From Desulforudis sp. (GTDB taxonomy: Bacteria; Bacillota; Desulfotomaculia; Desulfotomaculales; Desulforudaceae), in NCBI GenBank assembly GCA_003604975.1, contig QZIR01000036.1, positions 1 to 64,000 on the forward strand: DNA of 64,000 nucleotides, in the 5' to 3' direction. The translations under genes and the position numbers were made by a program. Below are positions 1 through 64,000 of this stretch, in pieces; within the stretch, counting starts at the first letter, position 1, and each line of letters opens with the position of its first letter. Under the pieces are notes generated by a model, which was not told the origin of the DNA, did no database searches, and worked only from the letters and a program-made list of their open reading frames with translations.

Positions 1-2
1 TG

Positions 3-98
3 GGACCACCCCCCGAGAGGAATGCGGTGGCACAGATTCTGTCGCGCCCTGAAGCCCTTGATACGCGGGAGTTTCTATTTTTGAAGTGTCAAACTTAA
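3..98 (+). CDS. C-terminal end of an unidentified protein (truncated by window edge)
   Basis: An open frame enters from the left edge and stops with TAA at 96-98, giving about 31 residues that end in EFLFLKCQT. The tail is mixed hydrophobic and charged and reads like a normal protein C-terminus. It lies 25 bases upstream of the next small gene on the same strand. The other two forward frames also stop soon, so the assignment rests on plausibility alone. No family recognised. Confidence 0.35.
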   Translation, partial: GPPPERNAVAQILSRPEALDTREFLFLKCQT

Positions 99-123
99 GT
101 TATTCAATAAGGGGGTTGTTTCA

Positions 124-240
124 ATGCGTCTGAACCGTGGGATAGTCGAAGCGATATTCCTGACGTTCCTGTCTTTCGGAATGTTATCGTTTCTGCTGTT
201 GATGGCCCGTCCCGTAGTGCAATCGCAGCGTACCAATTAA
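124..240 (+). CDS. Small single-helix membrane protein, unknown
   Basis: ATG at 124 follows an AAGGGGG Shine-Dalgarno at about 109-116. The 38-residue product has a basic N-terminus (MRLNRG) and one hydrophobic helix at roughly residues 8-28, then a short polar tail. That fits a small inner-membrane protein with its N-terminus inside. A second single-helix peptide gene follows within 30 bases, so the two probably form a pair or belong to a larger membrane complex encoded to the left. Function unknown; small subunits of respiratory or transport complexes look like this, but nothing here proves it. Confidence 0.55.
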   Translation: MRLNRGIVEAIFLTFLSFGMLSFLLLMARPVVQSQRTN

Positions 241-267
241 GCCTTCAGGAAGTAAAGGATGGTTTTG

Positions 268-363
268 ATGCCGGTTTATCTGGACGTGGTCGGAGTTTTC
301 CTGATCGTGGGACTGGTTGCCGTGGCCTGGCGTATGATCTTCACAAACAGTAACAAACAATAA
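268..363 (+). CDS. Small single-helix membrane protein, unknown
   Basis: A 31-residue peptide starting MPVYLDVVGVF with one transmembrane helix (about residues 3-23) and a short polar tail. I prefer the ATG at 268 because AAAGG at 254-258 is then 9 bases away; an in-frame ATG at 259 lies almost on top of that motif. It sits 27 bases after the preceding small membrane gene on the same strand. No family recognised. Confidence 0.5.
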   Translation: MPVYLDVVGVFLIVGLVAVAWRMIFTNSNKQ

Positions 364-393
364 TACGAAACGCCTCGGACTGTGAAGTGGTTA

Positions 394-422
394 TTGCGGC
401 ACCGGAAGGGTTCTGGTATAAT
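394..422 (+). promoter_or_regulatory. Sigma-A type promoter of the structured RNA
   Basis: TTGCGG at 394-399 and a perfect TATAAT at 417-422 are separated by exactly 17 bases. The predicted start of transcription is near 429. No open reading frame follows, so the promoter serves the structured RNA and perhaps read-through into the HAD gene. Confidence 0.7.
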
Positions 423-428
423 TCAGCT

Positions 429-618
429 AAAGAACGATGTTCTTTAGACCCTGAGCATGGTCGGGGGATGCTCTCCGGTGAAGAGGGTGAGCTAAACCAA
501 CCCTTAACAGTACAGCTTCACCCTGTACTGGCTCCGTGGTAAGGCTGGGGAACACGTGAAAGAGCCCCCAGCAGAAGGACTTATACCCCGCCGATAACAT
601 CCAAGCGGGTTTTTTTTA
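429..618 (+). ncRNA. Structured non-coding RNA or leader RNA, family not recognised
   Basis: About 190 bases between a strong promoter and an intrinsic terminator, without an open frame. Visible hairpins are AAAGAAC-GAT-GTTCTTT right at the predicted 5' end (429-446), GAGCAT...ATGCTC (453-473), AGTACAG-CTTCACC-CTGTACT (510-530) and GCTGGGG...CCCCAGC (543-572), then the terminator. This could be a free small RNA or a terminator-type riboswitch leader for the HAD gene 45 bases downstream. I compared it from memory with 6S, SRP, tmRNA, RNase P, T-box and common riboswitch consensus motifs and found no convincing match. Confidence 0.6.
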
Positions 619-619
619 T
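587..619 (+). terminator. Intrinsic terminator of the structured RNA
   Basis: CCCGC at 587-591 pairs with GCGGG at 605-609 across a 13-base loop and is followed at once by an uninterrupted T tract. It ends the RNA about 45 bases before the HAD phosphatase gene. Confidence 0.7.
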
Positions 620-662
620 TGTGATGACTGTTTGACAAAGCTCTTGTCAAACGGCCGAAAGG

Positions 663-1430
663 ATGACCCAGCCGATGACTGATGCACGCCTCATCCTGAT
701 TGACTTGGACGGGTGTCTGTTGCCGGGAGACTTCCGGGAACTTGACTATCACAGCCTCACGAGTATCCGGGAGTACTGCGCCAGCCTTGATCCGGACAAC
801 CAGCCGAAGATTGCACTCTGTACCGGACGACCGCAGCCATATGCCTCGGCCCTCCTTACCGTGCTGGGCGCGATTTGGCCGGAAGTGCCATCGGTCGTGG
901 AGTCGGGCGCGTATCTTTACTACCCTGCTGAAAACCGGATCCGGATGAACCCCGTGCTAACCACGGAACTACTGGCCCAATGGAGGAAAGCTAAAGAACA
1001 GATTCGTCGTCTGGCGCCGGAGATGTCAGCCAAACCGGGTGTCGGTGAAAAACTGGGGCTCTCCCTTATCCCCGCCGGGCTCAATATACCGTCTCTTTTC
1101 GAGCAGGTTTGCGTCCAGTTTGCCGACTGCGAATTCATCGAAGTCACCTACTCCAGCATGTGTGTGGACATTACCCCCCGCGGCGTCAACAAGCGTTCGG
1201 GAATCCAGGCGCTGACCGCCGATACAGGGATCGATCCGGCCCACATCCTAGCCATTGGCGACAGCGCCAATGACCTGTCGATGCTCGAGACAGTGGGTAT
1301 CCCCACCTGCCCCGCCAATGCCCAGCCCGAGGTTAAGGCCAAGTGTGTCTACGTTTCCCCTTACCCCTACACGACCGGCGTATGGGACATCATCACCAGG
1401 TACGGCAGGCCGGGCTCCCGGTCGGCCTGA
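663..1430 (+). CDS. HAD-superfamily hydrolase (Cof/IIB-type phosphatase)
   Basis: A 255-residue haloacid-dehalogenase-type phosphatase, expected to remove phosphate from a sugar phosphate or similar small metabolite in the cytosol. Motif I is LIDLDGCLLPGD near residue 11 (two catalytic Asp). The late motif IGDSANDLSML near residue 200 carries the Mg2+-binding Asp residues, and the cap domain lies between. AAAGG lies just before the ATG at 663; a second ATG at 675 (MTDARL) has about 13 bases of spacing, so either start is possible. The gene lies 45 bases after the terminator of the structured RNA, which may control it. It is convergent with typA. Substrate unknown. Confidence 0.8.
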   Translation: MTQPMTDARLILIDLDGCLLPGDFRELDYHSLTSIREYCASLDPDNQPKIALCTGRPQPYASALLTVLGAIWPEVPSVVESGAYLYYPAENRIRMNPVLTTELLAQWRKAKEQIRRLAPEMSAKPGVGEKLGLSLIPAGLNIPSLFEQVCVQFADCEFIEVTYSSMCVDITPRGVNKRSGIQALTADTGIDPAHILAIGDSANDLSMLETVGIPTCPANAQPEVKAKCVYVSPYPYTTGVWDIITRYGRPGSRSA

Positions 1431-1444
1431 TGCTTTGTCAATAC

Positions 1445-3214
1445 CTATTGCTTGCGCATTCGCAGACTCTTGGGGGTAACCTCCATTAATTCGTCCCCGG
1501 CGATGAACTCCAGGCACTGCTCCAGGCTCATATGGCGCGGCGGGGTGAGCTTGGTCGAAATGTCAGAGGTTGAACTACGGACGTTGGTCAGCTGCTTCTT
1601 CTTGCAGACGTTGATCAAGAGATCACCTGGCCGGGCGTGCTCGCCCACGACCATCCCCCGGTACACCGGTACACCTACTCCTACAAACAGCTCGCCCCGT
1701 TCCTGGGCGTTTTCCAGACCGTAAGAGGTGGTCTCTCCGGTCTCAAAGGCGACCAGCGACCCTCTCTGCCGCGACGTGATTTCCCCCCCGACCGGGGCAT
1801 AGTGGTGGAAGGAATGGAACACCGTACCCAGCCCCTTGGTATCGGTCAGCAACTCGGAACGGAAACCGAACAGGCCCCGGGTGGGGACGTGGAATTTTAG
1901 ACTGACCTGACCGTCACCTTTATGGACCATGTTCACCAGTTCGCTCTGGCGAGGGCCCAGGCGTTCCATGACCACCCCCACGAAGGCTTCCGGGATCTCC
2001 ACCACCAGTTCTTCAATCGGTTCGCAACTGACTCCGTCAATTTCCCGCTCGATCACCTGCGGCCGGGAGAGCTCAAACTCGTACCCCTCTCGGCGCATAG
2101 TCTCGATCAGGATCGACAGATGTAGTTCACCCCGTCCGGATACCAGAAAGGTATCCGGGGTAAGCGTCTTTACGCGCAGACTGACATCGGACTCCAACTC
2201 CCGTATCAGCCGCTCCCCCAACTTGCGCGAGGTAACGTACGTGCCTTCCTGGCCTGCAAAAGGGCTCTTGTTTACCCGGAAAGTCACCGCCACGGTGGGT
2301 TCGTCGATAAGGACAAAGTCCAGGGCCACCGGGTTATCCAGATCGGTGACGGTGTCCCCCACGTTAAAATCATCCAATCCGGCAATTACAACAATTTCTC
2401 CGGGACCGGCCTCGTCTGCCGGAACTTTTTTAAGCCCGTCGAAGATGTACAGCGCGGCAATACGCTGGCGCCGCGCCAGACCGCCAATTCTAATCACCGC
2501 GACATCCTGCTTGGACCCGATCCGGCCGGTATGAACACGACCCACGGCCTGCCGGCCCAGGTATGGGTCGTAGTCGATCATCGTAATCCCCAGCTGGAGA
2601 GGGGCATTTAGATCCCCTAAGGGCGCGGGAATCTTACGTACGATCATTTCAAACAGGGGCTTTAAGTCCACCCCTGGATCACCCGGTTCCAGGAAAGCCA
2701 CTCCCGCCCGGGCGTTGCTATAAACCACCGGAAAGTCGAGCTGGTCGTCGTTTGCCTCCAGTTCGATAAACAGGTCCAGTACTTCGTCGAGAACCTCTAC
2801 CGGCCGCGCGTTGGGGCGGTCTATCTTATTGATGACCACGATGGGGGCAAGTCCGGCTGCAAGTGCTTTGCGTAGCACAAAACGGGTCTGGGGCATGGGA
2901 CCTTCAAAGGCGTCAACCAGCAGCAACACCCCATCGACCATCTGGACGATACGCTCCACTTCCCCGCCGAAGTCAGAATGTCCGGGTGTATCAACAATGT
3001 TGAGCTTGTAGTCGCCGTAAAAAACGGCCGTGTTTTTGGCCATGATCGTGATACCGCGTTCGCGTTCAAGGTCGTTGCGGTCTAATATACGATCCTCTAC
3101 AACCTGTTTTTCATGAAAGACGCCGCTCTGCTTGAGCATTCCGTCAACCAGGGTGGTCTTACCGTGGTCTACATGGGCAATAATCGCCAGGTTACGAATC
3201 CGTTCGGGTGTCAT
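1445..3214 (-). CDS. typA: Ribosome-associated GTPase TypA/BipA
   Basis: A 589-residue translational GTPase of the EF-G-like TypA/BipA family, which binds the ribosome and helps 50S assembly and stress adaptation. The G domain shows [10 protein letters not shown] (P-loop), RERGITI (switch I), [11 protein letters not shown] and NKIDR (G4). It is followed by domain II, EF-G domain V-like segments and the BipA C-terminal domain ending in a basic tail (SLRMRKQ). Length is close to the usual 600-615. AAAGGA lies 6 bases before the ATG. It is monocistronic as far as visible, convergent with the HAD gene. Confidence 0.95.
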
Positions 3215-3329
3215 ACTGTTCCTTTCTCACTTTGCTTAAATAGGCTGCGCTTGTCATTATAACTCTTTAAGGAGGCAGCCGCGACAATAATTTCTGCCGT
3301 TAGGTGTATTTTTTCCAAATTAGCACAAA

Positions 3330-3354
3330 CACCTCCCGCCATTTGGGAGGTGCC
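3330..3354 (-). terminator. Terminator downstream of the transglutaminase gene
   Basis: CACCTCCC at 3330-3337 pairs with GGGAGGTG at 3345-3352 around a 7-base loop. On the minus strand it is followed by a short T-rich stretch, so it ends the transglutaminase transcript before typA. Confidence 0.55.
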
Positions 3355-3391
3355 AGGGATTCTATGTTCTGGTAATCAGGCGCTGGATACT

Positions 3392-4822
3392 CTACCGCAA
3401 GGGCGAATTCAGGCGGCTGATGTCACTCTCCAGAGTAATCTGCGGTGGCCGGCCCGAGTACTCGTAGCTTGCTTTGATCATCGTAAAACCATACAGGAGC
3501 CCGACGTGCGTGTTGTCCAGGCGACCAAAGTAGTTTTCGCCAGCGGTGTCCCCCCAGGTGGGGTCAACCGGGATCCACCCGTATCCTTCCAGGAAGAACT
3601 CCGTCCAGCCATGGTTCTCCCACTTCCCCTCACTTTGGCTCAATCCAGCCACGACCCGGGCCGGAATGCCAGAAGCCCGACAGAGGGCCACAAACAACGC
3701 CGCGTATTCACCGCAGTCCACGTACCGGTTGTCCAGGGCGTACAGAGCGCCGTGGTTCTCGGTGTTAATCCGGTATTCCAGGTGTCGCACGACAAAATCA
3801 TAAACGGCCCTCGCCCGAGCCAACGGGTTTGTTAGCTCCTTGGTGATTTCGTCCGCCCTGGATTTGATGCGCGGATGATCGGACTCAATCAGGGGTTCCG
3901 CCCTGGTATAGGTCTGGACGGTTGATGATTGGCGGTTATACGGGATGATGTCTTCATCATCCAGGTTAAACCTAACGTCGCGGATGGTCACATCCAACCG
4001 ATCCTTCAGGACAATCTTATCACCTCCGGAGAGTGAACGGACATCAGCCCGTCGGATCTTGAGCCTGGGGTCAAAGGACGCATAGTCATTGTCTCCGGAA
4101 GGTAATGAGTGCCGTTCAGACTCGTAAACCAGAGGAAGTGCGGATTGCGTCTGCAGAACCACCTCCTGATTGGGAAGACCATCCTCGTAGTGAGGGCGGA
4201 CACCGAGGTAGACCGGGGTGTAAACCTTGAGGTCGGTGATCCGGGAGGTACCCTGGTTCCGGATCGTGAAGGTTACCTCAACACTGTGGTTCCGGGGGTC
4301 ACCGAGGACGTAATAGTCCTTACGTAATGGAGGCGGGTCATTAGCTGGCAAGATCGTGCCGGTCGCTGGCGTGGGAAAAGTCCATATGGTCGCTTTTTGT
4401 GAAGCAGCTTCCCAATCCACTTCACATCCGAAGGTCTCCGCCACAAATCGAAGGGGCACAAAAACGCGGGCGTGTGCGATTAAGGCCGGCGCATCCAGTG
4501 GGAATCTCTGCCCGTTAACCATGACAGTACTGGCGCCTGCCTCCAGTTCGACAGAGACATCACAGCGCTTTAACTCTACCCGGTTCCGGGCGCCGTCCCA
4601 CTTGACAGAGGTCCCCAGAGCCTCGAAAACCGAACGGGCGGGCACAAACACCCTCCCATTCTGGAAGAGCGGCTCTACTTCGGTCTCCAGTCGCTCGCCG
4701 TTCACTTCCACCGTCGGGAGCGCCCACGCCGGTGAAACGCCGGAAAACCATATGCCGAGAAACAGAAAAAGTACCAGACCCAGCCTGCCCAAACCACCAT
4801 CTCCCGAACCAAAAGTCTTCAT
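3392..4822 (-). CDS. Secreted transglutaminase-like protein with copper-amine-oxidase N-like domain
   Basis: 476 residues. Residues 12-34 form a signal peptide ending PAWA. Residues about 36-150 are a Cu_amine_oxidN-type (stalk) domain with its repeated pattern, VEVNGERL, GRVFVPARSVFEALG and then VMVNGQRFPL, RVFVPLRFVAETFG. A beta-rich middle segment is followed by a transglutaminase core with Cys in RYVDCGEYAALF, His in ENHGWTEFF and Asp in IPVDPTWGD, the complete catalytic triad. It is probably an extracellular cell-wall-attached enzyme that crosslinks or cleaves peptide bonds. Start ATG at 4822. Substrate unknown. Confidence 0.85.
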   Translation of the reverse strand: MKTFGSGDGGLGRLGLVLFLFLGIWFSGVSPAWALPTVEVNGERLETEVEPLFQNGRVFVPARSVFEALGTSVKWDGARNRVELKRCDVSVELEAGASTVMVNGQRFPLDAPALIAHARVFVPLRFVAETFGCEVDWEAASQKATIWTFPTPATGTILPANDPPPLRKDYYVLGDPRNHSVEVTFTIRNQGTSRITDLKVYTPVYLGVRPHYEDGLPNQEVVLQTQSALPLVYESERHSLPSGDNDYASFDPRLKIRRADVRSLSGGDKIVLKDRLDVTIRDVRFNLDDEDIIPYNRQSSTVQTYTRAEPLIESDHPRIKSRADEITKELTNPLARARAVYDFVVRHLEYRINTENHGALYALDNRYVDCGEYAALFVALCRASGIPARVVAGLSQSEGKWENHGWTEFFLEGYGWIPVDPTWGDTAGENYFGRLDNTHVGLLYGFTMIKASYEYSGRPPQITLESDISRLNSPLR

Positions 4823-4910
4823 CCTAAAAAAACCCCGCTTCTTGTCCCGGGCACTTGTCGCGTATAGTAATGATATCTTTTAGATTACCATATTTATTGT
4901 TGTTATTCTT

Positions 4911-5252
4911 GTGTTAAACTGGAACTCCCTCAGGATTCTTCAAATAATTACTATCATCGGGTATCTACTGATAATCCACCTGGCCTTCGACGCCTACCTG
5001 CGTCCCGATAAGTGGCTGGGACTCCACCGCACGTTTTTAGGTCTGGTCATTCACAGCGCCACCTGGAGTGGGGCGATCAGCCTGGCTCTCTACGGGTTGT
5101 CACTGTTTACGCCGTGGAATTTCTTCTTTCTGGCCGCCCCCCATTTCCTGATCGATGCCCGAAAATGCTCCCTGCAGCAACGTTTTGGGCAAAATGCCTA
5201 TCTAGTTGACCAGTTTCTACACGTGGTCACGATTCTGATTACGCTCCGTTAG
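4911..5252 (+). CDS. DUF3307-like integral membrane protein
   Basis: 113 residues with hydrophobic stretches at about 8-25, 43-63, 68-78 and 98-111. The conserved pattern H-LAFDAY, then H in LVIHSATWSG, HFLIDARKC and DQFLHVVTIL resembles the DUF3307 membrane family. The start is a GTG at 4911, but no clear SD precedes it, so the exact N-terminus is uncertain. It is divergent from the transglutaminase gene, with about 90 bases for both promoters. Function unknown. Confidence 0.65.
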   Translation: MLNWNSLRILQIITIIGYLLIIHLAFDAYLRPDKWLGLHRTFLGLVIHSATWSGAISLALYGLSLFTPWNFFFLAAPHFLIDARKCSLQQRFGQNAYLVDQFLHVVTILITLR

Positions 5253-5323
5253 TACCCGGTGCAACCTAAACCGTATACCGCCCATCCCGGCCGGATAACC
5301 TATCGGCAAGGAGGATGAGCAAT

Positions 5324-5509
5324 ATGGCTGAGAAACGTCAACCGCCGGTTCCCGATACTGATCCCCACATTCCGGCGGACCAGATCGCCGAGATCGGAAT
5401 CGATCAACCGGAAGAGGCCGTCGCGGACCAGATTGTCCGGTCGCCACACGAGGAAGAAGAAATGCTGGCCTTCTTCGAGGGAAATCCGGGCGGATGCCCC
5501 TGCCGTTAA
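5324..5509 (+). CDS. Small acidic hypothetical protein with C-terminal CPC
   Basis: A 61-residue hydrophilic acidic protein with many Pro, Glu and Asp residues, ending GGCPCR. The ATG at 5324 is preferred because the perfect AAGGAGG at 5308-5314 is then 9 bases away; the ATG at 5315 is directly adjacent to it. A terminator follows within 6 bases. The C-terminal CxC could bind a metal or form a disulfide, but the family is not recognised. Confidence 0.6.
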   Translation: MAEKRQPPVPDTDPHIPADQIAEIGIDQPEEAVADQIVRSPHEEEEMLAFFEGNPGGCPCR

Positions 5510-5514
5510 ACATA

Positions 5515-5537
5515 CCCCCGGCGGAACCGGGGGTTTT
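5515..5537 (+). terminator. Intrinsic terminator after the CPC protein gene
   Basis: CCCCCGG at 5515-5521 pairs with CCGGGGG at 5527-5533 around a 5-base loop, followed by TTTT. Confidence 0.8.
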
Positions 5538-5575
5538 CCAGTTGGCGGAGGCATCACACTTAAGGAGGGTATAGT

Positions 5576-5797
5576 ATGAGCAAAAAGAAGCAGCGAGTCG
5601 TCAGTGTGACTTCCGATGATCTGGTTAAACAACTCCACCCCTCTTCTCGAGCGAGGATCACCTCCGTCGGCGCTGACCCGACCGTCGAAGAGCCGCTGGG
5701 CGCCGGTGATCCGGCGATCAAGCCGGGCGATATCGATGACCGCGACGAAACGGTTGCCGAACGAAAACAGCGTGAACAGGGGTTGCTGGGAGAGTAG
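5576..5797 (+). CDS. Small charged hypothetical protein
   Basis: 73 residues, lysine-rich at the N-terminus (MSKKKQR) and strongly charged and disordered-looking afterwards, with no hydrophobic segment. TAAGGAGGG lies 8 bases before the ATG, which strongly supports translation. It is separated from the preceding small gene by a terminator, so it needs its own promoter. No family recognised. Confidence 0.6.
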   Translation: MSKKKQRVVSVTSDDLVKQLHPSSRARITSVGADPTVEEPLGAGDPAIKPGDIDDRDETVAERKQREQGLLGE

Positions 5798-5823
5798 GAA
5801 GGTGATAGAAGCTTAGCTTCAAG

Positions 5824-6540
5824 TTAGTCTTCCACCTCCTGCACATAGTTAAGTTCATCTTCACGCTTTACGTCTACGAACAGGTTCCCACTCGTGTCCA
5901 AGGCCGCGTAAAATACCCGGGTGACGTCGTCGATCCCCCTACGCTTCAGTTCCGCAAACAGCCATTCCCGTGTCAGGTGATTCTGTAGCAGGTTCTGGTC
6001 AAGGATCTTCCCATCTTTGACCAGGGCAGTGATCATCCCCTGGTATGAGGTGGAGAGGTTCAGTGTTTTGGCGGTAAGCGTCTGGTACTGAGTTTTTGGA
6101 AGAACCGAAAGTTCCCCGTTGGGCTCCAGGACCGCAAACTCCACCTGGCTCGGGTCAAAGATGTTCCTCTCACGTAATTGCTGCATTAAGTCATCGAGAT
6201 TGTACCTGTTTCGAATCATGTTTCTTTCCAATAGTTTGCCGTTTTGAATGATCACCGTAGATTCGCCGTCGATGATCTTGCGAACGGGCAGGCTTTTGAG
6301 GACGGTCATATCGATCAGAATCGTTAAAACAGTCCATACAATCAGGCCAGTTGCAGCGTGGAGCACCGGTACCCCAACCCGTATTGACATGGCTGCGGCC
6401 AGTGCCCCAATGGTGATACCCGTGGCAAAATCAAAAAAAGTCAGTTGGCTGATCAATTTCTTGCCCATCAACCGGCAGACAAACAGCAATACAAAGAATG
6501 CCGCAATTGATCTGAGGATTATGGTAGCGAGATCGGTCAA
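5824..6540 (-). CDS. DUF421 (YetF/YcaP-like) membrane protein
   Basis: 238 residues: three N-terminal membrane helices (about 5-22, 38-55 and 60-80) followed by a soluble domain. RLMGKKLISQLTFFDFATGI and the soluble-domain motif IIQNGKLLERN...L..LR are typical of the DUF421/YetF family, found in many spore formers. Its biochemical role is unknown; members are linked to the spore or cell envelope. It is convergent with the small charged gene at 5576-5797. Confidence 0.85.
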   Translation of the reverse strand: MTDLATIILRSIAAFFVLLFVCRLMGKKLISQLTFFDFATGITIGALAAAMSIRVGVPVLHAATGLIVWTVLTILIDMTVLKSLPVRKIIDGESTVIIQNGKLLERNMIRNRYNLDDLMQQLRERNIFDPSQVEFAVLEPNGELSVLPKTQYQTLTAKTLNLSTSYQGMITALVKDGKILDQNLLQNHLTREWLFAELKRRGIDDVTRVFYAALDTSGNLFVDVKREDELNYVQEVED

Positions 6541-6610
6541 CGAACCAGACCCCTTTGCCTTCCTTTGTAGCTATGATATCCAACCTATCGGATTATAGTA
6601 GTCAGGCCCT

Positions 6611-6790
6611 TTAATCCTCTTCCATTTCTTTGCGCTTCAATATCCGGTAATACTCGTTGAGTACGGCGTCCAGCATCTGGCTTGCAGTCACCACTTCGGG
6701 ATCAGCCAAGTCCCTGTCTTCTAGTTTCTCCAAGTCTCGGCGCAATTCTTCAATCTTCTTGACGATACTGTTGAGTTCACTTGATAGCAC
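6611..6790 (-). CDS. Spo0E-family aspartyl-phosphate phosphatase
   Basis: A 59-residue two-helix protein. It starts at GTG (6790), which follows AGGAGG at 6 bases. It contains IVKKIEELRRDLEKL, then DPEVVTASQMLDAVLNEYYRI. The S-Q-x-L-D signature and the spacing of the helices match Spo0E-like phosphatases, which dephosphorylate Spo0A~P and restrain sporulation. This is one of the better signs that the organism is a spore former. It stands alone upstream of the YetF-like gene on the same strand, 70 bases away. Confidence 0.8.
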   Translation of the reverse strand: MLSSELNSIVKKIEELRRDLEKLEDRDLADPEVVTASQMLDAVLNEYYRILKRKEMEED

Positions 6791-6961
6791 GAGATTCCTC
6801 CTGCCTAAAGTTAGTCAATGGTTAGCTTATTCCCGCAAGTATAGGTAAATGCATCGCAATCCGGCCATGTTTTGCCGGTTCCGGTTTTCGGCAGCAACTA
6901 ACATAATGGGCATAAAGTCCTACATTATTTGGCAACAATCCCTCTTTGCTGCCCTAAAACC

Positions 6962-7000
6962 AAAAAACCTTCGTTAACCTGTTGGTTGACGAAGGTTTTA
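6962..7000 (-). terminator. Terminator of the gltX-tRNA-Gln-tRNA-Glu unit
   Basis: A near-perfect 16-bp stem (AAAACCTTCGTTAACC pairs with GGTTGACGAAGGTTTT, one G-U pair) with a 4-base loop. On the minus strand it ends in TTTTTTG. It lies 14 bases after tRNA-Glu. Confidence 0.9.
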
Positions 7001-7013
7001 TCTGCTTCATTTT

Positions 7014-7089
7014 TGGTGACCCTACGGGGACTCGAACCCCGGTTTCCGCCGTGAGAGGGCGGCGTCCTAGGCCGCTAGACGATAGGGCC
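7014..7089 (-). tRNA. tRNA-Glu (anticodon CTC)
   Basis: A 76-base cloverleaf with the CCA end encoded. The acceptor stem is GGCCCTA paired with TAGGGTC. The anticodon loop carries CTC between GCCGC-type arms, and the T arm contains GGTTCGAGTCC. Only 9 bases separate it from tRNA-Gln. Confidence 0.95.
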
Positions 7090-7098
7090 ACGATTTAT

Positions 7099-7172
7099 TG
7101 GCTGCGGGACTAGGATTCGAACCTAGACTACATGATCCAGAGTCACGCGTGCTACCGTTACACCATCCCGCA
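7099..7172 (-). tRNA. tRNA-Gln (anticodon CTG)
   Basis: A 74-base cloverleaf with encoded CCA. The acceptor stem is TGCGGGA paired with TCCCGCA. The anticodon stem CGTGA/TCATG frames CT-CTG-GA, and the T arm contains GGTTCGAATCC. It lies 40 bases downstream of gltX on the same strand. Confidence 0.95.
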
Positions 7173-7212
7173 CCGATTTTTCAGCTGCGTTTGTAATTAT
7201 AGCACAAGCACT

Positions 7213-8688
7213 CTATGCTTTGCAAGTCTTCACAAATTCAATCGCCCGGTCCAGTCGGGCCAGGCATTTTCCCTGGCCCAGGGTCACGATGATATCGAAC
7301 AGGCCGGGGCCGACAGTGCGCCCGGAAAGGGCCAGGCGAGTCGGGTGAATCAGGGCACCACCCGAAATACCCATCTCCTCGATCACTTCACGGTACGCCT
7401 TTTCGGTTTCTTCCAGGGTGAAGGATTCGACGCGGGCCAGGGCCGCCCGCCCCCGGGCTAGGATCTCAGCCACACCGTCCTTAGTGAAGTGCTTGCGCAC
7501 TCCCTTTTCGTCGTACGGGTAGTCTTCCGTGAAAAAGGAGGCTGAGGCGTCGGCCAGCTCAACCAACGTATGTATCCGCGTACGCACGGCATCGATTACC
7601 CGGGTGACATAGCCCATTTCCGGAGTAGAGGGATGGTCACTCACCAGATTTCGGGCCTGATAAAAGGGTAACGCTACTTCAACGACGCGCTCGATAGGCA
7701 GGTTACTCAGGTACTGGGCGTTGATCCAGGTGAGTTTCTTTACATCATAGATTGCCGCGTGTTTGGAGACCGAGTCCAGGGAAAACATAGAAACGATCTC
7801 TTTGAGACCCATCACCTCGCGCTCATCACCGGGCGACCAGCCCAGAAGGGCGAGGTAGTTGACGATGGCTTCGGGTAGGTAGCCCTCTTCCCGGAATTCC
7901 TCCACGGCGGTTGCTCCGTGACGCTTCGAGAGTTTGGAACGATCGGGTGCCAAAATCATCGGCACGTGCGCAAACTGGGGCAGCGGGTAACCAAGGGCCC
8001 GGTAGACAATGCTCTGCTTCGGGGTGTTGGACAGGTGCTCTTCAGCCCTGATCACGTGGGTAATCCCCATCGTGTGGTCGTCCACCACGCAGGCGAAGTT
8101 ATAGGTCGGCATCCCGTTTGATTTCATTATGATGTAGTCGTCGAAGCTGACCCGGTTGTCAAAGGAGACCTCGCCCCGGACCAGGTCCTCAACCACGGTC
8201 GTGCCCTCAGAGGGGGCCGCGATGCGGAGGGCCGGCCGAATTCCCTGCGCTTCCTTAGCCTGCCGTTCGTCCTCAGTCAGGTGGCGGCAGCGACCACTGT
8301 ACCGGGGCACCTCACCCTTCTTGCGAGCTTCCTCCCGCTGCTGCGCCAATTCCTCCGGCGTACAGTAGCAGCAGTAAGCGCCACCGGCTTCCAAGAGTCG
8401 CTGGGCTTCGGCTGTGTACAGCGCTTTACGCTCGGACTGCACGTAGGGCCCGAAGGGTCCGCCCTTGTCCGGACCCTCATCCCAGTCCAGACTCAGCCAG
8501 CGTAAGGTCGAACGGATTCCCTCGGCAGCAGCCTCGATAAAGCGCTCGGTATCCGTGTCTTCCAGGCGGAGGACAAACACGCCGCTGTTCTTACGGGCGT
8601 AAAGCCAGTTAAAAAGCGCCGTCCTGGCGCCGCCGATATGAAGGCTGCCGGTAGGACTGGGCGCAAAACGTACGCGAATGGTATCCAT
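7213..8688 (-). CDS. gltX: Glutamyl-tRNA synthetase
   Basis: 491 residues. Class I synthetase with the HIGH-type motif PSPTGSLHIGGART near residue 10 and KLSKRHG near residue 254, and a putative zinc-binding segment YCCYCTPEELAQQ. It attaches glutamate to tRNA-Glu. In Firmicutes that lack glutaminyl-tRNA synthetase it commonly also makes Glu-tRNA-Gln for the GatCAB amidotransferase. The gene is followed on the same strand by tRNA-Gln and tRNA-Glu and then one terminator, so enzyme and both potential substrates could share a transcript. Confidence 0.95.
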   Translation of the reverse strand: MDTIRVRFAPSPTGSLHIGGARTALFNWLYARKNSGVFVLRLEDTDTERFIEAAAEGIRSTLRWLSLDWDEGPDKGGPFGPYVQSERKALYTAEAQRLLEAGGAYCCYCTPEELAQQREEARKKGEVPRYSGRCRHLTEDERQAKEAQGIRPALRIAAPSEGTTVVEDLVRGEVSFDNRVSFDDYIIMKSNGMPTYNFACVVDDHTMGITHVIRAEEHLSNTPKQSIVYRALGYPLPQFAHVPMILAPDRSKLSKRHGATAVEEFREEGYLPEAIVNYLALLGWSPGDEREVMGLKEIVSMFSLDSVSKHAAIYDVKKLTWINAQYLSNLPIERVVEVALPFYQARNLVSDHPSTPEMGYVTRVIDAVRTRIHTLVELADASASFFTEDYPYDEKGVRKHFTKDGVAEILARGRAALARVESFTLEETEKAYREVIEEMGISGGALIHPTRLALSGRTVGPGLFDIIVTLGQGKCLARLDRAIEFVKTCKA

Positions 8689-8725
8689 TGGTACAATCTC
8701 CTTTTTCGATCAAATACGACTACTA

Positions 8726-9232
8726 TTATATTGCCACTTTTCCGCTACTGTAAAGCCTGACACCCTCAACCGCCAGCAGGCGCTCTTTCCATGCTGCTCC
8801 CCCGCTAAATCCGCCGATACTGCTGTCGCCGCGCACCACCCGGTGACACGGAACAACAATCGGGGTCCGGTTGATTCCCACGGCGTTGCCCACGGCCCGG
8901 GCTGTGCGGGGCCGGCCAACCTGCTCGGCGACCAATCCGTAGGAAAGGGTCTGCCCGTGGGGGATCGCGAAGACCACCTGCAGTACAGCGACCTGAAACG
9001 GCGTGTAGCCACTCCAGTCGATAGGAACCTCCCCGAAGTCTACCGGAAGCCCCGCAAAATAAGACTGGACCAGCCTGTAAAGGCCGGCGCAAGAAGCGGC
9101 ACTGGTCGAGGATTCAGATCCGCGGTGGGGCGGGCGCTGACCAGCATCCGGAAAATCCACACTGAAAAGCCCGCGTTCCGTCCACCGGGTTACCAAGTTC
9201 CCGTAGGGCGTCTCAATGGCCGTAACCTGCAT
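8726..9232 (-). CDS. ogt: Methylated-DNA--[protein]-cysteine S-methyltransferase
   Basis: 168 residues from the ATG at 9232, which follows GGGAGG. The open frame extends further upstream but those residues are not family-like. It repairs O6-methylguanine by transferring the methyl to the Cys of VVPCHRVV (near residue 134). The helix-turn-helix part (YTPFQVAVLQVVFAIPHGQTLSYG) and the C-terminal IGGFSGGAAWKERLLAVEG are intact. It lies just upstream of gltX on the same strand with a 37-base gap. Confidence 0.92.
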   Translation of the reverse strand: MQVTAIETPYGNLVTRWTERGLFSVDFPDAGQRPPHRGSESSTSAASCAGLYRLVQSYFAGLPVDFGEVPIDWSGYTPFQVAVLQVVFAIPHGQTLSYGLVAEQVGRPRTARAVGNAVGINRTPIVVPCHRVVRGDSSIGGFSGGAAWKERLLAVEGVRLYSSGKVAI

Positions 9233-9280
9233 TTTATTTAGCCTCCCATTACCCATTAACGTAACCTGAATATCACGCGA

Positions 9281-9301
9281 TCTATAATGATTGGTTATAG
9301 A
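9281..9301. promoter_or_regulatory. Palindrome between divergent ogt and hydrolase genes
   Basis: TCTATAA and TTATAGA form perfect 7-base arms around 7 bases in the AT-rich divergent spacer. Position and size fit an operator or overlapping promoter elements. No regulator can be named. Confidence 0.3.
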
Positions 9302-9415
9302 CCCATTATTAAGTAGTTTTAAATCGCCCCACGGTGCTAGAATAACGGTAGGTGCCGTTTCTTTAGACAAAATAATGTCAATCTCAACCTGTTGCAGAGG
9401 TAAGGAGTGAAAGCG

Positions 9416-9955
9416 GTGCTCAGCACAGAAAACACGGCTTTGCTCGTAATTGATATTCAGGGTAAACTGGCGCACATGATGTACAGCAAGGAGATATTCT
9501 TTGAAAACGTCCGGACCATGATTAAGGCAGCAAAAGTCCTGAGCTTACCTATCATCTGGATGGAGCAGTACCCAAAGGGCCTTGGGCCGACTATACCTGA
9601 AATTGCCGGGTGCTTAGATGGCCTTAAGCCTATTGAGAAAATTACGTTCAACGGCTGTTTAAATGACAGCTTCGTCAGATCCCTTGCCTCGTTAAACCGC
9701 CGTCAGCTTATAGTCACGGGAATGGAAACCCACATTTGCGTGTACCAGACCGTTATGGGATTACTTAATGCTGATTACGAAGTTCACGTCGTCACCGACG
9801 CCGTCTCTTCAAGGACGCCGGAGAATAAAACCATTGGCCTCGAAAAGATGAAAACCGGCGGGGCGCATATGACAAGTACCGAGACGGTATTGTTTGAACT
9901 GCTGCAGATTGCTGAGGGGCCGGAGTTTAGAGAAATTCTCAAGCTGGTGAAATAA
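9416..9955 (+). CDS. Isochorismatase-family cysteine hydrolase
   Basis: 179 residues starting at GTG 9416, because AAGGAG at 9402-9407 is then about 8 bases away. An upstream GTG at 9407 overlaps that SD. Asp in LLVIDIQGK and Cys in ETHICVYQTV are the expected catalytic pair, and Lys of the IEKITFNGC segment completes the triad. Members hydrolyse nicotinamide, isochorismate or other amides and ethers; the substrate cannot be read from the sequence. It is followed 63 bases later by selD. Confidence 0.85.
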   Translation: MLSTENTALLVIDIQGKLAHMMYSKEIFFENVRTMIKAAKVLSLPIIWMEQYPKGLGPTIPEIAGCLDGLKPIEKITFNGCLNDSFVRSLASLNRRQLIVTGMETHICVYQTVMGLLNADYEVHVVTDAVSSRTPENKTIGLEKMKTGGAHMTSTETVLFELLQIAEGPEFREILKLVK

Positions 9956-10018
9956 TTGTACAGGCCATAGATCCCACCTTATCATTTTATCACTATCAAC
10001 CAGGGGGAGGCGTGCCTT

Positions 10019-11059
10019 ATGCCCAAATGTTTAACCTCGATGACTGTCGGCGGCGGGTGAGCAGCAAAAATAGGGCCGGAGACCCTGGCACAGGTTCTGT
10101 GCCATCTTCCTGAGATGAAAGACTCCCGGCTGCTGGTAGGGCTGGAAACCTCGGATGACGCCGGTGTATACCTGTTAAATGAGGAGACCGCCCTGATTCA
10201 AACGCTTGATTTCTTTACCCCGATCGTGGACGACCCTTACCGTTTCGGACAGATCGCCGCCGCCAATGCCCTGAGCGACATCTACGCCATGGGCGGACGC
10301 CCCCTGACGGCGATGAACATTATCGGCTACCCGACCAGGGACGGCGACCTGGAGACACTGGCCCGCATCCTGGCCGGCGGGGCCGACAAGGTCAAAGAGG
10401 CGGGGGCTCTGATCGTCGGCGGGCACAGCGTGGAGGACAAGGAACCCAAGTACGGGTTGTCGGTGACCGGCATCGCCCACCCGGAGCGGATTACCAGGAA
10501 CAGTACGGCCCGGCCCGGTGACCGCCTGGTGTTGACCAAGCCCCTGGGTACCGGTGTGGTCGCCACCGCCGTGAAGGCGAAGCTGGCCCCACCTGAGCTT
10601 CAGGAACAGGCGGCCGTCCAGATGGCCACCCTAAACCAGGCCGCGTCCGCGGCGATGCAGGAGGTCGGAGCCCACGCCTGCACCGACATCACCGGCTTCG
10701 GGCTCCTAGGCCACACCTTTGAAATGGCCAAAGGCAGTGCTGTGGGCATTGTCATTGAAGCGCACCGGGTGCCTGTGCTGCCGCAGACCCTGGACTTTGC
10801 CGCCATGGGCCTGCTTCCGGGCGGGGTGCACGCCAACCGCTCTTACCTCGGCAACGCCGTTTCCTTTGATACAGAGGTCCCTCTCTCCGTCCAGGACCTG
10901 ATGTTCGATCCCCAGACCTCGGGCGGGCTGTTGATTGCGGTGGCCCCGGAAAAGGTGACGGATCTCCTGGACAGGCTGTTTCAGCAGGGTGTCTCGGCCG
11001 CCGAAATCGGATGGATCGAGGCCGGGCGACAACCGGGCACGATCCACGTTCAACCTTAA
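10019..11059 (+). CDS. selD: Selenide, water dikinase (SelD), itself a selenoprotein
   Basis: Makes selenophosphate from selenide and ATP, the selenium donor for selenocysteine and selenouridine. The frame runs from ATG 10019 (GGGGGAGG, 8 bases upstream) through an in-frame TGA at 10058-10060 to the stop at 11059, 346 residues in all, the normal length for SelD. The N-terminus reads MTVGGG-U-AAKIGPETL; U aligns with the catalytic Cys17 of E. coli SelD (GAGCGCKI) and the second Cys is Ala. Downstream motifs ETSDDAGVY, GGHSVEDKEPKYGL, DITGFGLLGH and DPQTSGGLL are typical. The organism must therefore decode UGA as Sec; selA, selB and the Sec tRNA are not in the window. Confidence 0.93.
10072..10103 (+). 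promoter_or_regulatory. Candidate bacterial SECIS element in selD
   Basis: Directly after the TGA codon two small hairpins can form. The first is AGGG-CCGGAGA-CCCT, with GG in its loop (10078-10079) about 18 bases after the TGA. The second is GGCACAG-GTT-CTGTGCC (10087-10103). A bacterial SECIS lies within about 16-37 bases of the UGA, so the first hairpin fits the distance rule. The fold is not tested computationally. Confidence 0.45.
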
Positions 11060-11071
11060 GACGGCAAACAA

Positions 11072-11110
11072 AACCCCGCCTGGTCAAAAACGACCGGCGG
11101 GGTTCTCTTG
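11072..11110. terminator. Bidirectional terminator between selD and the Lon-like gene
   Basis: AACCCCGCC at 11072-11080 pairs with GGCGGGGTT at 11096-11104. T-rich sequence follows on both strands (TCTCTTGTTT forward, TTTGTTTGCC reverse), so it can end both convergent genes. Confidence 0.75.
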
Positions 11111-11184
11111 TTTACGCTCCGGTTGCGCTATCCGGTTTACTCTCGTACTAACTTCGGGCACGGGATGCAATAACCATTTTAAAA

Positions 11185-13626
11185 CTATCCGCACCCCTGA
11201 CCACATCCTCTGGCCGGAACCCCTTCGGGAGCAGCGCCGGAGCGCTCGGTTAGGAGTTCCAGTCGCGCCGCTACAGCCGCGTTTACGCTGCCTGCCTCAA
11301 AACGGGCGTCTTCCAACATTCTGCCGGCCGGCACGCCGGTCAACACTTCAATCCCCTCGTCGACGGTCCGGACCGGATAGATGTGGAACATCCCTTCACG
11401 CACCGCCTCCACAACCTCGTCCTTGAGTACCAGGTGGCGCTGGTTGGACCACGGAATTACGACACCCTGTCTGCCGGTCAGCCCCTTGATCTTACAGGTA
11501 TCGAAGAAACCCTCGACCTTTTCGTTTACACCTCCGATGGCCTGAACATCACCCTTCTGATTAACCGAGCCGGTGACGGCCAGTCCCTGGCGGATGCCGA
11601 ACCCCGAAAGCGCCGAGAGCAGGGCGTAAAGCTCGGCGCTGGAGGCACTGTCCCCGTCCACCTCGCTGTAGCTCTGCTCGAAAACCAACCGCGCTGAGAT
11701 GTTGATGGCCTCCTCTTGGGCAAACCGGTTGGCCAGGTAACCGCCCAGGATCATTACGCCCTTGGTGTGAAAGCGCCCGCCGAGCTTGGCCTCGCGCTCG
11801 ATATCGATCAAGCCTCCGCGCCCGCACCCTACGGTCGCCGTAATGCGGGTGGGGCGACCGAAAGACATTTCACCTAGGCTAAACACCGAGAGCCCGTTAA
11901 CCTCGCCGACTTTGACGCCGTCCACATCGATCAACAGGGTCTCCTCGCGAGTCAGGCCCGCCAATCGCTCCTGGGGCAGATTGGAGCGGTAGAGCCGCTG
12001 CCGGATGGCCTCGGTAATGTGTTTCCCGGAGATATAGGCCTCACCGTCGATCCCCGCGTAGTAGTTGGCCTCGCGTACGATGTCGGCCAGGTCGGCAAAC
12101 CGGGTGGAGAGCTTTTCCTGATCGGCGGTCAGTCTCGAACCGTGCTCGATCATCCGGGCCACGGCCGTGGCGTCCAGGTGTCTCAGGTTTTCCTTTCGAC
12201 AGAGGGTCGCCACGAATAGTCCATAGCTCCGGATGTTCTCCGGGTTGCGGTCCATGCGGGTATCGAATTCCACCTTTACCTTGAAAAGCTCCTGGAACTC
12301 CGCATCCAGGGCATAAAGCATTTGGTAGAGACCCGGGTCCCCCATCAGGATCACCTTGGTGTCCAGCGGGATCGGCTCGGGCTGCATGCTCTTGGTGGAC
12401 AGGATGCCCAGACGGTCGGTGGGTTCGTCGATGGTCACTTTCTCGTCTCGTAGCGCTCGTTTCAGTGACTCCCAGGCAAACGGGCTGGAGAGCAACTCAT
12501 GAACGGGCAGGACCAGGTAGCCCCCGTTGGCCCAGTGCAGGGATCCGGGCCGGATCATCGTGAAGTCCGTCACCAGGGCCCCAAAACGGGCCTCCCGTTC
12601 AATCCGGCCAACCAGCCTGTTGTAAAGCGGGCTTTCCTCGAAGACTACCGGCGCCCCGTGCCGCTCCCCGTTATCGACCAGCACGTTAACCGAGTATTTC
12701 CGGTAGTACTCCTCAGTGGAGGTCTGACCAGGCGGCGCATCCCCCCCGCCTGCCCTCTGCCCTTCTCCCTTAAAGACGGTCAGGTTATCCAGGATGTCCG
12801 TCCTCACCTCTTCAAGGTGGTGTTGCACGTCCACGAGGTCTTGATAGTTGTTCTTCAACTGGCTGATGAGGTTACCCAAGACATACTTGGCCACTTCCCG
12901 GTCCAGCCCCTCCATCCGCTCACGGGCACTGCGTTCCAGTGCCTGCAGTTGGTGCAGAGTAGCGTCAATCTCCGACTCCACCTGTTCACGCCTGGCGGTG
13001 ATGGCCTGCTTGGTTTCTTCCGGGAGTTCGTGGTATTTTGCTTCCTTCACGGGTTGGCCGTCGATCACCGGAATAATGTAGAAGCCCACCGGAGTAGTCT
13101 GCAGGACGAAGCCTTCCTGCTCGGCTTTCTCGTTCAGTGAGGCCAGCAGTCTACCTTTTTGCTCGCTGATGGTCTCCAGCGTCTGGGACCGGCGCTTGGT
13201 GTACTCTTCGCTCTCGAAGACCACCTTGATCTCCTGCCGGACCGCTTCGACAAACTCTTTCATTTCGCGGGCGAAACCCGCGGCCCGCCCCGAGGGCAGT
13301 TTGAGCGCCCGCGGGCTGTAGCTGTCCCGAAAGTTGTTGACGTAACACCAGTCAGGTGGTGGATCCTTCGGTCTTGCCAGTTCATCCAAAAAGCTCATCA
13401 CTGCCGTGTTTTTGCCAGTTCCCGGCTCACCAGCCACGTACAGATTGAAACCTTTATTCCGGATATCAAGGCCAAAATGCAGCGCCTTTACGGCCCTGTC
13501 CTGGCCGATAATGCCCTTCAGCGGGCCGAGTTCGTCGGTGTACTTGAAACCCAGGTCCTGCGGATCACAATGCGCGCAGAGGCTATCCGCGGATGCCGAT
13601 TCAACCAATGTCCTCTCCCCTTTCAC
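11185..13626 (-). CDS. Lon-like ATP-dependent protease (AAA_32/LonB-like family)
   Basis: 813 residues. The N-terminal ATPase has Walker A GEPGTGKNTA near residue 68. A long coiled-coil insertion follows (about 150-290). The second half carries MIRPGSLHWANGGYLVL and the C-terminal Lon protease domain, with catalytic Ser in EVDGDSASSAELYALLSAL and Lys in GGVNEKVEGFF. This is the standalone Lon-related family of Firmicutes and proteobacteria, presumed to degrade damaged proteins. The GTG at 13626 has no good SD; a TTG at 13608 follows GGGGAGAGG with suitable spacing and may be the true start. Confidence 0.88.
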   Translation of the reverse strand: MKGERTLVESASADSLCAHCDPQDLGFKYTDELGPLKGIIGQDRAVKALHFGLDIRNKGFNLYVAGEPGTGKNTAVMSFLDELARPKDPPPDWCYVNNFRDSYSPRALKLPSGRAAGFAREMKEFVEAVRQEIKVVFESEEYTKRRSQTLETISEQKGRLLASLNEKAEQEGFVLQTTPVGFYIIPVIDGQPVKEAKYHELPEETKQAITARREQVESEIDATLHQLQALERSARERMEGLDREVAKYVLGNLISQLKNNYQDLVDVQHHLEEVRTDILDNLTVFKGEGQRAGGGDAPPGQTSTEEYYRKYSVNVLVDNGERHGAPVVFEESPLYNRLVGRIEREARFGALVTDFTMIRPGSLHWANGGYLVLPVHELLSSPFAWESLKRALRDEKVTIDEPTDRLGILSTKSMQPEPIPLDTKVILMGDPGLYQMLYALDAEFQELFKVKVEFDTRMDRNPENIRSYGLFVATLCRKENLRHLDATAVARMIEHGSRLTADQEKLSTRFADLADIVREANYYAGIDGEAYISGKHITEAIRQRLYRSNLPQERLAGLTREETLLIDVDGVKVGEVNGLSVFSLGEMSFGRPTRITATVGCGRGGLIDIEREAKLGGRFHTKGVMILGGYLANRFAQEEAINISARLVFEQSYSEVDGDSASSAELYALLSALSGFGIRQGLAVTGSVNQKGDVQAIGGVNEKVEGFFDTCKIKGLTGRQGVVIPWSNQRHLVLKDEVVEAVREGMFHIYPVRTVDEGIEVLTGVPAGRMLEDARFEAGSVNAAVAARLELLTERSGAAPEGVPARGCGQGCG

Positions 13627-13723
13627 GCAGACTTATAATTAACTTTTATACGTCCGGCTAAGGAATTGTTCGACAGGCGCCGTGGGAGGGTATTTCCCCG
13701 CATGGTGTCGATTCTCCTGCCCA

Positions 13724-16438
13724 CTACTTCCTCTTCGCCGGGGCGGCCGCGCGGCTCAGGGTGACATGGCGGCGTAGCGCCTTCTCGATCTCGACCACAA
13801 CCAGCACGGTTGTCGCTACACCGATAACCGCCACCCAGTCATCCAACGTGAGCGGCACGGTCCGGAAGACAAACTGCAGCGCCGGCACGTAGATCACAGC
13901 AATCTGGGCAGTGATGGAGGCGACCACGCTGTAGAAGAGGAACTTGTTGGACATCAGGTTTTGCTTGAGAATGGATTCGGTTTCGGAGCGGACATTGAAC
14001 ACGTTAAAGAGCTGGAACAGCACCAGGGTGGTCAGCGCCACCGTACGGGCCTTGTCCACGTCGTTCACCAGGCCAAGCTGCCAGATGAAAGTGAACAAGG
14101 TTCCTGCGGCCATTACCAGCCCGAGGATGACCATCCTTTCGGCCATCAGCCGGGAGATTACCGGTTCACCGCCGCGGCGAGGGGGCCGGTCGAGGATGCC
14201 CTTTTCCTCGGGTTCAAAGGCTAGGGCAACGTCCTGCAGCCCGTTGGTGACCAGGTTCAGCCAAAGGATTTGGGCCGGTAGCAGGGGCAGCGGCAGGAAG
14301 AGCACCAGGGACACCAGGATCAGTAGTACCTGGCCGACCCCTGCCGAAAGCAGGAAGAGGATGACCTTTCGGATGTTGTCGAAGACCACGCGGCCCTCCC
14401 GGACCGCCGCAAAGATGCTGGCGAAGTTGTCATCGGTAATGATCATATCCGAGGTTTCCTTGGCGGCGTCAGTGCCGGTGCGTCCCATGGCCACCCCGAT
14501 GTGAGCGGCCTTCAGGGCCGGGGTATCGTTTACGCCGTCGCCGGTCACCGCGACCACCTCGCCCCGCCGGATCAGCTGTTGTACAATGCGAAGCTTATGC
14601 AGCGGGGCCACGCGGGCATAGATGGACACCTTCGGCACCTGCCGGTAGAGCTCCTCGTCCGACATCCCTTCGATCTCCCGACCGGTCAGCACCGCCGAAC
14701 GTTCCCCCTGGATGATCCCCAGGCTGCGGGCGATGGCCGTCGCCGTAATCTGGTGATCCCCGGTGACCATGATCACCCGAACCCCGGCCTTGTTCGCCTT
14801 GGTAATGGCGGCAAAGGCCTCGGCCCGGGGGGGATCGATCATGCCCTGCAGACCCAGGAAGACTACGTCCTGGGCAATCAGTTCTTTCGTCAAGTGCATG
14901 GTCTCGGCCGGTACCCGCTTGCAGGCCACAGCTAGCACACGCAGGCCGGAGTGCCCCATCCGGCGGTACTCCGCCATCACCCGGTCGTAATCAAGAGAAC
15001 CCTCACCCTCCGCCCCCGGGGCGCTGCGGCACATCTCCAAGACTCTTTCGGGTGCTCCCTTGATGAAGATGATATTTCCATCACGGCCGGCCTCACGGTG
15101 CAGGGTAGCCATGTACATCAGGTCGGACTCAAACGGGATTTCATCGATTTTGGGATACTGTCTCTCCTCCACCTCGGGGTCGAGACCGGCTTTGATCCCC
15201 CCAACGATCAGTGCCACCTCGGTCGGGTCGCCCTCGGGCTTGTGCCCGTGCTCCTCGTCATAAACCAGCCTCGACTCATTGGCCAGCATCCCGCCCCGGA
15301 GGCAAAGATGCAGGGCCCGGTTGTCCTGCAGGTGGACAAGCTGTTCAGACACAGAATCGACAACGTCCCCCTTGGGCTCGAAGCCCACGCCGCTTACCGT
15401 ATAACGACGGCCGGCGGCATAGATCTCCTGCACGGTCATTTCGTTCTTGGTCAGGGTACCGGTCTTGTCCGAGGCAATGACCGTGGTTCCTCCCAAGGTC
15501 TCCACGGCGGGGAGTTGACGGATGATGGCGTTGCGCCGGGCCATCTGCTTGACGCCCACGGCCAGAGTGATTGTGACCACAATCGGCAGGCCCTCGGGAA
15601 TGGCGCCCACGGCCAGGGCGATACCGGTAAGCAGCATCTCCACAAAGGGGATACCCATGGCCATGCCCAGTAACACGGCAAAGGCCGAGATGGCCAGAAT
15701 CCCATACCCGATCCAGCGTCCGAAGACAGCAAGTTGCACTTGTAGCGGCGTCGGCGCTGACTCCACACTGGCGACCTGCTCCGAAATCTTGCCCAGCTCC
15801 GTCTCACGGCCCGTGGCCACCACAATGCCCCGACCGCGTCCCGAGAGGACCAGCGTGCCCATGTAGGCAATGTTGCGGCGGTCACCCAACGCCGGATACT
15901 CCACTTTGACCAGCGTAATATCTTTGCGTACACCCAGGGATTCCCCGGTCAGCGCGGACTCGTTGATCTCCAGTCGGGTAACTTCGAACAGGCGCAGGTC
16001 GGCCGGCACCTTCGTACCCGAACCGATCAGCACCACATCGCCCGGAACCAGGTCCGCACTGTCGATCTCCACCATCTCGCCATCACGAATGACCCTCGCC
16101 CTAGGCGCCGCGAGGGTCGCCAGGGAACGAATGGCCTGTTCGGCCTTGATTTCCTGGGTGAAGCCGATTACCGCATTAATCAGTACCACGGCCATAATCA
16201 CCCAGGTATCGATGAAGTGCCCAAGGACCGCCGTCAGAGCAGCGGCCACAAGCAGTATGTAAATCAGGGGATCCCGAAACTGGTCGAGTACAGCCTTCAG
16301 GACGTTGAACGCCTCCGCTTCCTGCAGGGTGTTTGGTCCGTACTGACCTTGACGTTTTACGGCTTCGGCCGTACTCAGTCCCCCGGATCCGGTATCGAGC
16401 TCCTGAAAGACTTCTTCTACTTCTTTGTTGTAGTACAG
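13724..16438 (-). CDS. P-type cation-transporting ATPase (P2, Ca2+-ATPase-like), CTG start
   Basis: 904 residues when read from a CTG at 16438 placed 8 bases after GGAGGG. The first ATG/GTG (16249) would remove the N-terminal domain YYNKEVEEVFQELDT...RDPLIYILL that the family needs. Seen: phosphorylation motif SDKTGTLTKNEM, the TGES loop (ALTGESLGV), PEGLP in M4, VTGDGVNDTPALKAA, and M6 NLVTNGLQDVALAFEP. The Glu of PEGLP is kept, but the Asp of NLVTDG in SERCA is Asn here, so ion preference is uncertain; Ca2+/Mn2+ or Na+/K+-type export are options. Ten membrane helices are expected. The gene is 98 bases upstream of the Lon-like gene on the same strand. Confidence 0.9.
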   Translation of the reverse strand: MYYNKEVEEVFQELDTGSGGLSTAEAVKRQGQYGPNTLQEAEAFNVLKAVLDQFRDPLIYILLVAAALTAVLGHFIDTWVIMAVVLINAVIGFTQEIKAEQAIRSLATLAAPRARVIRDGEMVEIDSADLVPGDVVLIGSGTKVPADLRLFEVTRLEINESALTGESLGVRKDITLVKVEYPALGDRRNIAYMGTLVLSGRGRGIVVATGRETELGKISEQVASVESAPTPLQVQLAVFGRWIGYGILAISAFAVLLGMAMGIPFVEMLLTGIALAVGAIPEGLPIVVTITLAVGVKQMARRNAIIRQLPAVETLGGTTVIASDKTGTLTKNEMTVQEIYAAGRRYTVSGVGFEPKGDVVDSVSEQLVHLQDNRALHLCLRGGMLANESRLVYDEEHGHKPEGDPTEVALIVGGIKAGLDPEVEERQYPKIDEIPFESDLMYMATLHREAGRDGNIIFIKGAPERVLEMCRSAPGAEGEGSLDYDRVMAEYRRMGHSGLRVLAVACKRVPAETMHLTKELIAQDVVFLGLQGMIDPPRAEAFAAITKANKAGVRVIMVTGDHQITATAIARSLGIIQGERSAVLTGREIEGMSDEELYRQVPKVSIYARVAPLHKLRIVQQLIRRGEVVAVTGDGVNDTPALKAAHIGVAMGRTGTDAAKETSDMIITDDNFASIFAAVREGRVVFDNIRKVILFLLSAGVGQVLLILVSLVLFLPLPLLPAQILWLNLVTNGLQDVALAFEPEEKGILDRPPRRGGEPVISRLMAERMVILGLVMAAGTLFTFIWQLGLVNDVDKARTVALTTLVLFQLFNVFNVRSETESILKQNLMSNKFLFYSVVASITAQIAVIYVPALQFVFRTVPLTLDDWVAVIGVATTVLVVVEIEKALRRHVTLSRAAAPAKRK

Positions 16439-16547
16439 ATCCCGTTCCCTCCAATAGCTCTAGAAGACAGTCACCTTCCTGACTTTTTTAGCCTCCCTGC
16501 CCCATCTCAAATTATACGTGGGGGCTGTTCGCAAATAGATGGTCTGG

Positions 16548-16588
16548 AAGGGCTTGTCAGGCCATAAATAGTACATTGACGAGCCCTT
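16548..16588. repeat. Long inverted repeat upstream of the L,D-transpeptidase gene
   Basis: AAGGGCTTGTCA at 16548-16559 and TGACGAGCCCTT at 16577-16588 form 12-base arms with one G-T pair around 17 bases. Neither side has a T tract, so it may be an operator or RNA hairpin rather than a terminator. The divergent P-type ATPase and transpeptidase genes flank it. Confidence 0.45.
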
Positions 16589-16678
16589 TCCCAGGGTGGT
16601 CAGCCTCAAACTTTTGAAACTTTTGGGGGACTGTCCCCTTCAAGTCCCCTTCAACAATTCTGATGCGGAGACAAAAAC

Positions 16679-18031
16679 ATGCGCCGAATTGTATTGCTTT
16701 CAAAAATGCGTATCGCTGGCTTTCTAGCCCTGCTCCTGTTAACCTCGACCAGCCTGGTAGCCAGCTTCTGGGTGGTTAGTGAGACAACCTACACCGACCA
16801 TGAGACGGTAGTCAGGATTTCGTTCCTGGTCCCAATGCGGCAGTCGGACACCGAGCAGAAGCTGCGGGTAATTCCGGACAACCCCAGGGTTGAGCCGCAG
16901 GTGGACAGCAAGTGGGCCGGACGATCTACGATGATTCTGAGGATCAGGGAGCCCGAGGAACTGGAGGGGCAGAGCATTCGGGTCAAACTGACAGGCGCCA
17001 GGACACTGATCAGCGCATTAACAAAGTCCACCACCATTGTGACGCAGCGTGCGGTCAGGCCTGAACTCCGCAACCTGACACCAACGGTGGCGAGCCATGG
17101 AGCAGTAGTCATGCGTTTTAACACCCCTTTGGACCCGAAAACCGTTCCCGGGAATATTGTACTGCTGCACAACGGTGTTCCAGTGCCGGGCCGCTGGGAA
17201 CCTTCCGGTGCGGATGGCCCATCCGGTAACGTTGACCCCAGTGTCTGGCTCTTTGAGCCCCGGCACCCGCTGCTGCATGATCAGCCTTATGAAATCGTGA
17301 TCAAGAAGGGAGTATCGAGTCAGTCCGGGGTTCCCCTGGAAGCTGAAATCAGAGGCGCCGTCCGGTCGGCTCCGGCTCTGGCCCTGGTGTCTTCCAGGCC
17401 GACGGATAAGGCGGTAGAGGTGGACCTGCACCCCGAAATCACGGTTGAGTACAATCAACCCCTGATCCGGGCCGAGGTCCGGGTACACGATGTTCGCGGG
17501 CGGGCGGACGTTTGGGCCAACCGGGTGCAGTTTACCCCGCTGGAAGTATTGCTTCCGGGCGAAACCTATGACGTGGAAGTAGAGGCCACTTCGCTGCACG
17601 GTGAAGAGATCAAGACCGCGTTCCGGTTTACGACCAGGGACGTGCAAGACCGGATGTGGGTAGCCGTGGACCTGGAAGGCACGCACAACGTTACGGTATT
17701 CAAGGGACGCAAGCCCATCAAAACCTTTGACGCCTCTGGAGGCAAGGTCACCTCGCCTACCCCCCTGGGCACCTATTACGTCTACAACCGGGGATACTGC
17801 TTCTACAATGCCCGGCTGCATGAAGGGGCCTACTACTGGGTACAGTTCTCCGGCCCCTTCCTCTTCCACTCGATCCCCTTCGACGCGAGTGGAAAGATCA
17901 TGGACCAGGAGGCCGAGAAACTCGGTGAGCCGGCTAGTCACGGCTGTGTCCGGCTGAGCCTGGAAGACGCCCGCTGGTTTTTCGAAAACGTGCCGAACGG
18001 GACGATGATCGTGATCTATAACGAGCATTAA
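16679..18031 (+). CDS. L,D-transpeptidase (YkuD) with Ig-like repeats
   Basis: 450 residues. An N-terminal membrane anchor or signal (about 10-32) is followed by Ig-like bacterial domains (segments with LVPMRQSDTEQKLRV, APALALVSSRPTDKAVEVDLHPEITV) and a C-terminal YkuD domain. The catalytic motif is ASHGCVRLSLEDARWFF, and FHSIPFDASG supplies the conserved His. Such enzymes make 3-3 crosslinks in peptidoglycan or attach proteins to it outside the membrane. ATG 16679 follows GGAG. It is monocistronic in appearance. Confidence 0.9.
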   Translation: MRRIVLLSKMRIAGFLALLLLTSTSLVASFWVVSETTYTDHETVVRISFLVPMRQSDTEQKLRVIPDNPRVEPQVDSKWAGRSTMILRIREPEELEGQSIRVKLTGARTLISALTKSTTIVTQRAVRPELRNLTPTVASHGAVVMRFNTPLDPKTVPGNIVLLHNGVPVPGRWEPSGADGPSGNVDPSVWLFEPRHPLLHDQPYEIVIKKGVSSQSGVPLEAEIRGAVRSAPALALVSSRPTDKAVEVDLHPEITVEYNQPLIRAEVRVHDVRGRADVWANRVQFTPLEVLLPGETYDVEVEATSLHGEEIKTAFRFTTRDVQDRMWVAVDLEGTHNVTVFKGRKPIKTFDASGGKVTSPTPLGTYYVYNRGYCFYNARLHEGAYYWVQFSGPFLFHSIPFDASGKIMDQEAEKLGEPASHGCVRLSLEDARWFFENVPNGTMIVIYNEH

Positions 18032-18138
18032 GACGCCACGGACGCCCCTCTATGAACTCCTTGGAAAAAACTATTTGCGTTAACAGTCTGATGCGGTAAA
18101 AATATAAATAGGAATGTTACGAAGTAGGAGGCAACCAA

Positions 18139-18573
18139 ATGAACGCCGACGATGTCACCAAAAAGCTGCAGGAACACGGATGTCGCCTCACCCCCCAGCG
18201 TCGCCTGATTATCCAGGCTCTGCTGGCCTCCCGGGAACCGCTTACCGCACAGCAAGTGTTTAACACCGTTAGCCTGGAGTTCCCGAATATCAGCTTTGAT
18301 ACCGTCTACCGCAACCTCGGACTGCTCAGCCAGCTGGGCGTGGTCAACCGGATCAACCTAAAAGTGAAGTTCAACTGCCGCTTTGAAATCGCCCGGGGTC
18401 ACCATCACCACTTCATCTGTCTTGGTTGCGGCTCGTCGTTCCCAGTTGACTTCTGCCCATTTGAGCAGTACACATCTGAACTGCCCGGGAATACCGGGTT
18501 TCGGGTCGTGGATCACGCCTTCGAGGTTTATGGGTACTGCGCGGGGTGTAATGTCGGGGACAGCGTCCACTAA
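18139..18573 (+). CDS. zur: Fur-family metal-responsive repressor, probably Zur
   Basis: 144 residues. An N-terminal winged helix (RLTPQRRLIIQALL, FDTVYRNLGLL) is followed by a dimerisation/metal domain with HHHHFICLGCGSSFPVDFC and the second CxxC, CAGC. The two CxxC pairs form the structural zinc site. Position just upstream of a zinc-type ABC transporter makes Zur the best call; Fur or PerR cannot be excluded from motifs alone. AGGAGG-type SD (TAGGAGGCAACCAA) precedes the ATG. I saw no textbook Zur box in the short upstream spacer. Confidence 0.8.
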   Translation: MNADDVTKKLQEHGCRLTPQRRLIIQALLASREPLTAQQVFNTVSLEFPNISFDTVYRNLGLLSQLGVVNRINLKVKFNCRFEIARGHHHHFICLGCGSSFPVDFCPFEQYTSELPGNTGFRVVDHAFEVYGYCAGCNVGDSVH

Positions 18574-18617
18574 ACGGATTCCGGTCAGTCAAACGCCAAA
18601 GACCTGGAGTGACAAAG

Positions 18618-19400
18618 ATGGAATTGGAGCATAAACAACCGGCGGTTGAGGTTACCGACCTGACCGTTCAACTAGGTAACAAGTCCGTTCTGGACAACGT
18701 GTGTTTCACCGTGAAGGAAGGGTCCTTTACCAGCATCATCGGTCCAAACGGGGCCGGCAAAACAACGCTGGTCCGGGTTCTCTTGGGACTGGTCAGACCC
18801 GGCAGGGGCATCGTGCACCTGTTCGGGAAGACACCGCTGCGTTCACGTAACCGGCGCCACGGGGTGGGGTACCTCCCCCAGCGGAAAGAGTTTGACCGCC
18901 GGTTTCCCGTCTCGGCCCTGGACGTGGCCATGATGGGTCGAGTGGCCTGCATGGGGCTCTTTCGGTTTCCCAAGCCGCACGACCGGGAGGCAGCCATGGA
19001 GACACTGCGGCGTATCGGTTTTAAAGACGACCTGATCTACCGCCCGATCGGTGAGCTGTCCGGCGGCCAACAGCAGCTGGCCTTCCTGGCCCGGGCCCTC
19101 TGCAGCCACACCCGCCTGCTGTTGCTGGACGAACCGACTACGGGGCTGGATCCGGCAGCTCAGGAACGCTTTTACGAGGTGGTCCAGACCCTCAGGCGTG
19201 ACCTGGGTCTGACCATTCTGGTCGTCTCTCACGACGTGGACACCATCAGCCAGTTTGCGGACCGGTTTATTTGTCTAAACCGGAGCGTCCTGGTGCAGGG
19301 AAAACCGTCCGAAGTCCTGGCCAGCGCCCGCCTGCGGGAGGCCTACTGGGGCCGCAGCGAACGGCTTCCGATTTCCACTGGATGCCTGGGGGTTTTGTAG
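18618..19400 (+). CDS. znuC: Metal ABC transporter ATP-binding protein (ZnuC-like)
   Basis: 260 residues from ATG 18618, with GGAG 8 bases upstream; a GTG at 18609 overlaps that SD. Walker A GPNGAGKTTLVR, ABC signature LSGGQQQLAFLARAL, Walker B LLLLDEPTTGLDP and switch His VSHDVD are intact. It energises uptake of Zn2+ (or Mn2+) through the next gene's permease. It forms an operon with zur and znuB (3-base gap to znuB). No solute-binding protein gene (znuA) is present here, so it must be encoded elsewhere. Confidence 0.9.
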   Translation: MELEHKQPAVEVTDLTVQLGNKSVLDNVCFTVKEGSFTSIIGPNGAGKTTLVRVLLGLVRPGRGIVHLFGKTPLRSRNRRHGVGYLPQRKEFDRRFPVSALDVAMMGRVACMGLFRFPKPHDREAAMETLRRIGFKDDLIYRPIGELSGGQQQLAFLARALCSHTRLLLLDEPTTGLDPAAQERFYEVVQTLRRDLGLTILVVSHDVDTISQFADRFICLNRSVLVQGKPSEVLASARLREAYWGRSERLPISTGCLGVL

Positions 19401-19403
19401 AGT

Positions 19404-20276
19404 ATGGAGATGTTCACCTACGAGTTTATGCAGCGGGCCTTTATCGCGGGGGTTATGGCCGGTCTCCTCTGCTCCTTCGTCTCCCTGTTTGTGGTGATGC
19501 AGCGGTTGGCCTTCGCCGGGGTGGGGATCTCTCACTCCGCACTCGGGGGAGTGGCGATCGGGGTGCTGGCTGGTGTAAATCCGGTAATCTCGGCCGGGCT
19601 CTTCTGCACCGCTATAGCATGGCTGATCGGGTTAATCAGCAAAAAGGGGGACATTCACGCAGATACGGTCATTGGGATCTTCTTTAGCGCCACCATGGCC
19701 CTGGGGATCGCCCTGATCAGCCTAACCCGGGGTTACTATCCGGACCTGTTGGGCTTTCTGTTCGGCAATATCCTGGCAGTGACTGTTCAAGACCTCTGGA
19801 TTTTGGGGATCGCCGGAACCGTGATCGCCCTATTCCTGACCCTGTTCTTTAAGGAGCTCCTGTTCCTCTGCTTTGACGAAGAGACGGCCCAGGCGGCGGG
19901 GATCCCGACCACCTTCCTTTACTATGCCCTGCTCACCGTCATTGCGCTAACCATCGTGATCTGCGTCAAGATCCTGGGCATCGTTCTCGCCTCGGCCCTG
20001 CTGGTCATTCCGGCGATCACCGGTTACGAACTGGCCCGCAACTTCCGCGGAGTACTGGTGGTCTCCCTGGTCAGCGGCGTGATCACGGCCACGGCCGGGC
20101 TTTTCCTATCCTACCACCTGAACCTGCCGTCCGGCGCTACGATCGTGCTCTGCGCCACGCTACTGTTCTTCGCGGCGATGCTCTTCTCCCCGCGCCGCCG
20201 CTGGATACACAGCTTCAAGAACGCCCGCAGCCAGGAACCGGCGTCCGGCACCCAGCCCCAGTCCCGCGCTTCGTGA
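19404..20276 (+). CDS. znuB: Metal ABC transporter permease (ZnuB-like)
   Basis: 290 residues, ABC-3 family, with about eight membrane helices. GISHSALGGVAIGVLAGVNP and FFSATMALGI, LGFLFGNIL and VLASALLVIPAITGYELARN are typical of ZnuB/MntB proteins. It forms the membrane channel for the preceding ATPase. It is the last gene of the operon and runs convergently toward the hydrogenase gene. Confidence 0.9.
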   Translation: MEMFTYEFMQRAFIAGVMAGLLCSFVSLFVVMQRLAFAGVGISHSALGGVAIGVLAGVNPVISAGLFCTAIAWLIGLISKKGDIHADTVIGIFFSATMALGIALISLTRGYYPDLLGFLFGNILAVTVQDLWILGIAGTVIALFLTLFFKELLFLCFDEETAQAAGIPTTFLYYALLTVIALTIVICVKILGIVLASALLVIPAITGYELARNFRGVLVVSLVSGVITATAGLFLSYHLNLPSGATIVLCATLLFFAAMLFSPRRRWIHSFKNARSQEPASGTQPQSRAS

Positions 20277-20333
20277 CTTCGAAGTGAAGCACCGGAGCCA
20301 GGGGGTAAATCCAGACCCGGCTAGTCTAAGAAT

Positions 20334-22190
20334 TCAGTGAAGGTACAGCGGGCCGGCCGCCTCCCGTTCCGCTTCCGCCCGGGGGTGGCGTTCCCGGGGC
20401 GTGTAGGTGGTATGCAGCAGCTGTTTGGCACGTTCGCTGCCCGGATGACCCAGGAACTCCTCGTAGAGCCGCTTTACCGCCGGGTTTTCGTGCGCCCGGC
20501 GTAATTCACGGCCGAGATCAATGGTGTATAAGGCCTCGGCCCGCTTGCGCCGGTGCTCGGTGGAGAGTTCGATCCGCCCGCCCGTTCCGAAAATCGGCTG
20601 GCCCCCGCCGCCGATACAGCCACCCGGGCAGCCCATGATTTCCAGGAAGTGGAACTCTTCTCCTTGTTTCAGGCGCTCCATCAGCCGGCGGGCGTTGCGC
20701 GTGCCATGGGCCACCGCGATGCGCAGTTTCTTCCCCTTGAGTACCACATCGGCCTCGCGTACCCCTTGTAAACCGCGTACCGCGTGGAATTCCAGACGGA
20801 CCATCTCCTCGTCCTCGGTCAAAGCATAGGCGGTCCGGATGGCCGCTTCCATAACCCCGCCGGTAGCCGCAAAGATAGCACCGGCGCCGGTGGCAATCCC
20901 GAGCGGATCGTCGAATGCTTCGTCTCCCAGCTTTTCAAAATCAATCCCCGCCTGGCGAATTATCCGGGCCAATTCGCGCGTAGTAAGCACAAAGTCCACG
21001 TCCCGGTGGCCCTCGCTCACCAATTCCGGCCGCGCCGCCTCGAACTTCTTGGCGGTACAGGGCATCACGGCCACGGTCACGATAATGTCCGGATCCAGGC
21101 CAGCCTTTTCTGCGTAGTACGTCTTGGTGAGGGCGCCGAGCATTTCCTGGGGTGATTTGCACGTGGAGATGTTTTCTAAATACTCCGGATAGAAGTGCTC
21201 GCAGAACTTGACCCAGCCGGGGCTGCACGAAGAAATCAGGGGGAGCTTACCGTGGCCTTCAAGGCGCTCCAGCAGTTCATACGCCTCTTCCATAATCGTC
21301 AGATCGGCGGCGAACTCGGTGGAAAAGACGGATTCAAAACCGATGCGGCGCAGGGCCGTCGCCAGCTTGCCGCTTACCACCGTGCCCACCGGCATTCCGA
21401 AGGCCTCGCCCAGCGTGACCTGGATGGCCGGCGCGGTCTGTACCACGGCGTACCGGTCCGGGTCTTCCACAGCGTCCCAGACTTCGTTGATGTACTCCCG
21501 TTCGGTGATCGCCCCGGTGGGACAGGCCATTATACACTGCCCGCAAGAGATGCAGGCAGCCTCCCCCGGATCGGCTTCGAAGGCTGGAGCAATCACCGTC
21601 TCAGCCCCGCGGTGCAGGGCGGTCAGGGCGCTTACGTCCTGTACGTTACGGCACACCGCCTCGCAGCGGCGGCATTTGATGCACTTGTTGTAGTCGCGGA
21701 TCATAAAGGGGTTCTGATCGTGGACACGGTACTTGCGCCGGCCGACCGGGAGTTTGGTCCGGCGCAGACCGACATCGGACGCGACCTTGCGCAGTTCACA
21801 GGTCTCGTTACGGGGACACACCGGACACTCCTGGTTGTGCTCGGTCAGCAGCAGTTCAACCACCCGGCGGCGGGCCCGGCGTACCCGGGGGGTATTGGTC
21901 TGTACCTTCATTCCCTCACGTACCGGGGTAACACAAGAGGCCTGCAGTGTACGGGCTCCCTCGACTTCCACCAGGCAAACGCGGCAGCAGCCCGGCTCGC
22001 TGATTCCCTTAAGGTAGCACAGCGTCGGAATTTCAATCCCGATTTCCCGGGCGGCATCAACGACCTTGGTACCTTCGGGCGCCTGCACCTCTTGTCCATC
22101 TATCCAAAGAGTGACCAGATCGGGAGCTTCGTCCTTTACCGGTTGGGTTCCTTTTTCCTGTAAGTCCTGTCCGGACGTTTCGTTCTGCAC
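20334..22190 (-). CDS. FeFe hydrogenase, catalytic subunit (HydA/HndD type)
   Basis: 618 residues. Order: 2Fe-2S ferredoxin-like domain (CYLKGISEPGCCRVCLVEV), His-Cys cluster domain (HNQECPVCPRNETC), two 4Fe-4S motifs (CIKCRRCEAVCRN and CISCGQCIMACP), then the H-cluster domain. H-cluster motifs are SSCSPGWVKFCE (L1), MPCTAKKFEA (L2) and FLEIMGCPGGCIGGGGQP (L3). It reversibly makes H2 from reduced ferredoxin and/or NAD(P)H. The usual partner subunits (HndA-C) are not adjacent. Starts at GTG with GAGGTG 7 bases upstream. L1 has Ser in place of the second Cys of the classic TSCCPxW. Confidence 0.93.
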   Translation of the reverse strand: MQNETSGQDLQEKGTQPVKDEAPDLVTLWIDGQEVQAPEGTKVVDAAREIGIEIPTLCYLKGISEPGCCRVCLVEVEGARTLQASCVTPVREGMKVQTNTPRVRRARRRVVELLLTEHNQECPVCPRNETCELRKVASDVGLRRTKLPVGRRKYRVHDQNPFMIRDYNKCIKCRRCEAVCRNVQDVSALTALHRGAETVIAPAFEADPGEAACISCGQCIMACPTGAITEREYINEVWDAVEDPDRYAVVQTAPAIQVTLGEAFGMPVGTVVSGKLATALRRIGFESVFSTEFAADLTIMEEAYELLERLEGHGKLPLISSCSPGWVKFCEHFYPEYLENISTCKSPQEMLGALTKTYYAEKAGLDPDIIVTVAVMPCTAKKFEAARPELVSEGHRDVDFVLTTRELARIIRQAGIDFEKLGDEAFDDPLGIATGAGAIFAATGGVMEAAIRTAYALTEDEEMVRLEFHAVRGLQGVREADVVLKGKKLRIAVAHGTRNARRLMERLKQGEEFHFLEIMGCPGGCIGGGGQPIFGTGGRIELSTEHRRKRAEALYTIDLGRELRRAHENPAVKRLYEEFLGHPGSERAKQLLHTTYTPRERHPRAEAEREAAGPLYLH

Positions 22191-22268
22191 GGCGCTACAC
22201 CTCTGTCAAAAACCAACATCCACGGTTAGTCTTTGATGAGGTACCCGAATTAATACCGCCTGCTGCCT

Positions 22269-22862
22269 CTAATAGGACTTGGCAGGCCCAGAGCCGTGGT
22301 CGGAGGCAATTCCGTATATCAGAAGGGTAAACAACTGGTCGATGGTTTCGCTCATGGTCAGGCCGTGCCGGAGTACGAAGTCAGGGGTGGCAGTGGCCCG
22401 TACTGCCGCCATGATGGTACTGACCACGATCCGGGGGTCGATCTGCCTGAACTCGCCCCTTTTCTGGCCCTCTACAATGAACTCCCCCATGTAGCGGATT
22501 CGCTGGATCCGGAAACGGTCAACGCGATCCCAGGCCGAGGGATAGTATCGCTGCAGGTCCGTGACGATCACCGGGCGTAAGATATGTGCCCGCTCAGTCA
22601 AAGATCGGATGATGATCCGAATTTTCTCGATGGGACTTGAAGGCCCTTTCAGCATCCCCTCAATCTCCCCAAAGATACTGTCCAATATGTGATCCACCAG
22701 GGCCTCGACCAGGACCTGCTTACTGGGAAAGTAACGGTAGAGCGTGCGCTTACTCACCCCCGCGTGCGCCGCCAGTTCGTCCATGGTCACCGCCTTCAGG
22801 CCTCTCTCCATAGACAACTCATTAAACGAAGTGAAAACTCTGTTAGCTATTTCACGGTTCAC
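22269..22862 (-). CDS. TetR/AcrR-family regulator of the exporter operon
   Basis: 197 residues with an N-terminal helix-turn-helix (MDELAAHAGVSKRTLYRYFPSKQVLVEALV) and a helical ligand-binding domain. It starts at GTG 22862, about ten bases after the permease stop, so it is the last gene of the exporter operon and presumably represses it until an exported drug or metabolite binds. Confidence 0.85.
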   Translation of the reverse strand: MNREIANRVFTSFNELSMERGLKAVTMDELAAHAGVSKRTLYRYFPSKQVLVEALVDHILDSIFGEIEGMLKGPSSPIEKIRIIIRSLTERAHILRPVIVTDLQRYYPSAWDRVDRFRIQRIRYMGEFIVEGQKRGEFRQIDPRIVVSTIMAAVRATATPDFVLRHGLTMSETIDQLFTLLIYGIASDHGSGPAKSY

Positions 22863-22872
22863 CCACTCACCC

Positions 22873-24009
22873 CTACTCTACTCGTTTGACGAAGCGCTTC
22901 GAGGCCAGGACGATAATGCCAAGACCGAAACCGGAAAGGGTCAGGACCTGGCTCCAGAGGTGGTCGATTCCCACACCCTTCAGGATGATCCCGCGCAGGA
23001 TCTCCAGGAAATAGGTCAGGGGAATCAGGTTGCCCAGCCACTGAATAACCAGTGGCATTGACTCCCGCGGGAAGAGGAACCCGGAGAGGAGCACACTCGG
23101 GAGTATCACCAGCATCGTCATCTGCATCGCCTGGAGCTGGGTCTTGGCCACGGTGGAGAAGAAAATCCCCAGTCCCAGGGCAAAGACCAGGAACAGCAGG
23201 GTCAGGCTCAGCAGCAGAGGGATGCTGCCGCTGACCGGAACGCCGAACCACAAGATTCCGATACTCAGCACGATGGCCACGTCTATAAAGGCAATGAGCA
23301 CGTAGGGGGCCAACTTGCCGATCATCAGTTCAAAACCCTGGATCGGAGTGACCATCAACTGCTCCAGAGTACCCCGTTCCCTTTCACGAACCAGGGAAAA
23401 GGCGGTCAGCATCACGGTTATGTTCTGCATAATCAAACCGATCAATCCTGGAATGTTAAACTTCAGGCTTTCCATCCCCGGGTTGTACCAGACCCTCGCC
23501 CTTAAGTCCAGTGAAGGGCCCCCGGACACGGTTTCCACCCCCTGACGGTGCAAATGATCCAACTGTATCCGTTGCGAGTAGGCCCGGGCCGTGAACTCGG
23601 CGGTGGACATCGCCGTTCTTGCTACCAGGGGGTCTGAACCGTCGACCAGAAACTGAACCGCCGCAGGCTCGCCACGGCGCAGGCTTCGCGCGTAGTCACC
23701 GGGGATGACCAGTCCCGCCTTGACTTCACCGGCGTCGAGCAACCACTCCAGTTCCGCAAGGCTGTCGATGTGGTGAGATACCGTGAAGTACCCCGTCTGC
23801 TCCAGGACCGCCACTAATTCCCTTCCCGGCTGCTGCCGATCCTGGTCAAGCACGGCCAGGGACATATTGTTCACATCGGTGGTTACCGCATAACCGAACA
23901 GGAGCAGCATAAAGACGGGCATCATGAAGGCCATCACCAGGCTCGGCCGGTCGCGCTTGATATGGATAAACTCTTTCTTGATAATCGCGATAATCCTACG
24001 CCCCGACAT
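22873..24009 (-). CDS. ABC-2 type exporter permease (YbhR/YhhJ-like)
   Basis: 378 residues from ATG 24009. One N-terminal helix (FMMPVFMLLLFGYAV) is followed by a large extracellular domain (about 45-175) and five C-terminal helices. ERERGTLEQLMVTPI and SGFLFPRESMPLVIQWLGNLIPLTYFLEILRG are typical of the family. It overlaps the upstream ATPase gene by 14 bases, indicating translational coupling. Related operons have two permeases; only one is present here, so it may act as a homodimer. Confidence 0.88.
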   Translation of the reverse strand: MSGRRIIAIIKKEFIHIKRDRPSLVMAFMMPVFMLLLFGYAVTTDVNNMSLAVLDQDRQQPGRELVAVLEQTGYFTVSHHIDSLAELEWLLDAGEVKAGLVIPGDYARSLRRGEPAAVQFLVDGSDPLVARTAMSTAEFTARAYSQRIQLDHLHRQGVETVSGGPSLDLRARVWYNPGMESLKFNIPGLIGLIMQNITVMLTAFSLVRERERGTLEQLMVTPIQGFELMIGKLAPYVLIAFIDVAIVLSIGILWFGVPVSGSIPLLLSLTLLFLVFALGLGIFFSTVAKTQLQAMQMTMLVILPSVLLSGFLFPRESMPLVIQWLGNLIPLTYFLEILRGIILKGVGIDHLWSQVLTLSGFGLGIIVLASKRFVKRVE

Positions 24010-24751
24010 TGCCCCTGACCCCCGTTTCAAACATGTCGATAAATACGTCCTCCAGGGACTCCCGGCCCGCCTCCCGCATCAGGGCGGCGGGCGGTCCAAA
24101 GGACGACAGGGTCCCGTTGAACAATAGGGCGACCATATCGCAGCGTTCGGCCTCGTCCATGTAATGGGTGGTTACCAGGACGGTAATGCCCCCGGCCGCC
24201 AACTCGGCCAGGATGTCCCAGAACATCCGCCTGGAAACAGGGTCAACACCGGCGGTCGGTTCATCCAGGATGAGTAAACGGGGACGGTGGACACAGGCAC
24301 AGGCCAGGGACACGCGCTGCTTCCACCCGCCTGACAAGTGCGCCACCAGCTTGTGATCATTACCCTCCAGGCGCATCTCGGAACGCAGTTCGGACCGGCA
24401 ATTTTCGATCTCCGGCCTGGACAGGCCATAAATTTGCCCGAAGAAATCGATGTTCTCCAGCATCGTCAGGTCCTCGTACAGGCTGAACTTCTGGGACATG
24501 TACCCGATATTCAGCTTGATGGACTCAGACTGGGTGGCGATATCGAAACCAAGCACCCTGCCGCCCCCCTGCGTGGGACGCATCAGGCCGCAGATCATCC
24601 TGATCAGGGTAGACTTACCAGACCCGTTGGGCCCCAGAAGCCCGAAGATCCGGCCGGGCGGAACCGAAAAGCTGACTTCTTTAACCGCCTGTACCGGCCC
24701 GAACGACTTGTGCAGGTTATCAACCTGAATGGTATGCTCCAACAAACTCAC
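23996..24751 (-). CDS. ABC exporter ATP-binding protein
   Basis: 251 residues. Walker A GLLGPNGSGKSTLIR, signature LSGGWKQRVSLACACV, Walker B LLILDEPTAGVDPVSRR and switch TTHYMDEAERCD. It powers the ABC-2 permease downstream. It lies 14 bases after the membrane-fusion protein gene. No obvious SD precedes the GTG start, which suggests coupling to the gene before it. Confidence 0.9.
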   Translation of the reverse strand: MSLLEHTIQVDNLHKSFGPVQAVKEVSFSVPPGRIFGLLGPNGSGKSTLIRMICGLMRPTQGGGRVLGFDIATQSESIKLNIGYMSQKFSLYEDLTMLENIDFFGQIYGLSRPEIENCRSELRSEMRLEGNDHKLVAHLSGGWKQRVSLACACVHRPRLLILDEPTAGVDPVSRRMFWDILAELAAGGITVLVTTHYMDEAERCDMVALLFNGTLSSFGPPAALMREAGRESLEDVFIDMFETGVRGNVGA

Positions 24752-24765
24752 CCGCTGTCTGTGTG

Positions 24766-25815
24766 TTAGTCCCCAATAAAGAAGACTTCAGCCGACATCC
24801 CCGGCTTGAGCCGATCGAAGCCGTTTTCCAACTCCACCTTTACCTTGAAAACCAGCTTCGCCCGTTCCTCACTGGTGTGCAAGTTCCGAGGCGTAAACTC
24901 AGCCTGAGGGGAAACGTAAGTGACTCTTCCCGTATATCCCTCTTCAGCACTGGAATCCGGCTGTACTTCGACCTTCCCGCCCAACCTTACCTCGCTTAGC
25001 CGCTGTTGCGGAACATAGGTGTAGATCCACAGGCTATCCGGAACCTGCAGGGTAACAATCTCCGCCCCCGGCCGGATCAACTCACCCGCCGTATAATTGA
25101 GGCTCCGCACGGTGCCTGTAACCGGCGCCGTAACCACGGTCTTGGCCAGGCTGAGGCGGGCCGCGTCCACCCCGGCCTGTGCCTGCCCAACCTGGGCTGA
25201 GAGACGGTCGAGGCTTTCGTCCCGGGTACCGGCTTCCAAGAGGCGGACCTTCGCACGAGCCGCCTTAGCCGCTGCCGTGGCTGAGGCAAACTGGTTTTCG
25301 AGTACCGTGTACCGGGTTTCCTTCTCCGAGAATTCCTGGTCACTTACCCCTCCCTGCTCGTGAAGCAGGCGAAAACGTTCCTGAATATCAGCGGCCAGGG
25401 CCAGTTCACTTTCGAGCGCACCGGCCTGCCTGGCAAGGCGTTCAGCTTCCTGACGGGCCGCCTCAATTTCCTGACTTCGTGCCCCGGCTTCCGCCTCGGC
25501 CAGGGCGGCATTCGCCGCCCGCACCCCGGCCTCGGACTGCTGGACCTGAATCAGGTACTGTTGTGAATCCAGGCGAGCCAGTTCCTGACCCTTCTCCACG
25601 GTGGACCCTTCGGCTACCAGGATTTCTTCAAGCAGCCCGCCGACCTCGGCGATCACTCTGACCTCTGTGGCCTCAACGCTACCCGTGGCTGCTAACACCC
25701 CCCGGTCCGGGTTATGTGTTTTACCCCAGACAAACCACCCGGCGACGGCCAGGACCAGAATCAGTGCCGCCAAAACCAGGCGCATCGTTTTCGGCTCCGT
25801 TTTCAACGTCTTCAT
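24766..25815 (-). CDS. HlyD-family membrane fusion (adaptor) protein
   Basis: About 349 residues from ATG 25815: an N-terminal membrane anchor (MRLVLAALILVLAVAGWFVWG), a biotinyl-lipoyl-like half, a long coiled coil (about 75-190), and the second lipoyl half plus beta-barrel (GKVEVQPDSSAEEGYTGRVTYVSP). In this Gram-positive setting it probably presents substrates outside the membrane to the ABC pump. GGAGGG directly abuts the ATG at 25815; another ATG at 25785 lies 9 bases after GGAG and could be the true start. It is the first gene of adaptor-ATPase-permease-TetR. Confidence 0.87.
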   Translation of the reverse strand: MKTLKTEPKTMRLVLAALILVLAVAGWFVWGKTHNPDRGVLAATGSVEATEVRVIAEVGGLLEEILVAEGSTVEKGQELARLDSQQYLIQVQQSEAGVRAANAALAEAEAGARSQEIEAARQEAERLARQAGALESELALAADIQERFRLLHEQGGVSDQEFSEKETRYTVLENQFASATAAAKAARAKVRLLEAGTRDESLDRLSAQVGQAQAGVDAARLSLAKTVVTAPVTGTVRSLNYTAGELIRPGAEIVTLQVPDSLWIYTYVPQQRLSEVRLGGKVEVQPDSSAEEGYTGRVTYVSPQAEFTPRNLHTSEERAKLVFKVKVELENGFDRLKPGMSAEVFFIGD

Positions 25816-26000
25816 CCCTCCAAGTAAACTAGTGACACGAAAAGAGTTTACCAAATTACATTCTATCACCGGTTAGTCAACTTGCCAATACGCCACTCCA
25901 AAAAACTATCCTAACCGGTAGAAAGCCCCAGCGCCCCTGTGTTTGCCGCCCCTGAGTGTTCCTGTTAGAATACAGTTAACTGGTGAAAGGACGTTAAACG

Positions 26001-26687
26001 ATGGCCAATATCCTCGTTGTTGACGATGAACGCATGCTGGTAAAAGGGTTAAAACGGAGCCTGGAGCAGGAAGGATACGCGGTCTTCACCGCCTACGACG
26101 GACCGGAGGCCCTGGATGTCTTTCACCGTGAATCGATTGACCTGGTGGTGCTCGACGTGATGTTACCGGGTCTGGGTGGGTTGGAGGTGTGTTCCCGCAT
26201 CCGGCGGGAACGGGAAACCCCGATTATCATGCTTACCGCCAAGGGTGAGGACGTCGACCGCATCGTGGGTCTGGAACTGGGCGCCGATGACTACGTGGTC
26301 AAACCCTTTAACACCAGGGAACTGATCGCCCGCATCCGGGCCGTCCTGCGGCGGGTGCGTGTGTCAGACCAGACTGCGGACGGAATTATTGAGATCCAGG
26401 GACTGACCATCGACAGTCCAAAGCGGAAGGTCTTTGTCCACGGGGTTGAAGTAGACCTTACCGCCAAGGAATTTGACATGCTGCAGCTGATGGCGGCCCA
26501 TCCCGGTCGGGTCTACACCAGGGAAAACCTGCTGGAAGCCGTGTGGGGCTCAGCCTACTACAGTGACCTGCGCACCGTTGATGTGCACATCCGGCGCCTG
26601 CGGGAAAAACTGGAGGGGAATTCCAAGAAACCGGAGTGGGTGCTGACCAAGTGGGGCGTCGGATACTATTTCAAGGAGAAGGTGTAG
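26001..26687 (+). CDS. OmpR/PhoB-family response regulator
   Basis: 228 residues: receiver domain with the phospho-acceptor Asp in VVLDVMLPG (near 54), acidic pocket VDDE and Lys in VVKPFNTRE, then a winged-helix DNA-binding domain (FDMLQLMAAHPGRVYTRENLLEAVWG, VDVHIRRLREKLE). It is the partner of the histidine kinase that starts 2 bases after its stop. GAAAGGACG precedes the ATG. Target genes unknown; the GerMN lipoprotein gene downstream is a candidate. Confidence 0.93.
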   Translation: MANILVVDDERMLVKGLKRSLEQEGYAVFTAYDGPEALDVFHRESIDLVVLDVMLPGLGGLEVCSRIRRERETPIIMLTAKGEDVDRIVGLELGADDYVVKPFNTRELIARIRAVLRRVRVSDQTADGIIEIQGLTIDSPKRKVFVHGVEVDLTAKEFDMLQLMAAHPGRVYTRENLLEAVWGSAYYSDLRTVDVHIRRLREKLEGNSKKPEWVLTKWGVGYYFKEKV

Positions 26688-26689
26688 AC

Positions 26690-28087
26690 TTGCGCCTAAG
26701 CATAAGGTGGAAGTTGGCCGCTGCATTCTTCCTGATCACGGCCACCGTCCTGATGGTGACCAACCTCTTCATCCTTCGCACCCTAGAGCTTAACTACCTC
26801 AGCGCCAGGGAAGCCACCCATCTCGCCAATGCCAACATTATTGCCCTGGCTGGACGTGAGGACATCGTCCACGGGGACCGCAATGCCTTCTACCTGGCCC
26901 GTGACTTCGGTGAGCAGATTCAGGCCCGGGTATTGGTCCTGAACAATAACGGGCGGGTGATCCTCGACTCCTTCGACGAGCCCTGGCTGGTCGGACAACT
27001 CCCGCGTTATCCCGAGGTGGTATCCGCACTGGCCGGAACCAGTGGTTCGGGTCTCCATAAGATCGGGGACGGGGAAACGGTACTCAATGTGGTGGTCCCC
27101 GTGCTGAAGGATAAGCAGGTTATCGGAGCGGTAATGGTGGTAGTCAACGTGGCCGACATCTACCTCACCCTGGCCGGCATCAGAGCGCAAATGGTCGGGG
27201 TTTCGATCTTAAGCGGGCTCCTGGCCGCTTTCTTCAGCCTGGCTTTGGCCGGCCTGTTGACACGGCCGCTCAACGCACTCACCCGTGCGGTACAGCCTAT
27301 GGAAAGCGGTGACCTGAGCCAGCGCGTGACCGCGGCCAACCGTGACGAACTGGGCGACCTGGGGCGGGCCTTCAACAGTATGGCCGTCCAGTTGGAAAGC
27401 GTGGACCGGACCCGACGTGAGTTTATCACCAACGCTTCCCACGAACTACGTTCACCGCTGGCTTCGGTGAAGGCCCTGGCCCAGTCTCTGGCAGACGGAG
27501 ACGAGCGCGACCCGGCCGTGTACCGGGAGTACCTGCGGGATATCGATTCCGAAATAGATCGTTTGCACCGCCTCGTGGACAACCTGCTGCAGTTGGCACG
27601 CCTGGAGGAACAGGGGGCCCCGCTGAAAAAGGATCACTGTGACGTTGGAGAGCTGGTCAACCACGTTACCGGCTTGATGACCACCCTGGCGTCCACGAAA
27701 GGTGTAACCCTGGAAAATTCGGTGTCCGGTCGGCCGGTCTGGTTGCTGGATCGCGACCTGATCATCCGTGTGCTCTTTAACCTGGTTGACAACGCCATCC
27801 GGCACACTCCGCCCGGTGGACAGGTTACTGTAGAGGCCGAAGCCGGCAAGACCGGTCTTTTGCTCCGGGTGAAGGATACCGGCGTGGGGATTCCGGCTGC
27901 CGACCTGCCTCATGTCTTCGACCGGTTCTACCGGGTGGACAAAGCCCGTAGTCGCGCCACCGGCGGTACCGGCCTGGGCCTTGCCATTGTCCGCCAGACT
28001 GTGACGCGCCACGGGGGTTCCATAGAAGTCAAGAGTGAACCTGGTCAAGGAACGACGTTCAAGATCAAGCTCCCTGACAAAAAGTAA
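26690..28087 (+). CDS. Membrane sensor histidine kinase
   Basis: 465 residues starting at TTG 26690, with AAGG about 7 bases upstream. Two membrane helices (about 7-28 and 165-190) flank an extracellular sensor domain, then HAMP, the HisKA box FITNASHELRSPLASVKAL, and HATPase N box NLVDNAIRHTPPGG, G1 DTGVGIPAADL and G2 GGTGLGLAIV. It phosphorylates the preceding response regulator. The architecture is PhoR/WalK-like but lacks an evident PAS domain. Signal unknown. Confidence 0.93.
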   Translation: MRLSIRWKLAAAFFLITATVLMVTNLFILRTLELNYLSAREATHLANANIIALAGREDIVHGDRNAFYLARDFGEQIQARVLVLNNNGRVILDSFDEPWLVGQLPRYPEVVSALAGTSGSGLHKIGDGETVLNVVVPVLKDKQVIGAVMVVVNVADIYLTLAGIRAQMVGVSILSGLLAAFFSLALAGLLTRPLNALTRAVQPMESGDLSQRVTAANRDELGDLGRAFNSMAVQLESVDRTRREFITNASHELRSPLASVKALAQSLADGDERDPAVYREYLRDIDSEIDRLHRLVDNLLQLARLEEQGAPLKKDHCDVGELVNHVTGLMTTLASTKGVTLENSVSGRPVWLLDRDLIIRVLFNLVDNAIRHTPPGGQVTVEAEAGKTGLLLRVKDTGVGIPAADLPHVFDRFYRVDKARSRATGGTGLGLAIVRQTVTRHGGSIEVKSEPGQGTTFKIKLPDKK

Positions 28088-28209
28088 CGGAGTGTAACGC
28101 TTTCTTAATAATTGTTTATTGTGGTGCAATATCTTTGGTTTACAATCTCTATAACGGGCAGGGGCGTCGCCTGAATTACACTAATACAATTATGGGGAGT
28201 GGATGACAA

Positions 28210-28779
28210 GTGAAAATGATGAAGCAGTTTACTAAGTCTAGAGTGGGAACGCTGATGCTTACCGGCATCCTGATTCTCGGCCTGGCCGTGTCGGGCTGCG
28301 GCAAGGCCCCCGACACCAAGCCCGGTGATGGGCAGCCGCCGATCAGTTCGCAACCGGCGGAGACCAAGGTAACCGTGACCCTGTACTTCCCGGACGACCA
28401 GGGGATGTACCTGGTGTCGGAACAGCGTGAAGTCGAGAAGCGGAGCGAGACCCTGGAAGAGCTGGTACTACGGGAACTGGTTAAGGGCCCGGCGGAGGCA
28501 AGTCACGGTCGTGCGGTACCGGAGGAAGCCAAACTGATCTCGGTTAGCGTAGTTGAAGGCGTGGCCTACGTAAACTTCTCAAAGGAACTCCAGACGAAGC
28601 ACTGGGGTGGCAGCACCGGTGAAACAATGACCATTTACGCAATCGTTAACTCCCTCACCGAGTTGGAGGGTATTGAAAAGGTGCAGTTCCTGCTCGAGGG
28701 TGAGAAGATGGACAGCCTGGCCGGGCACTACGATACCAGCGAACCAATTGGACCGAACGAAGATATTGTGATGAAGTAG
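28210..28779 (+). CDS. GerMN-domain lipoprotein
   Basis: 189 residues with a lipoprotein signal (LILGLAVSGCGKAP; lipidated Cys at about 31) and one GerMN domain (VTVTLYFPDDQGMYLVSEQREV, LVLRELVKGP, GVAYVNFSKELQ, IYAIVNSLTEL). GerM domains occur in sporulation/germination and other envelope proteins. It starts at GTG 28210 after GGGGAG. It lies 120 bases after the kinase gene on the same strand and ends at a strong terminator; it may be part of the two-component regulon. Confidence 0.85.
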   Translation: MKMMKQFTKSRVGTLMLTGILILGLAVSGCGKAPDTKPGDGQPPISSQPAETKVTVTLYFPDDQGMYLVSEQREVEKRSETLEELVLRELVKGPAEASHGRAVPEEAKLISVSVVEGVAYVNFSKELQTKHWGGSTGETMTIYAIVNSLTELEGIEKVQFLLEGEKMDSLAGHYDTSEPIGPNEDIVMK

Positions 28780-28816
28780 CCTCGCTACCGAGCAGCCATC
28801 CTGAACTGTCCCTGCA

Positions 28817-28856
28817 AACGGAGAGGGGCCTTGAAACGGCCCCTCTCCGTTCCTTG
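28817..28856. terminator. Strong terminator between GerMN and chemoreceptor genes
   Basis: A 14-bp perfect stem: AACGGAGAGGGGCC at 28817-28830 with GGCCCCTCTCCGTT at 28838-28851, 7-base loop. T-rich sequence follows on the + strand. The convergent chemoreceptor gene may use it too. Confidence 0.85.
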
Positions 28857-28882
28857 TTGAACCGCTCTGGTCTCTGCCCCAT

Positions 28883-30448
28883 CTAGAGCTTAAAGCGGCT
28901 GGACATCTGCTCAAGCTCTCCTGCCAGCCTGGTCAAGGACTCGGTGGATGAAGCCACCTCTTCCATAGCCGCCGTCTGTTCCTCGGTTGTAGCCATCACG
29001 TTGTGAATCGCCTCCGACATCTGCCGCGCTCCGGTGGTGACATCGCGGATCTGTCCGTTCAGCTTGTTGACGGCGTCGATGATGCCTGCAAAAGACTTGC
29101 CAACCTCGCTGACCACTGCGACCCCTTGGGTTACATCGTTGACTCCGCTCTGTACCGCGGCCACGGCCTTTTGGGATTCGGTCTGCACGCTGTTGATCAA
29201 CTGGTAAATCTCCTTGGCGGCCCCGGCCGATTGCTCAGCCAGCTTGCGTACTTCTTCGGCCACCACGGCAAACCCCCGGCCCTGGTCGCCGGCTCTGGCC
29301 GCTTCAATAGCGGCGTTTAAAGCCAGCAGGTTAGTCTGATCGGCGATGTTGGTAATGGTGTCGACAATCTGCGTGATCTTCTGGGTCGTCTGGTTGAGTT
29401 CTTGGATAACCTTGGCGGCCCCGGTGGAAGAGGTATTTATGCTCGCCATCTGGTTGGTGACGCGCTGGATTCCCTGTTGACCCTCGATCGCAAAGTCTGC
29501 AGCGTGCTTTGAGAGGTTTGATACCTCTTCCGTGTTTGCAGTCACCTGCTCGACGCTGGCCGCCACCTCAGTCATCGTCGACGCCATATCACCCGCGCTC
29601 GCAGCGGTTTCCTCAGCGTTGGCGGAGAGCTGCTGAGCTGAAGAAGCTACTACGCCAGACTTTTCACGCAGGCCGAAGGCCAGCTCCCGCAGGTTCTGAA
29701 GCATTAAGTTAAAATCCGCCGCCAGTTTACCGATCTCGTCCTTGGAACCAACCTTGATCTCCTTGGCGGTCAAGTCACCCTGGGCAATGCGTGCAGATTC
29801 ACGCTCCAGATACTGCAGCGAGCCGGCAATCTGCCGGCTGATCAAAAAGGCGACCAGGATCCCCACAACCAGGGCCGCCAACACTCCGACTATAGACCAA
29901 ATTCGAACACTGTTTCCCTCGGCAATACTATGATGGGCAGTTTCCATTAGGCCTTCATAGCGGAAGGAAATCATTTCCTCAATCATACCCGTCAGCTCGT
30001 TGTTCAGGGGGAGCTGCCTTTCTCGGACCACCTGGTTTGCCGCTTCCACTTCGCCTTGCACGATAAGAGGGATAACCATTTCGGTGGCCGTTCGATTGTA
30101 CTCCTCCACAATACCGAGCAATACTATGTATTTCTCACGGTAGTGCTGCTGCCGCGCGGTTTCAATCATCTCTTTTAGGAGTTCCCGGTTGGCCTGTGCG
30201 TACTTTTCGAAATCCTGGAGGTAGGCTTCGTCCTGGTAAAGCAGGTAGCCACGCATGCCGTAGACCATTTTCAGGTAGTTGATCTCGATCTGGTTGAACT
30301 GGTTGATCCGGAACGATTCATGAGGTATTTTCTCGGACTGCTCATTCACGTCACCGATACGCAAATAGGTGAACCCCACGACACCGGCGAAAATGAGAAT
30401 CACAATCAGAAAGGCACCCAAGATTTTGTTTCGTAGCGAAAGCTTCAG
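28883..30448 (-). CDS. Methyl-accepting chemotaxis protein with four-helix-bundle sensor
   Basis: 521 residues if started at the CTG at 30448, which is 8 bases after AGGAGG and gives (M)[15 protein letters not shown]. The nearby GTG at 30457 overlaps the SD itself. Two membrane helices flank a 4HB_MCP extracellular domain (about 35-185), followed by HAMP and the signalling domain with the conserved hairpin [38 protein letters not shown]. It senses an unknown ligand and controls CheA through CheW, which is encoded at 60.9 kb. Monocistronic. Confidence 0.9.
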
Positions 30449-30617
30449 GTTGTCCACCTCCTAATAAACACTTTCTTCGCAAACTATATGTCGCTGGTGG
30501 TAAACTCAGTTATATCATTCCTCTCGGACACATTCCAGCGCTGGGGATACTCAGCCCGAGAGTAGTCTCCCTCCTTTCCCCGTGTTCAGCTCAATCGGCT
30601 GGTTTCCAGACAATCTC

Positions 30618-31283
30618 CTACAGTACAGCAGTTCCATCTATGATATCAATGAATACGGGTACCAGTTGCGGGTCGAACTGTGTTCCGGAACAACGCATTA
30701 GTTCATTCTTGGCTTCATCCTGGGACATCGCCTTTCGGTACGGCCTGTCGTTCGTCATCGCGTCGTAGGCATCAGCAATGGCCAAAACGCGGCATTCCAG
30801 GGGGATCTCCTCACCTTTGATGCCGAGAGGGTAACCACTACCGTCCCAGTTCTCATGGTGTTTCAGGATCCAGTCCGCGATCGGGGAAAGATCAGGTGCG
30901 GAACTGGCGATTCGGTAACCGATTTCGCAGTGCATCCGCATCTCGGCCAACTCGTCCGGAGTGAGGAAACCCGGTTTGAATAAGATGCGGTCCGGGATGC
31001 CGACCTTACCGATATCGTGGAACTGACCAAACAGGCGTAAGTCCGCGATTCTGTGCTCTCGCAGGCCAATTAGCCTGGCCATTCCGCACATCAAGTCCTG
31101 GAGGCGGTCACCGTGACCCTCCGTGATGAAGTCCCTTGCCTCCAGGGCCTTAATCAGAGCCTGCACGATGGCGCTGCGGGTGCTCCCACGGTGGTGCAGC
31201 TTTTCCCGGTTCATGTTGTTCTCCGCTTCCCTAAAAACGTCAACCACGTCAGTGTGCCGACCGACGGCAAACCCCACAGACAT
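30618..31283 (-). CDS. HD-GYP domain protein (3' remnant of a PAS-GGDEF-HD-GYP gene)
   Basis: The HD-GYP domain is intact: FHDIGKVGIPD, LKHHENWDGSGYP and AIADAYDAMTNDRPYRKA, so it could still hydrolyse cyclic di-GMP. The first 25 residues (MSVGFAVGRHTDVVDVFREAENNMNREKLH) look like the very end of a GGDEF domain, whose body is missing. The frame is open further upstream but has no good start. It lies 27 bases downstream of, and in a different frame from, a PAS protein that stops inside a PAS domain. Most likely the two pieces were one gene that suffered a deletion. Confidence 0.8.
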   Translation of the reverse strand: MSVGFAVGRHTDVVDVFREAENNMNREKLHHRGSTRSAIVQALIKALEARDFITEGHGDRLQDLMCGMARLIGLREHRIADLRLFGQFHDIGKVGIPDRILFKPGFLTPDELAEMRMHCEIGYRIASSAPDLSPIADWILKHHENWDGSGYPLGIKGEEIPLECRVLAIADAYDAMTNDRPYRKAMSQDEAKNELMRCSGTQFDPQLVPVFIDIIDGTAVL

Positions 31284-31309
31284 GGTCAGGGCGAACCCAA
31301 TGCTTCCGT

Positions 31310-32647
31310 CTAAAGAAAACGGCAGTCCCGGTCAAACCGGGCAATCACATCGGGAGCGTTTTCAACCAGTGCCTTGAACTCCCGTTCCCGCTGTTGCAGG
31401 GCTTCTTCCGCCAGCTTCCGTTCCGTGATGTCCCGTGTAATACACACTACGGTTCTCTTATCCGGCGCTATGTTAAGCACGGGGCTCATCCGGGCCTCAA
31501 GCCAATGACTTTCGCCATTGGCGACGATACTATACTCCATCATCTCCGCCCTGTTCGTTTTGAGTGTCCTGTGAATGAGCTCCAGGAACCGGTCAGCGTC
31601 CTTCCTCGACAGCACATTGTGGAGTAATTGGCCCTTCCACCCATAGAGGTCTTGCTTGCTCAGGCTTTCTTCTGAAGCCAGCACTTCAACGCATCGCCCG
31701 TCTTCGTCCAAAATGAGGGAGACATCCGGCAGCGAATTGACAAAGGCCCTTAGTCGTGCCTCGCTCTCACGCAAGGCATTGTTTATCCGCCTCCGCTCTG
31801 TGATGTCAGTGCCGGAACAGACTACGAACTCGATGGACCCATTGTCGTCGAACAAGAAACTATTAGACCAGTCAACCAGCCTGTACTCTCCGCTCTTAGT
31901 CATAAGATAGGTTTCACAACGACTAGGGAATGAACTGAGATTATTGTCACCAAAATAACCCCTGACCTGATCGACCGCTTTAGGCGTGATTAACACATCC
32001 CAAAGGCACAGATCCCGGACCTCTCCAAAAGAATAACCCGACAGAGTCTCACTGGCGCGATTGAAGCGGACAATTCGGCCTGTCTTGTCCAGCACCATCA
32101 CCAGGGCCCCAACAGTATCAAGGACAGTAGCCAGGAACTTCTGCTTTCGCCGCAGTCGTTCTTCGGTTCTCTTGGTATCCGTGATGTCCCAGCAGGTCGT
32201 CGCAAACTGTCCCTCCTGTGGGCTGTAAGCTGAAATCAGATACCAGCGCCCTGTGGGCTCGAAGTACTGCTCGATGTTGGCTTCAATCCCCTCCAGGGCT
32301 ACCTCACCGTAAACCCCGAGCCAGTCAAATGACAGGTCCCTCAACCTCGGAAAAAGCTCAGTGCCCAGCCGGCCTTCAAGTTGCTCCAGGCCGAACATCC
32401 GTTCAAAAGAAGGGTTTACTTCAAGAAATCGGTAATCCACCGGTTTCCCGTCTTCATCGCAGATAATCTCGCGCAGGGCGCAGCCGGCCAGCATCTTGCC
32501 GAAGAGCATGCCGTAGCGCTCCTCACTATCGCGCAGCGCCTCCCTAGTCATCTGAAGTCTTTCGACCAAGGTCTTCAGTTCTTGGACCCTGAGGCGCAAC
32601 TCCTCCAGCTCGCGTTCCGAATCCACCCTCGGTTTATCCAACTGCAA
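31310..32647 (-). pseudogene. PAS-domain signalling protein, 5' part of a broken PAS-GGDEF-HD-GYP gene
   Basis: 445 residues: a short coiled coil (ERELEELRLRVQELKTLVERL), then three PAS domains, each closed by a DITD/DITERR/DITERK linker. A fourth PAS domain is cut after ALVENAPDVIARFDRDCRFL by a TAG stop. The sequence resumes in another frame as the end of a GGDEF domain and HD-GYP. Loss of the fourth PAS and most of GGDEF points to an internal deletion with frameshift. The start is TTG; GGAGG fits the TTG at 32641 better than that at 32647. It might still be expressed as a separate PAS protein. Confidence 0.7.
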
Positions 32648-32995
32648 ACGCCTCCAATTTATCCGATTTGTGGCATTTGTTATTTATTATACCTTAGCCG
32701 GGGTAACTCTGGAAGAGATTTTGTGACAAATTTCTCAATCTTCGTGTTCTGATTACGTTCGGAACTTCGAAGAAATCATGCAGAACGGCATTTAGCTTTG
32801 TTATGAAGCCATTCCGCTTTGCTTCGGAACTATGCGTAATATTTGGCAGCATCCGGTGGTTCTGGCTAGATCAATCTGCTTAAGGGTTAGGTTCTACTGC
32901 GAAAACAATCACAAGCACAAATATACCCCAGGCTCATCCACGTCTGGGGCTCCTTGTCAGCAGTATCTCAGAAACTACAATAGGGGTTAATCTCT
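32648..32995. other. Intergenic region without a recognisable gene
   Basis: About 350 AT-richer bases between nrdG and the PAS gene. The only structure I see is CCCCAG at 32925-32930 pairing with CTGGGG at 32943-32948. That could be a weak end-of-transcript hairpin for nrdG, without a good T tract. The right part must contain the 3' end of the nrdG message and the left-running PAS promoter. Confidence 0.4.
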
Positions 32996-33682
32996 TTATC
33001 GTTCCAAAAGCCCGAGGTTCTGGGCCAGTTCGGCAAGGTAGGCCTTTTCAATCGCAACCCGTTCGTTGAATTCAAGATTCAGGCAGTTCCCCGGTCGGAA
33101 GGCCTGCAACCGGTAGTTCCCCGCCTGCAGTCCGGGAATCTCGGCCAGCATCTCGGCCAATACTTCCCGCGTATGCATCCCGGGGACGACCGTGGTCCGT
33201 ATCTCGCCGCATTCCCGTTCCAGAACCGTAACTATGGACCGGCGTACGGCATCGGGACACAAACCACCGACCACTTTGGGGTACAGCCGGAACGGGAGCT
33301 TGTAATCCACCGCCACATGGTCAACCAGGCCTGACTCAAACAAGTGCAGCAGTTTGTCGGGGTTGGAACCGTTGGTATCCAGCTTGACAGGGAGACCCGT
33401 GTGCTTGATCGCTTCCAGGAAAGCAAACAGTTCTGGCGCAAGGAGCGCCTCGCCCCCGGTAACCACCACGCCATCCAGCAGATCCCGGCGGCGCGCCAGA
33501 TAGGCTAGCACGTTCTTTGGCGGCACCAGTTCCGAAAAGCGTCCCGGGTCTACCAGATCCGGATTCTGGCACCAGGGGCAGCGAAAATTACAGCCCCGTA
33601 CAAACACCACCGACACTACTTTGGAAAACCAGTCCACCAGGGATAGTTTTGTAAAGCCACCGATGGCAAAACCCTCAACCAA
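32996..33682 (-). CDS. nrdG: Anaerobic ribonucleotide reductase activating protein (radical SAM)
   Basis: 228 residues from a TTG at 33682 placed 8 bases after AGGGGG; the upstream extension of the frame is repeat DNA, not protein. The radical-SAM cysteines are in VFVRGCNFRCPWCQNPDLV (CxxxCxxC), and VVTGGEALLAP is the GGE motif. It uses SAM to install the glycyl radical in NrdD. It is encoded 113 bases downstream of nrdD on the same strand, with an inverted-repeat element in between. Length fits the longer pyruvate-formate-lyase-activase-like NrdG type. Confidence 0.9.
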   Translation of the reverse strand: MVEGFAIGGFTKLSLVDWFSKVVSVVFVRGCNFRCPWCQNPDLVDPGRFSELVPPKNVLAYLARRRDLLDGVVVTGGEALLAPELFAFLEAIKHTGLPVKLDTNGSNPDKLLHLFESGLVDHVAVDYKLPFRLYPKVVGGLCPDAVRRSIVTVLERECGEIRTTVVPGMHTREVLAEMLAEIPGLQAGNYRLQAFRPGNCLNLEFNERVAIEKAYLAELAQNLGLLER

Positions 33683-33709
33683 ATGTCCCACCCCCTTGAT
33701 TGAGATTTG

Positions 33710-33803
33710 GGATGTGCGAAGTTGGAAGTGAGTAGAAATGGTTGGAATTCGCATAGCGAATTCCTTCGAGCCTCCTACTTCTAACCTCTCACCTCTCACA
33801 TCC
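33710..33803. repeat. MITE-like imperfect inverted repeat between nrdD and nrdG
   Basis: The 94-base element begins GGATGTG (33710-33716) and ends CACATCC (33797-33803), with purine-rich arms (GGAAGTGAGTAGAAATGG on one side, the complement of GAGAGGTTAGAAGTAGGAGG on the other). The centre is a perfect palindrome, GGAATTCGC-ATA-GCGAATTCC (33744-33764). Its right end overlaps the last codon and stop of nrdD. It has no coding capacity. Confidence 0.6.
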
Positions 33804-35892
33804 TATTTTTGAAGGTGATGCGGTCCTTATACTCCTCCTTCTTCCCCTCGTTCCACTGGCTCACCGGCCGGTAGTAGCCTACGATTCGGGAATAGACCTC
33901 CGTAGCACCGCCGCACTTCGGGCAGCGCTGGTGTTCCCCGCTCAGGTACCCGTCGGAGGCGCATACCGAGTACGTGGGTGTTAGTGAAACATAGGGGACC
34001 CGAAATTTCTGTATAATCTTCCCTACCAGGGCAGCGCAACCCGCTGGATCGAGCAAGGATTCTCCAAGATACACGTGGATCACCGTACCGCCGGTGTAGA
34101 GCTCCTGGAGCGGTTCCTGGTTCTCAAGGACCTCGAAAAGATCGTCGGTCTGGTTCACCGGCAATTGGGTGGAGTTGGTGTAGTACGGTGCGGCGCCCCG
34201 CTTCCAGGCCTCGTCGTTGGCCGCAATGATGCCCGGGTACTTCTTCTTGTCGATACGCGCCAGACGGTGGGACGCCCCCTCCGCCGGTGTGGCTTCCAGG
34301 TTGTAGAGGTTCCCGGTCCGTTCCTGCACGCCGGAAATGAACTCGCGGAGGAAGGCCAGCACCCGAAAAGCAAACTTCTGCCCTTCCATTGTTCCGATTC
34401 CCTTACCTAGCAGGTTAATCGCGGCCTCGTTCCCCCCGACCAAGCCGATAGTCGAGAAGTGGTTCGACCAGTACTGGCCCGAGCGCTCCTTGACGGCGCG
34501 CAAGTAGCTACGCGAGTAAGGGTACAGCCCGCTTTCGGTCAGGCGTTCCAATACCCGGCGCTTGATCTCCAGCGAGGTAACCGCAAGGGAGGCCAGGTCG
34601 ACCAGCCGGTCGAAGAACTGCCGGTCATCCTTCGCGAGATAGGCCAGGCGAGGCAGGTTTAGCGTGACCACTCCGATGGCGCCGGTCAGCGGGCTGGCCC
34701 CAAAGAGTCCGCCGCCCCGCTTCAAAAGGTCACGGTTATTGATGCGCAGGCGACAACACATGCTGCGAACGTCCTCTGGGCGCAGGTCGGAGTTGATGAA
34801 ATTTGCAAAATAGGGTGACCCATATTTGGCTGTGACTTCAAAAACCTTGCGGGAGACGCGGCCGTCCCAGTCAAAGGCGTCTGAGATGTTGTAGGTCGGG
34901 ATGGGAAAAGCAAAGCCACGCCCACGGGCATCCCCTTCCAGCAGCACGTCCGCGAAGGCCTGGTTGATCATGTCGACCTCGGCCTGAAATTCGCCGTAGG
35001 ACTGGGACAACTGTTTACCTCCGACGACTGCCGGTTCATCCTTCATGAAGTCGGGGACCACCATGTCCATGGTGATGTTACTGAACGGAGTCTGGTACCC
35101 GGTCCGGGTAGGCACGTTAAGGTTGAAGACGAACTCCTGGAACGCCTGCCGGACGGCCTTGTAGTCAAGATTGTCCGTACGCACGTACGGCGCCAGCAGG
35201 GTGTCCACGTTGGAAAAGGCCTGGGCCCCGGCGGCCTCTCCCTGAAGGGTATACAGAAAGTTGAACATCTGCCCGAGGGCCGAGCGCAGGTGCCGCGGCG
35301 GCCTGGACTCGACCTGGTTCGGCACCCCACCGAACCCCTCTTCCAACAGCTGCTTCAGGTCCCACCCGATACAGTACGGCGATAAGTAACCGAGATCATG
35401 AATGTGATAGTCACCCTCGCGGTGGGCGCGCCGCACCTCGGGCGGGTAAACACGCTCCAGCCAGAAGTGAGCGGCTGCCGTGTTGGAAAGGTAGCTGTTT
35501 AATCCTTGTAGGGAGAATGAAGAGTTGGCGTTCTCTGACACCCGCCAATCAGCTTGGTTCAGGTAGGATTCCACCAGGTCACAGCTGACCAAAGACTTTA
35601 TATCCCGCATCTGACGGTGCTGTTCACGGTAGAGGATGTACGCCTTGGCGGTCTGGAAGTACCCAAGCTCCATCAGCACGGTTTCCACCAGATCCTGGAC
35701 CTGTTCCACCGAGGGAACCTCCACACCCTTCTTCACCAGGGCAGTGACTACACGCTGGGTTACAGCTGGAGCGGCCTCTTCCGACCAATGGGTTTCACCC
35801 GTCGCCTTGAAGGCCTTGATGATCGCATTGGTTATTCTCGTACCTTCAAAAGGCACAAAGCGACCGTCTCGCTTGTGAATGGTCTGAAACAT
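33796..35892 (-). CDS. nrdD: Anaerobic ribonucleoside-triphosphate reductase
   Basis: 698 residues from ATG 35892 (GGAGG 10 bases upstream). An ATP-cone at the N-terminus (KRDGRFVPFEGTRITNAIIKAF...ETVLMELG) precedes the glycyl-radical barrel. Near the C-terminus a zinc site (CASDGYLSGEHQRCPKCGG) precedes the radical loop RIVGYYRPVSQWNEGKKEEYKDR, with the radical Gly in VGYYR. It reduces NTPs to dNTPs without oxygen, as expected for a strict anaerobe. Partner NrdG follows. The stop codon lies inside the end of a short repeat element. Confidence 0.95.
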   Translation of the reverse strand: MFQTIHKRDGRFVPFEGTRITNAIIKAFKATGETHWSEEAAPAVTQRVVTALVKKGVEVPSVEQVQDLVETVLMELGYFQTAKAYILYREQHRQMRDIKSLVSCDLVESYLNQADWRVSENANSSFSLQGLNSYLSNTAAAHFWLERVYPPEVRRAHREGDYHIHDLGYLSPYCIGWDLKQLLEEGFGGVPNQVESRPPRHLRSALGQMFNFLYTLQGEAAGAQAFSNVDTLLAPYVRTDNLDYKAVRQAFQEFVFNLNVPTRTGYQTPFSNITMDMVVPDFMKDEPAVVGGKQLSQSYGEFQAEVDMINQAFADVLLEGDARGRGFAFPIPTYNISDAFDWDGRVSRKVFEVTAKYGSPYFANFINSDLRPEDVRSMCCRLRINNRDLLKRGGGLFGASPLTGAIGVVTLNLPRLAYLAKDDRQFFDRLVDLASLAVTSLEIKRRVLERLTESGLYPYSRSYLRAVKERSGQYWSNHFSTIGLVGGNEAAINLLGKGIGTMEGQKFAFRVLAFLREFISGVQERTGNLYNLEATPAEGASHRLARIDKKKYPGIIAANDEAWKRGAAPYYTNSTQLPVNQTDDLFEVLENQEPLQELYTGGTVIHVYLGESLLDPAGCAALVGKIIQKFRVPYVSLTPTYSVCASDGYLSGEHQRCPKCGGATEVYSRIVGYYRPVSQWNEGKKEEYKDRITFKNRM

Positions 35893-35950
35893 ACGCACTT
35901 GACCTCCTCGGCTTTCCCAGGGATCTATCCCCGCTGAAATGCCAACATGC

Positions 35951-35976
35951 AAAACCCCGGCCCTAACGGACCGGAG
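35951..35976 (-). terminator. Terminator between the DtxR-family gene and nrdD
   Basis: CTCCGGTCC and GGGCCGGGG form a stem with a GTTA loop on the minus strand, followed by TTTT (35951-35954). It ends the iron-uptake operon about 60 bases before nrdD. Confidence 0.7.
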
Positions 35977-36081
35977 TAATCACGCAAATTAACCGCTTGT
36001 TTCTACAAGGAAGCTCGATATTCCTGCCTGAAATATCATAATTTGCCAAAACACCATGGTCGTGAAGGGGGAACGGCAGCC

Positions 36082-36558
36082 CTATTTGGGACCAAACTCG
36101 CAGCAACCGGTACATTCGGAACGTTCTCCGGTTTCGGCAAAATGCCGGAACTTCTTGAGGAACATAACCTCCTCGCCGGGGCACTGCTGGACGAACTGAA
36201 CCATCTTTAACACTCGATCCCGGGCCTCCGGCGACAGGTAGTGTTCGATCCGGCAGGCGTCCTGCTCGGCCACTTCCTTATCCAGCCCCAGAATATCGTG
36301 AAAAAATACCAGCAGCATCTGGTGTCGGGCATAGATTTCCTTGCCCACTCGCTCACCCTCGGCGGTGAGCTCAATGTAACCATATTTCTCCTGCTCCACA
36401 AGCCCCTTCTCCGAGAGGACCTTAATGGCGACGACCACAGAAGGCATCTTCACGCCGAGTGCCTGGGCCACGTCCCGCACCCGGACAACCTTCTGTTCCA
36501 GACCGATAACATACAATGTCTCAAGGTAGTCCTCCAGGGACTGGGTATACCCAGTCAC
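36082..36558 (-). CDS. DtxR/MntR-family metal-dependent repressor
   Basis: 158 residues from GTG 36558. The N-terminal winged helix (YLETLYVIGLEQKVVRVRDVAQALGVKMPSVVVAIKVLSEKGLV) is followed by a metal-binding dimerisation domain with H..EHYL-type residues (ARHQMLLVFFHDILGLDKEVAEQDACRIEHYL). The C-terminus carries three extra cysteines (SECTGCCEFGPK), unusual for MntR and possibly redox- or iron-related. It is the last gene of a feoA-feoB operon, so it is most likely an Fe2+-dependent repressor of ferrous iron uptake. Candidate operators lie upstream of both feo clusters. Confidence 0.85.
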   Translation of the reverse strand: MTGYTQSLEDYLETLYVIGLEQKVVRVRDVAQALGVKMPSVVVAIKVLSEKGLVEQEKYGYIELTAEGERVGKEIYARHQMLLVFFHDILGLDKEVAEQDACRIEHYLSPEARDRVLKMVQFVQQCPGEEVMFLKKFRHFAETGERSECTGCCEFGPK

Positions 36559-36662
36559 CTCATCACCCCCATTTACGAGCGTCTCTGTCCAGTATAAACC
36601 ATATTCTGACTGAGGTAAACGTTCCTGAGGCCGGCAAACACTACCAGACGCAACGAACTGTT

Positions 36663-36893
36663 CTACCGCGTGGTACAGGCCCGGCAACCGCTACACCGCG
36701 AGCATCCCCCCGCTCCCATCAACAGATGGCAGCAGCGCGGGCAGAACAGGGCGGCCGGGTTGTCCAGGGCCAGGCCGCAGCGAGAACAACGCAGGACCGG
36801 CCCTGCGGGCGGTTCCAGCCTTGGGGCCGCGGATTCCGCTTTATCCCGGTCGGCGCCCAGACGATCCATGAGCCGCTTCCCAAGACTGACCAT
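36663..36893 (-). CDS. Small cysteine-rich zinc-ribbon protein in feo operon
   Basis: 76 residues from ATG 36893, one base after the feoB stop (TGA-A-ATG). The C-terminal half has paired cysteines: CSRCG, then CPRCC, then CSRCSGC and a final Cys. The first two pairs look like a zinc ribbon; the extra ones could bind iron or zinc. The N-terminus is basic and helical. Its place between feoB and the DtxR regulator suggests a role in iron handling or regulation. No named family recognised. Confidence 0.6.
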   Translation of the reverse strand: MVSLGKRLMDRLGADRDKAESAAPRLEPPAGPVLRCSRCGLALDNPAALFCPRCCHLLMGAGGCSRCSGCRACTTR

Positions 36894-36894
36894 T

Positions 36895-38964
36895 TCACTC
36901 ACTCTCCACTGCGGGACAACTGTTGCGCCGTCGCCGGAACTGCCGGGCCAGGAGCACGAGGACAACGCCGGTCGCGGCAAAGCCGCCGGCGGTCAGAAGC
37001 GCTCCTCCATAGCTGTCAACTCCGAAGACACCCCCCAGGCGACCAATCAAACCACCCACCAGGAAGGCGATGACCCAGGTCGCCAGCCAGAGCAGGGCGG
37101 CCTCGCCCTTGCTCCGTTCCTTGAAAATGATCAGGATGGAGGCAATGCAGGGTACAAACAGGGTGATGGTAAGCAGGGCCACCAGTGTCTGCAGTGCAGT
37201 CAGATCCATGATCATCAGGCCCGCGGCTCCGAAGTCGCGGCGTACGATCCCCATGATAAACGCCGTTGCTGACCCGGACGGAAGGTGCAGCCAGCCCACC
37301 GTAAGCGGAGCCAGGATGTTCTGCAGAAACTGCAGTACACCCGTAAGCTGGAAGGTACTGATGATCAGGGCACCCAGGGCAAAGATCGGGGTCGCTTCCT
37401 TCAGGAAGCGGAAGGCCTTGTTCCAGGTCTTTTTCAGTACATTGCCAAACCGGGGCACACGCAGGGGCGGCAGGTCGATCATCAGGTGGGTGGACTGGCC
37501 CGGAAGCAGGGCACTCAGTATCGTGCCCGCCACCACAAAGACGGTAAAGATCACCAATACATAGACCAGTACATAAGTGCCGCCGAGCCCCGCCAGTAAA
37601 CCGGCGATAACGGCAAGCTGGGCCGAACAAGGAATGGTCAGCGCCAGGAGAAAGATGGCGATCCGTCTCTCCCGATCCGAACCCAAAATCCGCGTGATAA
37701 TCGTCGCCATCGTAACGCAGCCGAAGCCGAGGATGAAGGGAATCACCGCCCGACCGTTCAGGCCGATACCAGTCAAGGCCCGGTCGACTAGGGTGGCAAT
37801 ACGGGGCAGGTAGCCGGAGTCCTCAAAGAGCGAAAGGAAGAAATAGAACCCGGTCACCAGGGGCATGAGCAAACCCAGGACATAGATCACGGTCATGGTC
37901 AGGACGCCAAACTCACCGATCAGGATAGTGCCAAGAGCTGTTTCCTCAGCGGCGAACCGGCCGATCAGGTTGGTGATAAACGGTTCATAATAGCCGGCCA
38001 TTACGTCTTCCTCGAGGAAGTCGACAACTGTACCGGCAATGAACACCCCCACCACCTGGTACATTACAAACAGGGCCAGGCAGAGGAGTGGAATACCCGT
38101 GAGAGGACGGATCATCCAACGCCCGAGTGTCGTCCCGAAAGCAGACATCTTGCCCGATTCGGTGACCACGTTCTGTACCATGTCGTTTACGCGCTGCCGA
38201 CGTAATCGGTAGATTCGCTCACGCTCCCGGCCGGGCTCAACGAGGTGGCGGGCGGCCACGGCCGCATCACCCTCGAGCACTAGGAGGGCGTCACCCTGGT
38301 TCCCCATCCGGTTCAGGGTGGACTGTAAGAGCGGTTCCAGGCCGGGCGTCAGGTGGCCCGGGCGGGCCTTCTTCAATTCCGCGTACAGCCGGTCGAAACC
38401 CTGTTTCTTGACGGCCACGGTGGGTACAACAGGCACCCCGAGCATCTCGGAAAGGCGGTCAAAGTCGATTCCCAGGCCCCTTCGCGCCGCCTCGTCCACC
38501 ATGTTGACGGCGACTACCATTGGCACACCGGTATCAATGATCTGCTGGGTTAGGAACAGGTCGCGTTCCAAGTGGACGGAATTGACCACGTTCACGACGA
38601 CATCCGCAGACAGGATGATATCCCGGGCAATACGTTCCTCGTCGTTAAATGAAGAAATCCCGTAAACACCCGGCGTGTCAATCAACACATCGTCCCCAAG
38701 GCGGCCGTGCGAGATCTCCAGGGTGGTTCCAGGATAGTTAGAAACATCTACGTATAATCCAGTAAGCGCGTTGAAAAACACCGATTTTCCGGTGTTCGGG
38801 TTGCCGGCCAGCACGATACGGCGGGCCCTCTCGGGAATATCGATTTCCAGGATCAAGTTATGGTGGTGTTCGCCTGGTTTCTGTAACTGACCAATCTCCG
38901 AATCCTGCTGTAACGCCGGGCAGTCATCTTTCGTACACTGGCCGCATGGTTTATCCTTGGACAT
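36895..38964 (-). CDS. feoB: Ferrous iron transport protein B (FeoB), cluster B
   Basis: 689 residues from ATG 38964, which follows GGGGGTAGG. The N-terminus is cysteine-rich (CGQCTKDDCP). The G domain has GNPNTGKSVFFNALTG, DTPGVYG and NMVDEA, followed by a helical GDI-like region and about ten membrane helices with the conserved gate segments (LLMPLVTGFYFFLSLFEDSGYLPRIA, ILGFGCVTMATIITR). It imports Fe2+ across the membrane. The operon is feoA, feoB, zinc-ribbon gene, DtxR-family gene. Confidence 0.93.
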   Translation of the reverse strand: MSKDKPCGQCTKDDCPALQQDSEIGQLQKPGEHHHNLILEIDIPERARRIVLAGNPNTGKSVFFNALTGLYVDVSNYPGTTLEISHGRLGDDVLIDTPGVYGISSFNDEERIARDIILSADVVVNVVNSVHLERDLFLTQQIIDTGVPMVVAVNMVDEAARRGLGIDFDRLSEMLGVPVVPTVAVKKQGFDRLYAELKKARPGHLTPGLEPLLQSTLNRMGNQGDALLVLEGDAAVAARHLVEPGRERERIYRLRRQRVNDMVQNVVTESGKMSAFGTTLGRWMIRPLTGIPLLCLALFVMYQVVGVFIAGTVVDFLEEDVMAGYYEPFITNLIGRFAAEETALGTILIGEFGVLTMTVIYVLGLLMPLVTGFYFFLSLFEDSGYLPRIATLVDRALTGIGLNGRAVIPFILGFGCVTMATIITRILGSDRERRIAIFLLALTIPCSAQLAVIAGLLAGLGGTYVLVYVLVIFTVFVVAGTILSALLPGQSTHLMIDLPPLRVPRFGNVLKKTWNKAFRFLKEATPIFALGALIISTFQLTGVLQFLQNILAPLTVGWLHLPSGSATAFIMGIVRRDFGAAGLMIMDLTALQTLVALLTITLFVPCIASILIIFKERSKGEAALLWLATWVIAFLVGGLIGRLGGVFGVDSYGGALLTAGGFAATGVVLVLLARQFRRRRNSCPAVESE

Positions 38965-39095
38965 TTTGCCTACCCCCGTCAAAGTGATGCAATTATGACT
39001 GCTATGGAAAGATAATCAAACTTACCAGTAGGCCAAACACGGGCGCAGAATGATCTGCGCCCGCATCAAATCCTCTATAACTGGTTAACTGGACA

Positions 39096-39317
39096 CTACG
39101 CCACCAGGTCGACCTCGATTTCCGAAGCTAAACCGCGTCCCAGCGCGATCTCCTGCCTGTTCCTGCTGATTACAACAGGGCCTGCGGGCACAACCTCCAC
39201 ACAGGTGAGCATCTCTCCCTCGCTGATCCCAAAACGGATCGCCTGGGCCCTCACCACTTCATCGGTAATGTTTAGAATCCGGATGTTCTGACCCTTCTTG
39301 ACCTCGTGCAGTTTCAA
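39096..39317 (-). CDS. feoA: FeoA family protein, cluster B
   Basis: 73 residues, SH3-like beta-barrel (IRILNITDEVVRAQAIRFGISEGEMLTCVEVVPAGPVVISRNRQEIALGRGLASEIEV). It starts at TTG 39317, 7 bases after GAGGAGG. FeoA binds and regulates FeoB. It is the first gene of the operon that continues with feoB 131 bases downstream. Confidence 0.9.
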   Translation of the reverse strand: MKLHEVKKGQNIRILNITDEVVRAQAIRFGISEGEMLTCVEVVPAGPVVISRNRQEIALGRGLASEIEVDLVA

Positions 39318-39362
39318 TTGGTATCCTCCTCACCTTGAGACTGCGCCTGTACCAAAGTCTCA

Positions 39363-39381
39363 TTTCCTTAGCCTAACCCAA
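39363..39381 (-). promoter_or_regulatory. Candidate DtxR/IdeR-type operator upstream of feoA (cluster B)
   Basis: On the minus strand this reads TTGGGTTAGGCTAAGGAAA. It matches 15 of 19 positions of the classic DtxR/IdeR box TTAGGTTAGGCTAACCTAA. It lies 46 bases upstream of the feoA start, where a repressor would block transcription. The operon encodes a DtxR-family protein. Confidence 0.5.
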
Positions 39382-39404
39382 TTCTGTTTAGCTTGGCGAC
39401 CATT

Positions 39405-39420
39405 GTTAGGTATTGCTAAC
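39405..39420. promoter_or_regulatory. Palindrome GTTAGGTATTGCTAAC upstream of feo cluster B
   Basis: The outer GTTAG/CTAAC arms are perfect. Nearly the same 16-mer (GTTAGGTTCTGCTAAC, read on the minus strand) lies at 42879-42894 upstream of the other feo cluster. Shared sequence and position suggest binding by one regulator, most simply the DtxR-family protein at 36082-36558. Confidence 0.55.
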
Positions 39421-39509
39421 TAGATTAAACCCCGCTTATCTAATTTTGTCAAGAGAGATTTAGAGAGAATCTGGGCTTTTATTTCCAATACTGTGTTCCT
39501 CCATGGGAA

Positions 39510-39538
39510 AGAGGATCAGGCGATATGTCTGATCCTCT
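39510..39538 (-). terminator. Hairpin ending feo cluster A
   Basis: AGAGGATCAG (39510-39519) and CTGATCCTCT (39529-39538) form a perfect 10-bp stem with a 9-base loop. On the minus strand only a short TTT follows, so termination may be partial. It separates the DUF2325 gene from feoA of cluster B. The rest of the spacer (39318-39615) holds the operators listed separately. Confidence 0.6.
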
Positions 39539-39615
39539 AACCTAAGTGGTTGCTAGCTGGCCTCGGTTTCAATTTTGACAAAATGGTGTCGTGATAGACA
39601 TCGTAGAAATCGGAT

Positions 39616-39942
39616 TTAGGCTCCCTTGGCGCGGCGGGGACAGTTGCCGGTGCAGCACCCATTACAGAGCACCCGGTCCATTTCGCCCTTAATGTGGCAC
39701 CAAGAACGGCGCACAAAGACGGTCTGGCAATGTCCATTCTTATAGGCCTCCTTAATTCTTTTGGCAAGCTCGTGATTTACAAAATCCGTCAGGACTAGGA
39801 CGACATCCACTTTTTGCGTCACCTTAAGCTCCAGGTGACTCTTTTTTCGCCCGGAAATATGGCGGATATCTTTGAACCCGATACCGCGCAGGTTGTCCAT
39901 AATGTTCCCCAGCCTGTCTCCGCCGATGATAAGAATGGACAT
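39616..39942 (-). CDS. DUF2325 protein with cysteine-rich C-terminus
   Basis: 108 residues. The DUF2325 core is SILIIGGDRLGNIMDNLRGIGFKDIRHISGRKKSHLELKV, then VDVVLVLTDFVNHELAKRIKEAYKNG. The C-terminal VLCNGCCTGNCPRR adds four cysteines. Such small proteins often sit beside metal or iron genes; the function is unproven. It follows the FeoB-associated membrane protein by 4 bases, so it belongs to feo cluster A. Confidence 0.8.
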   Translation of the reverse strand: MSILIIGGDRLGNIMDNLRGIGFKDIRHISGRKKSHLELKVTQKVDVVLVLTDFVNHELAKRIKEAYKNGHCQTVFVRRSWCHIKGEMDRVLCNGCCTGNCPRRAKGA

Positions 39943-39946
39943 CTCT

Positions 39947-40180
39947 TCACCTTCCCTTTTTATGCTCCTGCCTTCCGTTTTGTGTTATGTCCAAGTCCCC
40001 CAGGCGGATCCCCACTGACGGCCACTGTGAGTTGTCTGGGCACTGCTTAGTGGCGCATGTGCACCCGTTGCAGCCGCAACCGGATGACGAACCCTCTTTG
40101 GGCTTAATCTTGCCCCGGATTTGAAAACCTAAGGCAATGCCCGCCACCACTCCGATACCGATGATCATCGCCGACTCCAT
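39947..40180 (-). CDS. FeoB-associated cysteine-rich membrane protein
   Basis: 77 residues: one N-terminal membrane helix (AMIIGIGVVAGIALGFQI), a basic linker (RGKIKPKEG) and the cysteine cluster GCGCNGCTCATKQC, followed by a polar tail. This matches the small FeoB-associated Cys-rich family in Firmicutes. GGAGG (AAGGAGGATAAAGC) precedes the ATG at 40180. It is located 76 bases after feoB of cluster A and may bind Fe2+ at the membrane. Confidence 0.85.
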   Translation of the reverse strand: MESAMIIGIGVVAGIALGFQIRGKIKPKEGSSSGCGCNGCTCATKQCPDNSQWPSVGIRLGDLDITQNGRQEHKKGR

Positions 40181-40256
40181 GCTTTATCCTCCTTGTTTCG
40201 GGGCCACGGGGACCCAATAGCCGATTACTTCAACAAAGATCCCATACAAACCCGGG

Positions 40257-42296
40257 TTAACCGAGGCCGAGCAGCCGACCGCCCTGGTAGACCAGGAAGG
40301 CCATTATCCAGCCCAGCACCAGGCTGTAAGCCATCGCGAAACCGGTCCAGCGCCACGAATTGGTCTCCCTTTTAATGGTGGCGATCGCGGCCACGCAGGG
40401 GATGTAAATGAGGGACATCACCATAAAGGCGTAGGCCGAGAGCGGCGTCCATAAGGTCTGGATGGCCGAAGTCAGTCTATCCTCCCCGATACCGTAAACC
40501 ACACCGAACATTCCGACCACGACCTCCTTAGCCAGCAGGCCAAAGATGAGTGCGGCCGCCGCTTCCCAGGTACCGAATCCGAGCGGCGTAAAGACCGGGG
40601 CCAGGAAACCGCCGATGGCACCCAGGTAGCTCTCCCGGCTGGCGAACTCTACGCCGGCAGGCAGACTGGCGAAGACCCAGATCACGATGACCACCGAAAA
40701 GATGATCGTCCCGGCCCGTTTGATAAAAGCCCAGCCCCGTTCCCACATGTGGATCAGCACCCCTTTGAGGGTTGGTACCCGGTACGGGGGCAGTTCCATC
40801 ACGAAGGGCGACACCTCACCCTTAAACAGGAAGCGCTTGAACAGGATGCCCATCATAATCGCCAGGGCGATTCCGAGGAAGTACAGGGAAGAGATGATCA
40901 GTCCCTGGAAGGCGGTAAAGAAAGCGCCTACGAAGAGCACGTAAATCGGCAGCCGGGCCGCGCAGGACATCAGCGGGGTGATCAGGATGGTGATCATCCG
41001 GTCACGCCTGTTCTCCAGGGTGCGGCAGGCCATGATCGCCGGTACGTTGCAGCCGAAACCGACAATCAGCGGGATAAAGGACTTGCCATGGAGTCCCAGC
41101 CGATGCATGAAGCGGTCCATGATATATGCCGCGCGCGCCATGTACCCGCTGTCCTCGAGCAGTGAAATGGCGAAAAAGATCAGAAAAATCGGCGGAATAA
41201 AGACCAACACCGCCCCGACGCCGCCGATGATTCCGTCGGCCACCAGGGAAGCAATCAGTTCGTTGGTAAACAGCGCCCCCGCACCCTCGCCCAGCCACTC
41301 GAAGAATTCCTCCACGTAGCCGATCAGCGGGTCGCCGAGAGCAAAGGTGAATTGGAACACAGCAAACATGGACAGAAAGAAAATCGGCATGCCGAGAAAT
41401 CGGTTGGTCACCACGCGATCGATCCGGTCGGAGATGGACAGGCGGTCCTCGGTGGTGCTCTTACGGGTTACCGTTTCCTTGATCAGCCCGCTGATGAACC
41501 CATAGCGTCGGTCGGCGAACAGGGATTCCGGATCCAGCCCGGTCATGCTCTCGATGTGCGCAGCCACTTCGTCGCGCAGCTTGACGATGTCGCCGGCCTT
41601 CAGCGATTGCATCACCCTGCCGTAGATGTTTTCGTCGCCTTCCAATAGCTTGACAGCCACCCAGCGCGCGGGCAGGTGCTTGACTGTTTGCACCGCGGCC
41701 AAGGCTTTTTCCAGCCTGGCAATGCCCGGCTCAGCCTCCCGTCCGTAGTCGATCCTGAACGTACGACCCGGTCCTTTTCCGGCCGCGCCGACTGCCGCGG
41801 TGACCAGTTCCGACGTGCCCTTGTTGCGTACGGCCACAGTGGGTACCACGGGTACGGCTAGAATTCCGGCCATTGCCTCCAGATCGATCTTGATCTGCTT
41901 CTTCTCGGCCTCGTCAAACATATTCAGGGCAATAACAAGGTTGGCTCCCATCTCCAGCAGCTGGGTGGTGAGGTACAGATTCCGCTCCAAATTGGAGGCG
42001 TCAACGATGTTCACAACCAGGTCCGGTTCCCCGGAGAGGATATAGTTCCGGGCCACCGCCTCGTCCTCCGAGAAGGCCCCCAGGCTGTATGTACCCGGCA
42101 GGTCGACCACCCGGATGACCTGACCGTCCCGAACATGTCTGCCTTCCTTCTTTTCGACCGTTACCCCCGGCCAGTTCCCTACCTGGTGGCGGGCCCCGGT
42201 CAGGTTATTGAACATGGATGTCTTACCCGAATTTGGATTACCGGCCAAGCCGACGACCATCTCGTTCAATGATTTCGCCTCGCTGTTTCCCTGCAT
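40257..42296 (-). CDS. feoB: Ferrous iron transport protein B (FeoB), cluster A
   Basis: 679 residues. G domain: [25 protein letters not shown] and NMFDEA; then the membrane part with [44 protein letters not shown] and a C-terminal second gate ([23 protein letters not shown]). This is the standard FeoB form, more canonical than the second FeoB at 36.9 kb. It follows two feoA genes and precedes the FeoB-associated Cys-rich gene. Confidence 0.95.
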
Positions 42297-42342
42297 TGTG
42301 TAGCTCCTCTCGTAAATTGGTTACACATCTAACTAACTAGCG

Positions 42343-42585
42343 TTAATTGTCAACTTCTTCTACCATTATCTTCTGGGCAACTCCCCGGCCAAGCACAATC
42401 CGACCGTCACCCAGTGAAATGATTAACGGACCGCAGGGTTGACTCTGCACAATTCGTACCAAACTACCCCTCGCAAATCCCATTTCGCATAACCGCTGGC
42501 GCAGTTCTTTTCCCCCGACTACATCCCGTACCACAGCATCGCGGCCGGGTGTGAGAAATCCCAAGGGCAGTACCGCATTCAACAC
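42343..42585 (-). CDS. feoA: FeoA family protein (second of a tandem pair), cluster A
   Basis: 80 residues with the SH3-like FeoA fold (VGGKELRQRLCEMGFARGSLVRIVQSQPCGPLIISLGDGRIVLGRGVAQKIMV). It begins immediately after the stop of the upstream FeoA gene and lies 46 bases before feoB. Tandem FeoA proteins upstream of FeoB are common in Firmicutes; the two may form a heterodimer on FeoB. Confidence 0.9.
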   Translation of the reverse strand: MLNAVLPLGFLTPGRDAVVRDVVGGKELRQRLCEMGFARGSLVRIVQSQPCGPLIISLGDGRIVLGRGVAQKIMVEEVDN

Positions 42586-42828
42586 CTAACTCACCTCCAC
42601 CGTCACCGCTTCAGCCTCCTGGCGGCGCAGGGTCAGACTGTAACCCTTAACCAAAATCTCAATTGGGTCACCCATCGGCGCCATCCCCTTGACCTTGATT
42701 TTCGTGCCGGGAACCAGGCCCATTTCCAGAATGCGCCGCCGGAGCATCCCTGAACCGAAGACACCGGTGATCCTTCCGGTATCCCCCGGCTTAAGCTTAC
42801 TGAGCATCTTGCCCTCACCGTGATACAC
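42586..42828 (-). CDS. feoA: FeoA family protein (first of a tandem pair), cluster A
   Basis: 80 residues (LKPGDTGRITGVFGSGMLRRRILEMGLVPGTKIKVKGMAPMGDPIEILVKGYSLTLRRQEAEAVTV). The start chosen is GTG 42828, 7 bases after AAGGAGGT; an ATG eight codons in has a weaker SD. It is the first gene of cluster A. A palindrome shared with cluster B lies 51 bases upstream. Confidence 0.9.
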   Translation of the reverse strand: MYHGEGKMLSKLKPGDTGRITGVFGSGMLRRRILEMGLVPGTKIKVKGMAPMGDPIEILVKGYSLTLRRQEAEAVTVEVS

Positions 42829-42878
42829 TTACGCCACCTCCTTAGATATTTAAAACAATCTAAACGCAACTTAATAAA

Positions 42879-42894
42879 GTTAGCAGAACCTAAC
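42879..42894. promoter_or_regulatory. Palindromic candidate operator upstream of feo cluster A
   Basis: GTTAGCAGAACCTAAC, on the minus strand GTTAGGTTCTGCTAAC. It differs at only two positions from the palindrome upstream of cluster B (GTTAGGTATTGCTAAC). It lies about 50 bases before the first FeoA gene, as expected for a repressor of iron uptake. Confidence 0.55.
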
Positions 42895-43134
42895 TATTGG
42901 TCAAAGTTTATCTCGTTAAGGCCGAGGTGTCAATGCCTAACTTGCTTAAAGGGCAAAAAAATATCCGCCATACCGCTAATCGATGCCGATTTCTGAGGAT
43001 AAATGAGGGAAATGGAAGTTCGGATGCCAGACGGATGGGGGGGATTGTAAATACAGGTCATCGAACCTTCAAAGACCATAAGAGGACAAACCCAAGGCCT
43101 TATACTTTAAGGGTATGATCACCGTCAGCCGCCT

Positions 43135-43587
43135 CTAAGTTGAACGGATTTCATCCAGCACCAGTGCCGTTACCCTGGGTAAGACCGCCATCACACTAGG
43201 AGTGAGTTCCATTCCCAGGTCGACTTCGGCCGGTTCAACCCCGTATACGACAACCGCCGGATGGTGTCCATGCTGGGCGAGTATCGTCATTACTTCCGGA
43301 AACCGGATGTCGTGCGTTGATACGGCTTCGTCGCGGAAGGAATCCAACTCTTCGCCGGGGATGCGGTAGACAGTGCCTGGTTCGCCCCCTCCTTGCACGG
43401 CGTCGACCACAATAATGCGGTCGGCGCCTTCCAGGTCATAAATCAAAGAGTACACGCCGGTACCCGCGTCAACCAGCTCTACGCCATCCGGCAGTTCCGT
43501 GTCCTGAAGGGCTTCAATGACACGAACCCCGATCCCGTCGTCCTGCATAAGGATGTTCCCCAGGCCTAAGACAATCGTTCGCCGCAT
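43135..43587 (-). CDS. Hydrogenase maturation endopeptidase (HybD/HycI family)
   Basis: 150 residues from ATG 43587, 10 bases after GGAGG. An alternative ATG at 43632 overlaps the YibE stop (ATGA) and could allow coupling. TIVLGLGNILMQDDGIGVRVIEAL and DAGTGVYSLIYDLEGADRIIVVDAV carry the conserved metal-binding Glu/Asp residues of the family. YGVEPAEVDLGMELTPSV is the usual C-terminal motif. It would cleave the C-terminal tail of a NiFe hydrogenase large subunit after nickel insertion. No NiFe hydrogenase gene is in the window. Confidence 0.88.
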   Translation of the reverse strand: MRRTIVLGLGNILMQDDGIGVRVIEALQDTELPDGVELVDAGTGVYSLIYDLEGADRIIVVDAVQGGGEPGTVYRIPGEELDSFRDEAVSTHDIRFPEVMTILAQHGHHPAVVVYGVEPAEVDLGMELTPSVMAVLPRVTALVLDEIRST

Positions 43588-43628
43588 TTCGGTCAAGCCT
43601 CCCTGAGATTCAATACCTATCTTTGTTA

Positions 43629-44795
43629 TCATCCCCGACGGTGCGCTCGAACTTCTACTGCACGCTCATCCAATCCCTGACCAGTCATTAGAAAACCGGC
43701 GACTAAAGCGGTAATCGGAATGGCCAGGATCAGGCCGATGGAGCCGGCCATCGCCCGGATAATCTCCGTCGCGATCATGTCGAGGTTGATAATCTTTAAG
43801 GCCGGGATCTCGTAGGCCATGAAGAGCAGCATCAGGGGAATGGTCGCACCGGTATAGGCCAAGATCAGCGTATTGGCCATCGTCCCCATGATGTCCCGGC
43901 CCACCCTCATCCCTGACTGGAACAGCTCCCTCGTCGTAATCTGGGGATTAGCACGCTTTACCTCTTCCATTGCGGAAGCTATCGACATGCCAACGTCCAT
44001 TATGGCTCCGAGGGCGCCAATGATGATCCCCGCAAACAGCAGGCCACGGATGTCAAAATCGATCTCCTGGGGAATGTACAGAAGCCCGATAGCCTCTTCA
44101 CTACCGCCAAACCCGGTTAGACGGGTAAGCGTGCCGACCAGGAGAGCGAGCAGGCCGGCCACCAACACCCCGCCGGTAGTGCCGATAATGGCGGCCAGTG
44201 TCTTCCGCCCTGGGCCCGCAATCACGATGAAGGTAAGGGTGATCACGACGGTGCAGACCAAAACCGTAACCCCGATCGGATTGTAGCCCCTGAGCAGCAA
44301 CGGCAGCAACACGGTGCCAATGGCCAGCCCGGTGATGCCAAGAGTAACCACCGTCTTGACCCCTTTAAAGCCTCCGACCAGCATGAGCAGGAACAAGAAT
44401 GCCGCTACCAGACCGTACAGGTAACGGTCTCGCGTAAAATCGGCCACGTGTGCGACACTGATTTCACCGTCCACCACTTCCGCCCATACCAGCACCCGGT
44501 CGCCCGGCTTAAACTCAAGGTCGTAGGCCGGGTGTCCGGTGGAAGCGTTCTCCACGTCCAGCACCTGCCCGGCAAACGGCCCGTCCAGGATCTCCACCCG
44601 GATTGAGGTACGTGCAATAACCATTCCAACGGCTGGCTCCTCGCTGGTAAGCTGCTGTACGTCAAGCACCCTGGCTCGCATAAGTTCCTCCAGGTAATTG
44701 TTCTCACCAGCTGCTACAGGGTCCGCAGTCCCGCCCCCAAGGATAAAAAGACAGAAAAACAGTACAGCAATCACTTTTACAGGTGTTCTGCTCAT
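43629..44795 (-). CDS. YibE/F-like multi-pass membrane protein
   Basis: 388 residues with a signal-like N-terminal helix, a beta-rich extracellular domain (about 30-125: VLDVQQLTSEEPAVGMVIARTSIRVEILDGPFAGQVLDVEN) and about seven to eight membrane helices. GRDIMGTMANTLILAYTGATIPLMLLFMAYEIP is characteristic of the YibE/F family. Function unknown, probably transport. GAGGAG lies 11 bases before ATG 44795. It overlaps the longest frame of the maturation protease gene. Confidence 0.88.
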   Translation of the reverse strand: MSRTPVKVIAVLFFCLFILGGGTADPVAAGENNYLEELMRARVLDVQQLTSEEPAVGMVIARTSIRVEILDGPFAGQVLDVENASTGHPAYDLEFKPGDRVLVWAEVVDGEISVAHVADFTRDRYLYGLVAAFLFLLMLVGGFKGVKTVVTLGITGLAIGTVLLPLLLRGYNPIGVTVLVCTVVITLTFIVIAGPGRKTLAAIIGTTGGVLVAGLLALLVGTLTRLTGFGGSEEAIGLLYIPQEIDFDIRGLLFAGIIIGALGAIMDVGMSIASAMEEVKRANPQITTRELFQSGMRVGRDIMGTMANTLILAYTGATIPLMLLFMAYEIPALKIINLDMIATEIIRAMAGSIGLILAIPITALVAGFLMTGQGLDERAVEVRAHRRG

Positions 44796-44822
44796 AATCC
44801 GTGTTTCTCCTCGAACTGTGTT

Positions 44823-45893
44823 TTATTCAGCCTCAATGCCCAGTAGCTTTAACACCTCGCGCAGTGCCCCGGAGGCGCCCCGCGAGGGAGCATAGACATA
44901 GGGTTTCCCGTTTCGTTCACAGACGGCCTCGACATCGGGCATCTTGTGTTTCATAGCTTCGGTCACAATAACCACGACATGCGCTCGGCGCACCTTGGAT
45001 TCCAGGAACTTCCCGACCATAAAGCCTGACTCCCAGGTAAACTTGGCTCCCCGGCGCTCGAAGACACGTTTAAAGGTCTCCTTGTAGGCGTCGGCCCCGA
45101 CCACCAGGATGGTCTTTTCAGCCAGTACCTGGGATTCAGCCTGCTCAGCCCCGTCCTTATCGCGGCGTTCCTTTTTGGGTTCCTTACGCAATGAACGTAA
45201 CTGCAGGAAGGTGTCACCCGGGTCGTATTTCCAGGCCACTTTAGCTGAAGACGGGTCCCCCGATTTATACCCGATCTCGGCCAGGTCACCTTCCTTAAGG
45301 TCCAGGTGCGCTATGTCGGCTTCCGGCACGGTGACGAAAGTCTCATCCTCATCACTGTAGGCACCCCACTCGCCACCGCGCCTTTCAAGGGGGGCGACAA
45401 ACGACAAGCGGCCCGATGATTCCCCCCGACCCCGCCGGATCAAGACCTCAAAGTAAAACATCTCGCTGCCGCGGTCGTTCGCGCCCTTCCTAAAGGCACC
45501 CAGAATGTCGCCATGCTCAACGGCCTCGTTACGCACGACCCCTTCGGGCACGAAGGTCTCCTTCCCGGTGCGGTAGTCTACGAGCACCCCTCCGCGGGGC
45601 AGGCGCCGGAATTCACCCAACCGCTCCCAACGGCCGTCCATTTCCCAGACTGCGTAGTCGACGTTTTCACCGTCGGGGTCAGCCGTGGGGCGCGGTGGTT
45701 CGTCCTCGGTTTCTTCGGTCTGGTCACCGGAGAACTGTTCAAGCAGGATCTCCTCGGCCAACAGCAAATCACTGACCTTACTCACCAGTTCACGTTCAGC
45801 AGGCCGGCCGACACTCCTGCCCAGTTCCTGGTATATCCGAACGCGCGCGGAACGCAGGTCTTCGATCACCGTTCGATAGGCTGATTGCTTCAT
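44823..45893 (-). CDS. DUF2325-domain protein with long N-terminal region
   Basis: 356 residues from ATG 45893, 8 bases after GGAGGTG. The N-terminal part is charged and helical, the middle has beta-rich segments (FEVLIRRGRGESSGRLSFVAPLERR, DLKEGDLAEIGYKSG), and the C-terminus is a DUF2325 domain (TILVVGADAYKETFKRVFERRGAKFTWESGFMVGKFLESKVRRAHVVVIVTEAMKHKMPDV). The DUF2325 unit resembles the small protein at 39616-39942. Function unknown. It lies upstream of yibE on the same strand. Confidence 0.7.
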   Translation of the reverse strand: MKQSAYRTVIEDLRSARVRIYQELGRSVGRPAERELVSKVSDLLLAEEILLEQFSGDQTEETEDEPPRPTADPDGENVDYAVWEMDGRWERLGEFRRLPRGGVLVDYRTGKETFVPEGVVRNEAVEHGDILGAFRKGANDRGSEMFYFEVLIRRGRGESSGRLSFVAPLERRGGEWGAYSDEDETFVTVPEADIAHLDLKEGDLAEIGYKSGDPSSAKVAWKYDPGDTFLQLRSLRKEPKKERRDKDGAEQAESQVLAEKTILVVGADAYKETFKRVFERRGAKFTWESGFMVGKFLESKVRRAHVVVIVTEAMKHKMPDVEAVCERNGKPYVYAPSRGASGALREVLKLLGIEAE

Positions 45894-45946
45894 AAGCGAC
45901 ACCTCCAAACAAGGATCTCGGGGTTATAGCCCATTGTTCAGTCCTT

Positions 45947-47116
45947 TTAGCTGAAATCAAAGGAATTTCCGATCCGCCGCACAACCTCTTCCAACCGTTG
46001 TTCCGAACCGACCAGTGCGATGCGCACATAGCCTTCACCGCGCGGGCCGAAAGCCACTCCGGGGACAAACAGCACCCCCGTACGCCGGGCCAGTTCCCAG
46101 ACAAACTCCCGCGAAGAGCGCCAACCAGCCGGCAAAGGCGTCCAGATGAACATCGAGGCCTTGGGGCTGGGCACCGGCCAACCCAGGCTGGACAGGCCCC
46201 TGACCAGGATATCACGCCGCCGCTGGTAAACCCGCGCGTTAATCTCCACAGCTTCCTGGGAACCGTGCAGGGCTGCGATGCCGGCCTTTTGCACGGCCCG
46301 GAAAACTCCGAAATCGATATTGGACTTGATCACGCGTAGTCCATCCAGGATTTCGGCATTACCGACTACGAAGGCACAGCGACATCCGGCCATGTTATAA
46401 GTCTTAGAAAGAGAATGAAACTCTACTCCCACCTCTTTCGCCCCCTTCGCCTCCAGGAAGCTGGGCGGCCGGTAGCCGTCATAGGCCAGTTCAGAGTAAG
46501 CGACATCGTGACAGACGATGATCTCATACTTACGGGCAAACTGCACTACTGCCCTGAAAAAGTCCAGGTCGGCCGTAGCCGCTACAGGGTTGTTCGGGTA
46601 GTTGATAACCATTATTCGGGCCCGTTGTGCTACTTCCACCGGCACCGCCCCGAGGTCGGGCAAAAAACCGTTTTCCTTGAGGAGAGGCAGCGGGTGGATG
46701 GTTCCCTCCGCCAAGACCACTCCGGCACTGTAGATCGGGTAACCGGGGTCTGGTACCAGGGCAACCTCGCCCGGGTTCAGGTAGGCCAGGTAGACGTGCG
46801 CCAGGCCATCCTGTGAGCCCATCAGGGATAGCACTTCCCGCTCCGGGTCGAGCAGCACCCCGAACCGCTGCCGGTACCAGTCGGCCACCGCCTGCTTGAA
46901 CTCGGGCAGCCCCTCGGCCAGGGCGTAATTAAAGATGCCTGGCTCACGAATCGCCTCGATCAGGGCCTGCTGGATGTGCAGCGCGGGGCTCCGGTCCGGA
47001 CTGCCCACACTGAGGTTGATCACATCAACACCTGCGGCACGAAGCTCTTTTCCAAGATCATCCATCTCTGAGAATATGGCGGCAGAAAGACCTTGAATTC
47101 TTCTGGCAACTTGCAC
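45947..47116 (-). CDS. dapL: LL-diaminopimelate aminotransferase-like class I/II aminotransferase
   Basis: 389 residues, fold-type I PLP enzyme. NLSVGSPDRSPALHI, VINYPNNPVAATA, HDVAYSELAYDGYRPPSFLEAKGAKEVGVEFHSLSKTYNMAGCRCAFVVG (PLP Lys in SLSKTYNM) and the C-terminal ARRTGVLFVPGVAFGPRGEGYVRIALVG fit the DapL group of anaerobic Firmicutes. DapL makes LL-diaminopimelate for lysine and peptidoglycan. Related alanine or aspartate aminotransferases cannot be fully excluded. It starts at GTG 47116 with AAGGAG 8 bases upstream. Confidence 0.8.
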   Translation of the reverse strand: MQVARRIQGLSAAIFSEMDDLGKELRAAGVDVINLSVGSPDRSPALHIQQALIEAIREPGIFNYALAEGLPEFKQAVADWYRQRFGVLLDPEREVLSLMGSQDGLAHVYLAYLNPGEVALVPDPGYPIYSAGVVLAEGTIHPLPLLKENGFLPDLGAVPVEVAQRARIMVINYPNNPVAATADLDFFRAVVQFARKYEIIVCHDVAYSELAYDGYRPPSFLEAKGAKEVGVEFHSLSKTYNMAGCRCAFVVGNAEILDGLRVIKSNIDFGVFRAVQKAGIAALHGSQEAVEINARVYQRRRDILVRGLSSLGWPVPSPKASMFIWTPLPAGWRSSREFVWELARRTGVLFVPGVAFGPRGEGYVRIALVGSEQRLEEVVRRIGNSFDFS

Positions 47117-47227
47117 GAAACCGCTCCTTTGTTAGTATCTTGTCTGTAAGAACTTGGCCAACAACAGGACAGATTCCTGCCTCATACAATGACTAAGGAT
47201 TATTTTTAGAAAGGCAGTAGCAGAAAA

Positions 47228-47548
47228 CTATGTGGCAAGCAACTTGTTGAACTCCTCAACCGCTGACTCCAACTCCTGTTCCGACTGCGAATCACGCTCT
47301 AACTGCTGCATCCGGGCTCGGGATGAGAGATGGGGGTCGGTCTCCCACCAGTTAATGCCTATTTCCTTGGCTTTATCAACCGAGGCCACCAGCAGACGTA
47401 AGCGAATGGTTAAGAGATCAACCTCCGCCAGAGACACCTTGATGTCGCCTACGATCACCAGGCCTTTATCGAGCACACGCTCCAAGATTTCAGCCAGGTT
47501 AGTGGCATTGGTCGAATGTTTAATATCCGCCACAAACTCCCGCCTCAC
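47228..47548 (-). CDS. GvpA/GvpJ-family gas vesicle protein with charged C-terminal tail
   Basis: 106 residues. The core TNLAEILERVLDKGLVIVGDIKVSLAEVDLLTIRLRLLVASVDKAKEIGINWWETDP matches GvpA/J/M family proteins, minor shell components at the tips or during nucleation. The remaining 40 residues are a charged helix (RARMQQLERDSQSEQELESAVEEFNKLL) absent from GvpA. It starts at GTG 47548, or possibly the GTG at 47533. It is the last gene of the gas vesicle locus. Confidence 0.85.
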   Translation of the reverse strand: MRREFVADIKHSTNATNLAEILERVLDKGLVIVGDIKVSLAEVDLLTIRLRLLVASVDKAKEIGINWWETDPHLSSRARMQQLERDSQSEQELESAVEEFNKLLAT

Positions 47549-47638
47549 TTTCTTTCGATATGATTTGGTAAAAATGAAGCTCTTAACTCAAACGTAAACG
47601 TATGAGCTAGAGCGTTCATTCCAAGAACCATACTCACT

Positions 47639-48034
47639 CTAACGGTTTACCGCCAGGTAAGCCTTTACGGCCTCGTCCCAGGCGTCAATCGTCTGTTGAT
47701 TTACGGTCTGCATCCCAGCCAGAAGGCTCTCAATCTCAGCCCGTGTGGATGCCCAGTCATCCGCCATCCTAGCCAGAAGGCTCTCAATCTCAGCCCGTGT
47801 GGATGCCCAGTCATCCGCAATCCTAGCCAGAAGGCTCTCAATCTCAGCCCGTGTGGATGCCCAGTCATCCGCCAGTTTTTGAGACCAATATTTGGCCGAT
47901 TCATTCAGATCGTAGGTGTTTTTGCGAATCAGGGCCTGGACTTCATTCGTTATTCTGCTGATATCGTCTAAGCGCAAACGGTAAGCGGTAGCCATCTCAT
48001 AACCTAGCTTCTGAAGATCTTCTGGTCTACCCAT
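47639..48034 (-). CDS. Helical-repeat protein of the gas vesicle cluster (GvpC-like candidate)
   Basis: 131 residues with no recognised family. Residues about 56-109 are three tandem copies of ADDWASTRAEIESLLARI/M, identical except for the last two positions. Eighteen residues equal five turns of an alpha helix, so each repeat repeats the same helix face, with W, I and L on one side and charges on the other. The flanks are also helical (RLRLDDISRITNEVQALI, QQTIDAWDEAVKAYLAV). Lying directly after gvpA, it resembles cyanobacterial GvpC in concept (a repeated amphipathic helix outside the shell), although GvpC repeats are 33 residues long. GGAGG precedes the ATG. Confidence 0.75.
   Translation of the reverse strand: MGRPEDLQKLGYEMATAYRLRLDDISRITNEVQALIRKNTYDLNESAKYWSQKLADDWASTRAEIESLLARIADDWASTRAEIESLLARMADDWASTRAEIESLLAGMQTVNQQTIDAWDEAVKAYLAVNR
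47711..47872. repeat. Three tandem 54-bp direct repeats in the helical-repeat gene
   Basis: Units start at 47711, 47765 and 47819. They are identical apart from one or two bases near the start of each unit. The length is a multiple of three, so copy number can change without frameshift. Near-identity at the DNA level, including third positions, points to recent duplication. Confidence 0.9.
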
Positions 48035-48075
48035 TCGGCAGCTTCCTCCTTATTCTCCCTTCCCCAGGGGAAATG

Positions 48076-48115
48076 GTGGTACAGGGAGCCCACCCGGAAG
48101 GACCCCCTGTACCAC
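48076..48115 (-). terminator. Stable hairpin directly downstream of gvpA
   Basis: GTGGTACAGGG at 48076-48086 pairs perfectly with CCCTGTACCAC at 48105-48115. On the minus strand it lies 5 bases after the gvpA stop and is followed by CATTTCCCC, with no T tract. It therefore looks more like an mRNA-protecting or partial-stop hairpin than a full terminator. That arrangement would let gvpA be made in excess over the distal genes. Confidence 0.65.
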
Positions 48116-48120
48116 TGCAA

Positions 48121-48339
48121 CTAGACTGTGGCCACGTTAACTGTTTTGGTAAGACTTACCGCGGTGGCGTACTTCAGCCAGGTTTCGACACTTGCAATGA
48201 CGATACGAGCTTCAATCGCCAGCAGCTCGATACCAACCAGCGAAATACGGACCCATGCGTCTATCACGATTCCTTTGTCTAAGATACGGTCAATAACTTC
48301 GGCTAGGCTGGACGTGTCAATGCTCTTGTTAATACTCAC
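48121..48339 (-). CDS. gvpA: Major gas vesicle structural protein GvpA
   Basis: 72 residues from GTG 48339, 8 bases after GGGGAG. The sequence [52 protein letters not shown] is nearly invariant among GvpA proteins and forms the ribbed shell that excludes water. The gene has its own promoter and an overlapping palindrome upstream, and a stable hairpin downstream, as expected for the most abundant product of the locus. Confidence 0.97.
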
Positions 48340-48365
48340 CCTTCTCACTCCCCAAATTAGGATTA

Positions 48366-48379
48366 AGAACGTACGTTCT
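48366..48379. promoter_or_regulatory. Palindrome AGAACGTACGTTCT at the gvpA start point (LexA-box form)
   Basis: A perfect 14-base palindrome that contains GAAC-N4-GTTC, the core of the Gram-positive LexA (DinR) box. It begins where transcription from the gvpA promoter should start (about 48379) and lies between the -10 box and the SD. A bound repressor would block gvpA. The regulator is inferred from the motif only. Confidence 0.55.
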
Positions 48380-48385
48380 ACACCC

Positions 48386-48414
48386 ATTATATGGCTCCAT
48401 CAGCAATGTGTTAC
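48386..48414 (-). promoter_or_regulatory. Promoter of gvpA
   Basis: On the minus strand GTAACA (48409-48414, 4 of 6 to the -35 consensus) and a perfect TATAAT (48386-48391) are separated by 17 bases. It lies in the 90-base gap between gvpK and gvpA, the only sizeable gap in the upstream part of the locus. Confidence 0.65.
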
Positions 48415-48429
48415 TACTGCCCTAAGTTT

Positions 48430-48768
48430 TTACAGCAAGTTCCCCAGGGGACCAAGATCAAGGTTGATGTTTTCCTTTTCTAACTCAAAAATCTCCCGCA
48501 GCTCATCCATTTTCTCATCCAGGCGCATCAGGGTTAAGCCCAGTTGTTCCTCCTGTTCGGCTGTTAGAACACCACGCTCAACACGTCTTAGAGCTTGACG
48601 CTCCATTAATTGACGGATTAGTTCAAGTAAGGTCAGGACCAGTTGAGCCAGACCCTTGTCTACCTCTTCACGTTCCACGTCCAAACGCTTTGCCGGGCGG
48701 CGTGCCTGCGTTTCCGCGAGCGGGGCCTCAAATTCGCCAGCATCAGCATTCAGGTATTGTATCTTCAT
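48430..48768 (-). CDS. gvpK: Gas vesicle protein GvpK
   Basis: 112 residues from ATG 48768, 8 bases after GAGGAGG. RLDVEREEVDKGLAQLVLTLLELIRQLMERQALRRVERGVLTAEQEEQLGLTLMRLDEKMDELREIF is typical of GvpK, a small helical accessory protein needed for vesicle formation. It follows a gvpF/L gene by 16 bases. Confidence 0.93.
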   Translation of the reverse strand: MKIQYLNADAGEFEAPLAETQARRPAKRLDVEREEVDKGLAQLVLTLLELIRQLMERQALRRVERGVLTAEQEEQLGLTLMRLDEKMDELREIFELEKENINLDLGPLGNLL

Positions 48769-48784
48769 AGTATGGTCCTCCTCT

Positions 48785-49498
48785 TCATTCCAGCACGAGG
48801 CTGACAAAACTGTAGGGCGGCCAGGGACCGCTGATCATATAGGCTATCCCTGGACGTTTCTTGGCGTGACTCCTAACTGTCAGTATGAACTCGCCAACCA
48901 ATGCTGTGGGCACCAGATAGGCAGCGTTGACCATCAAACCGGAAACCTGATCCAGCTTAACCTGCCGTTCCGCAAAACGTGGTTTTAGTACTTCTTCCAA
49001 TTCGCGGACAACATCCCCGGCGATCCGAACCCTGTCCATCGTTCCTGCGGTTATACGCAGTCGGTCCCTGAGAAACCGCCGTCCTGTACCGGACTCTGCG
49101 TGATCATCCGGTGTTTCCGTCCGGGAAACGGATGGTACCGTACCGGGTGTAGATCGGATCATGATGCGTACACCGATCTCCGCTTTGCCCTCCGTCCGGG
49201 CAAACTGGGACACAATACGGTCATAGTTTCGTTCCAACAGTTGCCCAATTTCGTTCTGATCACGGACAACAGTCCCGTATCGTACCGGCAGGACACTGCC
49301 GAACTGTTGGTACAGACGGTCGACAAGTTTACCATATAGTAAAACCCGTTTGATATCCGGCTGGGCAGCCAGACATGCTGTTAGGCTGGTGATGGCCGTA
49401 ACGTCTGCAAAGCTCTGAGCATCAAGATCAGTATCGTTCATAGATAGTGGTTCGGCTGACCGCATCAGGCAGATCAGAAATCTTCGGAATTGTTCCAT
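48785..49498 (-). CDS. Gas vesicle protein GvpF/GvpL family (third copy)
   Basis: 237 residues. Family features are VLPVRYGTVVRDQNEIGQLLERNYDRIVSQFARTEGKAEIGVRIMI in the middle and the C-terminal motif MISGPWPPYSFVSLVL. GvpF/L proteins bind GvpA and help nucleate vesicles. The N-terminus (FRRFLICLMRSAEPLSMND) differs from the other two copies. It overlaps the upstream gvpJ-like gene by 25 bases. Confidence 0.9.
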   Translation of the reverse strand: MEQFRRFLICLMRSAEPLSMNDTDLDAQSFADVTAITSLTACLAAQPDIKRVLLYGKLVDRLYQQFGSVLPVRYGTVVRDQNEIGQLLERNYDRIVSQFARTEGKAEIGVRIMIRSTPGTVPSVSRTETPDDHAESGTGRRFLRDRLRITAGTMDRVRIAGDVVRELEEVLKPRFAERQVKLDQVSGLMVNAAYLVPTALVGEFILTVRSHAKKRPGIAYMISGPWPPYSFVSLVLE

Positions 49499-49671
49499 TC
49501 TCCCACTTCCAAACGATCAACCGACGCCAACACCAGCGCCAGCTTAATCGCAATCAGGTCAACATCGCCCAGGGAAATAACGATGTCGCCGTACAGGACC
49601 ACACCCTTGTCGATAATCCGATCCAGTATGTCAAGCAGGGAAACATTGTCATAGGCCGCGTCGAGATTCAA
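49474..49671 (-). CDS. GvpA/GvpJ/GvpM-family minor gas vesicle protein
   Basis: 65 residues: SLLDILDRIIDKGVVLYGDIVISLGDVDLIAIKLALVLASVDRL is the GvpA-type core with the GDI and VDL changes typical of GvpJ/M-type minor shell proteins. A short acidic tail follows. It lies 10 bases after gvpL and overlaps the next gene, so it is translated in a tightly coupled string. Confidence 0.9.
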   Translation of the reverse strand: MNLDAAYDNVSLLDILDRIIDKGVVLYGDIVISLGDVDLIAIKLALVLASVDRLEVGEWNNSEDF

Positions 49672-49681
49672 AACCGATCAC

Positions 49682-50467
49682 CTACTCACTGTCCGCTGTG
49701 AAGTTATAGGGTGGCCAGGGACCGGAAAGCTCCAAGGCGATTCCTTTGATCGCCCCATCGAGCTGCCTGACAAGGTCGCAGAATGATTCCTGCGTCCCGG
49801 CCTCAACCAGGAATACGGCGTTTAACATCATGTCGTCCGTTCGACCGGTAGCCTCCCTGGACAGTACCTGGTTGGTGCGCCAGCGGACGGTCACCCTTTC
49901 CAGGGACTCCAGCACCTGTCGGGCATGATTCCGGGCCAGATCACGGGCCTTTTCGGACACGGAAAGCTGTGCCCGGCGCTGCATGATGTAGGCCCGACCC
50001 GGAGAACTGCCGACCGGTGTCACTGTATCCTGCGCCAGCACTACGCTCTTGATTCGTTCAAGGTCGGCATAGACCTTTACGCCCCATTCCTGCCGGTTAC
50101 AAAGCATCCTGAGCTGCCTGACGCACCGGTCGTAATCGGTCTCAAGCCTAATCCGGACGTTCTCCTCGTTATGGAAAACCAGTCCAAACTTCAATGGGAT
50201 CACGGTTGCTTCCCGGGTAATCAAGGACAGAATGGCGTTGTGTCGGGTGGCCTGTACGGTTAGCCAATCAACATCCCTAACCCTCTCCACCAAAGCGTCT
50301 TCCCCGAAATCTTTCTCTGGAACCGGTTTCACCACTCCGCTCAGATCCTGGGCACTGATCAGCATAAGGTCTGGCGGCAGATCGGCCAGCCGGCCGGGAT
50401 CACTCAGGATTGGAGCTAGTTCTTCGGACCAGCCAATACCGTAAAGGTAGTAAACCAAGCTACTCAC
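49682..50467 (-). CDS. gvpL: Gas vesicle protein GvpL/GvpF family (second copy)
   Basis: 261 residues beginning VYYLYGIGW, with VIPLKFGLVFHNEENVRIRLETDYDRCVRQLRMLCNRQEWGVKVY and the C-terminal LSGPWPPYNFTAD. It is the canonical two-domain GvpF/L protein and lies directly after gvpG, overlapping it by 8 bases. Confidence 0.93.
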   Translation of the reverse strand: MSSLVYYLYGIGWSEELAPILSDPGRLADLPPDLMLISAQDLSGVVKPVPEKDFGEDALVERVRDVDWLTVQATRHNAILSLITREATVIPLKFGLVFHNEENVRIRLETDYDRCVRQLRMLCNRQEWGVKVYADLERIKSVVLAQDTVTPVGSSPGRAYIMQRRAQLSVSEKARDLARNHARQVLESLERVTVRWRTNQVLSREATGRTDDMMLNAVFLVEAGTQESFCDLVRQLDGAIKGIALELSGPWPPYNFTADSE

Positions 50468-50714
50468 CCTCGTACTGTATATTCCGAGTCCTGGCTAACT
50501 CTAAGCGTTCCAGGAGAACGGCCTCAGTTTCCCGGAATTCTTCTTCGGTTAACTCTTCCATCTCGTAATACATCTCCAGGGCAGCCAGTTGTTCCATCAG
50601 ATGAGCCTCGTCATAGAGTTCCTGTTCCACCCGCTTGTGGATTTCTTGGAACAGCATTAACAACCCGCGAAAAGGAAGGGTCAGCAGATCATCCACCAAG
50701 AACACGGCATTCAC
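50460..50714 (-). CDS. gvpG: Gas vesicle protein GvpG
   Basis: 84 residues; VDDLLTLPFRGLLMLFQEIHKRVEQELYDEAHLMEQLAALEMYYEMEELTEEEFRETEAVLLERL matches GvpG, a short helical accessory protein. It overlaps both neighbouring gvpF/L genes by a few bases, the usual F-G-L arrangement. Confidence 0.93.
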   Translation of the reverse strand: MNAVFLVDDLLTLPFRGLLMLFQEIHKRVEQELYDEAHLMEQLAALEMYYEMEELTEEEFRETEAVLLERLELARTRNIQYEGE

Positions 50715-51493
50715 ATTCTCTCTTCCGGAGTTGCTGATAACCGTAAACGAACAAAGTTGTACGGCGGCCAGGGACCGGTGTATTTAAAGGTCAAAAGGTT
50801 TTCCACAGGACGGTATACCTCGTTAACCAGCAGATCGAAAGCGTTTTCCCGCTCTTTTTGGACCAGGAAGGAAGCGTTGAACACCATGCGTTCCATCAGA
50901 ATCTTGTTCACTACGGCCTTATCCGCTGCCTTAGCCAAGGGCTCGTAAATATGCTCCTGATAGTACTCACGTCTGGCGTCAGCCAGATGCGCCACTAATT
51001 CGCCCAGCTGTACCGTTAAATGATAAGACTGGGACTCATTCTTTATGGCCTGAATCTGAGTCTGCCACTCGGTTACGCGTGGATCAAGCTGAGCCATCTC
51101 CTTGACAAAGGATTGCTTGGTCCAAAAAACTTTCAGTCCTACTTCAATACAGTTTCGAACCTGTTCCAGCGCGGCAAAAATGTCCGTATAGTTCTCCCGG
51201 ACCAGGGATAATACTTCGTCCTCGGTACGGGCCAAAATACCGAAACGCATCGGGGCCACGTCGCTGTGCCGAAAAACAGCGGAAAGCGCCCGTTGGTGCT
51301 GTAGCATGCGGTCCTTGATAAAGGTACGCTCATCGATGAAGCTGTCACTTACCACTGCTGCGATATCCTGGAAGGGGAGTGTATATACTTGTGCCGGCGG
51401 GTTTCCAACACCGATACGTCCGTATTTCTCCCGTCCGCCAGCTGGTACAAATCCATAAAGGTACTTTCCATGTACCCGAGCCAGACTAATCAC
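50711..51493 (-). CDS. gvpF: Gas vesicle protein GvpF family (first copy)
   Basis: 260 residues from GTG 51493, which overlaps the end of the AAA ATPase gene; the upstream open frame is antisense-like and not family sequence. HGKYLYGFVPAG at the N-terminus, VAPMRFGILARTEDEVLSLVRENYTDIFAALEQVRNCIEVGLKVFW in the middle and the C-terminal YTGPWPPYNFVRLRL are typical. It is probably involved in nucleation and GvpA delivery. Confidence 0.92.
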   Translation of the reverse strand: MISLARVHGKYLYGFVPAGGREKYGRIGVGNPPAQVYTLPFQDIAAVVSDSFIDERTFIKDRMLQHQRALSAVFRHSDVAPMRFGILARTEDEVLSLVRENYTDIFAALEQVRNCIEVGLKVFWTKQSFVKEMAQLDPRVTEWQTQIQAIKNESQSYHLTVQLGELVAHLADARREYYQEHIYEPLAKAADKAVVNKILMERMVFNASFLVQKERENAFDLLVNEVYRPVENLLTFKYTGPWPPYNFVRLRLSATPEERM

Positions 51494-53504
51494 TTCTCTT
51501 CTGCATATGTTGTAAGGCGTCTGCAAGGTGCCGCCATCCCACTTCGGGCGCCGACCTTGCTCCAGGTTCTCTTCCGGACCGAACGACTTCCCGGATCGCG
51601 TTAAGGCCGGCCCGATGGCAAAGGTAGCGCAGATCAGCACCGGAAAAACCGATGGTCTCACGGGCCAGGTGTGCAATATCCACCGTTTCGGACAGCCGCA
51701 GTTTCCCAGCGTGAATCACCAGTATGGCCTTTCGGGCGTCCTCGTTTGGAAGCGGAAAGGCCAGATGCAGTTCCAGCCGCCCGCTACGCAGGAGCGCCTG
51801 GTCAATCAGGTCACGCCGGTTGGTGGCTCCGACCGGGATTACTCCCTGCAGCCCCTCGACACCATCCAGTTCAGTCAGCAACTGACTAAGTACCCTTTCC
51901 GAAACCGAGCTTCCGCCACCACTACGATTCCCTACCATGGCATCGATCTCATCGAAGAAAATGATACAGGGCGCCGACTGCCTGGCCTGCTTAAAGATCT
52001 TTCGCAGTTCACGCTCCGATTCACCGACCCACTTGGAAAGCAGGGCTGGCCCGTTGACCAGCAGGAAATTTGCACCCGCCTCGTTAGCCAGGGCACGCCC
52101 TGCCAAAGACTTACCCGTTCCCGGTGGACCGTAAAACAAGATTCCGCGTACGGGTTCGACACCCATTTCGTCAAAGAGGTCCTGGTGGCGCAGCGGCCAA
52201 ACCACGTTCTCCTCGAGTTGACGCTTTATCTCTTCGAGGCCTCCGATATCACTCCATCGGGTCTCGGGGATTTCCACGGCAAACTCACGTGTTGCAGAAG
52301 GTTCAATTTCGTTTAAGGCACGGATATAATGCGGCATCGCTACCGTAATCCGGGACAAATCTGTGTCCGTAGGGCGATCATTGCAGCGAGCCATCAGATC
52401 CCGCAGCGCATTCATCGCTGCTTCCCGGCACAGGGCCTGAATGTCTGCGCCTACGAAACCGTGTGTCACTTCCGCCAGATGGGGCAGGTCAACGTTATCC
52501 TCCAAGGGCATGCCCCTGGTGTGGATCTGCATGATCTCCAAACGACCGGAACGGTCGGGAACATTAATCATGATTTCCCGGTCAAACCGCCCCGGTCGCC
52601 GCAGGGCAGGATCGAGCATGTTAGGCAGATTGGTAGCGGCGACCACGACAACACGCCCCCGCGGTTGCAGGCCGTCCATCAACGAGAGCAACTGGGCGAC
52701 CACCCGTTTTTCCACATCACCCTTAACCTCATCCCGTTTAGGGGCGATGGCGTCCACCTCGTCGAGAAAGATAATGCTTGGCGGGCGGGCCGCAGCCTTT
52801 TCAAAGATTTCACGTAGTCGGGCCTCGCTCTCCCCGTAATACTTGTGGATGATTTCCGGCCCGTTAACGGTGATGAACTGGGCATCGGTCTCGCCCGCTA
52901 CGGCCCTGGCAATCAGTGTCTTCCCTGTTCCGGGCGGTCCGTACATCAGAATGCCCTTGGGCGGGTCAATACCTAGCCGGTGAAACACCTCCGGATAGCG
53001 GAGAGGTAACTCAATGATCTCCCTGATTCTGGTCAGTTGCTTGCCAAGGCCGCCGACATCCTCGTAGGTGGTCCGGCTCTGTTCACCACGCTGGGAACGG
53101 TTGCTGTACTTCACACTGGTTTCTTTGCTGACAATGACCGTACCGTCGGGGTTTGTTTGCTGTACCAGGAATTCGCGCTGACTGGAGCCAAAAAGGTTCA
53201 ACCTTACCCGGTCTCCGGCGACAAGCGGCAACCCTTCAAGCAACCCCCCGTAGTTTTGGATCGCCGACTGCTTTTCTTCCCCCTCCAGGGTTGCCAGAGT
53301 GACCGTCCGGGCCGGCCTGGACTCCGCCCGGCGTACAACAACTGAATCACCAAGACTAGCCTGCGCATTGAGCCGGATAATCCCATCGATCTCAATAGTC
53401 TGCTGGCCACGGTGCTCCATCAAGGCTGGCATAACCCTAGCCACCGTCAACCTCTTCCCATGGATCTCTACGATTTCGCCTACGGCCAAGCCCAGTCGTG
53501 CCAT
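51486..53504 (-). CDS. CDC48/p97-type double AAA+ ATPase in the gas vesicle locus
   Basis: At least 672 residues: CDC48-type N domain ([23 protein letters not shown]), then AAA domains D1 ([18 protein letters not shown]; Walker [13 protein letters not shown]) and D2 ([28 protein letters not shown]), both with arginine-finger regions, and a C-terminal helical lid. Homology continues upstream of the ATG at 53504 (RVAEGRSDDVGRGVARLDPAD, in frame), but that stretch has no ATG, GTG or TTG; CTG 53570 or ATA 53597 are the only options. The family unfolds or extracts proteins with ATP. Embedded between hsp20 and gvpF with overlaps, it is probably an assembly or disassembly machine for GvpA. Confidence 0.9.
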
Positions 53505-53617
53505 ATCAGCGGGATCCAGTCGCGCTACACCCCGGCCGACGTCATCGGAGCGACCCTCAGCAACCCGCAGTGCTGGCGAATCTGTAGTCTGCCCTATCGT
53601 AACCGCCCCCGCAACGG

Positions 53618-54121
53618 CTAAGCGCCGATTTCTTTGTCCAGCAGTACTTCGAGTACTCCGTTACGCATCGCAAGCGCCCCTATTTGGGCCTTGACCCTTG
53701 CGGGTAACAACAATTCCTTGTAATACTGCCGTTCTCCAGTAGTGGACAGTTTTAAAATGTCACCCTCGACCACAACCTGAACATTTTCTTCCGAAACCCC
53801 TGGTAGTTCAGCAACAAGGCGTAACTGCTGACCCTCGTCAAACAGTTCGCATACCGGTTCGCTGCAGTGTTCAACGTCAAAAGAAACCTTTTCCGGTTCG
53901 ACTTCTACAAAGGCCTGGGTCTCGTCCCGGTTAGCGCCAATGCGCATGGTAAAGCCATACATACCACGGACTTTATCATCGGAAGACCGGATCTCACCCT
54001 GGCGTGAAACCGTTGACTGGCCACGATCCATCATATCCTGCAGGGTACTGACAAGATCGAAAAGCGGGCCCAAGAGACCGCTCCGCCCCCCTTTGTCGCT
54101 GCCAGAACGCTTATCCCTCAA
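53618..54121 (-). CDS. Hsp20/alpha-crystallin-like protein (GvpH-like)
   Basis: 167 residues with an N-terminal polar segment (GLLGPLFDLVSTLQDMMDRG) and a C-terminal alpha-crystallin domain (PVCELFDEGQQLRLVAELPGVSEENVQVVVEGDILKLSTTGERQYYKELLLPARV...NGVLEVLL). Small heat-shock proteins of this kind occur in archaeal gvp loci as GvpH. It probably keeps GvpA or other shell proteins soluble. It overlaps gvpN by 11 bases. Confidence 0.87.
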   Translation of the reverse strand: MRDKRSGSDKGGRSGLLGPLFDLVSTLQDMMDRGQSTVSRQGEIRSSDDKVRGMYGFTMRIGANRDETQAFVEVEPEKVSFDVEHCSEPVCELFDEGQQLRLVAELPGVSEENVQVVVEGDILKLSTTGERQYYKELLLPARVKAQIGALAMRNGVLEVLLDKEIGA

Positions 54122-55052
54122 GTGTCCTCCCCTCCCCGGCGAAGAACTGTTCCATTACGTTCCCCAGGATTTCCAGGGCCTTGGCATGCATCCGGTCGCT
54201 ATTGCGTAAGGCAATTAACTCAGCATTCAAAACGTCCCGGCAAATGTCTTTGAGTAACGGGTTCTTAATTTCTAAAGGAATCTCAAGCTGTTCGGTCAGG
54301 GTGGCCAGACGGATTGCTGCTCTGACCGTAGGGTTCAGCTTTAGATTTGATTCAGTGCGTAAGGCACGGATCATATCGACAATGGTGGTTGCCTTCGATT
54401 CGGCGGCACCCGATTTGCACATCGTGATTTCGATCTCGGTAGACCGGTCCAATTCACCCAGATCGACGGTGATCATCCGTTCTATTAGGGCATCCTGGGT
54501 ACGATGGACACCGATATACTCCGCAGGGTTTGAGGTAAAGATGACCCTGAATTCCGGATGCACTTTCAGGTATTTTCCATCATTGTGCACACCCTGCAGG
54601 TTGACCACACCTTCCCCCAGGATGGAAAGGAGCACGTTGTTGGTCTCAGGCCGACTTCGGTTAAACTCGTCGTAGATCAAGGTGTAGCCCATCCGACAGG
54701 CTGTAGTCATGCGGCCTTCAAACCAGATGGCCTGAACCTCTTCTTCTTTCTTCAATACCGAGTGTATGAAGTTGTCGATCAACAACCGACGTTTGAAGCC
54801 AAAATTACCACCAATCAGATCCGAGGGAAAAAACTCATCGTTGCCGTTAATCAAAACAACCGGCCGGCCGATTGCGGCGGCCAGGATAAACGCCATGGTC
54901 GTTTTGCCAACGCCGGATGGCCCGCTAAAATGCACCGGATAACCCGCGTTAAGGTAGGCCAGTGCTCGCCTACGAATGTCTTCCAGGTAGGGTGTGGTTA
55001 CCATACTAGCCAGTCGATCAGGAGACAATTCAAAGATCACGGTGTTTGTCAT
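54111..55052 (-). CDS. gvpN: Gas vesicle protein GvpN (AAA+ ATPase, MoxR-like)
   Basis: 313 residues from ATG 55052. Walker A HFSGPSGVGKTTMAFILA, Walker B YTLIYDEFNRSRPETNNVLLSILGEGVV, and sensor region FRVIFTSNPAEYIGVHRTQDALIERMITVDL are characteristic of GvpN. The ATPase promotes growth of vesicles from bicones to full size. GGAG lies 11 bases before the start. Confidence 0.95.
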   Translation of the reverse strand: MTNTVIFELSPDRLASMVTTPYLEDIRRRALAYLNAGYPVHFSGPSGVGKTTMAFILAAAIGRPVVLINGNDEFFPSDLIGGNFGFKRRLLIDNFIHSVLKKEEEVQAIWFEGRMTTACRMGYTLIYDEFNRSRPETNNVLLSILGEGVVNLQGVHNDGKYLKVHPEFRVIFTSNPAEYIGVHRTQDALIERMITVDLGELDRSTEIEITMCKSGAAESKATTIVDMIRALRTESNLKLNPTVRAAIRLATLTEQLEIPLEIKNPLLKDICRDVLNAELIALRNSDRMHAKALEILGNVMEQFFAGEGRTLEG

Positions 55053-55082
55053 TACTCTAATCACTCCAGACAGATATACGTT

Positions 55083-55346
55083 TTACCCCTTGGAGCCAAA
55101 ATCGTCGCGTTCGCGCATATCAATGCGGTCGAAACCCAAAATGTTCAATAATCGGTCAAGCCGTACCTCATACAGGGCTACAACATCATCTTTAGCCCTC
55201 TCACGCAAGTATTCTATGTCTTCTATCACCTCCGCCCTTACATTCCAACCATCTTCAGTGGGAACTACAGCGATCACCGAGGTGTCCTTATTCAGGACAA
55301 CCCTGAAGAAGTCCTCCGTTGCCCGTACTACGTCAACCACACCCAT
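55083..55346 (-). CDS. gvpO: Gas vesicle protein GvpO
   Basis: 87 residues from ATG 55346, 8 bases after GGGGAGG. GWNVRAEVIEDIEYLRERAKDDVVALYEVRLD is typical of GvpO. It is the first gene of the locus. The promoter must lie in about 85 bases between this start and the MFS gene terminator; TAGACT and CATAAC elements are possible but weak. Confidence 0.92.
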   Translation of the reverse strand: MGVVDVVRATEDFFRVVLNKDTSVIAVVPTEDGWNVRAEVIEDIEYLRERAKDDVVALYEVRLDRLLNILGFDRIDMRERDDFGSKG

Positions 55347-55430
55347 TCCCCGCACCTCCCCAGGACATGTTATGATCCATGATTTTGTATAGTCTATGAG
55401 TAAGGCATTTGGATGGTGCGCCAGAAAGAC

Positions 55431-55465
55431 AAAAAGGAAATCCCGCTACCAAATTGGTACGGGAT
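55431..55465 (-). terminator. Terminator of the MFS transporter gene
   Basis: ATCCCGCTACC and TGGTACGGGAT pair around a short loop (55440-55465). On the minus strand the hairpin is followed by TTTCCTTTTTG. It isolates the gas vesicle locus from the upstream transporter gene. Confidence 0.8.
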
Positions 55466-55497
55466 CAGAAGTGACAGATTCTCGGGGGAATCCTGTT

Positions 55498-56694
55498 CTA
55501 TGCCGGGGTGACTTGGGAATCGTGTGGTTTTGGAGGAGCAGAAGTCACCAGGTAGATCAGCAAGCCGACCAGGACAATGCCGGCCGCAGCAGTGTACATC
55601 CCATGGTAGCCGATAAACTTAACGGTCGAGCCGAGCAGGACCGCCCCTACCCCGATACCGAGGTCAAATGCTGAACTGAAGGTAGCCGAGGCCGCACCGC
55701 GCCGGTTGGGGGCACATTTGGCCACCGCCATGGCCTGCAATGTGGGATGGGTGGCGCCGAGGCCGAGCCCGCAGACTACGGCCGCAACGACAAAAAGTGT
55801 AAGGTCCGTGGCGTGGGCCAGAACATACGTACCCAGGGTCAGCAAGACCAAACCGGGAATGATTACAACACGGTGGCCCCGCCGGTCATACAGTAAACCG
55901 CAGATCGGCCGAACGGCCATGACCGTCAGCGCGTAAACAGTAAAGAAAAAGCCCACGTTTAAGATCCCGTGCTCGTGCGCGTGCAGGGCGATAAAGGTGA
56001 TTATTCCCCCGTAGGCCACGGTAATAAAGAACATCGCCAGGGAGGGCATCAGGGAGGTTGGCTCATAGAGGGCCGCCTTGCTCCCTTTAGCGTTTAAGCT
56101 CACCACCGGCAAATGAACGGTGGTAGCCACCAACAAAGCCCCCAGCGCCAACCCCCCACAGACCAGGAACAGCGAGTTGAAACCAAACTGGTTGATGATG
56201 TAGAAACCGACGGCGGGTCCGACCACCATGCCGAGGGTCGCCCCCAGCCCGAAATAGCCCATACCTTCGCCCCGCCTGGACAGGGGCACGATATCGGCTA
56301 TGGCCGTGGCCGAGGCCGTGGTCACAACTCCCCATCCGACTCCGTGGATCATGCGGATCAAAAACAGCAGCGGAATGGTCAGCGCCCACAGGTAACCGAA
56401 CACGGCTAGAATGAAGATAGTGGTACCGATCAGCCAAATTAACTTACGTCCGTGGCGGTCAAGATGGAGCCCGATCCAGGGGCGCAGAGCCAGGGCCGAA
56501 ATGGTGAAGACCCCGTTCACCAAACCGACCATCAGCGGCGTCCCACCCATCTGTTCGACATAAACCGGAATGGTGGGCATCAGCATCTGAAAACTGATAA
56601 AGATAACCAGAACAAACATGCAAACCAGGATAAAATCACGGGTCCAGAGGGCCGGTCGCTCCGAAGCCACAACAGTATGCGGCTGAACAGACAT
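55498..56694 (-). CDS. Major facilitator superfamily transporter
   Basis: 398 residues with about 12 membrane helices. LHLDRHGRKLIWLIG (loop 2-3 motif) and GLLYDRRGHRVVIIPGLV (the matching loop in the second half) are MFS signatures. It resembles drug- or metabolite-export MFS proteins; the substrate is unknown. ATG 56694. It is separated from gvpO by its terminator. Confidence 0.9.
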   Translation of the reverse strand: MSVQPHTVVASERPALWTRDFILVCMFVLVIFISFQMLMPTIPVYVEQMGGTPLMVGLVNGVFTISALALRPWIGLHLDRHGRKLIWLIGTTIFILAVFGYLWALTIPLLFLIRMIHGVGWGVVTTASATAIADIVPLSRRGEGMGYFGLGATLGMVVGPAVGFYIINQFGFNSLFLVCGGLALGALLVATTVHLPVVSLNAKGSKAALYEPTSLMPSLAMFFITVAYGGIITFIALHAHEHGILNVGFFFTVYALTVMAVRPICGLLYDRRGHRVVIIPGLVLLTLGTYVLAHATDLTLFVVAAVVCGLGLGATHPTLQAMAVAKCAPNRRGAASATFSSAFDLGIGVGAVLLGSTVKFIGYHGMYTAAAGIVLVGLLIYLVTSAPPKPHDSQVTPA

Positions 56695-56823
56695 CCAATC
56701 ACCTAGTTCGTGAAGTAATTCTCATCTATTCTAACATATTTAGTCCGGGCTGTTGTTAATCCACCGCAACCGCATAACTGCCACTACAGTGCGGGGATAA
56801 TCAGGAACAGGAGGGATCATCCT

Positions 56824-57189
56824 TTGGACCACGCCCGCGTACTGGGAGTCAAGTTCTTATACACCGCCGTTATTATCTTCTCCGTCTTTGCCGTCTTCGG
56901 TGACGTCTCCCCCGCCAACAGGCTGGCCGCCGCAGTTGTTGTTTCCGGGCTGACCTATACCATCGGGGATCTCTGGGTGCTACCCCATTTTGGGAGTCCC
57001 GTAACCGCCATCGTAGAGACCTTGTTGGCGGGGTTGATGATCTGGGCGGTCGAACTCATCCTGCTTGGCTTCGTTGTGCCTGTGGAAGCGATTCTGGTGT
57101 CCGCCGGACTGCTTGGCGTAGCCGAGCTGCCTTTTCACCGCCTGCTCGGTCCCGAACAGCTCCACGGGATGGAACCACCGGGTCCATAA
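56824..57189 (+). CDS. DUF2512 (YndM-like) membrane protein
   Basis: 121 residues with four membrane helices (about 7-25, 33-52, 60-80 and 85-103). VKFLYTAVIIFSVFAVFGDVSPANRLAAAVVVSGLTYTIGDLWVLPHFGSPVTAIVE resembles the YndM/DUF2512 family of Bacillus and related Firmicutes. It starts at TTG 56824, about 9 bases after GGAGGG. Function unknown. Confidence 0.75.
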   Translation: MDHARVLGVKFLYTAVIIFSVFAVFGDVSPANRLAAAVVVSGLTYTIGDLWVLPHFGSPVTAIVETLLAGLMIWAVELILLGFVVPVEAILVSAGLLGVAELPFHRLLGPEQLHGMEPPGP

Positions 57190-57196
57190 ACAAAGA

Positions 57197-57218
57197 CCGG
57201 GCTACTTGGCAAGCCCGG
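57197..57218 (-). terminator. Terminator overlapping the hydrolase stop codon
   Basis: CCGGGCT and AGCCCGG form a 7-bp stem. On the minus strand TCTTTGTTT follows. The stop codon of the hydrolase (57202-57204) lies inside the hairpin. Confidence 0.6.
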
Positions 57219-58128
57219 CCATCTCCAGTTTCTCCAGCCACAGTACAATCTCCTTCTGAGCCTCTCTGACCACACCGTAGTGGTCAGCATCCTCCAACAC
57301 CCGCAGACTCTTGATGTTTGAAGCAACTTCGTCGAGTACACGGCGGGCTGGGTCCGGTTCAAACATTTGGTCCCGCTCACCGAGGATCATCAGGAAAGGC
57401 TTCTTGATCTTGCGCGCGTTCTCAAACTCCTTCCGTACGCCTGATCCAAAATAAAAGCGGATGGAATAGGCCTTGACGGCCAGGGGATCGTCAGCCACCA
57501 CCTTTAGCATCCGCTGGGTGTCCGGATCCTTCCCCCCGCGCCGCTCATACTGGTCAAGAGTCAGCACCCGGGAAATGGTAGCGCCCCGGTTAACCAGCGG
57601 CATAAAGGCCATCTTTAACTGTTCCCCAAAGCCCGGCTTACCCATTCTGAAAATATCCATCCGAACGGTAGGCGCATATCCAGCAACGATGGAACCGCTG
57701 ATGGAAGTCCCGTAATTGCCCGCGAAGGTCAGCACCTGGAGGCCTCCGACATCGTGTCCGTACAGAAAAACGGGCGTCTTCCGGTGCCGGGACTTGATGA
57801 AGTCAACCTGCCGCGCAAGGTCGTCGGTAACCAGGTCAATGCGGGGGTAGTCTCCCCCAACCCCATCGGAGAGGCCGTGCCCGCGCATGTCGAAGGCGTA
57901 GACGGCCGCACCGTAATCATGAAGCAGGGGCAAGGCGATGTCTTTCCCGTAAGGAGCCGAGCCGCTATGTAACGAAAGGCCGTGTACAAACAGAATGGCG
58001 CATTTGGGCTTCCCACTTGGCAGCCAGTAACGGTAAAAAAGCCGAATACCGTCCTTCGTTTCCAGGAAACCATGCTCATCCGTGACGCTCACCAGGAGTT
58101 GTTCCTTCAGTTGCTGCATATCCTTCAA
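57202..58128 (-). CDS. Alpha/beta hydrolase (monoacylglycerol lipase-like)
   Basis: 308 residues. FRYWLPSGKPKCAILFVHGLSLHSGS carries the oxyanion-type HG motif, and AVYAFDMRGHGLSDG is typical of the Hydrolase_4 family. The nucleophile region reads FLYGHDVGGLQVLTFAG: the usual Ser of GHSMGG is replaced by Asp (GHDVGG), which is also the haloalkane dehalogenase and epoxide hydrolase arrangement. DADHYGVV holds the catalytic His. Start is TTG 58128 or ATG 58119; both have poor SD spacing. Substrate unknown. Confidence 0.82.
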   Translation of the reverse strand: MKDMQQLKEQLLVSVTDEHGFLETKDGIRLFYRYWLPSGKPKCAILFVHGLSLHSGSAPYGKDIALPLLHDYGAAVYAFDMRGHGLSDGVGGDYPRIDLVTDDLARQVDFIKSRHRKTPVFLYGHDVGGLQVLTFAGNYGTSISGSIVAGYAPTVRMDIFRMGKPGFGEQLKMAFMPLVNRGATISRVLTLDQYERRGGKDPDTQRMLKVVADDPLAVKAYSIRFYFGSGVRKEFENARKIKKPFLMILGERDQMFEPDPARRVLDEVASNIKSLRVLEDADHYGVVREAQKEIVLWLEKLEMAGLAK

Positions 58129-58223
58129 TTAGATACTTTTCCCCCTCAGTCCATCTGGTGCTAAGGTTATCATATTTCGCCATAAAAATACAGAAGTGGC
58201 ATCTGATACTGCCTGCCTAACAG

Positions 58224-58262
58224 TGAAAAGAAAAACCGGCATCTCTATTGAGACCCCGGTTT
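58224..58262 (-). terminator. Terminator after the 118-residue hypothetical gene
   Basis: AAACCGG (58256-58262 complement) pairs with CCGGTTT (58233-58239 complement) with an inner TCTC-AATA-GAGA stem, and TTTCTTTT follows on the minus strand. Confidence 0.8.
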
Positions 58263-58272
58263 GCTTATCCGA

Positions 58273-58629
58273 CTAGTTGACAACCCGCTTAGACTCCTCA
58301 ACCCAACGGAACTTGCGCTTTGGCTTCCACTTGTTTCGAGTTCTGATCAGCGGCAGACTCTTGGTGGATGAGAGCTGCAGGATATGCTTCTTGGTCAGAC
58401 GAGGATCTAAGCCCTGTACATCGCAGATCATCTCAAACAATGGAGAGCGCAGAAAACTGACCGCCGAAAGGTAGCGGGATTTGTTCTCCCCCCGCGGACC
58501 CAACTTGATGTCGCGTAGGACTTCACGAATCATGGCGGATCCCAAACGCAGGTACGATTCGATGGGAATATCGCCATCATCAGAGAACTCAACGGTCTTC
58601 ATCTCGTCTTCCAATATCAACCTGTTCAT
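58273..58629 (-). CDS. Hypothetical protein, 118 residues
   Basis: Soluble, basic C-terminus (RTRNKWKPKRKFRWVEESKRVVN), helical middle (IESYLRLGSAMIREVLRDIKLGP, LSAVSFLRSPLFEMICDVQGLDPRLTKKHIL). GGGGGAAGGCC precedes the ATG closely, so translation is well supported. A basic tail could bind nucleic acid. No family recognised; its own terminator follows. Confidence 0.65.
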   Translation of the reverse strand: MNRLILEDEMKTVEFSDDGDIPIESYLRLGSAMIREVLRDIKLGPRGENKSRYLSAVSFLRSPLFEMICDVQGLDPRLTKKHILQLSSTKSLPLIRTRNKWKPKRKFRWVEESKRVVN

Positions 58630-58676
58630 TGGCCTTCCCCCTTCCTGCCTTGCCCTGCATTTTATTCTCTTTCTAA

Positions 58677-59138
58677 TTAACCTCTTAACGACCTGACTGA
58701 TTCCTTACCAGGCTCTCTACCGGACTCCTTGTCCAATTCCTTTTCCACCAGCGAGGCCAGGGTAGTAGAACCAAGTACGTCATTGATCGCGTAGGAGACA
58801 TCGGCCCAGAGATCACGGAGCACGCAATCCTCAGCCCGGGAACAGACATCGGGGTCACCGACACAGTCAACAATGGTAATGTTGCCGCCTAGAACGGTGA
58901 CAATCTCGGCAGCTGTGACCTCCGACGCGTTCTTAGCAAGCAAAAACCCACCGCGGGCGCCACGAATACTCCTGACCAGTCCCGCCGCCTTCAAGAGCAG
59001 GATAAGCTGCTCCAGGTAAGGTTGCGAGACATCCTGCCTTCGGGCTATGTCCCTGAGCGAAACCGGCCCGTCACCACCGAATCTAGCGATGTCTACTAGA
59101 GCCCTGGTTCCGTACCTGATGCGGGTTGAGAGCTTCAA
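58677..59138 (-). CDS. Rrf2-family transcriptional regulator
   Basis: 153 residues from TTG 59138, 9 bases after AAGGGG, giving the expected N-terminus (M)KLSTRIRYGTRALVDIA. Winged helix (VSLRDIARRQDVSQPYLEQLILLLKAAGLVRSIRGARGGFLLA) and three cysteines in DCVGDPDVCSRAEDCVL, the spacing used by IscR/NsrR-type proteins to bind an Fe-S cluster. It probably senses Fe-S status, NO or iron. No isc or suf genes are adjacent. Confidence 0.9.
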   Translation of the reverse strand: MKLSTRIRYGTRALVDIARFGGDGPVSLRDIARRQDVSQPYLEQLILLLKAAGLVRSIRGARGGFLLAKNASEVTAAEIVTVLGGNITIVDCVGDPDVCSRAEDCVLRDLWADVSYAINDVLGSTTLASLVEKELDKESGREPGKESVRSLRG

Positions 59139-59246
59139 TGCTTTATACCCCTTATTGCCGCTAATCCAGGTTGTCGCTAGCCGGAAATCTAAATCCATAA
59201 TGCTTTATCACATTAATAAGAATTGTAGCACAAATATGCGCCTTGG

Positions 59247-59453
59247 TCAATATGTGTCAGGGTCGTCCGAGGCACTGCGAAAAATGCGGTCGAGGACGAA
59301 TGTCAACAGGATGTTTGAAATCCCAATAACAGCGAAAATGATGGCGATCATTTTGGTGATGTTGCTGGGTTCAAACGCCAGGTAGGTCATTACCGCCGCA
59401 CCTATAAACAAGATTCCCGATACAAACCGAAGGATACGTGCACCACGCGACAA
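59247..59453 (-). CDS. Small two-helix membrane protein, unknown
   Basis: 68 residues: two helices (FVSGILFIGAAVMTYLAF and MIAIIFAVIGISNILLTFVLDRIF) separated by a short polar turn. The tail (RSASDDPDTY) is acidic. The N-terminus MSRGARILR is basic, so both ends are likely cytoplasmic. No family recognised. Confidence 0.55.
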   Translation of the reverse strand: MSRGARILRFVSGILFIGAAVMTYLAFEPSNITKMIAIIFAVIGISNILLTFVLDRIFRSASDDPDTY

Positions 59454-59688
59454 AATGGAACGCCCCCTCTACTTCTTTCAGATGGTTACCCCGCATAGTT
59501 TCGACGCCCCATGCCTTCATTCCTTTACCTCCTATATTTCGCATAACACCGCTGAGTATGCGGTAGTATCGCTGTTTGTACTTTGAAGAAACAATCACTT
59601 TTCCGTGGGGACGGGATCACAGGATTATTGACAAACATCGCCTTTTTTCATTACGATATCGGGAGACCCTCAATTTGGAGGCATGATA

Positions 59689-59934
59689 ATGGCAAACGGA
59701 TTCTGGTACTCGCTGACGCCCCGTCAGCAAGAACTGCTCCTTTCAATGCATAAACAGCTGTATCCCCTGCATGCGCAGAAAATCGAAGAAAGAATCTCAA
59801 TTGCCCAGTCCCCCGAGATCACCGATGAAGACCTCCGAACACTGCGCCAGATGGGGCTAGTTTACGCGACCGGCCCGTTTTGGAACTTAACCAAAGAGGG
59901 GCAGCAGTTGCTGGAGTACCGCTACAATCGCTAG
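59689..59934 (+). CDS. Small helical hypothetical protein
   Basis: 81 residues from ATG 59689, 7-8 bases after GGAGG; the ATG at 59683 is too close to that SD. WYSLTPRQQELLLSMHKQLYPLHAQKIEERI, then ITDEDLRTLRQMGLVYATGPFWNLTKEGQQLLEYRYNR. The last part looks like a winged-helix wing (G.V....F.LT..G...L), so a DNA-binding role is possible. It stops back-to-back with the TRAP fragment. Confidence 0.6.
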   Translation: MANGFWYSLTPRQQELLLSMHKQLYPLHAQKIEERISIAQSPEITDEDLRTLRQMGLVYATGPFWNLTKEGQQLLEYRYNR

Positions 59935-60284
59935 AAGGCCTCTACAAAACTTTGCCTAAAAGCATGCTCCCGATCAGGGAACATGCCTTTTCTTTCCGTG
60001 GCAAAGGCCGGCAGGTTGATCGGGGGGGGGGTATCGTCGGCCAGGATCCCGTAGTAAAACACGAACAAGTGGGCGGCGAGCAGGGGTACACCCACCGCGA
60101 CCATGGCCGGAGCGGTGATCGCGGCCAAAACAATGTAGGTCGCCGTAGTCGGAAGCCCCATACCAAGGATCATCGAAGCCAGCATCGTGAAGACCAGGGT
60201 TAGCCAGAGATGCCCGCCCGCCAAGGCCACGATGGTGCTGGAAAGCTTCAAATCCAATCCGGCAACCGTAACCACCCCGATAAT
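59931..60284 (-). pseudogene. Fragment of a TRAP-type fused permease (DctM-like)
   Basis: About 118 residues. IIGVVTVAGLDLKLSSTIVALAGGHLWLTLVFTMLASMILGMGLPTTATYIVLAAITAPAMVAVGVPLLAAHLFVFYYGILADDTPP is clear TRAP 4TM/12TM-type permease sequence (GMGLPTTATYIV and YYGILAD). Complete proteins have about 600 residues, so both ends are missing. Upstream, in another frame, is a 43-residue open frame with one helix (VATVVVSLAGIASGAAASYLILILSG), possibly another remnant. No periplasmic binding protein gene is near. It is a decayed copy and contains a 10-base C/G tract. Confidence 0.7.
60022..60031. repeat. Ten-base G homopolymer inside the TRAP fragment
   Basis: GGGGGGGGGG on the + strand (C10 in the coding direction). 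It encodes TPPP where the family usually has TPP. Tracts of this length are prone to slippage and to sequencing error. Confidence 0.85.
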
Positions 60285-60427
60285 ATCAGAATCAGGTAAC
60301 TGGCCGCGGCCCCAGAGGCGATACCGGCTAACGAAACCACAACGGTAGCCACATCGTCGGCCTTTCTCCTTCCGTTACGCATTCTGGTATCAATCACCTC
60401 CTGCAGTGTTAGCTTCCGTTACAGAGA

Positions 60428-60463
60428 AAACACCCCTGATTTTAAACATATTCAGGGGTGTTT
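60428..60463 (-). terminator. Terminator after cheW
   Basis: AAACACCCCTGA (60428-60439) and TCAGGGGTGTTT (60452-60463) form a perfect 12-bp stem, and on the minus strand TTTTCTCT follows. Confidence 0.85.
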
Positions 60464-60495
60464 GAACGTGCTTCTAAAAAACGGTAATAATCCGT

Positions 60496-60933
60496 TTAAC
60501 TAGCCTTGGTTATTTTTGGCAGCACCTTATCCAGCTTTAACAGTAACCATAGAGCGGTGTCTTTCTTAACGACACCGCTGATGAACTCGTTGTCTTTCAT
60601 TACCGACTCCGGTTCTTCAACCTCTTCCTCACTGTAACGGCCGACCTCCTGAACCTTATCCACAATCATCCCCACCGCCGCGTCGCTATGCTCGACCACG
60701 ACTATCCGGGTATCTCTGGTTTTTTCGGTAATCGACAGGCCAAGGCGCTTGTTAAGGTTGATCACCGGAACAATGCGTCCCCGCAGGTTAATGACTCCCT
60801 CCACAAATTTATCCGTCCGTGGAACCGGTGTAACGTCGACCATCTTGATGATCTCCTGTGTATTGAGCACAGGAATAGCGTATTTCTGATTATTAAGTTG
60901 GAAGATCACCAGTTGGTTGTCATTCGCCGACAT
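60496..60933 (-). CDS. cheW: Chemotaxis coupling protein CheW
   Basis: 145 residues, single CheW domain: QLVIFQLNNQKYAIPVLNTQEIIKMVDVTPVPRTDKFVEGVINLRGRIVPVINLNKRLGL and VVEHSDAAVGMIVDKVQEV. It links chemoreceptors to CheA. GGGGAG lies 8 bases before ATG. It follows the Cache-domain chemoreceptor by 44 bases on the same strand, so the pair is probably co-transcribed and ends at the terminator. Confidence 0.93.
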   Translation of the reverse strand: MSANDNQLVIFQLNNQKYAIPVLNTQEIIKMVDVTPVPRTDKFVEGVINLRGRIVPVINLNKRLGLSITEKTRDTRIVVVEHSDAAVGMIVDKVQEVGRYSEEEVEEPESVMKDNEFISGVVKKDTALWLLLKLDKVLPKITKAS

Positions 60934-60977
60934 TGGCTGTTCTCCCCTTTCCTTGTCTGTCTTCGACCGATCCCCGG

Positions 60978-62564
60978 CTACTGCCGCTTGATCTCAAGCA
61001 CCAGTGCGTTTAAGTCGTCAGCCATCTTCGCCAATTCGTTGGCGGCAGCGGCCATCTGCTGTACGGTACTGCTGACTTCTTCAGACGAAGCCGCCAGGGA
61101 CTGTACTCCCTGTGCATTTTGTTCGGTCATCTGGGCAATTTCTCCTGCCAGTTCGGTACTTGTTTTGGCACTTTCCGTAATGTTATCGAGGGCCTGCCCG
61201 GCTTTCTTGATAATCTGGCTGCCTTCGCTAACCTCCCCGGCACCGGCCTTCATTGACTCTACGGCCTTGGCTGTATCACCCTGGATGGCCTTAACGATTT
61301 GTTCAATCTCCTTGGTCGCCTGTGAAGACTTCTCGGCCAGTTTACGCACTTCCTCCGCCACCACGGCAAAGCCGCGACCGTGCTCACCGGCCCGCGCCGC
61401 TTCAATCGCCGCGTTGAGCGCCAAAAGGTTGGTCTGGTCGGCAATGTCATTGATGACCTGGATGATCTGGCCGATCTTGGCCGACTGTTCGTTCAGGGTT
61501 TGAACCGACTGGGCGCTGGAATTGACCGTGGCCTGAATGGCGCTCATCTTGTTTATGGCCTGCTGCGCGGCCTGTCTCCCACCCTCGGCCGCGGCCTCAG
61601 CAGCCCGGGCGGCCTCGGCGGCCTGAACCACGCTGGAAGAACCCTGCTGGGCGGAGGCCGCCATCTCGCTGGTGGTGGAGGTGAGATTCTGGATAGCCGC
61701 GCTGACGTGCTCGGATGACGCCGAAATCTCCTCACTGTGTGAAGCCAGCTGCATGGCGCTGTCCTGCACGCTGGTAATCAACCCATCCAACTTCTCGGCC
61801 AGTTCGTTGAAAGCCATGGCCACAAGGTTAATCTCATCGCGATTCTTTACGGGAACACGCTGTTTCAGGTCACCTTCAGTGAGTCTACCCGCAGCGGTGG
61901 CGACGGCCTTAAGGGGTCTGATTAGAATCCGATTTGAGAAGAATACCCATGCGAGAAGCGAGAGAACCATAAGCACCAGGGCGGTGACAACCACGTTTAG
62001 ATAGGTGTCTCGGATCATTGCGTCCACGAAATCCTTGGGGGCTCCAACGTACCAGATACCGATAACCTGACCGGAAGCGTCCTTGATGGGTTCATAGGCC
62101 GTTTGGTACATGGTACCGACCACGTTCGCTTCACCGTAGTAGGGCTGGCCCTTTTTCAAGACAGTTTCGGCCACCGCGTCACTGACCTTGGTGCCCACAG
62201 CACGGGAACCATCCCCAAGCTTAACGTTGGTGGTGATCCGCGTGTCACCCAGAAAGACCGTGACGGTATCTCCCGTCAATTCCCCGATATAGTCTACAAT
62301 CGCGTAGTTCCCGTTCATGAGTACAGTACCCTTGTAGAGGTTTTCCCCGTCTACCCGCCAGGCACCCGGAATCCTCTGCTCAATAATTTCCCGCCCGGTA
62401 GCCAGGTCACCCTTGGCCTTGACTAGGGCCGCGTCCTCCGCCCCGTCAACGATCAGCCGAGTCACGGTGAACAATACCACGACTGAAAAAAGCGTGAGAA
62501 TAACCAGAAACAGGGCACCCAGCTTATATCTGATGGACATCGAACTCTTCTTTGATTCCGCCAT
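60978..62564 (-). CDS. Methyl-accepting chemotaxis protein with single Cache sensor
   Basis: 528 residues. Two membrane helices (about 12-32 and 192-212) bracket a sCache-type extracellular domain ([72 protein letters not shown]). HAMP and the MCP signalling domain ([38 protein letters not shown]) follow. Cache domains usually bind small organic ligands. ATG 62564, GGAG 10 bases upstream. Probably an operon with cheW. Confidence 0.93.
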
Positions 62565-62719
62565 CCGTCGTCATCTCCTCCTCTTGTGTTGGACTTGCCC
62601 CCGGCCTAACCACGAGTATCCTTCAACTGCTGGGCCAAAGAGCGACATATTTATGTAATTTTATCCGACAACGTTCGACAAAAAGGAGCCACCCCCTACA
62701 TTCTAACGGTTGTAACCAT

Positions 62720-63814
62720 TTAAACTGATCGTTTCAATCCTGCAGTCAGGCGCTGCAAATCAGATGCCAGATCCGCGATTTCCTGCAGCATCGTGTTCTG
62801 TTCGGCCGTTACCGCCGCTACCGTCTGTACCCCGGCGGACATCTGTTGTGCCGCGTCGGCCATCCGGGCTGCCTCTTCCTCCAGCATCTCCACCGTCTCC
62901 GTAATGCTGGCGAAGTCTTTAACGGTGTCCAGGGTCACCTTGACCCCTTGAGCGATGGTTTTCATGTTGTTCTTCATGTTCTGATTGGCCTTCCCGGCTT
63001 CATCCTGGATCCCCCGGGCAATGCTGAGAATTTCGTCCGCGGTCTTGGACGCATTCTCGGCCAGTTTGCGTACTTCCTCAGCCACTACGGCGAAACCACG
63101 TCCGTGTTCTCCGGCCCGGGCCGCTTCGATAGCGGCATTCAGGGCCAGCATATTAGTCTGATCGGCAATATGGGTAATGTTGTCCACAAACTCCGTAATC
63201 TGTTCGGCCCGTTTGCCAAAGGCCAGTACCACCTTGGATGCCTCTGCGTTCGTGCGGTTAATATCACCCATCTGGCTGCGCGAACCAGCCATGTTTTCCT
63301 GACACTGAAGGGCCACCCCACGGGTCTTCTTTACGTTATCCGATACATCCTGGGCCAGTTCAGCCGCACTGTCCGCCGAAGACGCCATCGCATTGGCCGT
63401 GGCCGCTCCCTCGGCGGCGGTATCTCTTAACCGATTTGCCTTTTCGACAAGCAAGTTGCACGTTTGATAGATGCTTTGAATGTTATTTGTCAGTTCCTCG
63501 TCAACAGACGAACGACTAAGTAACTGACCGAGGGTGCGCCTGGCTTCACCGATCCCATCCTTGCGTTCCGCGGCCAACTCCACAAAATCGCCGACCGCGG
63601 CCTGCTTCAAGGCTGCCCCCAATTCACCGAGAACCCGTCCCACAGTAGAGACCCAGAAGAGACCCACCAGGGAAGCGATACCAATAAGGCCCGTCCCGTA
63701 CATCAGCAGCCTGGACCCGCCCTCAAAGAAGGCTCCATAGACTACGATACCCAAAGCAGGCACGGCTACAATCAACACGGCGCTATAATTCAGCGCGATC
63801 AACTTACGAAACAC
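62720..63814 (-). CDS. Chemoreceptor-like protein without extracellular sensor domain
   Basis: 364 residues from GTG 63814, 6 bases after AAAGGAGGT. Two closely spaced membrane helices (about 12-30 and 38-57) leave almost no outside loop. A HAMP-less linker and the MCP signalling domain ([49 protein letters not shown]) follow. It probably senses membrane state or internal signals, or works with other receptors. The upstream 186 bases to the window end hold no further gene that I can see. Confidence 0.85.
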
Positions 63815-64000
63815 GGCCAGACCTCCTTTACGTTCGGGCGTAAATATACTAATATAATCCTTTATAACACGAAAAAGGATGAAAGCCAATATAATTGTCA
63901 TAATTTACATTAGAGATAGAATATTGAGACAGAATTCGGAAGATGATAAATCAGCCTAGGGATTCTAACTGAGGGTGCAGATGCGCTCGTCGTCGAAACG

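Follow-up and report, generated by a model that had tools for sequence, protein, structure and literature searches.

What does the protein encoded directly after gvpA in a Desulforudis gas vesicle cluster do, and is it a counterpart of the rod protein GvpC, which makes gas vesicles stiffer? The gene, here called X, lies at 47639..48034 on the minus strand of the window, the 64-kb stretch of DNA that we analysed; the plus-strand reading of this interval contains stop codons. Its ORF starts with ATG, encodes 131 residues, and is preceded 10 nt 5' of the start codon by a Shine-Dalgarno sequence read from the DNA, GGAGG (48045..48049, minus).

The gas vesicle cluster around X

All genes of the cluster are on the minus strand and run from 55355 to 47228. 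In order, they are gvpO (55083..55355; PF05800), gvpN (54111..55064; TIGR02640, 318 bits), an hsp20/gvpH gene (53618..54121; Pfam and NCBIfam profiles), a CDC48-like two-domain AAA ATPase gene (51486..53504; assigned from sequence, with homologues in most related clusters), gvpF/L (50711..51676; PF06386), gvpG (50460..50714; PF05120), two further gvpF/L genes (49682..50467 and 48785..49498; both PF06386), gvpK (48430..48807; PF05121), gvpA (48121..48387), X, and a gvpA/J-type minor shell gene (47228..47548; PF00741, best NCBIfam match GvpJ). The listed TTG start of the first gvpF/L frame overlaps the ATPase gene, and its true start probably lies downstream.

The gene directly upstream of X in transcription order encodes the major rib protein, as judged from Pfam and NCBIfam profiles (NF006874 at 121 bits, above cut-off), which upholds the placement of a repeat protein right after gvpA in a preliminary description of this DNA. 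As proposed there, this position makes a structural role likely. The GvpA of the window carries Thr (YATAV) where nearly all others carry the Glu59-equivalent residue. A promoter-like site before gvpA, GTAACA-17-TATAAT (48386..48414, minus), is weak, and the scan gave no excess over chance.

Folding of the sequence between the gvpA stop codon and X yielded a hairpin with a 14-bp stem and an 8-nt loop (48078..48113, minus) that starts 8 nt past the gvpA ORF. Hairpins of unrelated sequence occupy the same spot in nearly all related loci (mean z of -3.7, n = 23 loci), with a weak signal in two Halobacterium loci and in locus L028. Since a stem-loop at the gvpA/gvpC junction of Halobacterium stabilises gvpA mRNA (PMC4390858), the gvpA-X hairpin is, by analogy, a probable mRNA stabiliser or attenuator. 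Such an element would allow gvpA to be produced far more abundantly than X.

An 18-residue unit in three copies

Residues 55-108 of X comprise three 18-residue units, delimited by a tandem-repeat scan and by comparison of the copies: ADDWASTRAEIESLLARI (residues 55-72; 47819..47872, minus), ADDWASTRAEIESLLARM (residues 73-90; 47765..47818, minus), and ADDWASTRAEIESLLAGM (residues 91-108; 47711..47764, minus). They read ADDWASTRAEIESLLAR[I/M] twice and then ...LLAGM, with copy 2 ending in ...LLARM. The underlying array has a period of 54 bp, 3.0 copies, 97% matches, and a score of 314; no other tandem array was found in the window. The three near-identical repeats reported earlier are therefore real as read: pairwise, the copies differ at 1, 1, and 2 of 54 nt, and every difference is nonsynonymous. 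Given that copies 1-2 nt apart have no synonymous differences, the triplet indicates a recent, local, in-frame expansion of DNA. Self-similarity of X at an offset of 18 reaches z = 11.5 against shuffles and falls to z = 3.3 when one unit is left.

The copy number could itself be an assembly error. We consider it unlikely that the true gene has one or two units and that the triplication reflects misassembly or transient, functionless slippage, although the copies are near-identical across 162 bp (about one short-read length), the assembly is a draft genome of 75 contigs, and no other species examined has a comparable expansion. The triplication nonetheless preserves the reading frame, its copies can be told apart by their sequence changes, and 3' of the units the sequence returns exactly to the family register (Trp).

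A gvpA-linked family and its probable relation to GvpC

Profile and sequence searches placed X in no Pfam or NCBIfam family and found none for it in the PDB, which gave weak helical matches only. Pfam matches to T6SS, apolipoprotein, and ZapB families were rejected as composition matches below cut-off. Relatives from single-protein searches were likewise rejected, these searches having returned none or unrelated proteins (L003 resembles a chemotaxis receptor), and no relatives emerged when viral contigs were scanned with X, with Nostoc GvpC, or with a Pelotomaculum-type alignment.

Of 113 genomes of the class, 21 carry gvpA. We read the other 20 gvpA loci, and in all 20 a charged ORF, predicted from sequence to be helical, directly follows gvpA. 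An HMM built without X placed post-gvpA ORFs from 19 of 20 related loci at ranks 1-19 of 1178 ORFs (E <= 1e-6, next 0.11); six of these 19 were absent from its training set. The same HMM scores X at 41.7 bits, and the family HMM recognises the post-gvpA gene in 20 of the 21 gvpA-positive genomes (Pelotomaculum relatives). When two of its three units were taken out, X aligned end to end, without gaps and in one register, with ten relatives (scores 31-62; means of the shuffle null maxima -3 to -10, sd 8-9). Its hydrophobic pairs fall at residues 35, 53, and 68, as in the relatives, and then at 86 and 104. By these comparisons, X is a member of a gvpA-linked family that lacks a Pfam or NCBIfam model. 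The earlier view of a new protein outside the known Gvp families holds as far as those models go, but X does not stand alone, and its family profile detects an annotated cyanobacterial GvpC.

Beyond the class, an earlier profile found four further members. Two of them are located between gvpA and gvpO/gvpN, and a third directly precedes gvpN in Thermacetogenium phaeum. The fourth, at L071:7567-7800 (G478), is a truncated remnant with no gvp genes in the 15 kb read and perhaps derives from a decayed cluster. A scan of genome contigs with a three-member subset alignment matched two Pelotomaculum MAGs. Longer charged proteins occupy the post-gvpA slot at L030:8499-9944 (481 aa), L031:8241-8975 (244 aa, with a His-rich C-terminal tail), and L028:7642-8190 (182 aa). 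The L030 and L031 proteins score near 1e-6 with the family HMM; the L028 protein is not matched and was rejected as a member (E 0.11).

Other features recur near gvpA in these loci. A small conserved protein (core SPVVVFPDNIAGGSFIPGT...WKPV.PFVAGDQVFIPI) is encoded once or twice directly upstream of gvpA at L036:9010-9746, L039:8765-9435, L040:8905-9336, and L041:7209-7906; the L041 copies have no Pfam family. A second conserved protein (HCPGSG...SIFSFS..GNYYWIV...HISPDWIRTY) lies directly upstream of gvpA at L032:7616-7975, L043:793-1149, L045:8340-8696, and L046:7700-8227, and its L045 copy has no Pfam family. GvpA proteins with His-rich C-terminal tails (e.g. VHHHHHERVPLTA) are encoded at L040:8381-8614, L041:8076-8306, L043:1292-1510, and L046:8374-8592.

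Members of the family are mostly 73-138 aa long. Their self-similarity, computed without full X, peaks at offsets of 18 (z 12.6) and 33 (z 7.2). Because an offset of 18 is somewhat favoured by any amphipathic helix of 3.6 residues per turn, indels between members are the stronger sign of period. Members differ by exactly +33, -33, -15, and 2x18 residues, which implies a family unit of 33 = 18 + 15. X retains one step of 33 (35 to 68), after which its spacing is 18, with repeats running 18-18-18. The 18-residue period claimed earlier is present in X, but the ancestral period of the family is 33 (18+15), as in GvpC. The identical 18-mers arose when one half-unit was recently expanded, and they are not what defines the family's design.

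The 33-residue period of the family is one of several likenesses to the GvpC of cyanobacteria (PF01304; Anabaena flos-aquae, Nostoc sphaeroides), which is also an all-helical rod with similar residues on its hydrophobic face and is encoded after gvpA and before gvpN. The order is gvpA-X-gvpO-gvpN in 16 related loci and gvpA-gvpC-gvpN or gvpA-gvpC-gvpN-gvpO in gvpC loci; in the window, the gene next after X is the gvpJ-type gene, and gvpN and gvpO lie at the opposite end of the cluster. The motif [FL]L-x6-R occurs every 33 residues in cyanobacterial GvpC and, in register, 33 residues apart in the family, many of whose members have a further copy at +18. When 746 ORFs of 12 gvp loci were searched with the family HMM built without X, annotated Nostoc GvpC (WP_118171794.1) was detected at E 2.7e-8, and proteins or frames from the gvpA-gvpN slot of Methylocella, Methylosinus, and Octadecabacter at E 6.5e-7 to 7.8e-6 (next 1.2). 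Neither class-preserving column permutations (0/500) nor pattern-preserving shuffles (0/500) reached the Nostoc and Methylocella scores, these controls having kept hydrophobic class or pattern, composition, and repeat structure. Cyanobacterial GvpC was represented by two sequences, the Nostoc protein (from a plasmid record) and an Anabaena sequence checked by its match to PF01304. The latter gave a weaker score (13.3 bits) that 9 of 500 controls reached. Reciprocally, a two-repeat GvpC profile placed family members in 10 of the top 11 positions, as did none of 60 permuted profiles.

On these sequence grounds, remote homology of the family and GvpC is likely, though not proven. We regard as rather improbable the alternative that the family is unrelated and its likeness convergent, one that would be shown by any amphipathic helix with this charge and composition. 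Low-complexity helices do yield many weak Pfam matches, PF01304 (the GvpC repeat) fails to recognise the post-gvpA gene in any of the 21 genomes, X included, a reversed GvpC profile still places 4 of 11, and hhalign of family against GvpC, although in the right register (p = 0.02), gives a probability of 2%. Convergence is nevertheless hard to reconcile with controls that preserve hydrophobic pattern, composition, and repetition without reproducing the scores, or with the same genomic slot across phyla, and it would in any case leave a GvpC-like function intact. X itself was unreported by repeat-only and dimer GvpC profiles.

Other GvpC-slot proteins show a similar mixture of likeness and difference. 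The Methylocella, Methylosinus, and Octadecabacter plasmid proteins match the family HMM, and the top self-similarity offsets in Methylocella are 33 and 18, but they are 168-247 aa as annotated, are labelled hypothetical, and in Methylocella and Methylosinus have tails rich in Ala, Ser, and Arg. The alphaproteobacterial slot frames lie at L077:3791-4534, L078:3578-4522, and L079:3803-4630; the L078 (Methylosinus) match is to a frame that exceeds the annotated CDS in length, and at L079 (Octadecabacter) the matching frame is unannotated. Haloarchaeal GvpC shares the slot, the stem-loop after gvpA, and variable helical repeats, but differs in having repeats of 32-40 aa and an acidic tail that includes a zinc-finger domain (PMC9501494); the family profile misses it (E 1.3 and 16; 746 ORFs, 12 loci). 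In Thermacetogenium phaeum, a family member (L052/L074; E 2.1e-20) directly precedes gvpN, but gvpA is not directly upstream of it and it shows no repeat expansion. The genome paper names a GvpC in that gas vesicle operon (PMC3551663), a candidate that may be the same gene, so the idea of a GvpC in this lineage is not wholly new.

Proposed role of X and its geometry

AlphaFold2 predicts X as one unbroken helix (residues 4-129, mean pLDDT 96.7). Its hydrophobic moment is best at 3.60 residues per turn (0.36 vs 0.17 +- 0.03 shuffled), and the hydrophobic face stays within 225-291 degrees in 7/7 18-mers. The straight amphipathic rod of constant face proposed in the preliminary description is thereby supported, as is its suggestion of GvpC-like logic.

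In the Anabaena GvpC repeat, L4, F11, L12, R19, L30, and F33 are conserved, and mutating the F, L, or R sets abolishes stabilisation (Huber et al., PMC9994262). The equivalents of F11, L12, and L30 are hydrophobic in nearly all family members, and that of R19 (position 43) is Arg in 14 of 16 and Lys in one; no family residue corresponds to F33. X keeps the hydrophobic binding positions, with I28, L35, I36, and L54 at the equivalents of L4, F11, L12, and L30, and has lost the Arg19 equivalents (Leu43, Trp76). Since neither a PF01304 match nor Arg19 was found, we file X as a distant GvpC-like relative, not as a canonical GvpC.

Given that the key GvpC positions are kept in the family and that X is predicted to be one amphipathic helix, X would form a rod along the rib, and we think it quite probable that X is a divergent GvpC-like stiffener of this kind. 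Family membership, alignment register, the single helix, GvpC profile similarity, and the conserved hairpin were computed; surface binding, stiffening, and stoichiometry we infer. X would run along the outside of the GvpA ribs, its hydrophobic face turned towards the alpha2 helices, and would stiffen the gas vesicle. The 18- and 15-residue halves of the family unit would each present a hydrophobic pair to about two GvpA monomers, and the in-frame triplication would have lengthened the rod by 36 residues while keeping the wetting face constant. In Anabaena, 33 residues of GvpC (49.5 Å) span about four GvpA monomers (50.8 Å), and GvpA spacing in an 87-nm vesicle is 12.1 Å inside and 12.7 Å at the GvpC site (PMC9994262). 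Eighteen residues measure 27 Å, which is no whole multiple of a spacing of ~12.7 Å and counts against a rod along the rib.

It is quite improbable that X is instead an assembly factor, a helical adaptor holding GvpA or bridging GvpN and GvpO during growth. In favour of this reading, X-type genes adjoin gvpO and gvpN in the 16 loci, split-GFP shows contacts of Halobacterium GvpC itself with many accessory Gvps (PMC9501494), and X is without the Arg through which Anabaena GvpC binds the rib. A filamentous shell binder nevertheless accords better with indels in half-repeat multiples, an uninterrupted rod, retention by the family of the face positions that bind GvpA, and a hairpin that would favour gvpA excess.

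Within the stiffener reading, a further proposal, for which we see a small chance, is that X represents a naturally re-gauged GvpC rod, with the 18-residue half repeated in place of the 33-residue whole. Eighteen residues at 100 degrees each would make five full turns and keep the face constant, whereas 33 residues would turn it by 60 degrees. An 18-mer would span two GvpA monomers only if these were ~13.5 Å apart, which, from published spacings, would correspond to an estimated vesicle width near 37 nm (PMC9994262). If this were true, the number and type of half-repeats would tune vesicle width in the lineage, and the loss of Arg19 in X together with that of Glu59 in its GvpA would be a matched change. 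X would offer a natural test of whether such rods need axial register with GvpA or a constant face alone.

No control on the strength of gas vesicles is better characterised than GvpC, which is also a main engineering handle for acoustic reporters, and to our knowledge its known profiles cover few lineages. Comparison of the family with GvpC brings out the positions common to both. With its short members and its half-repeat of 18+15, an unprofiled GvpC-like family of anaerobes related to Pelotomaculum would add a new group to those that have the second shell protein.
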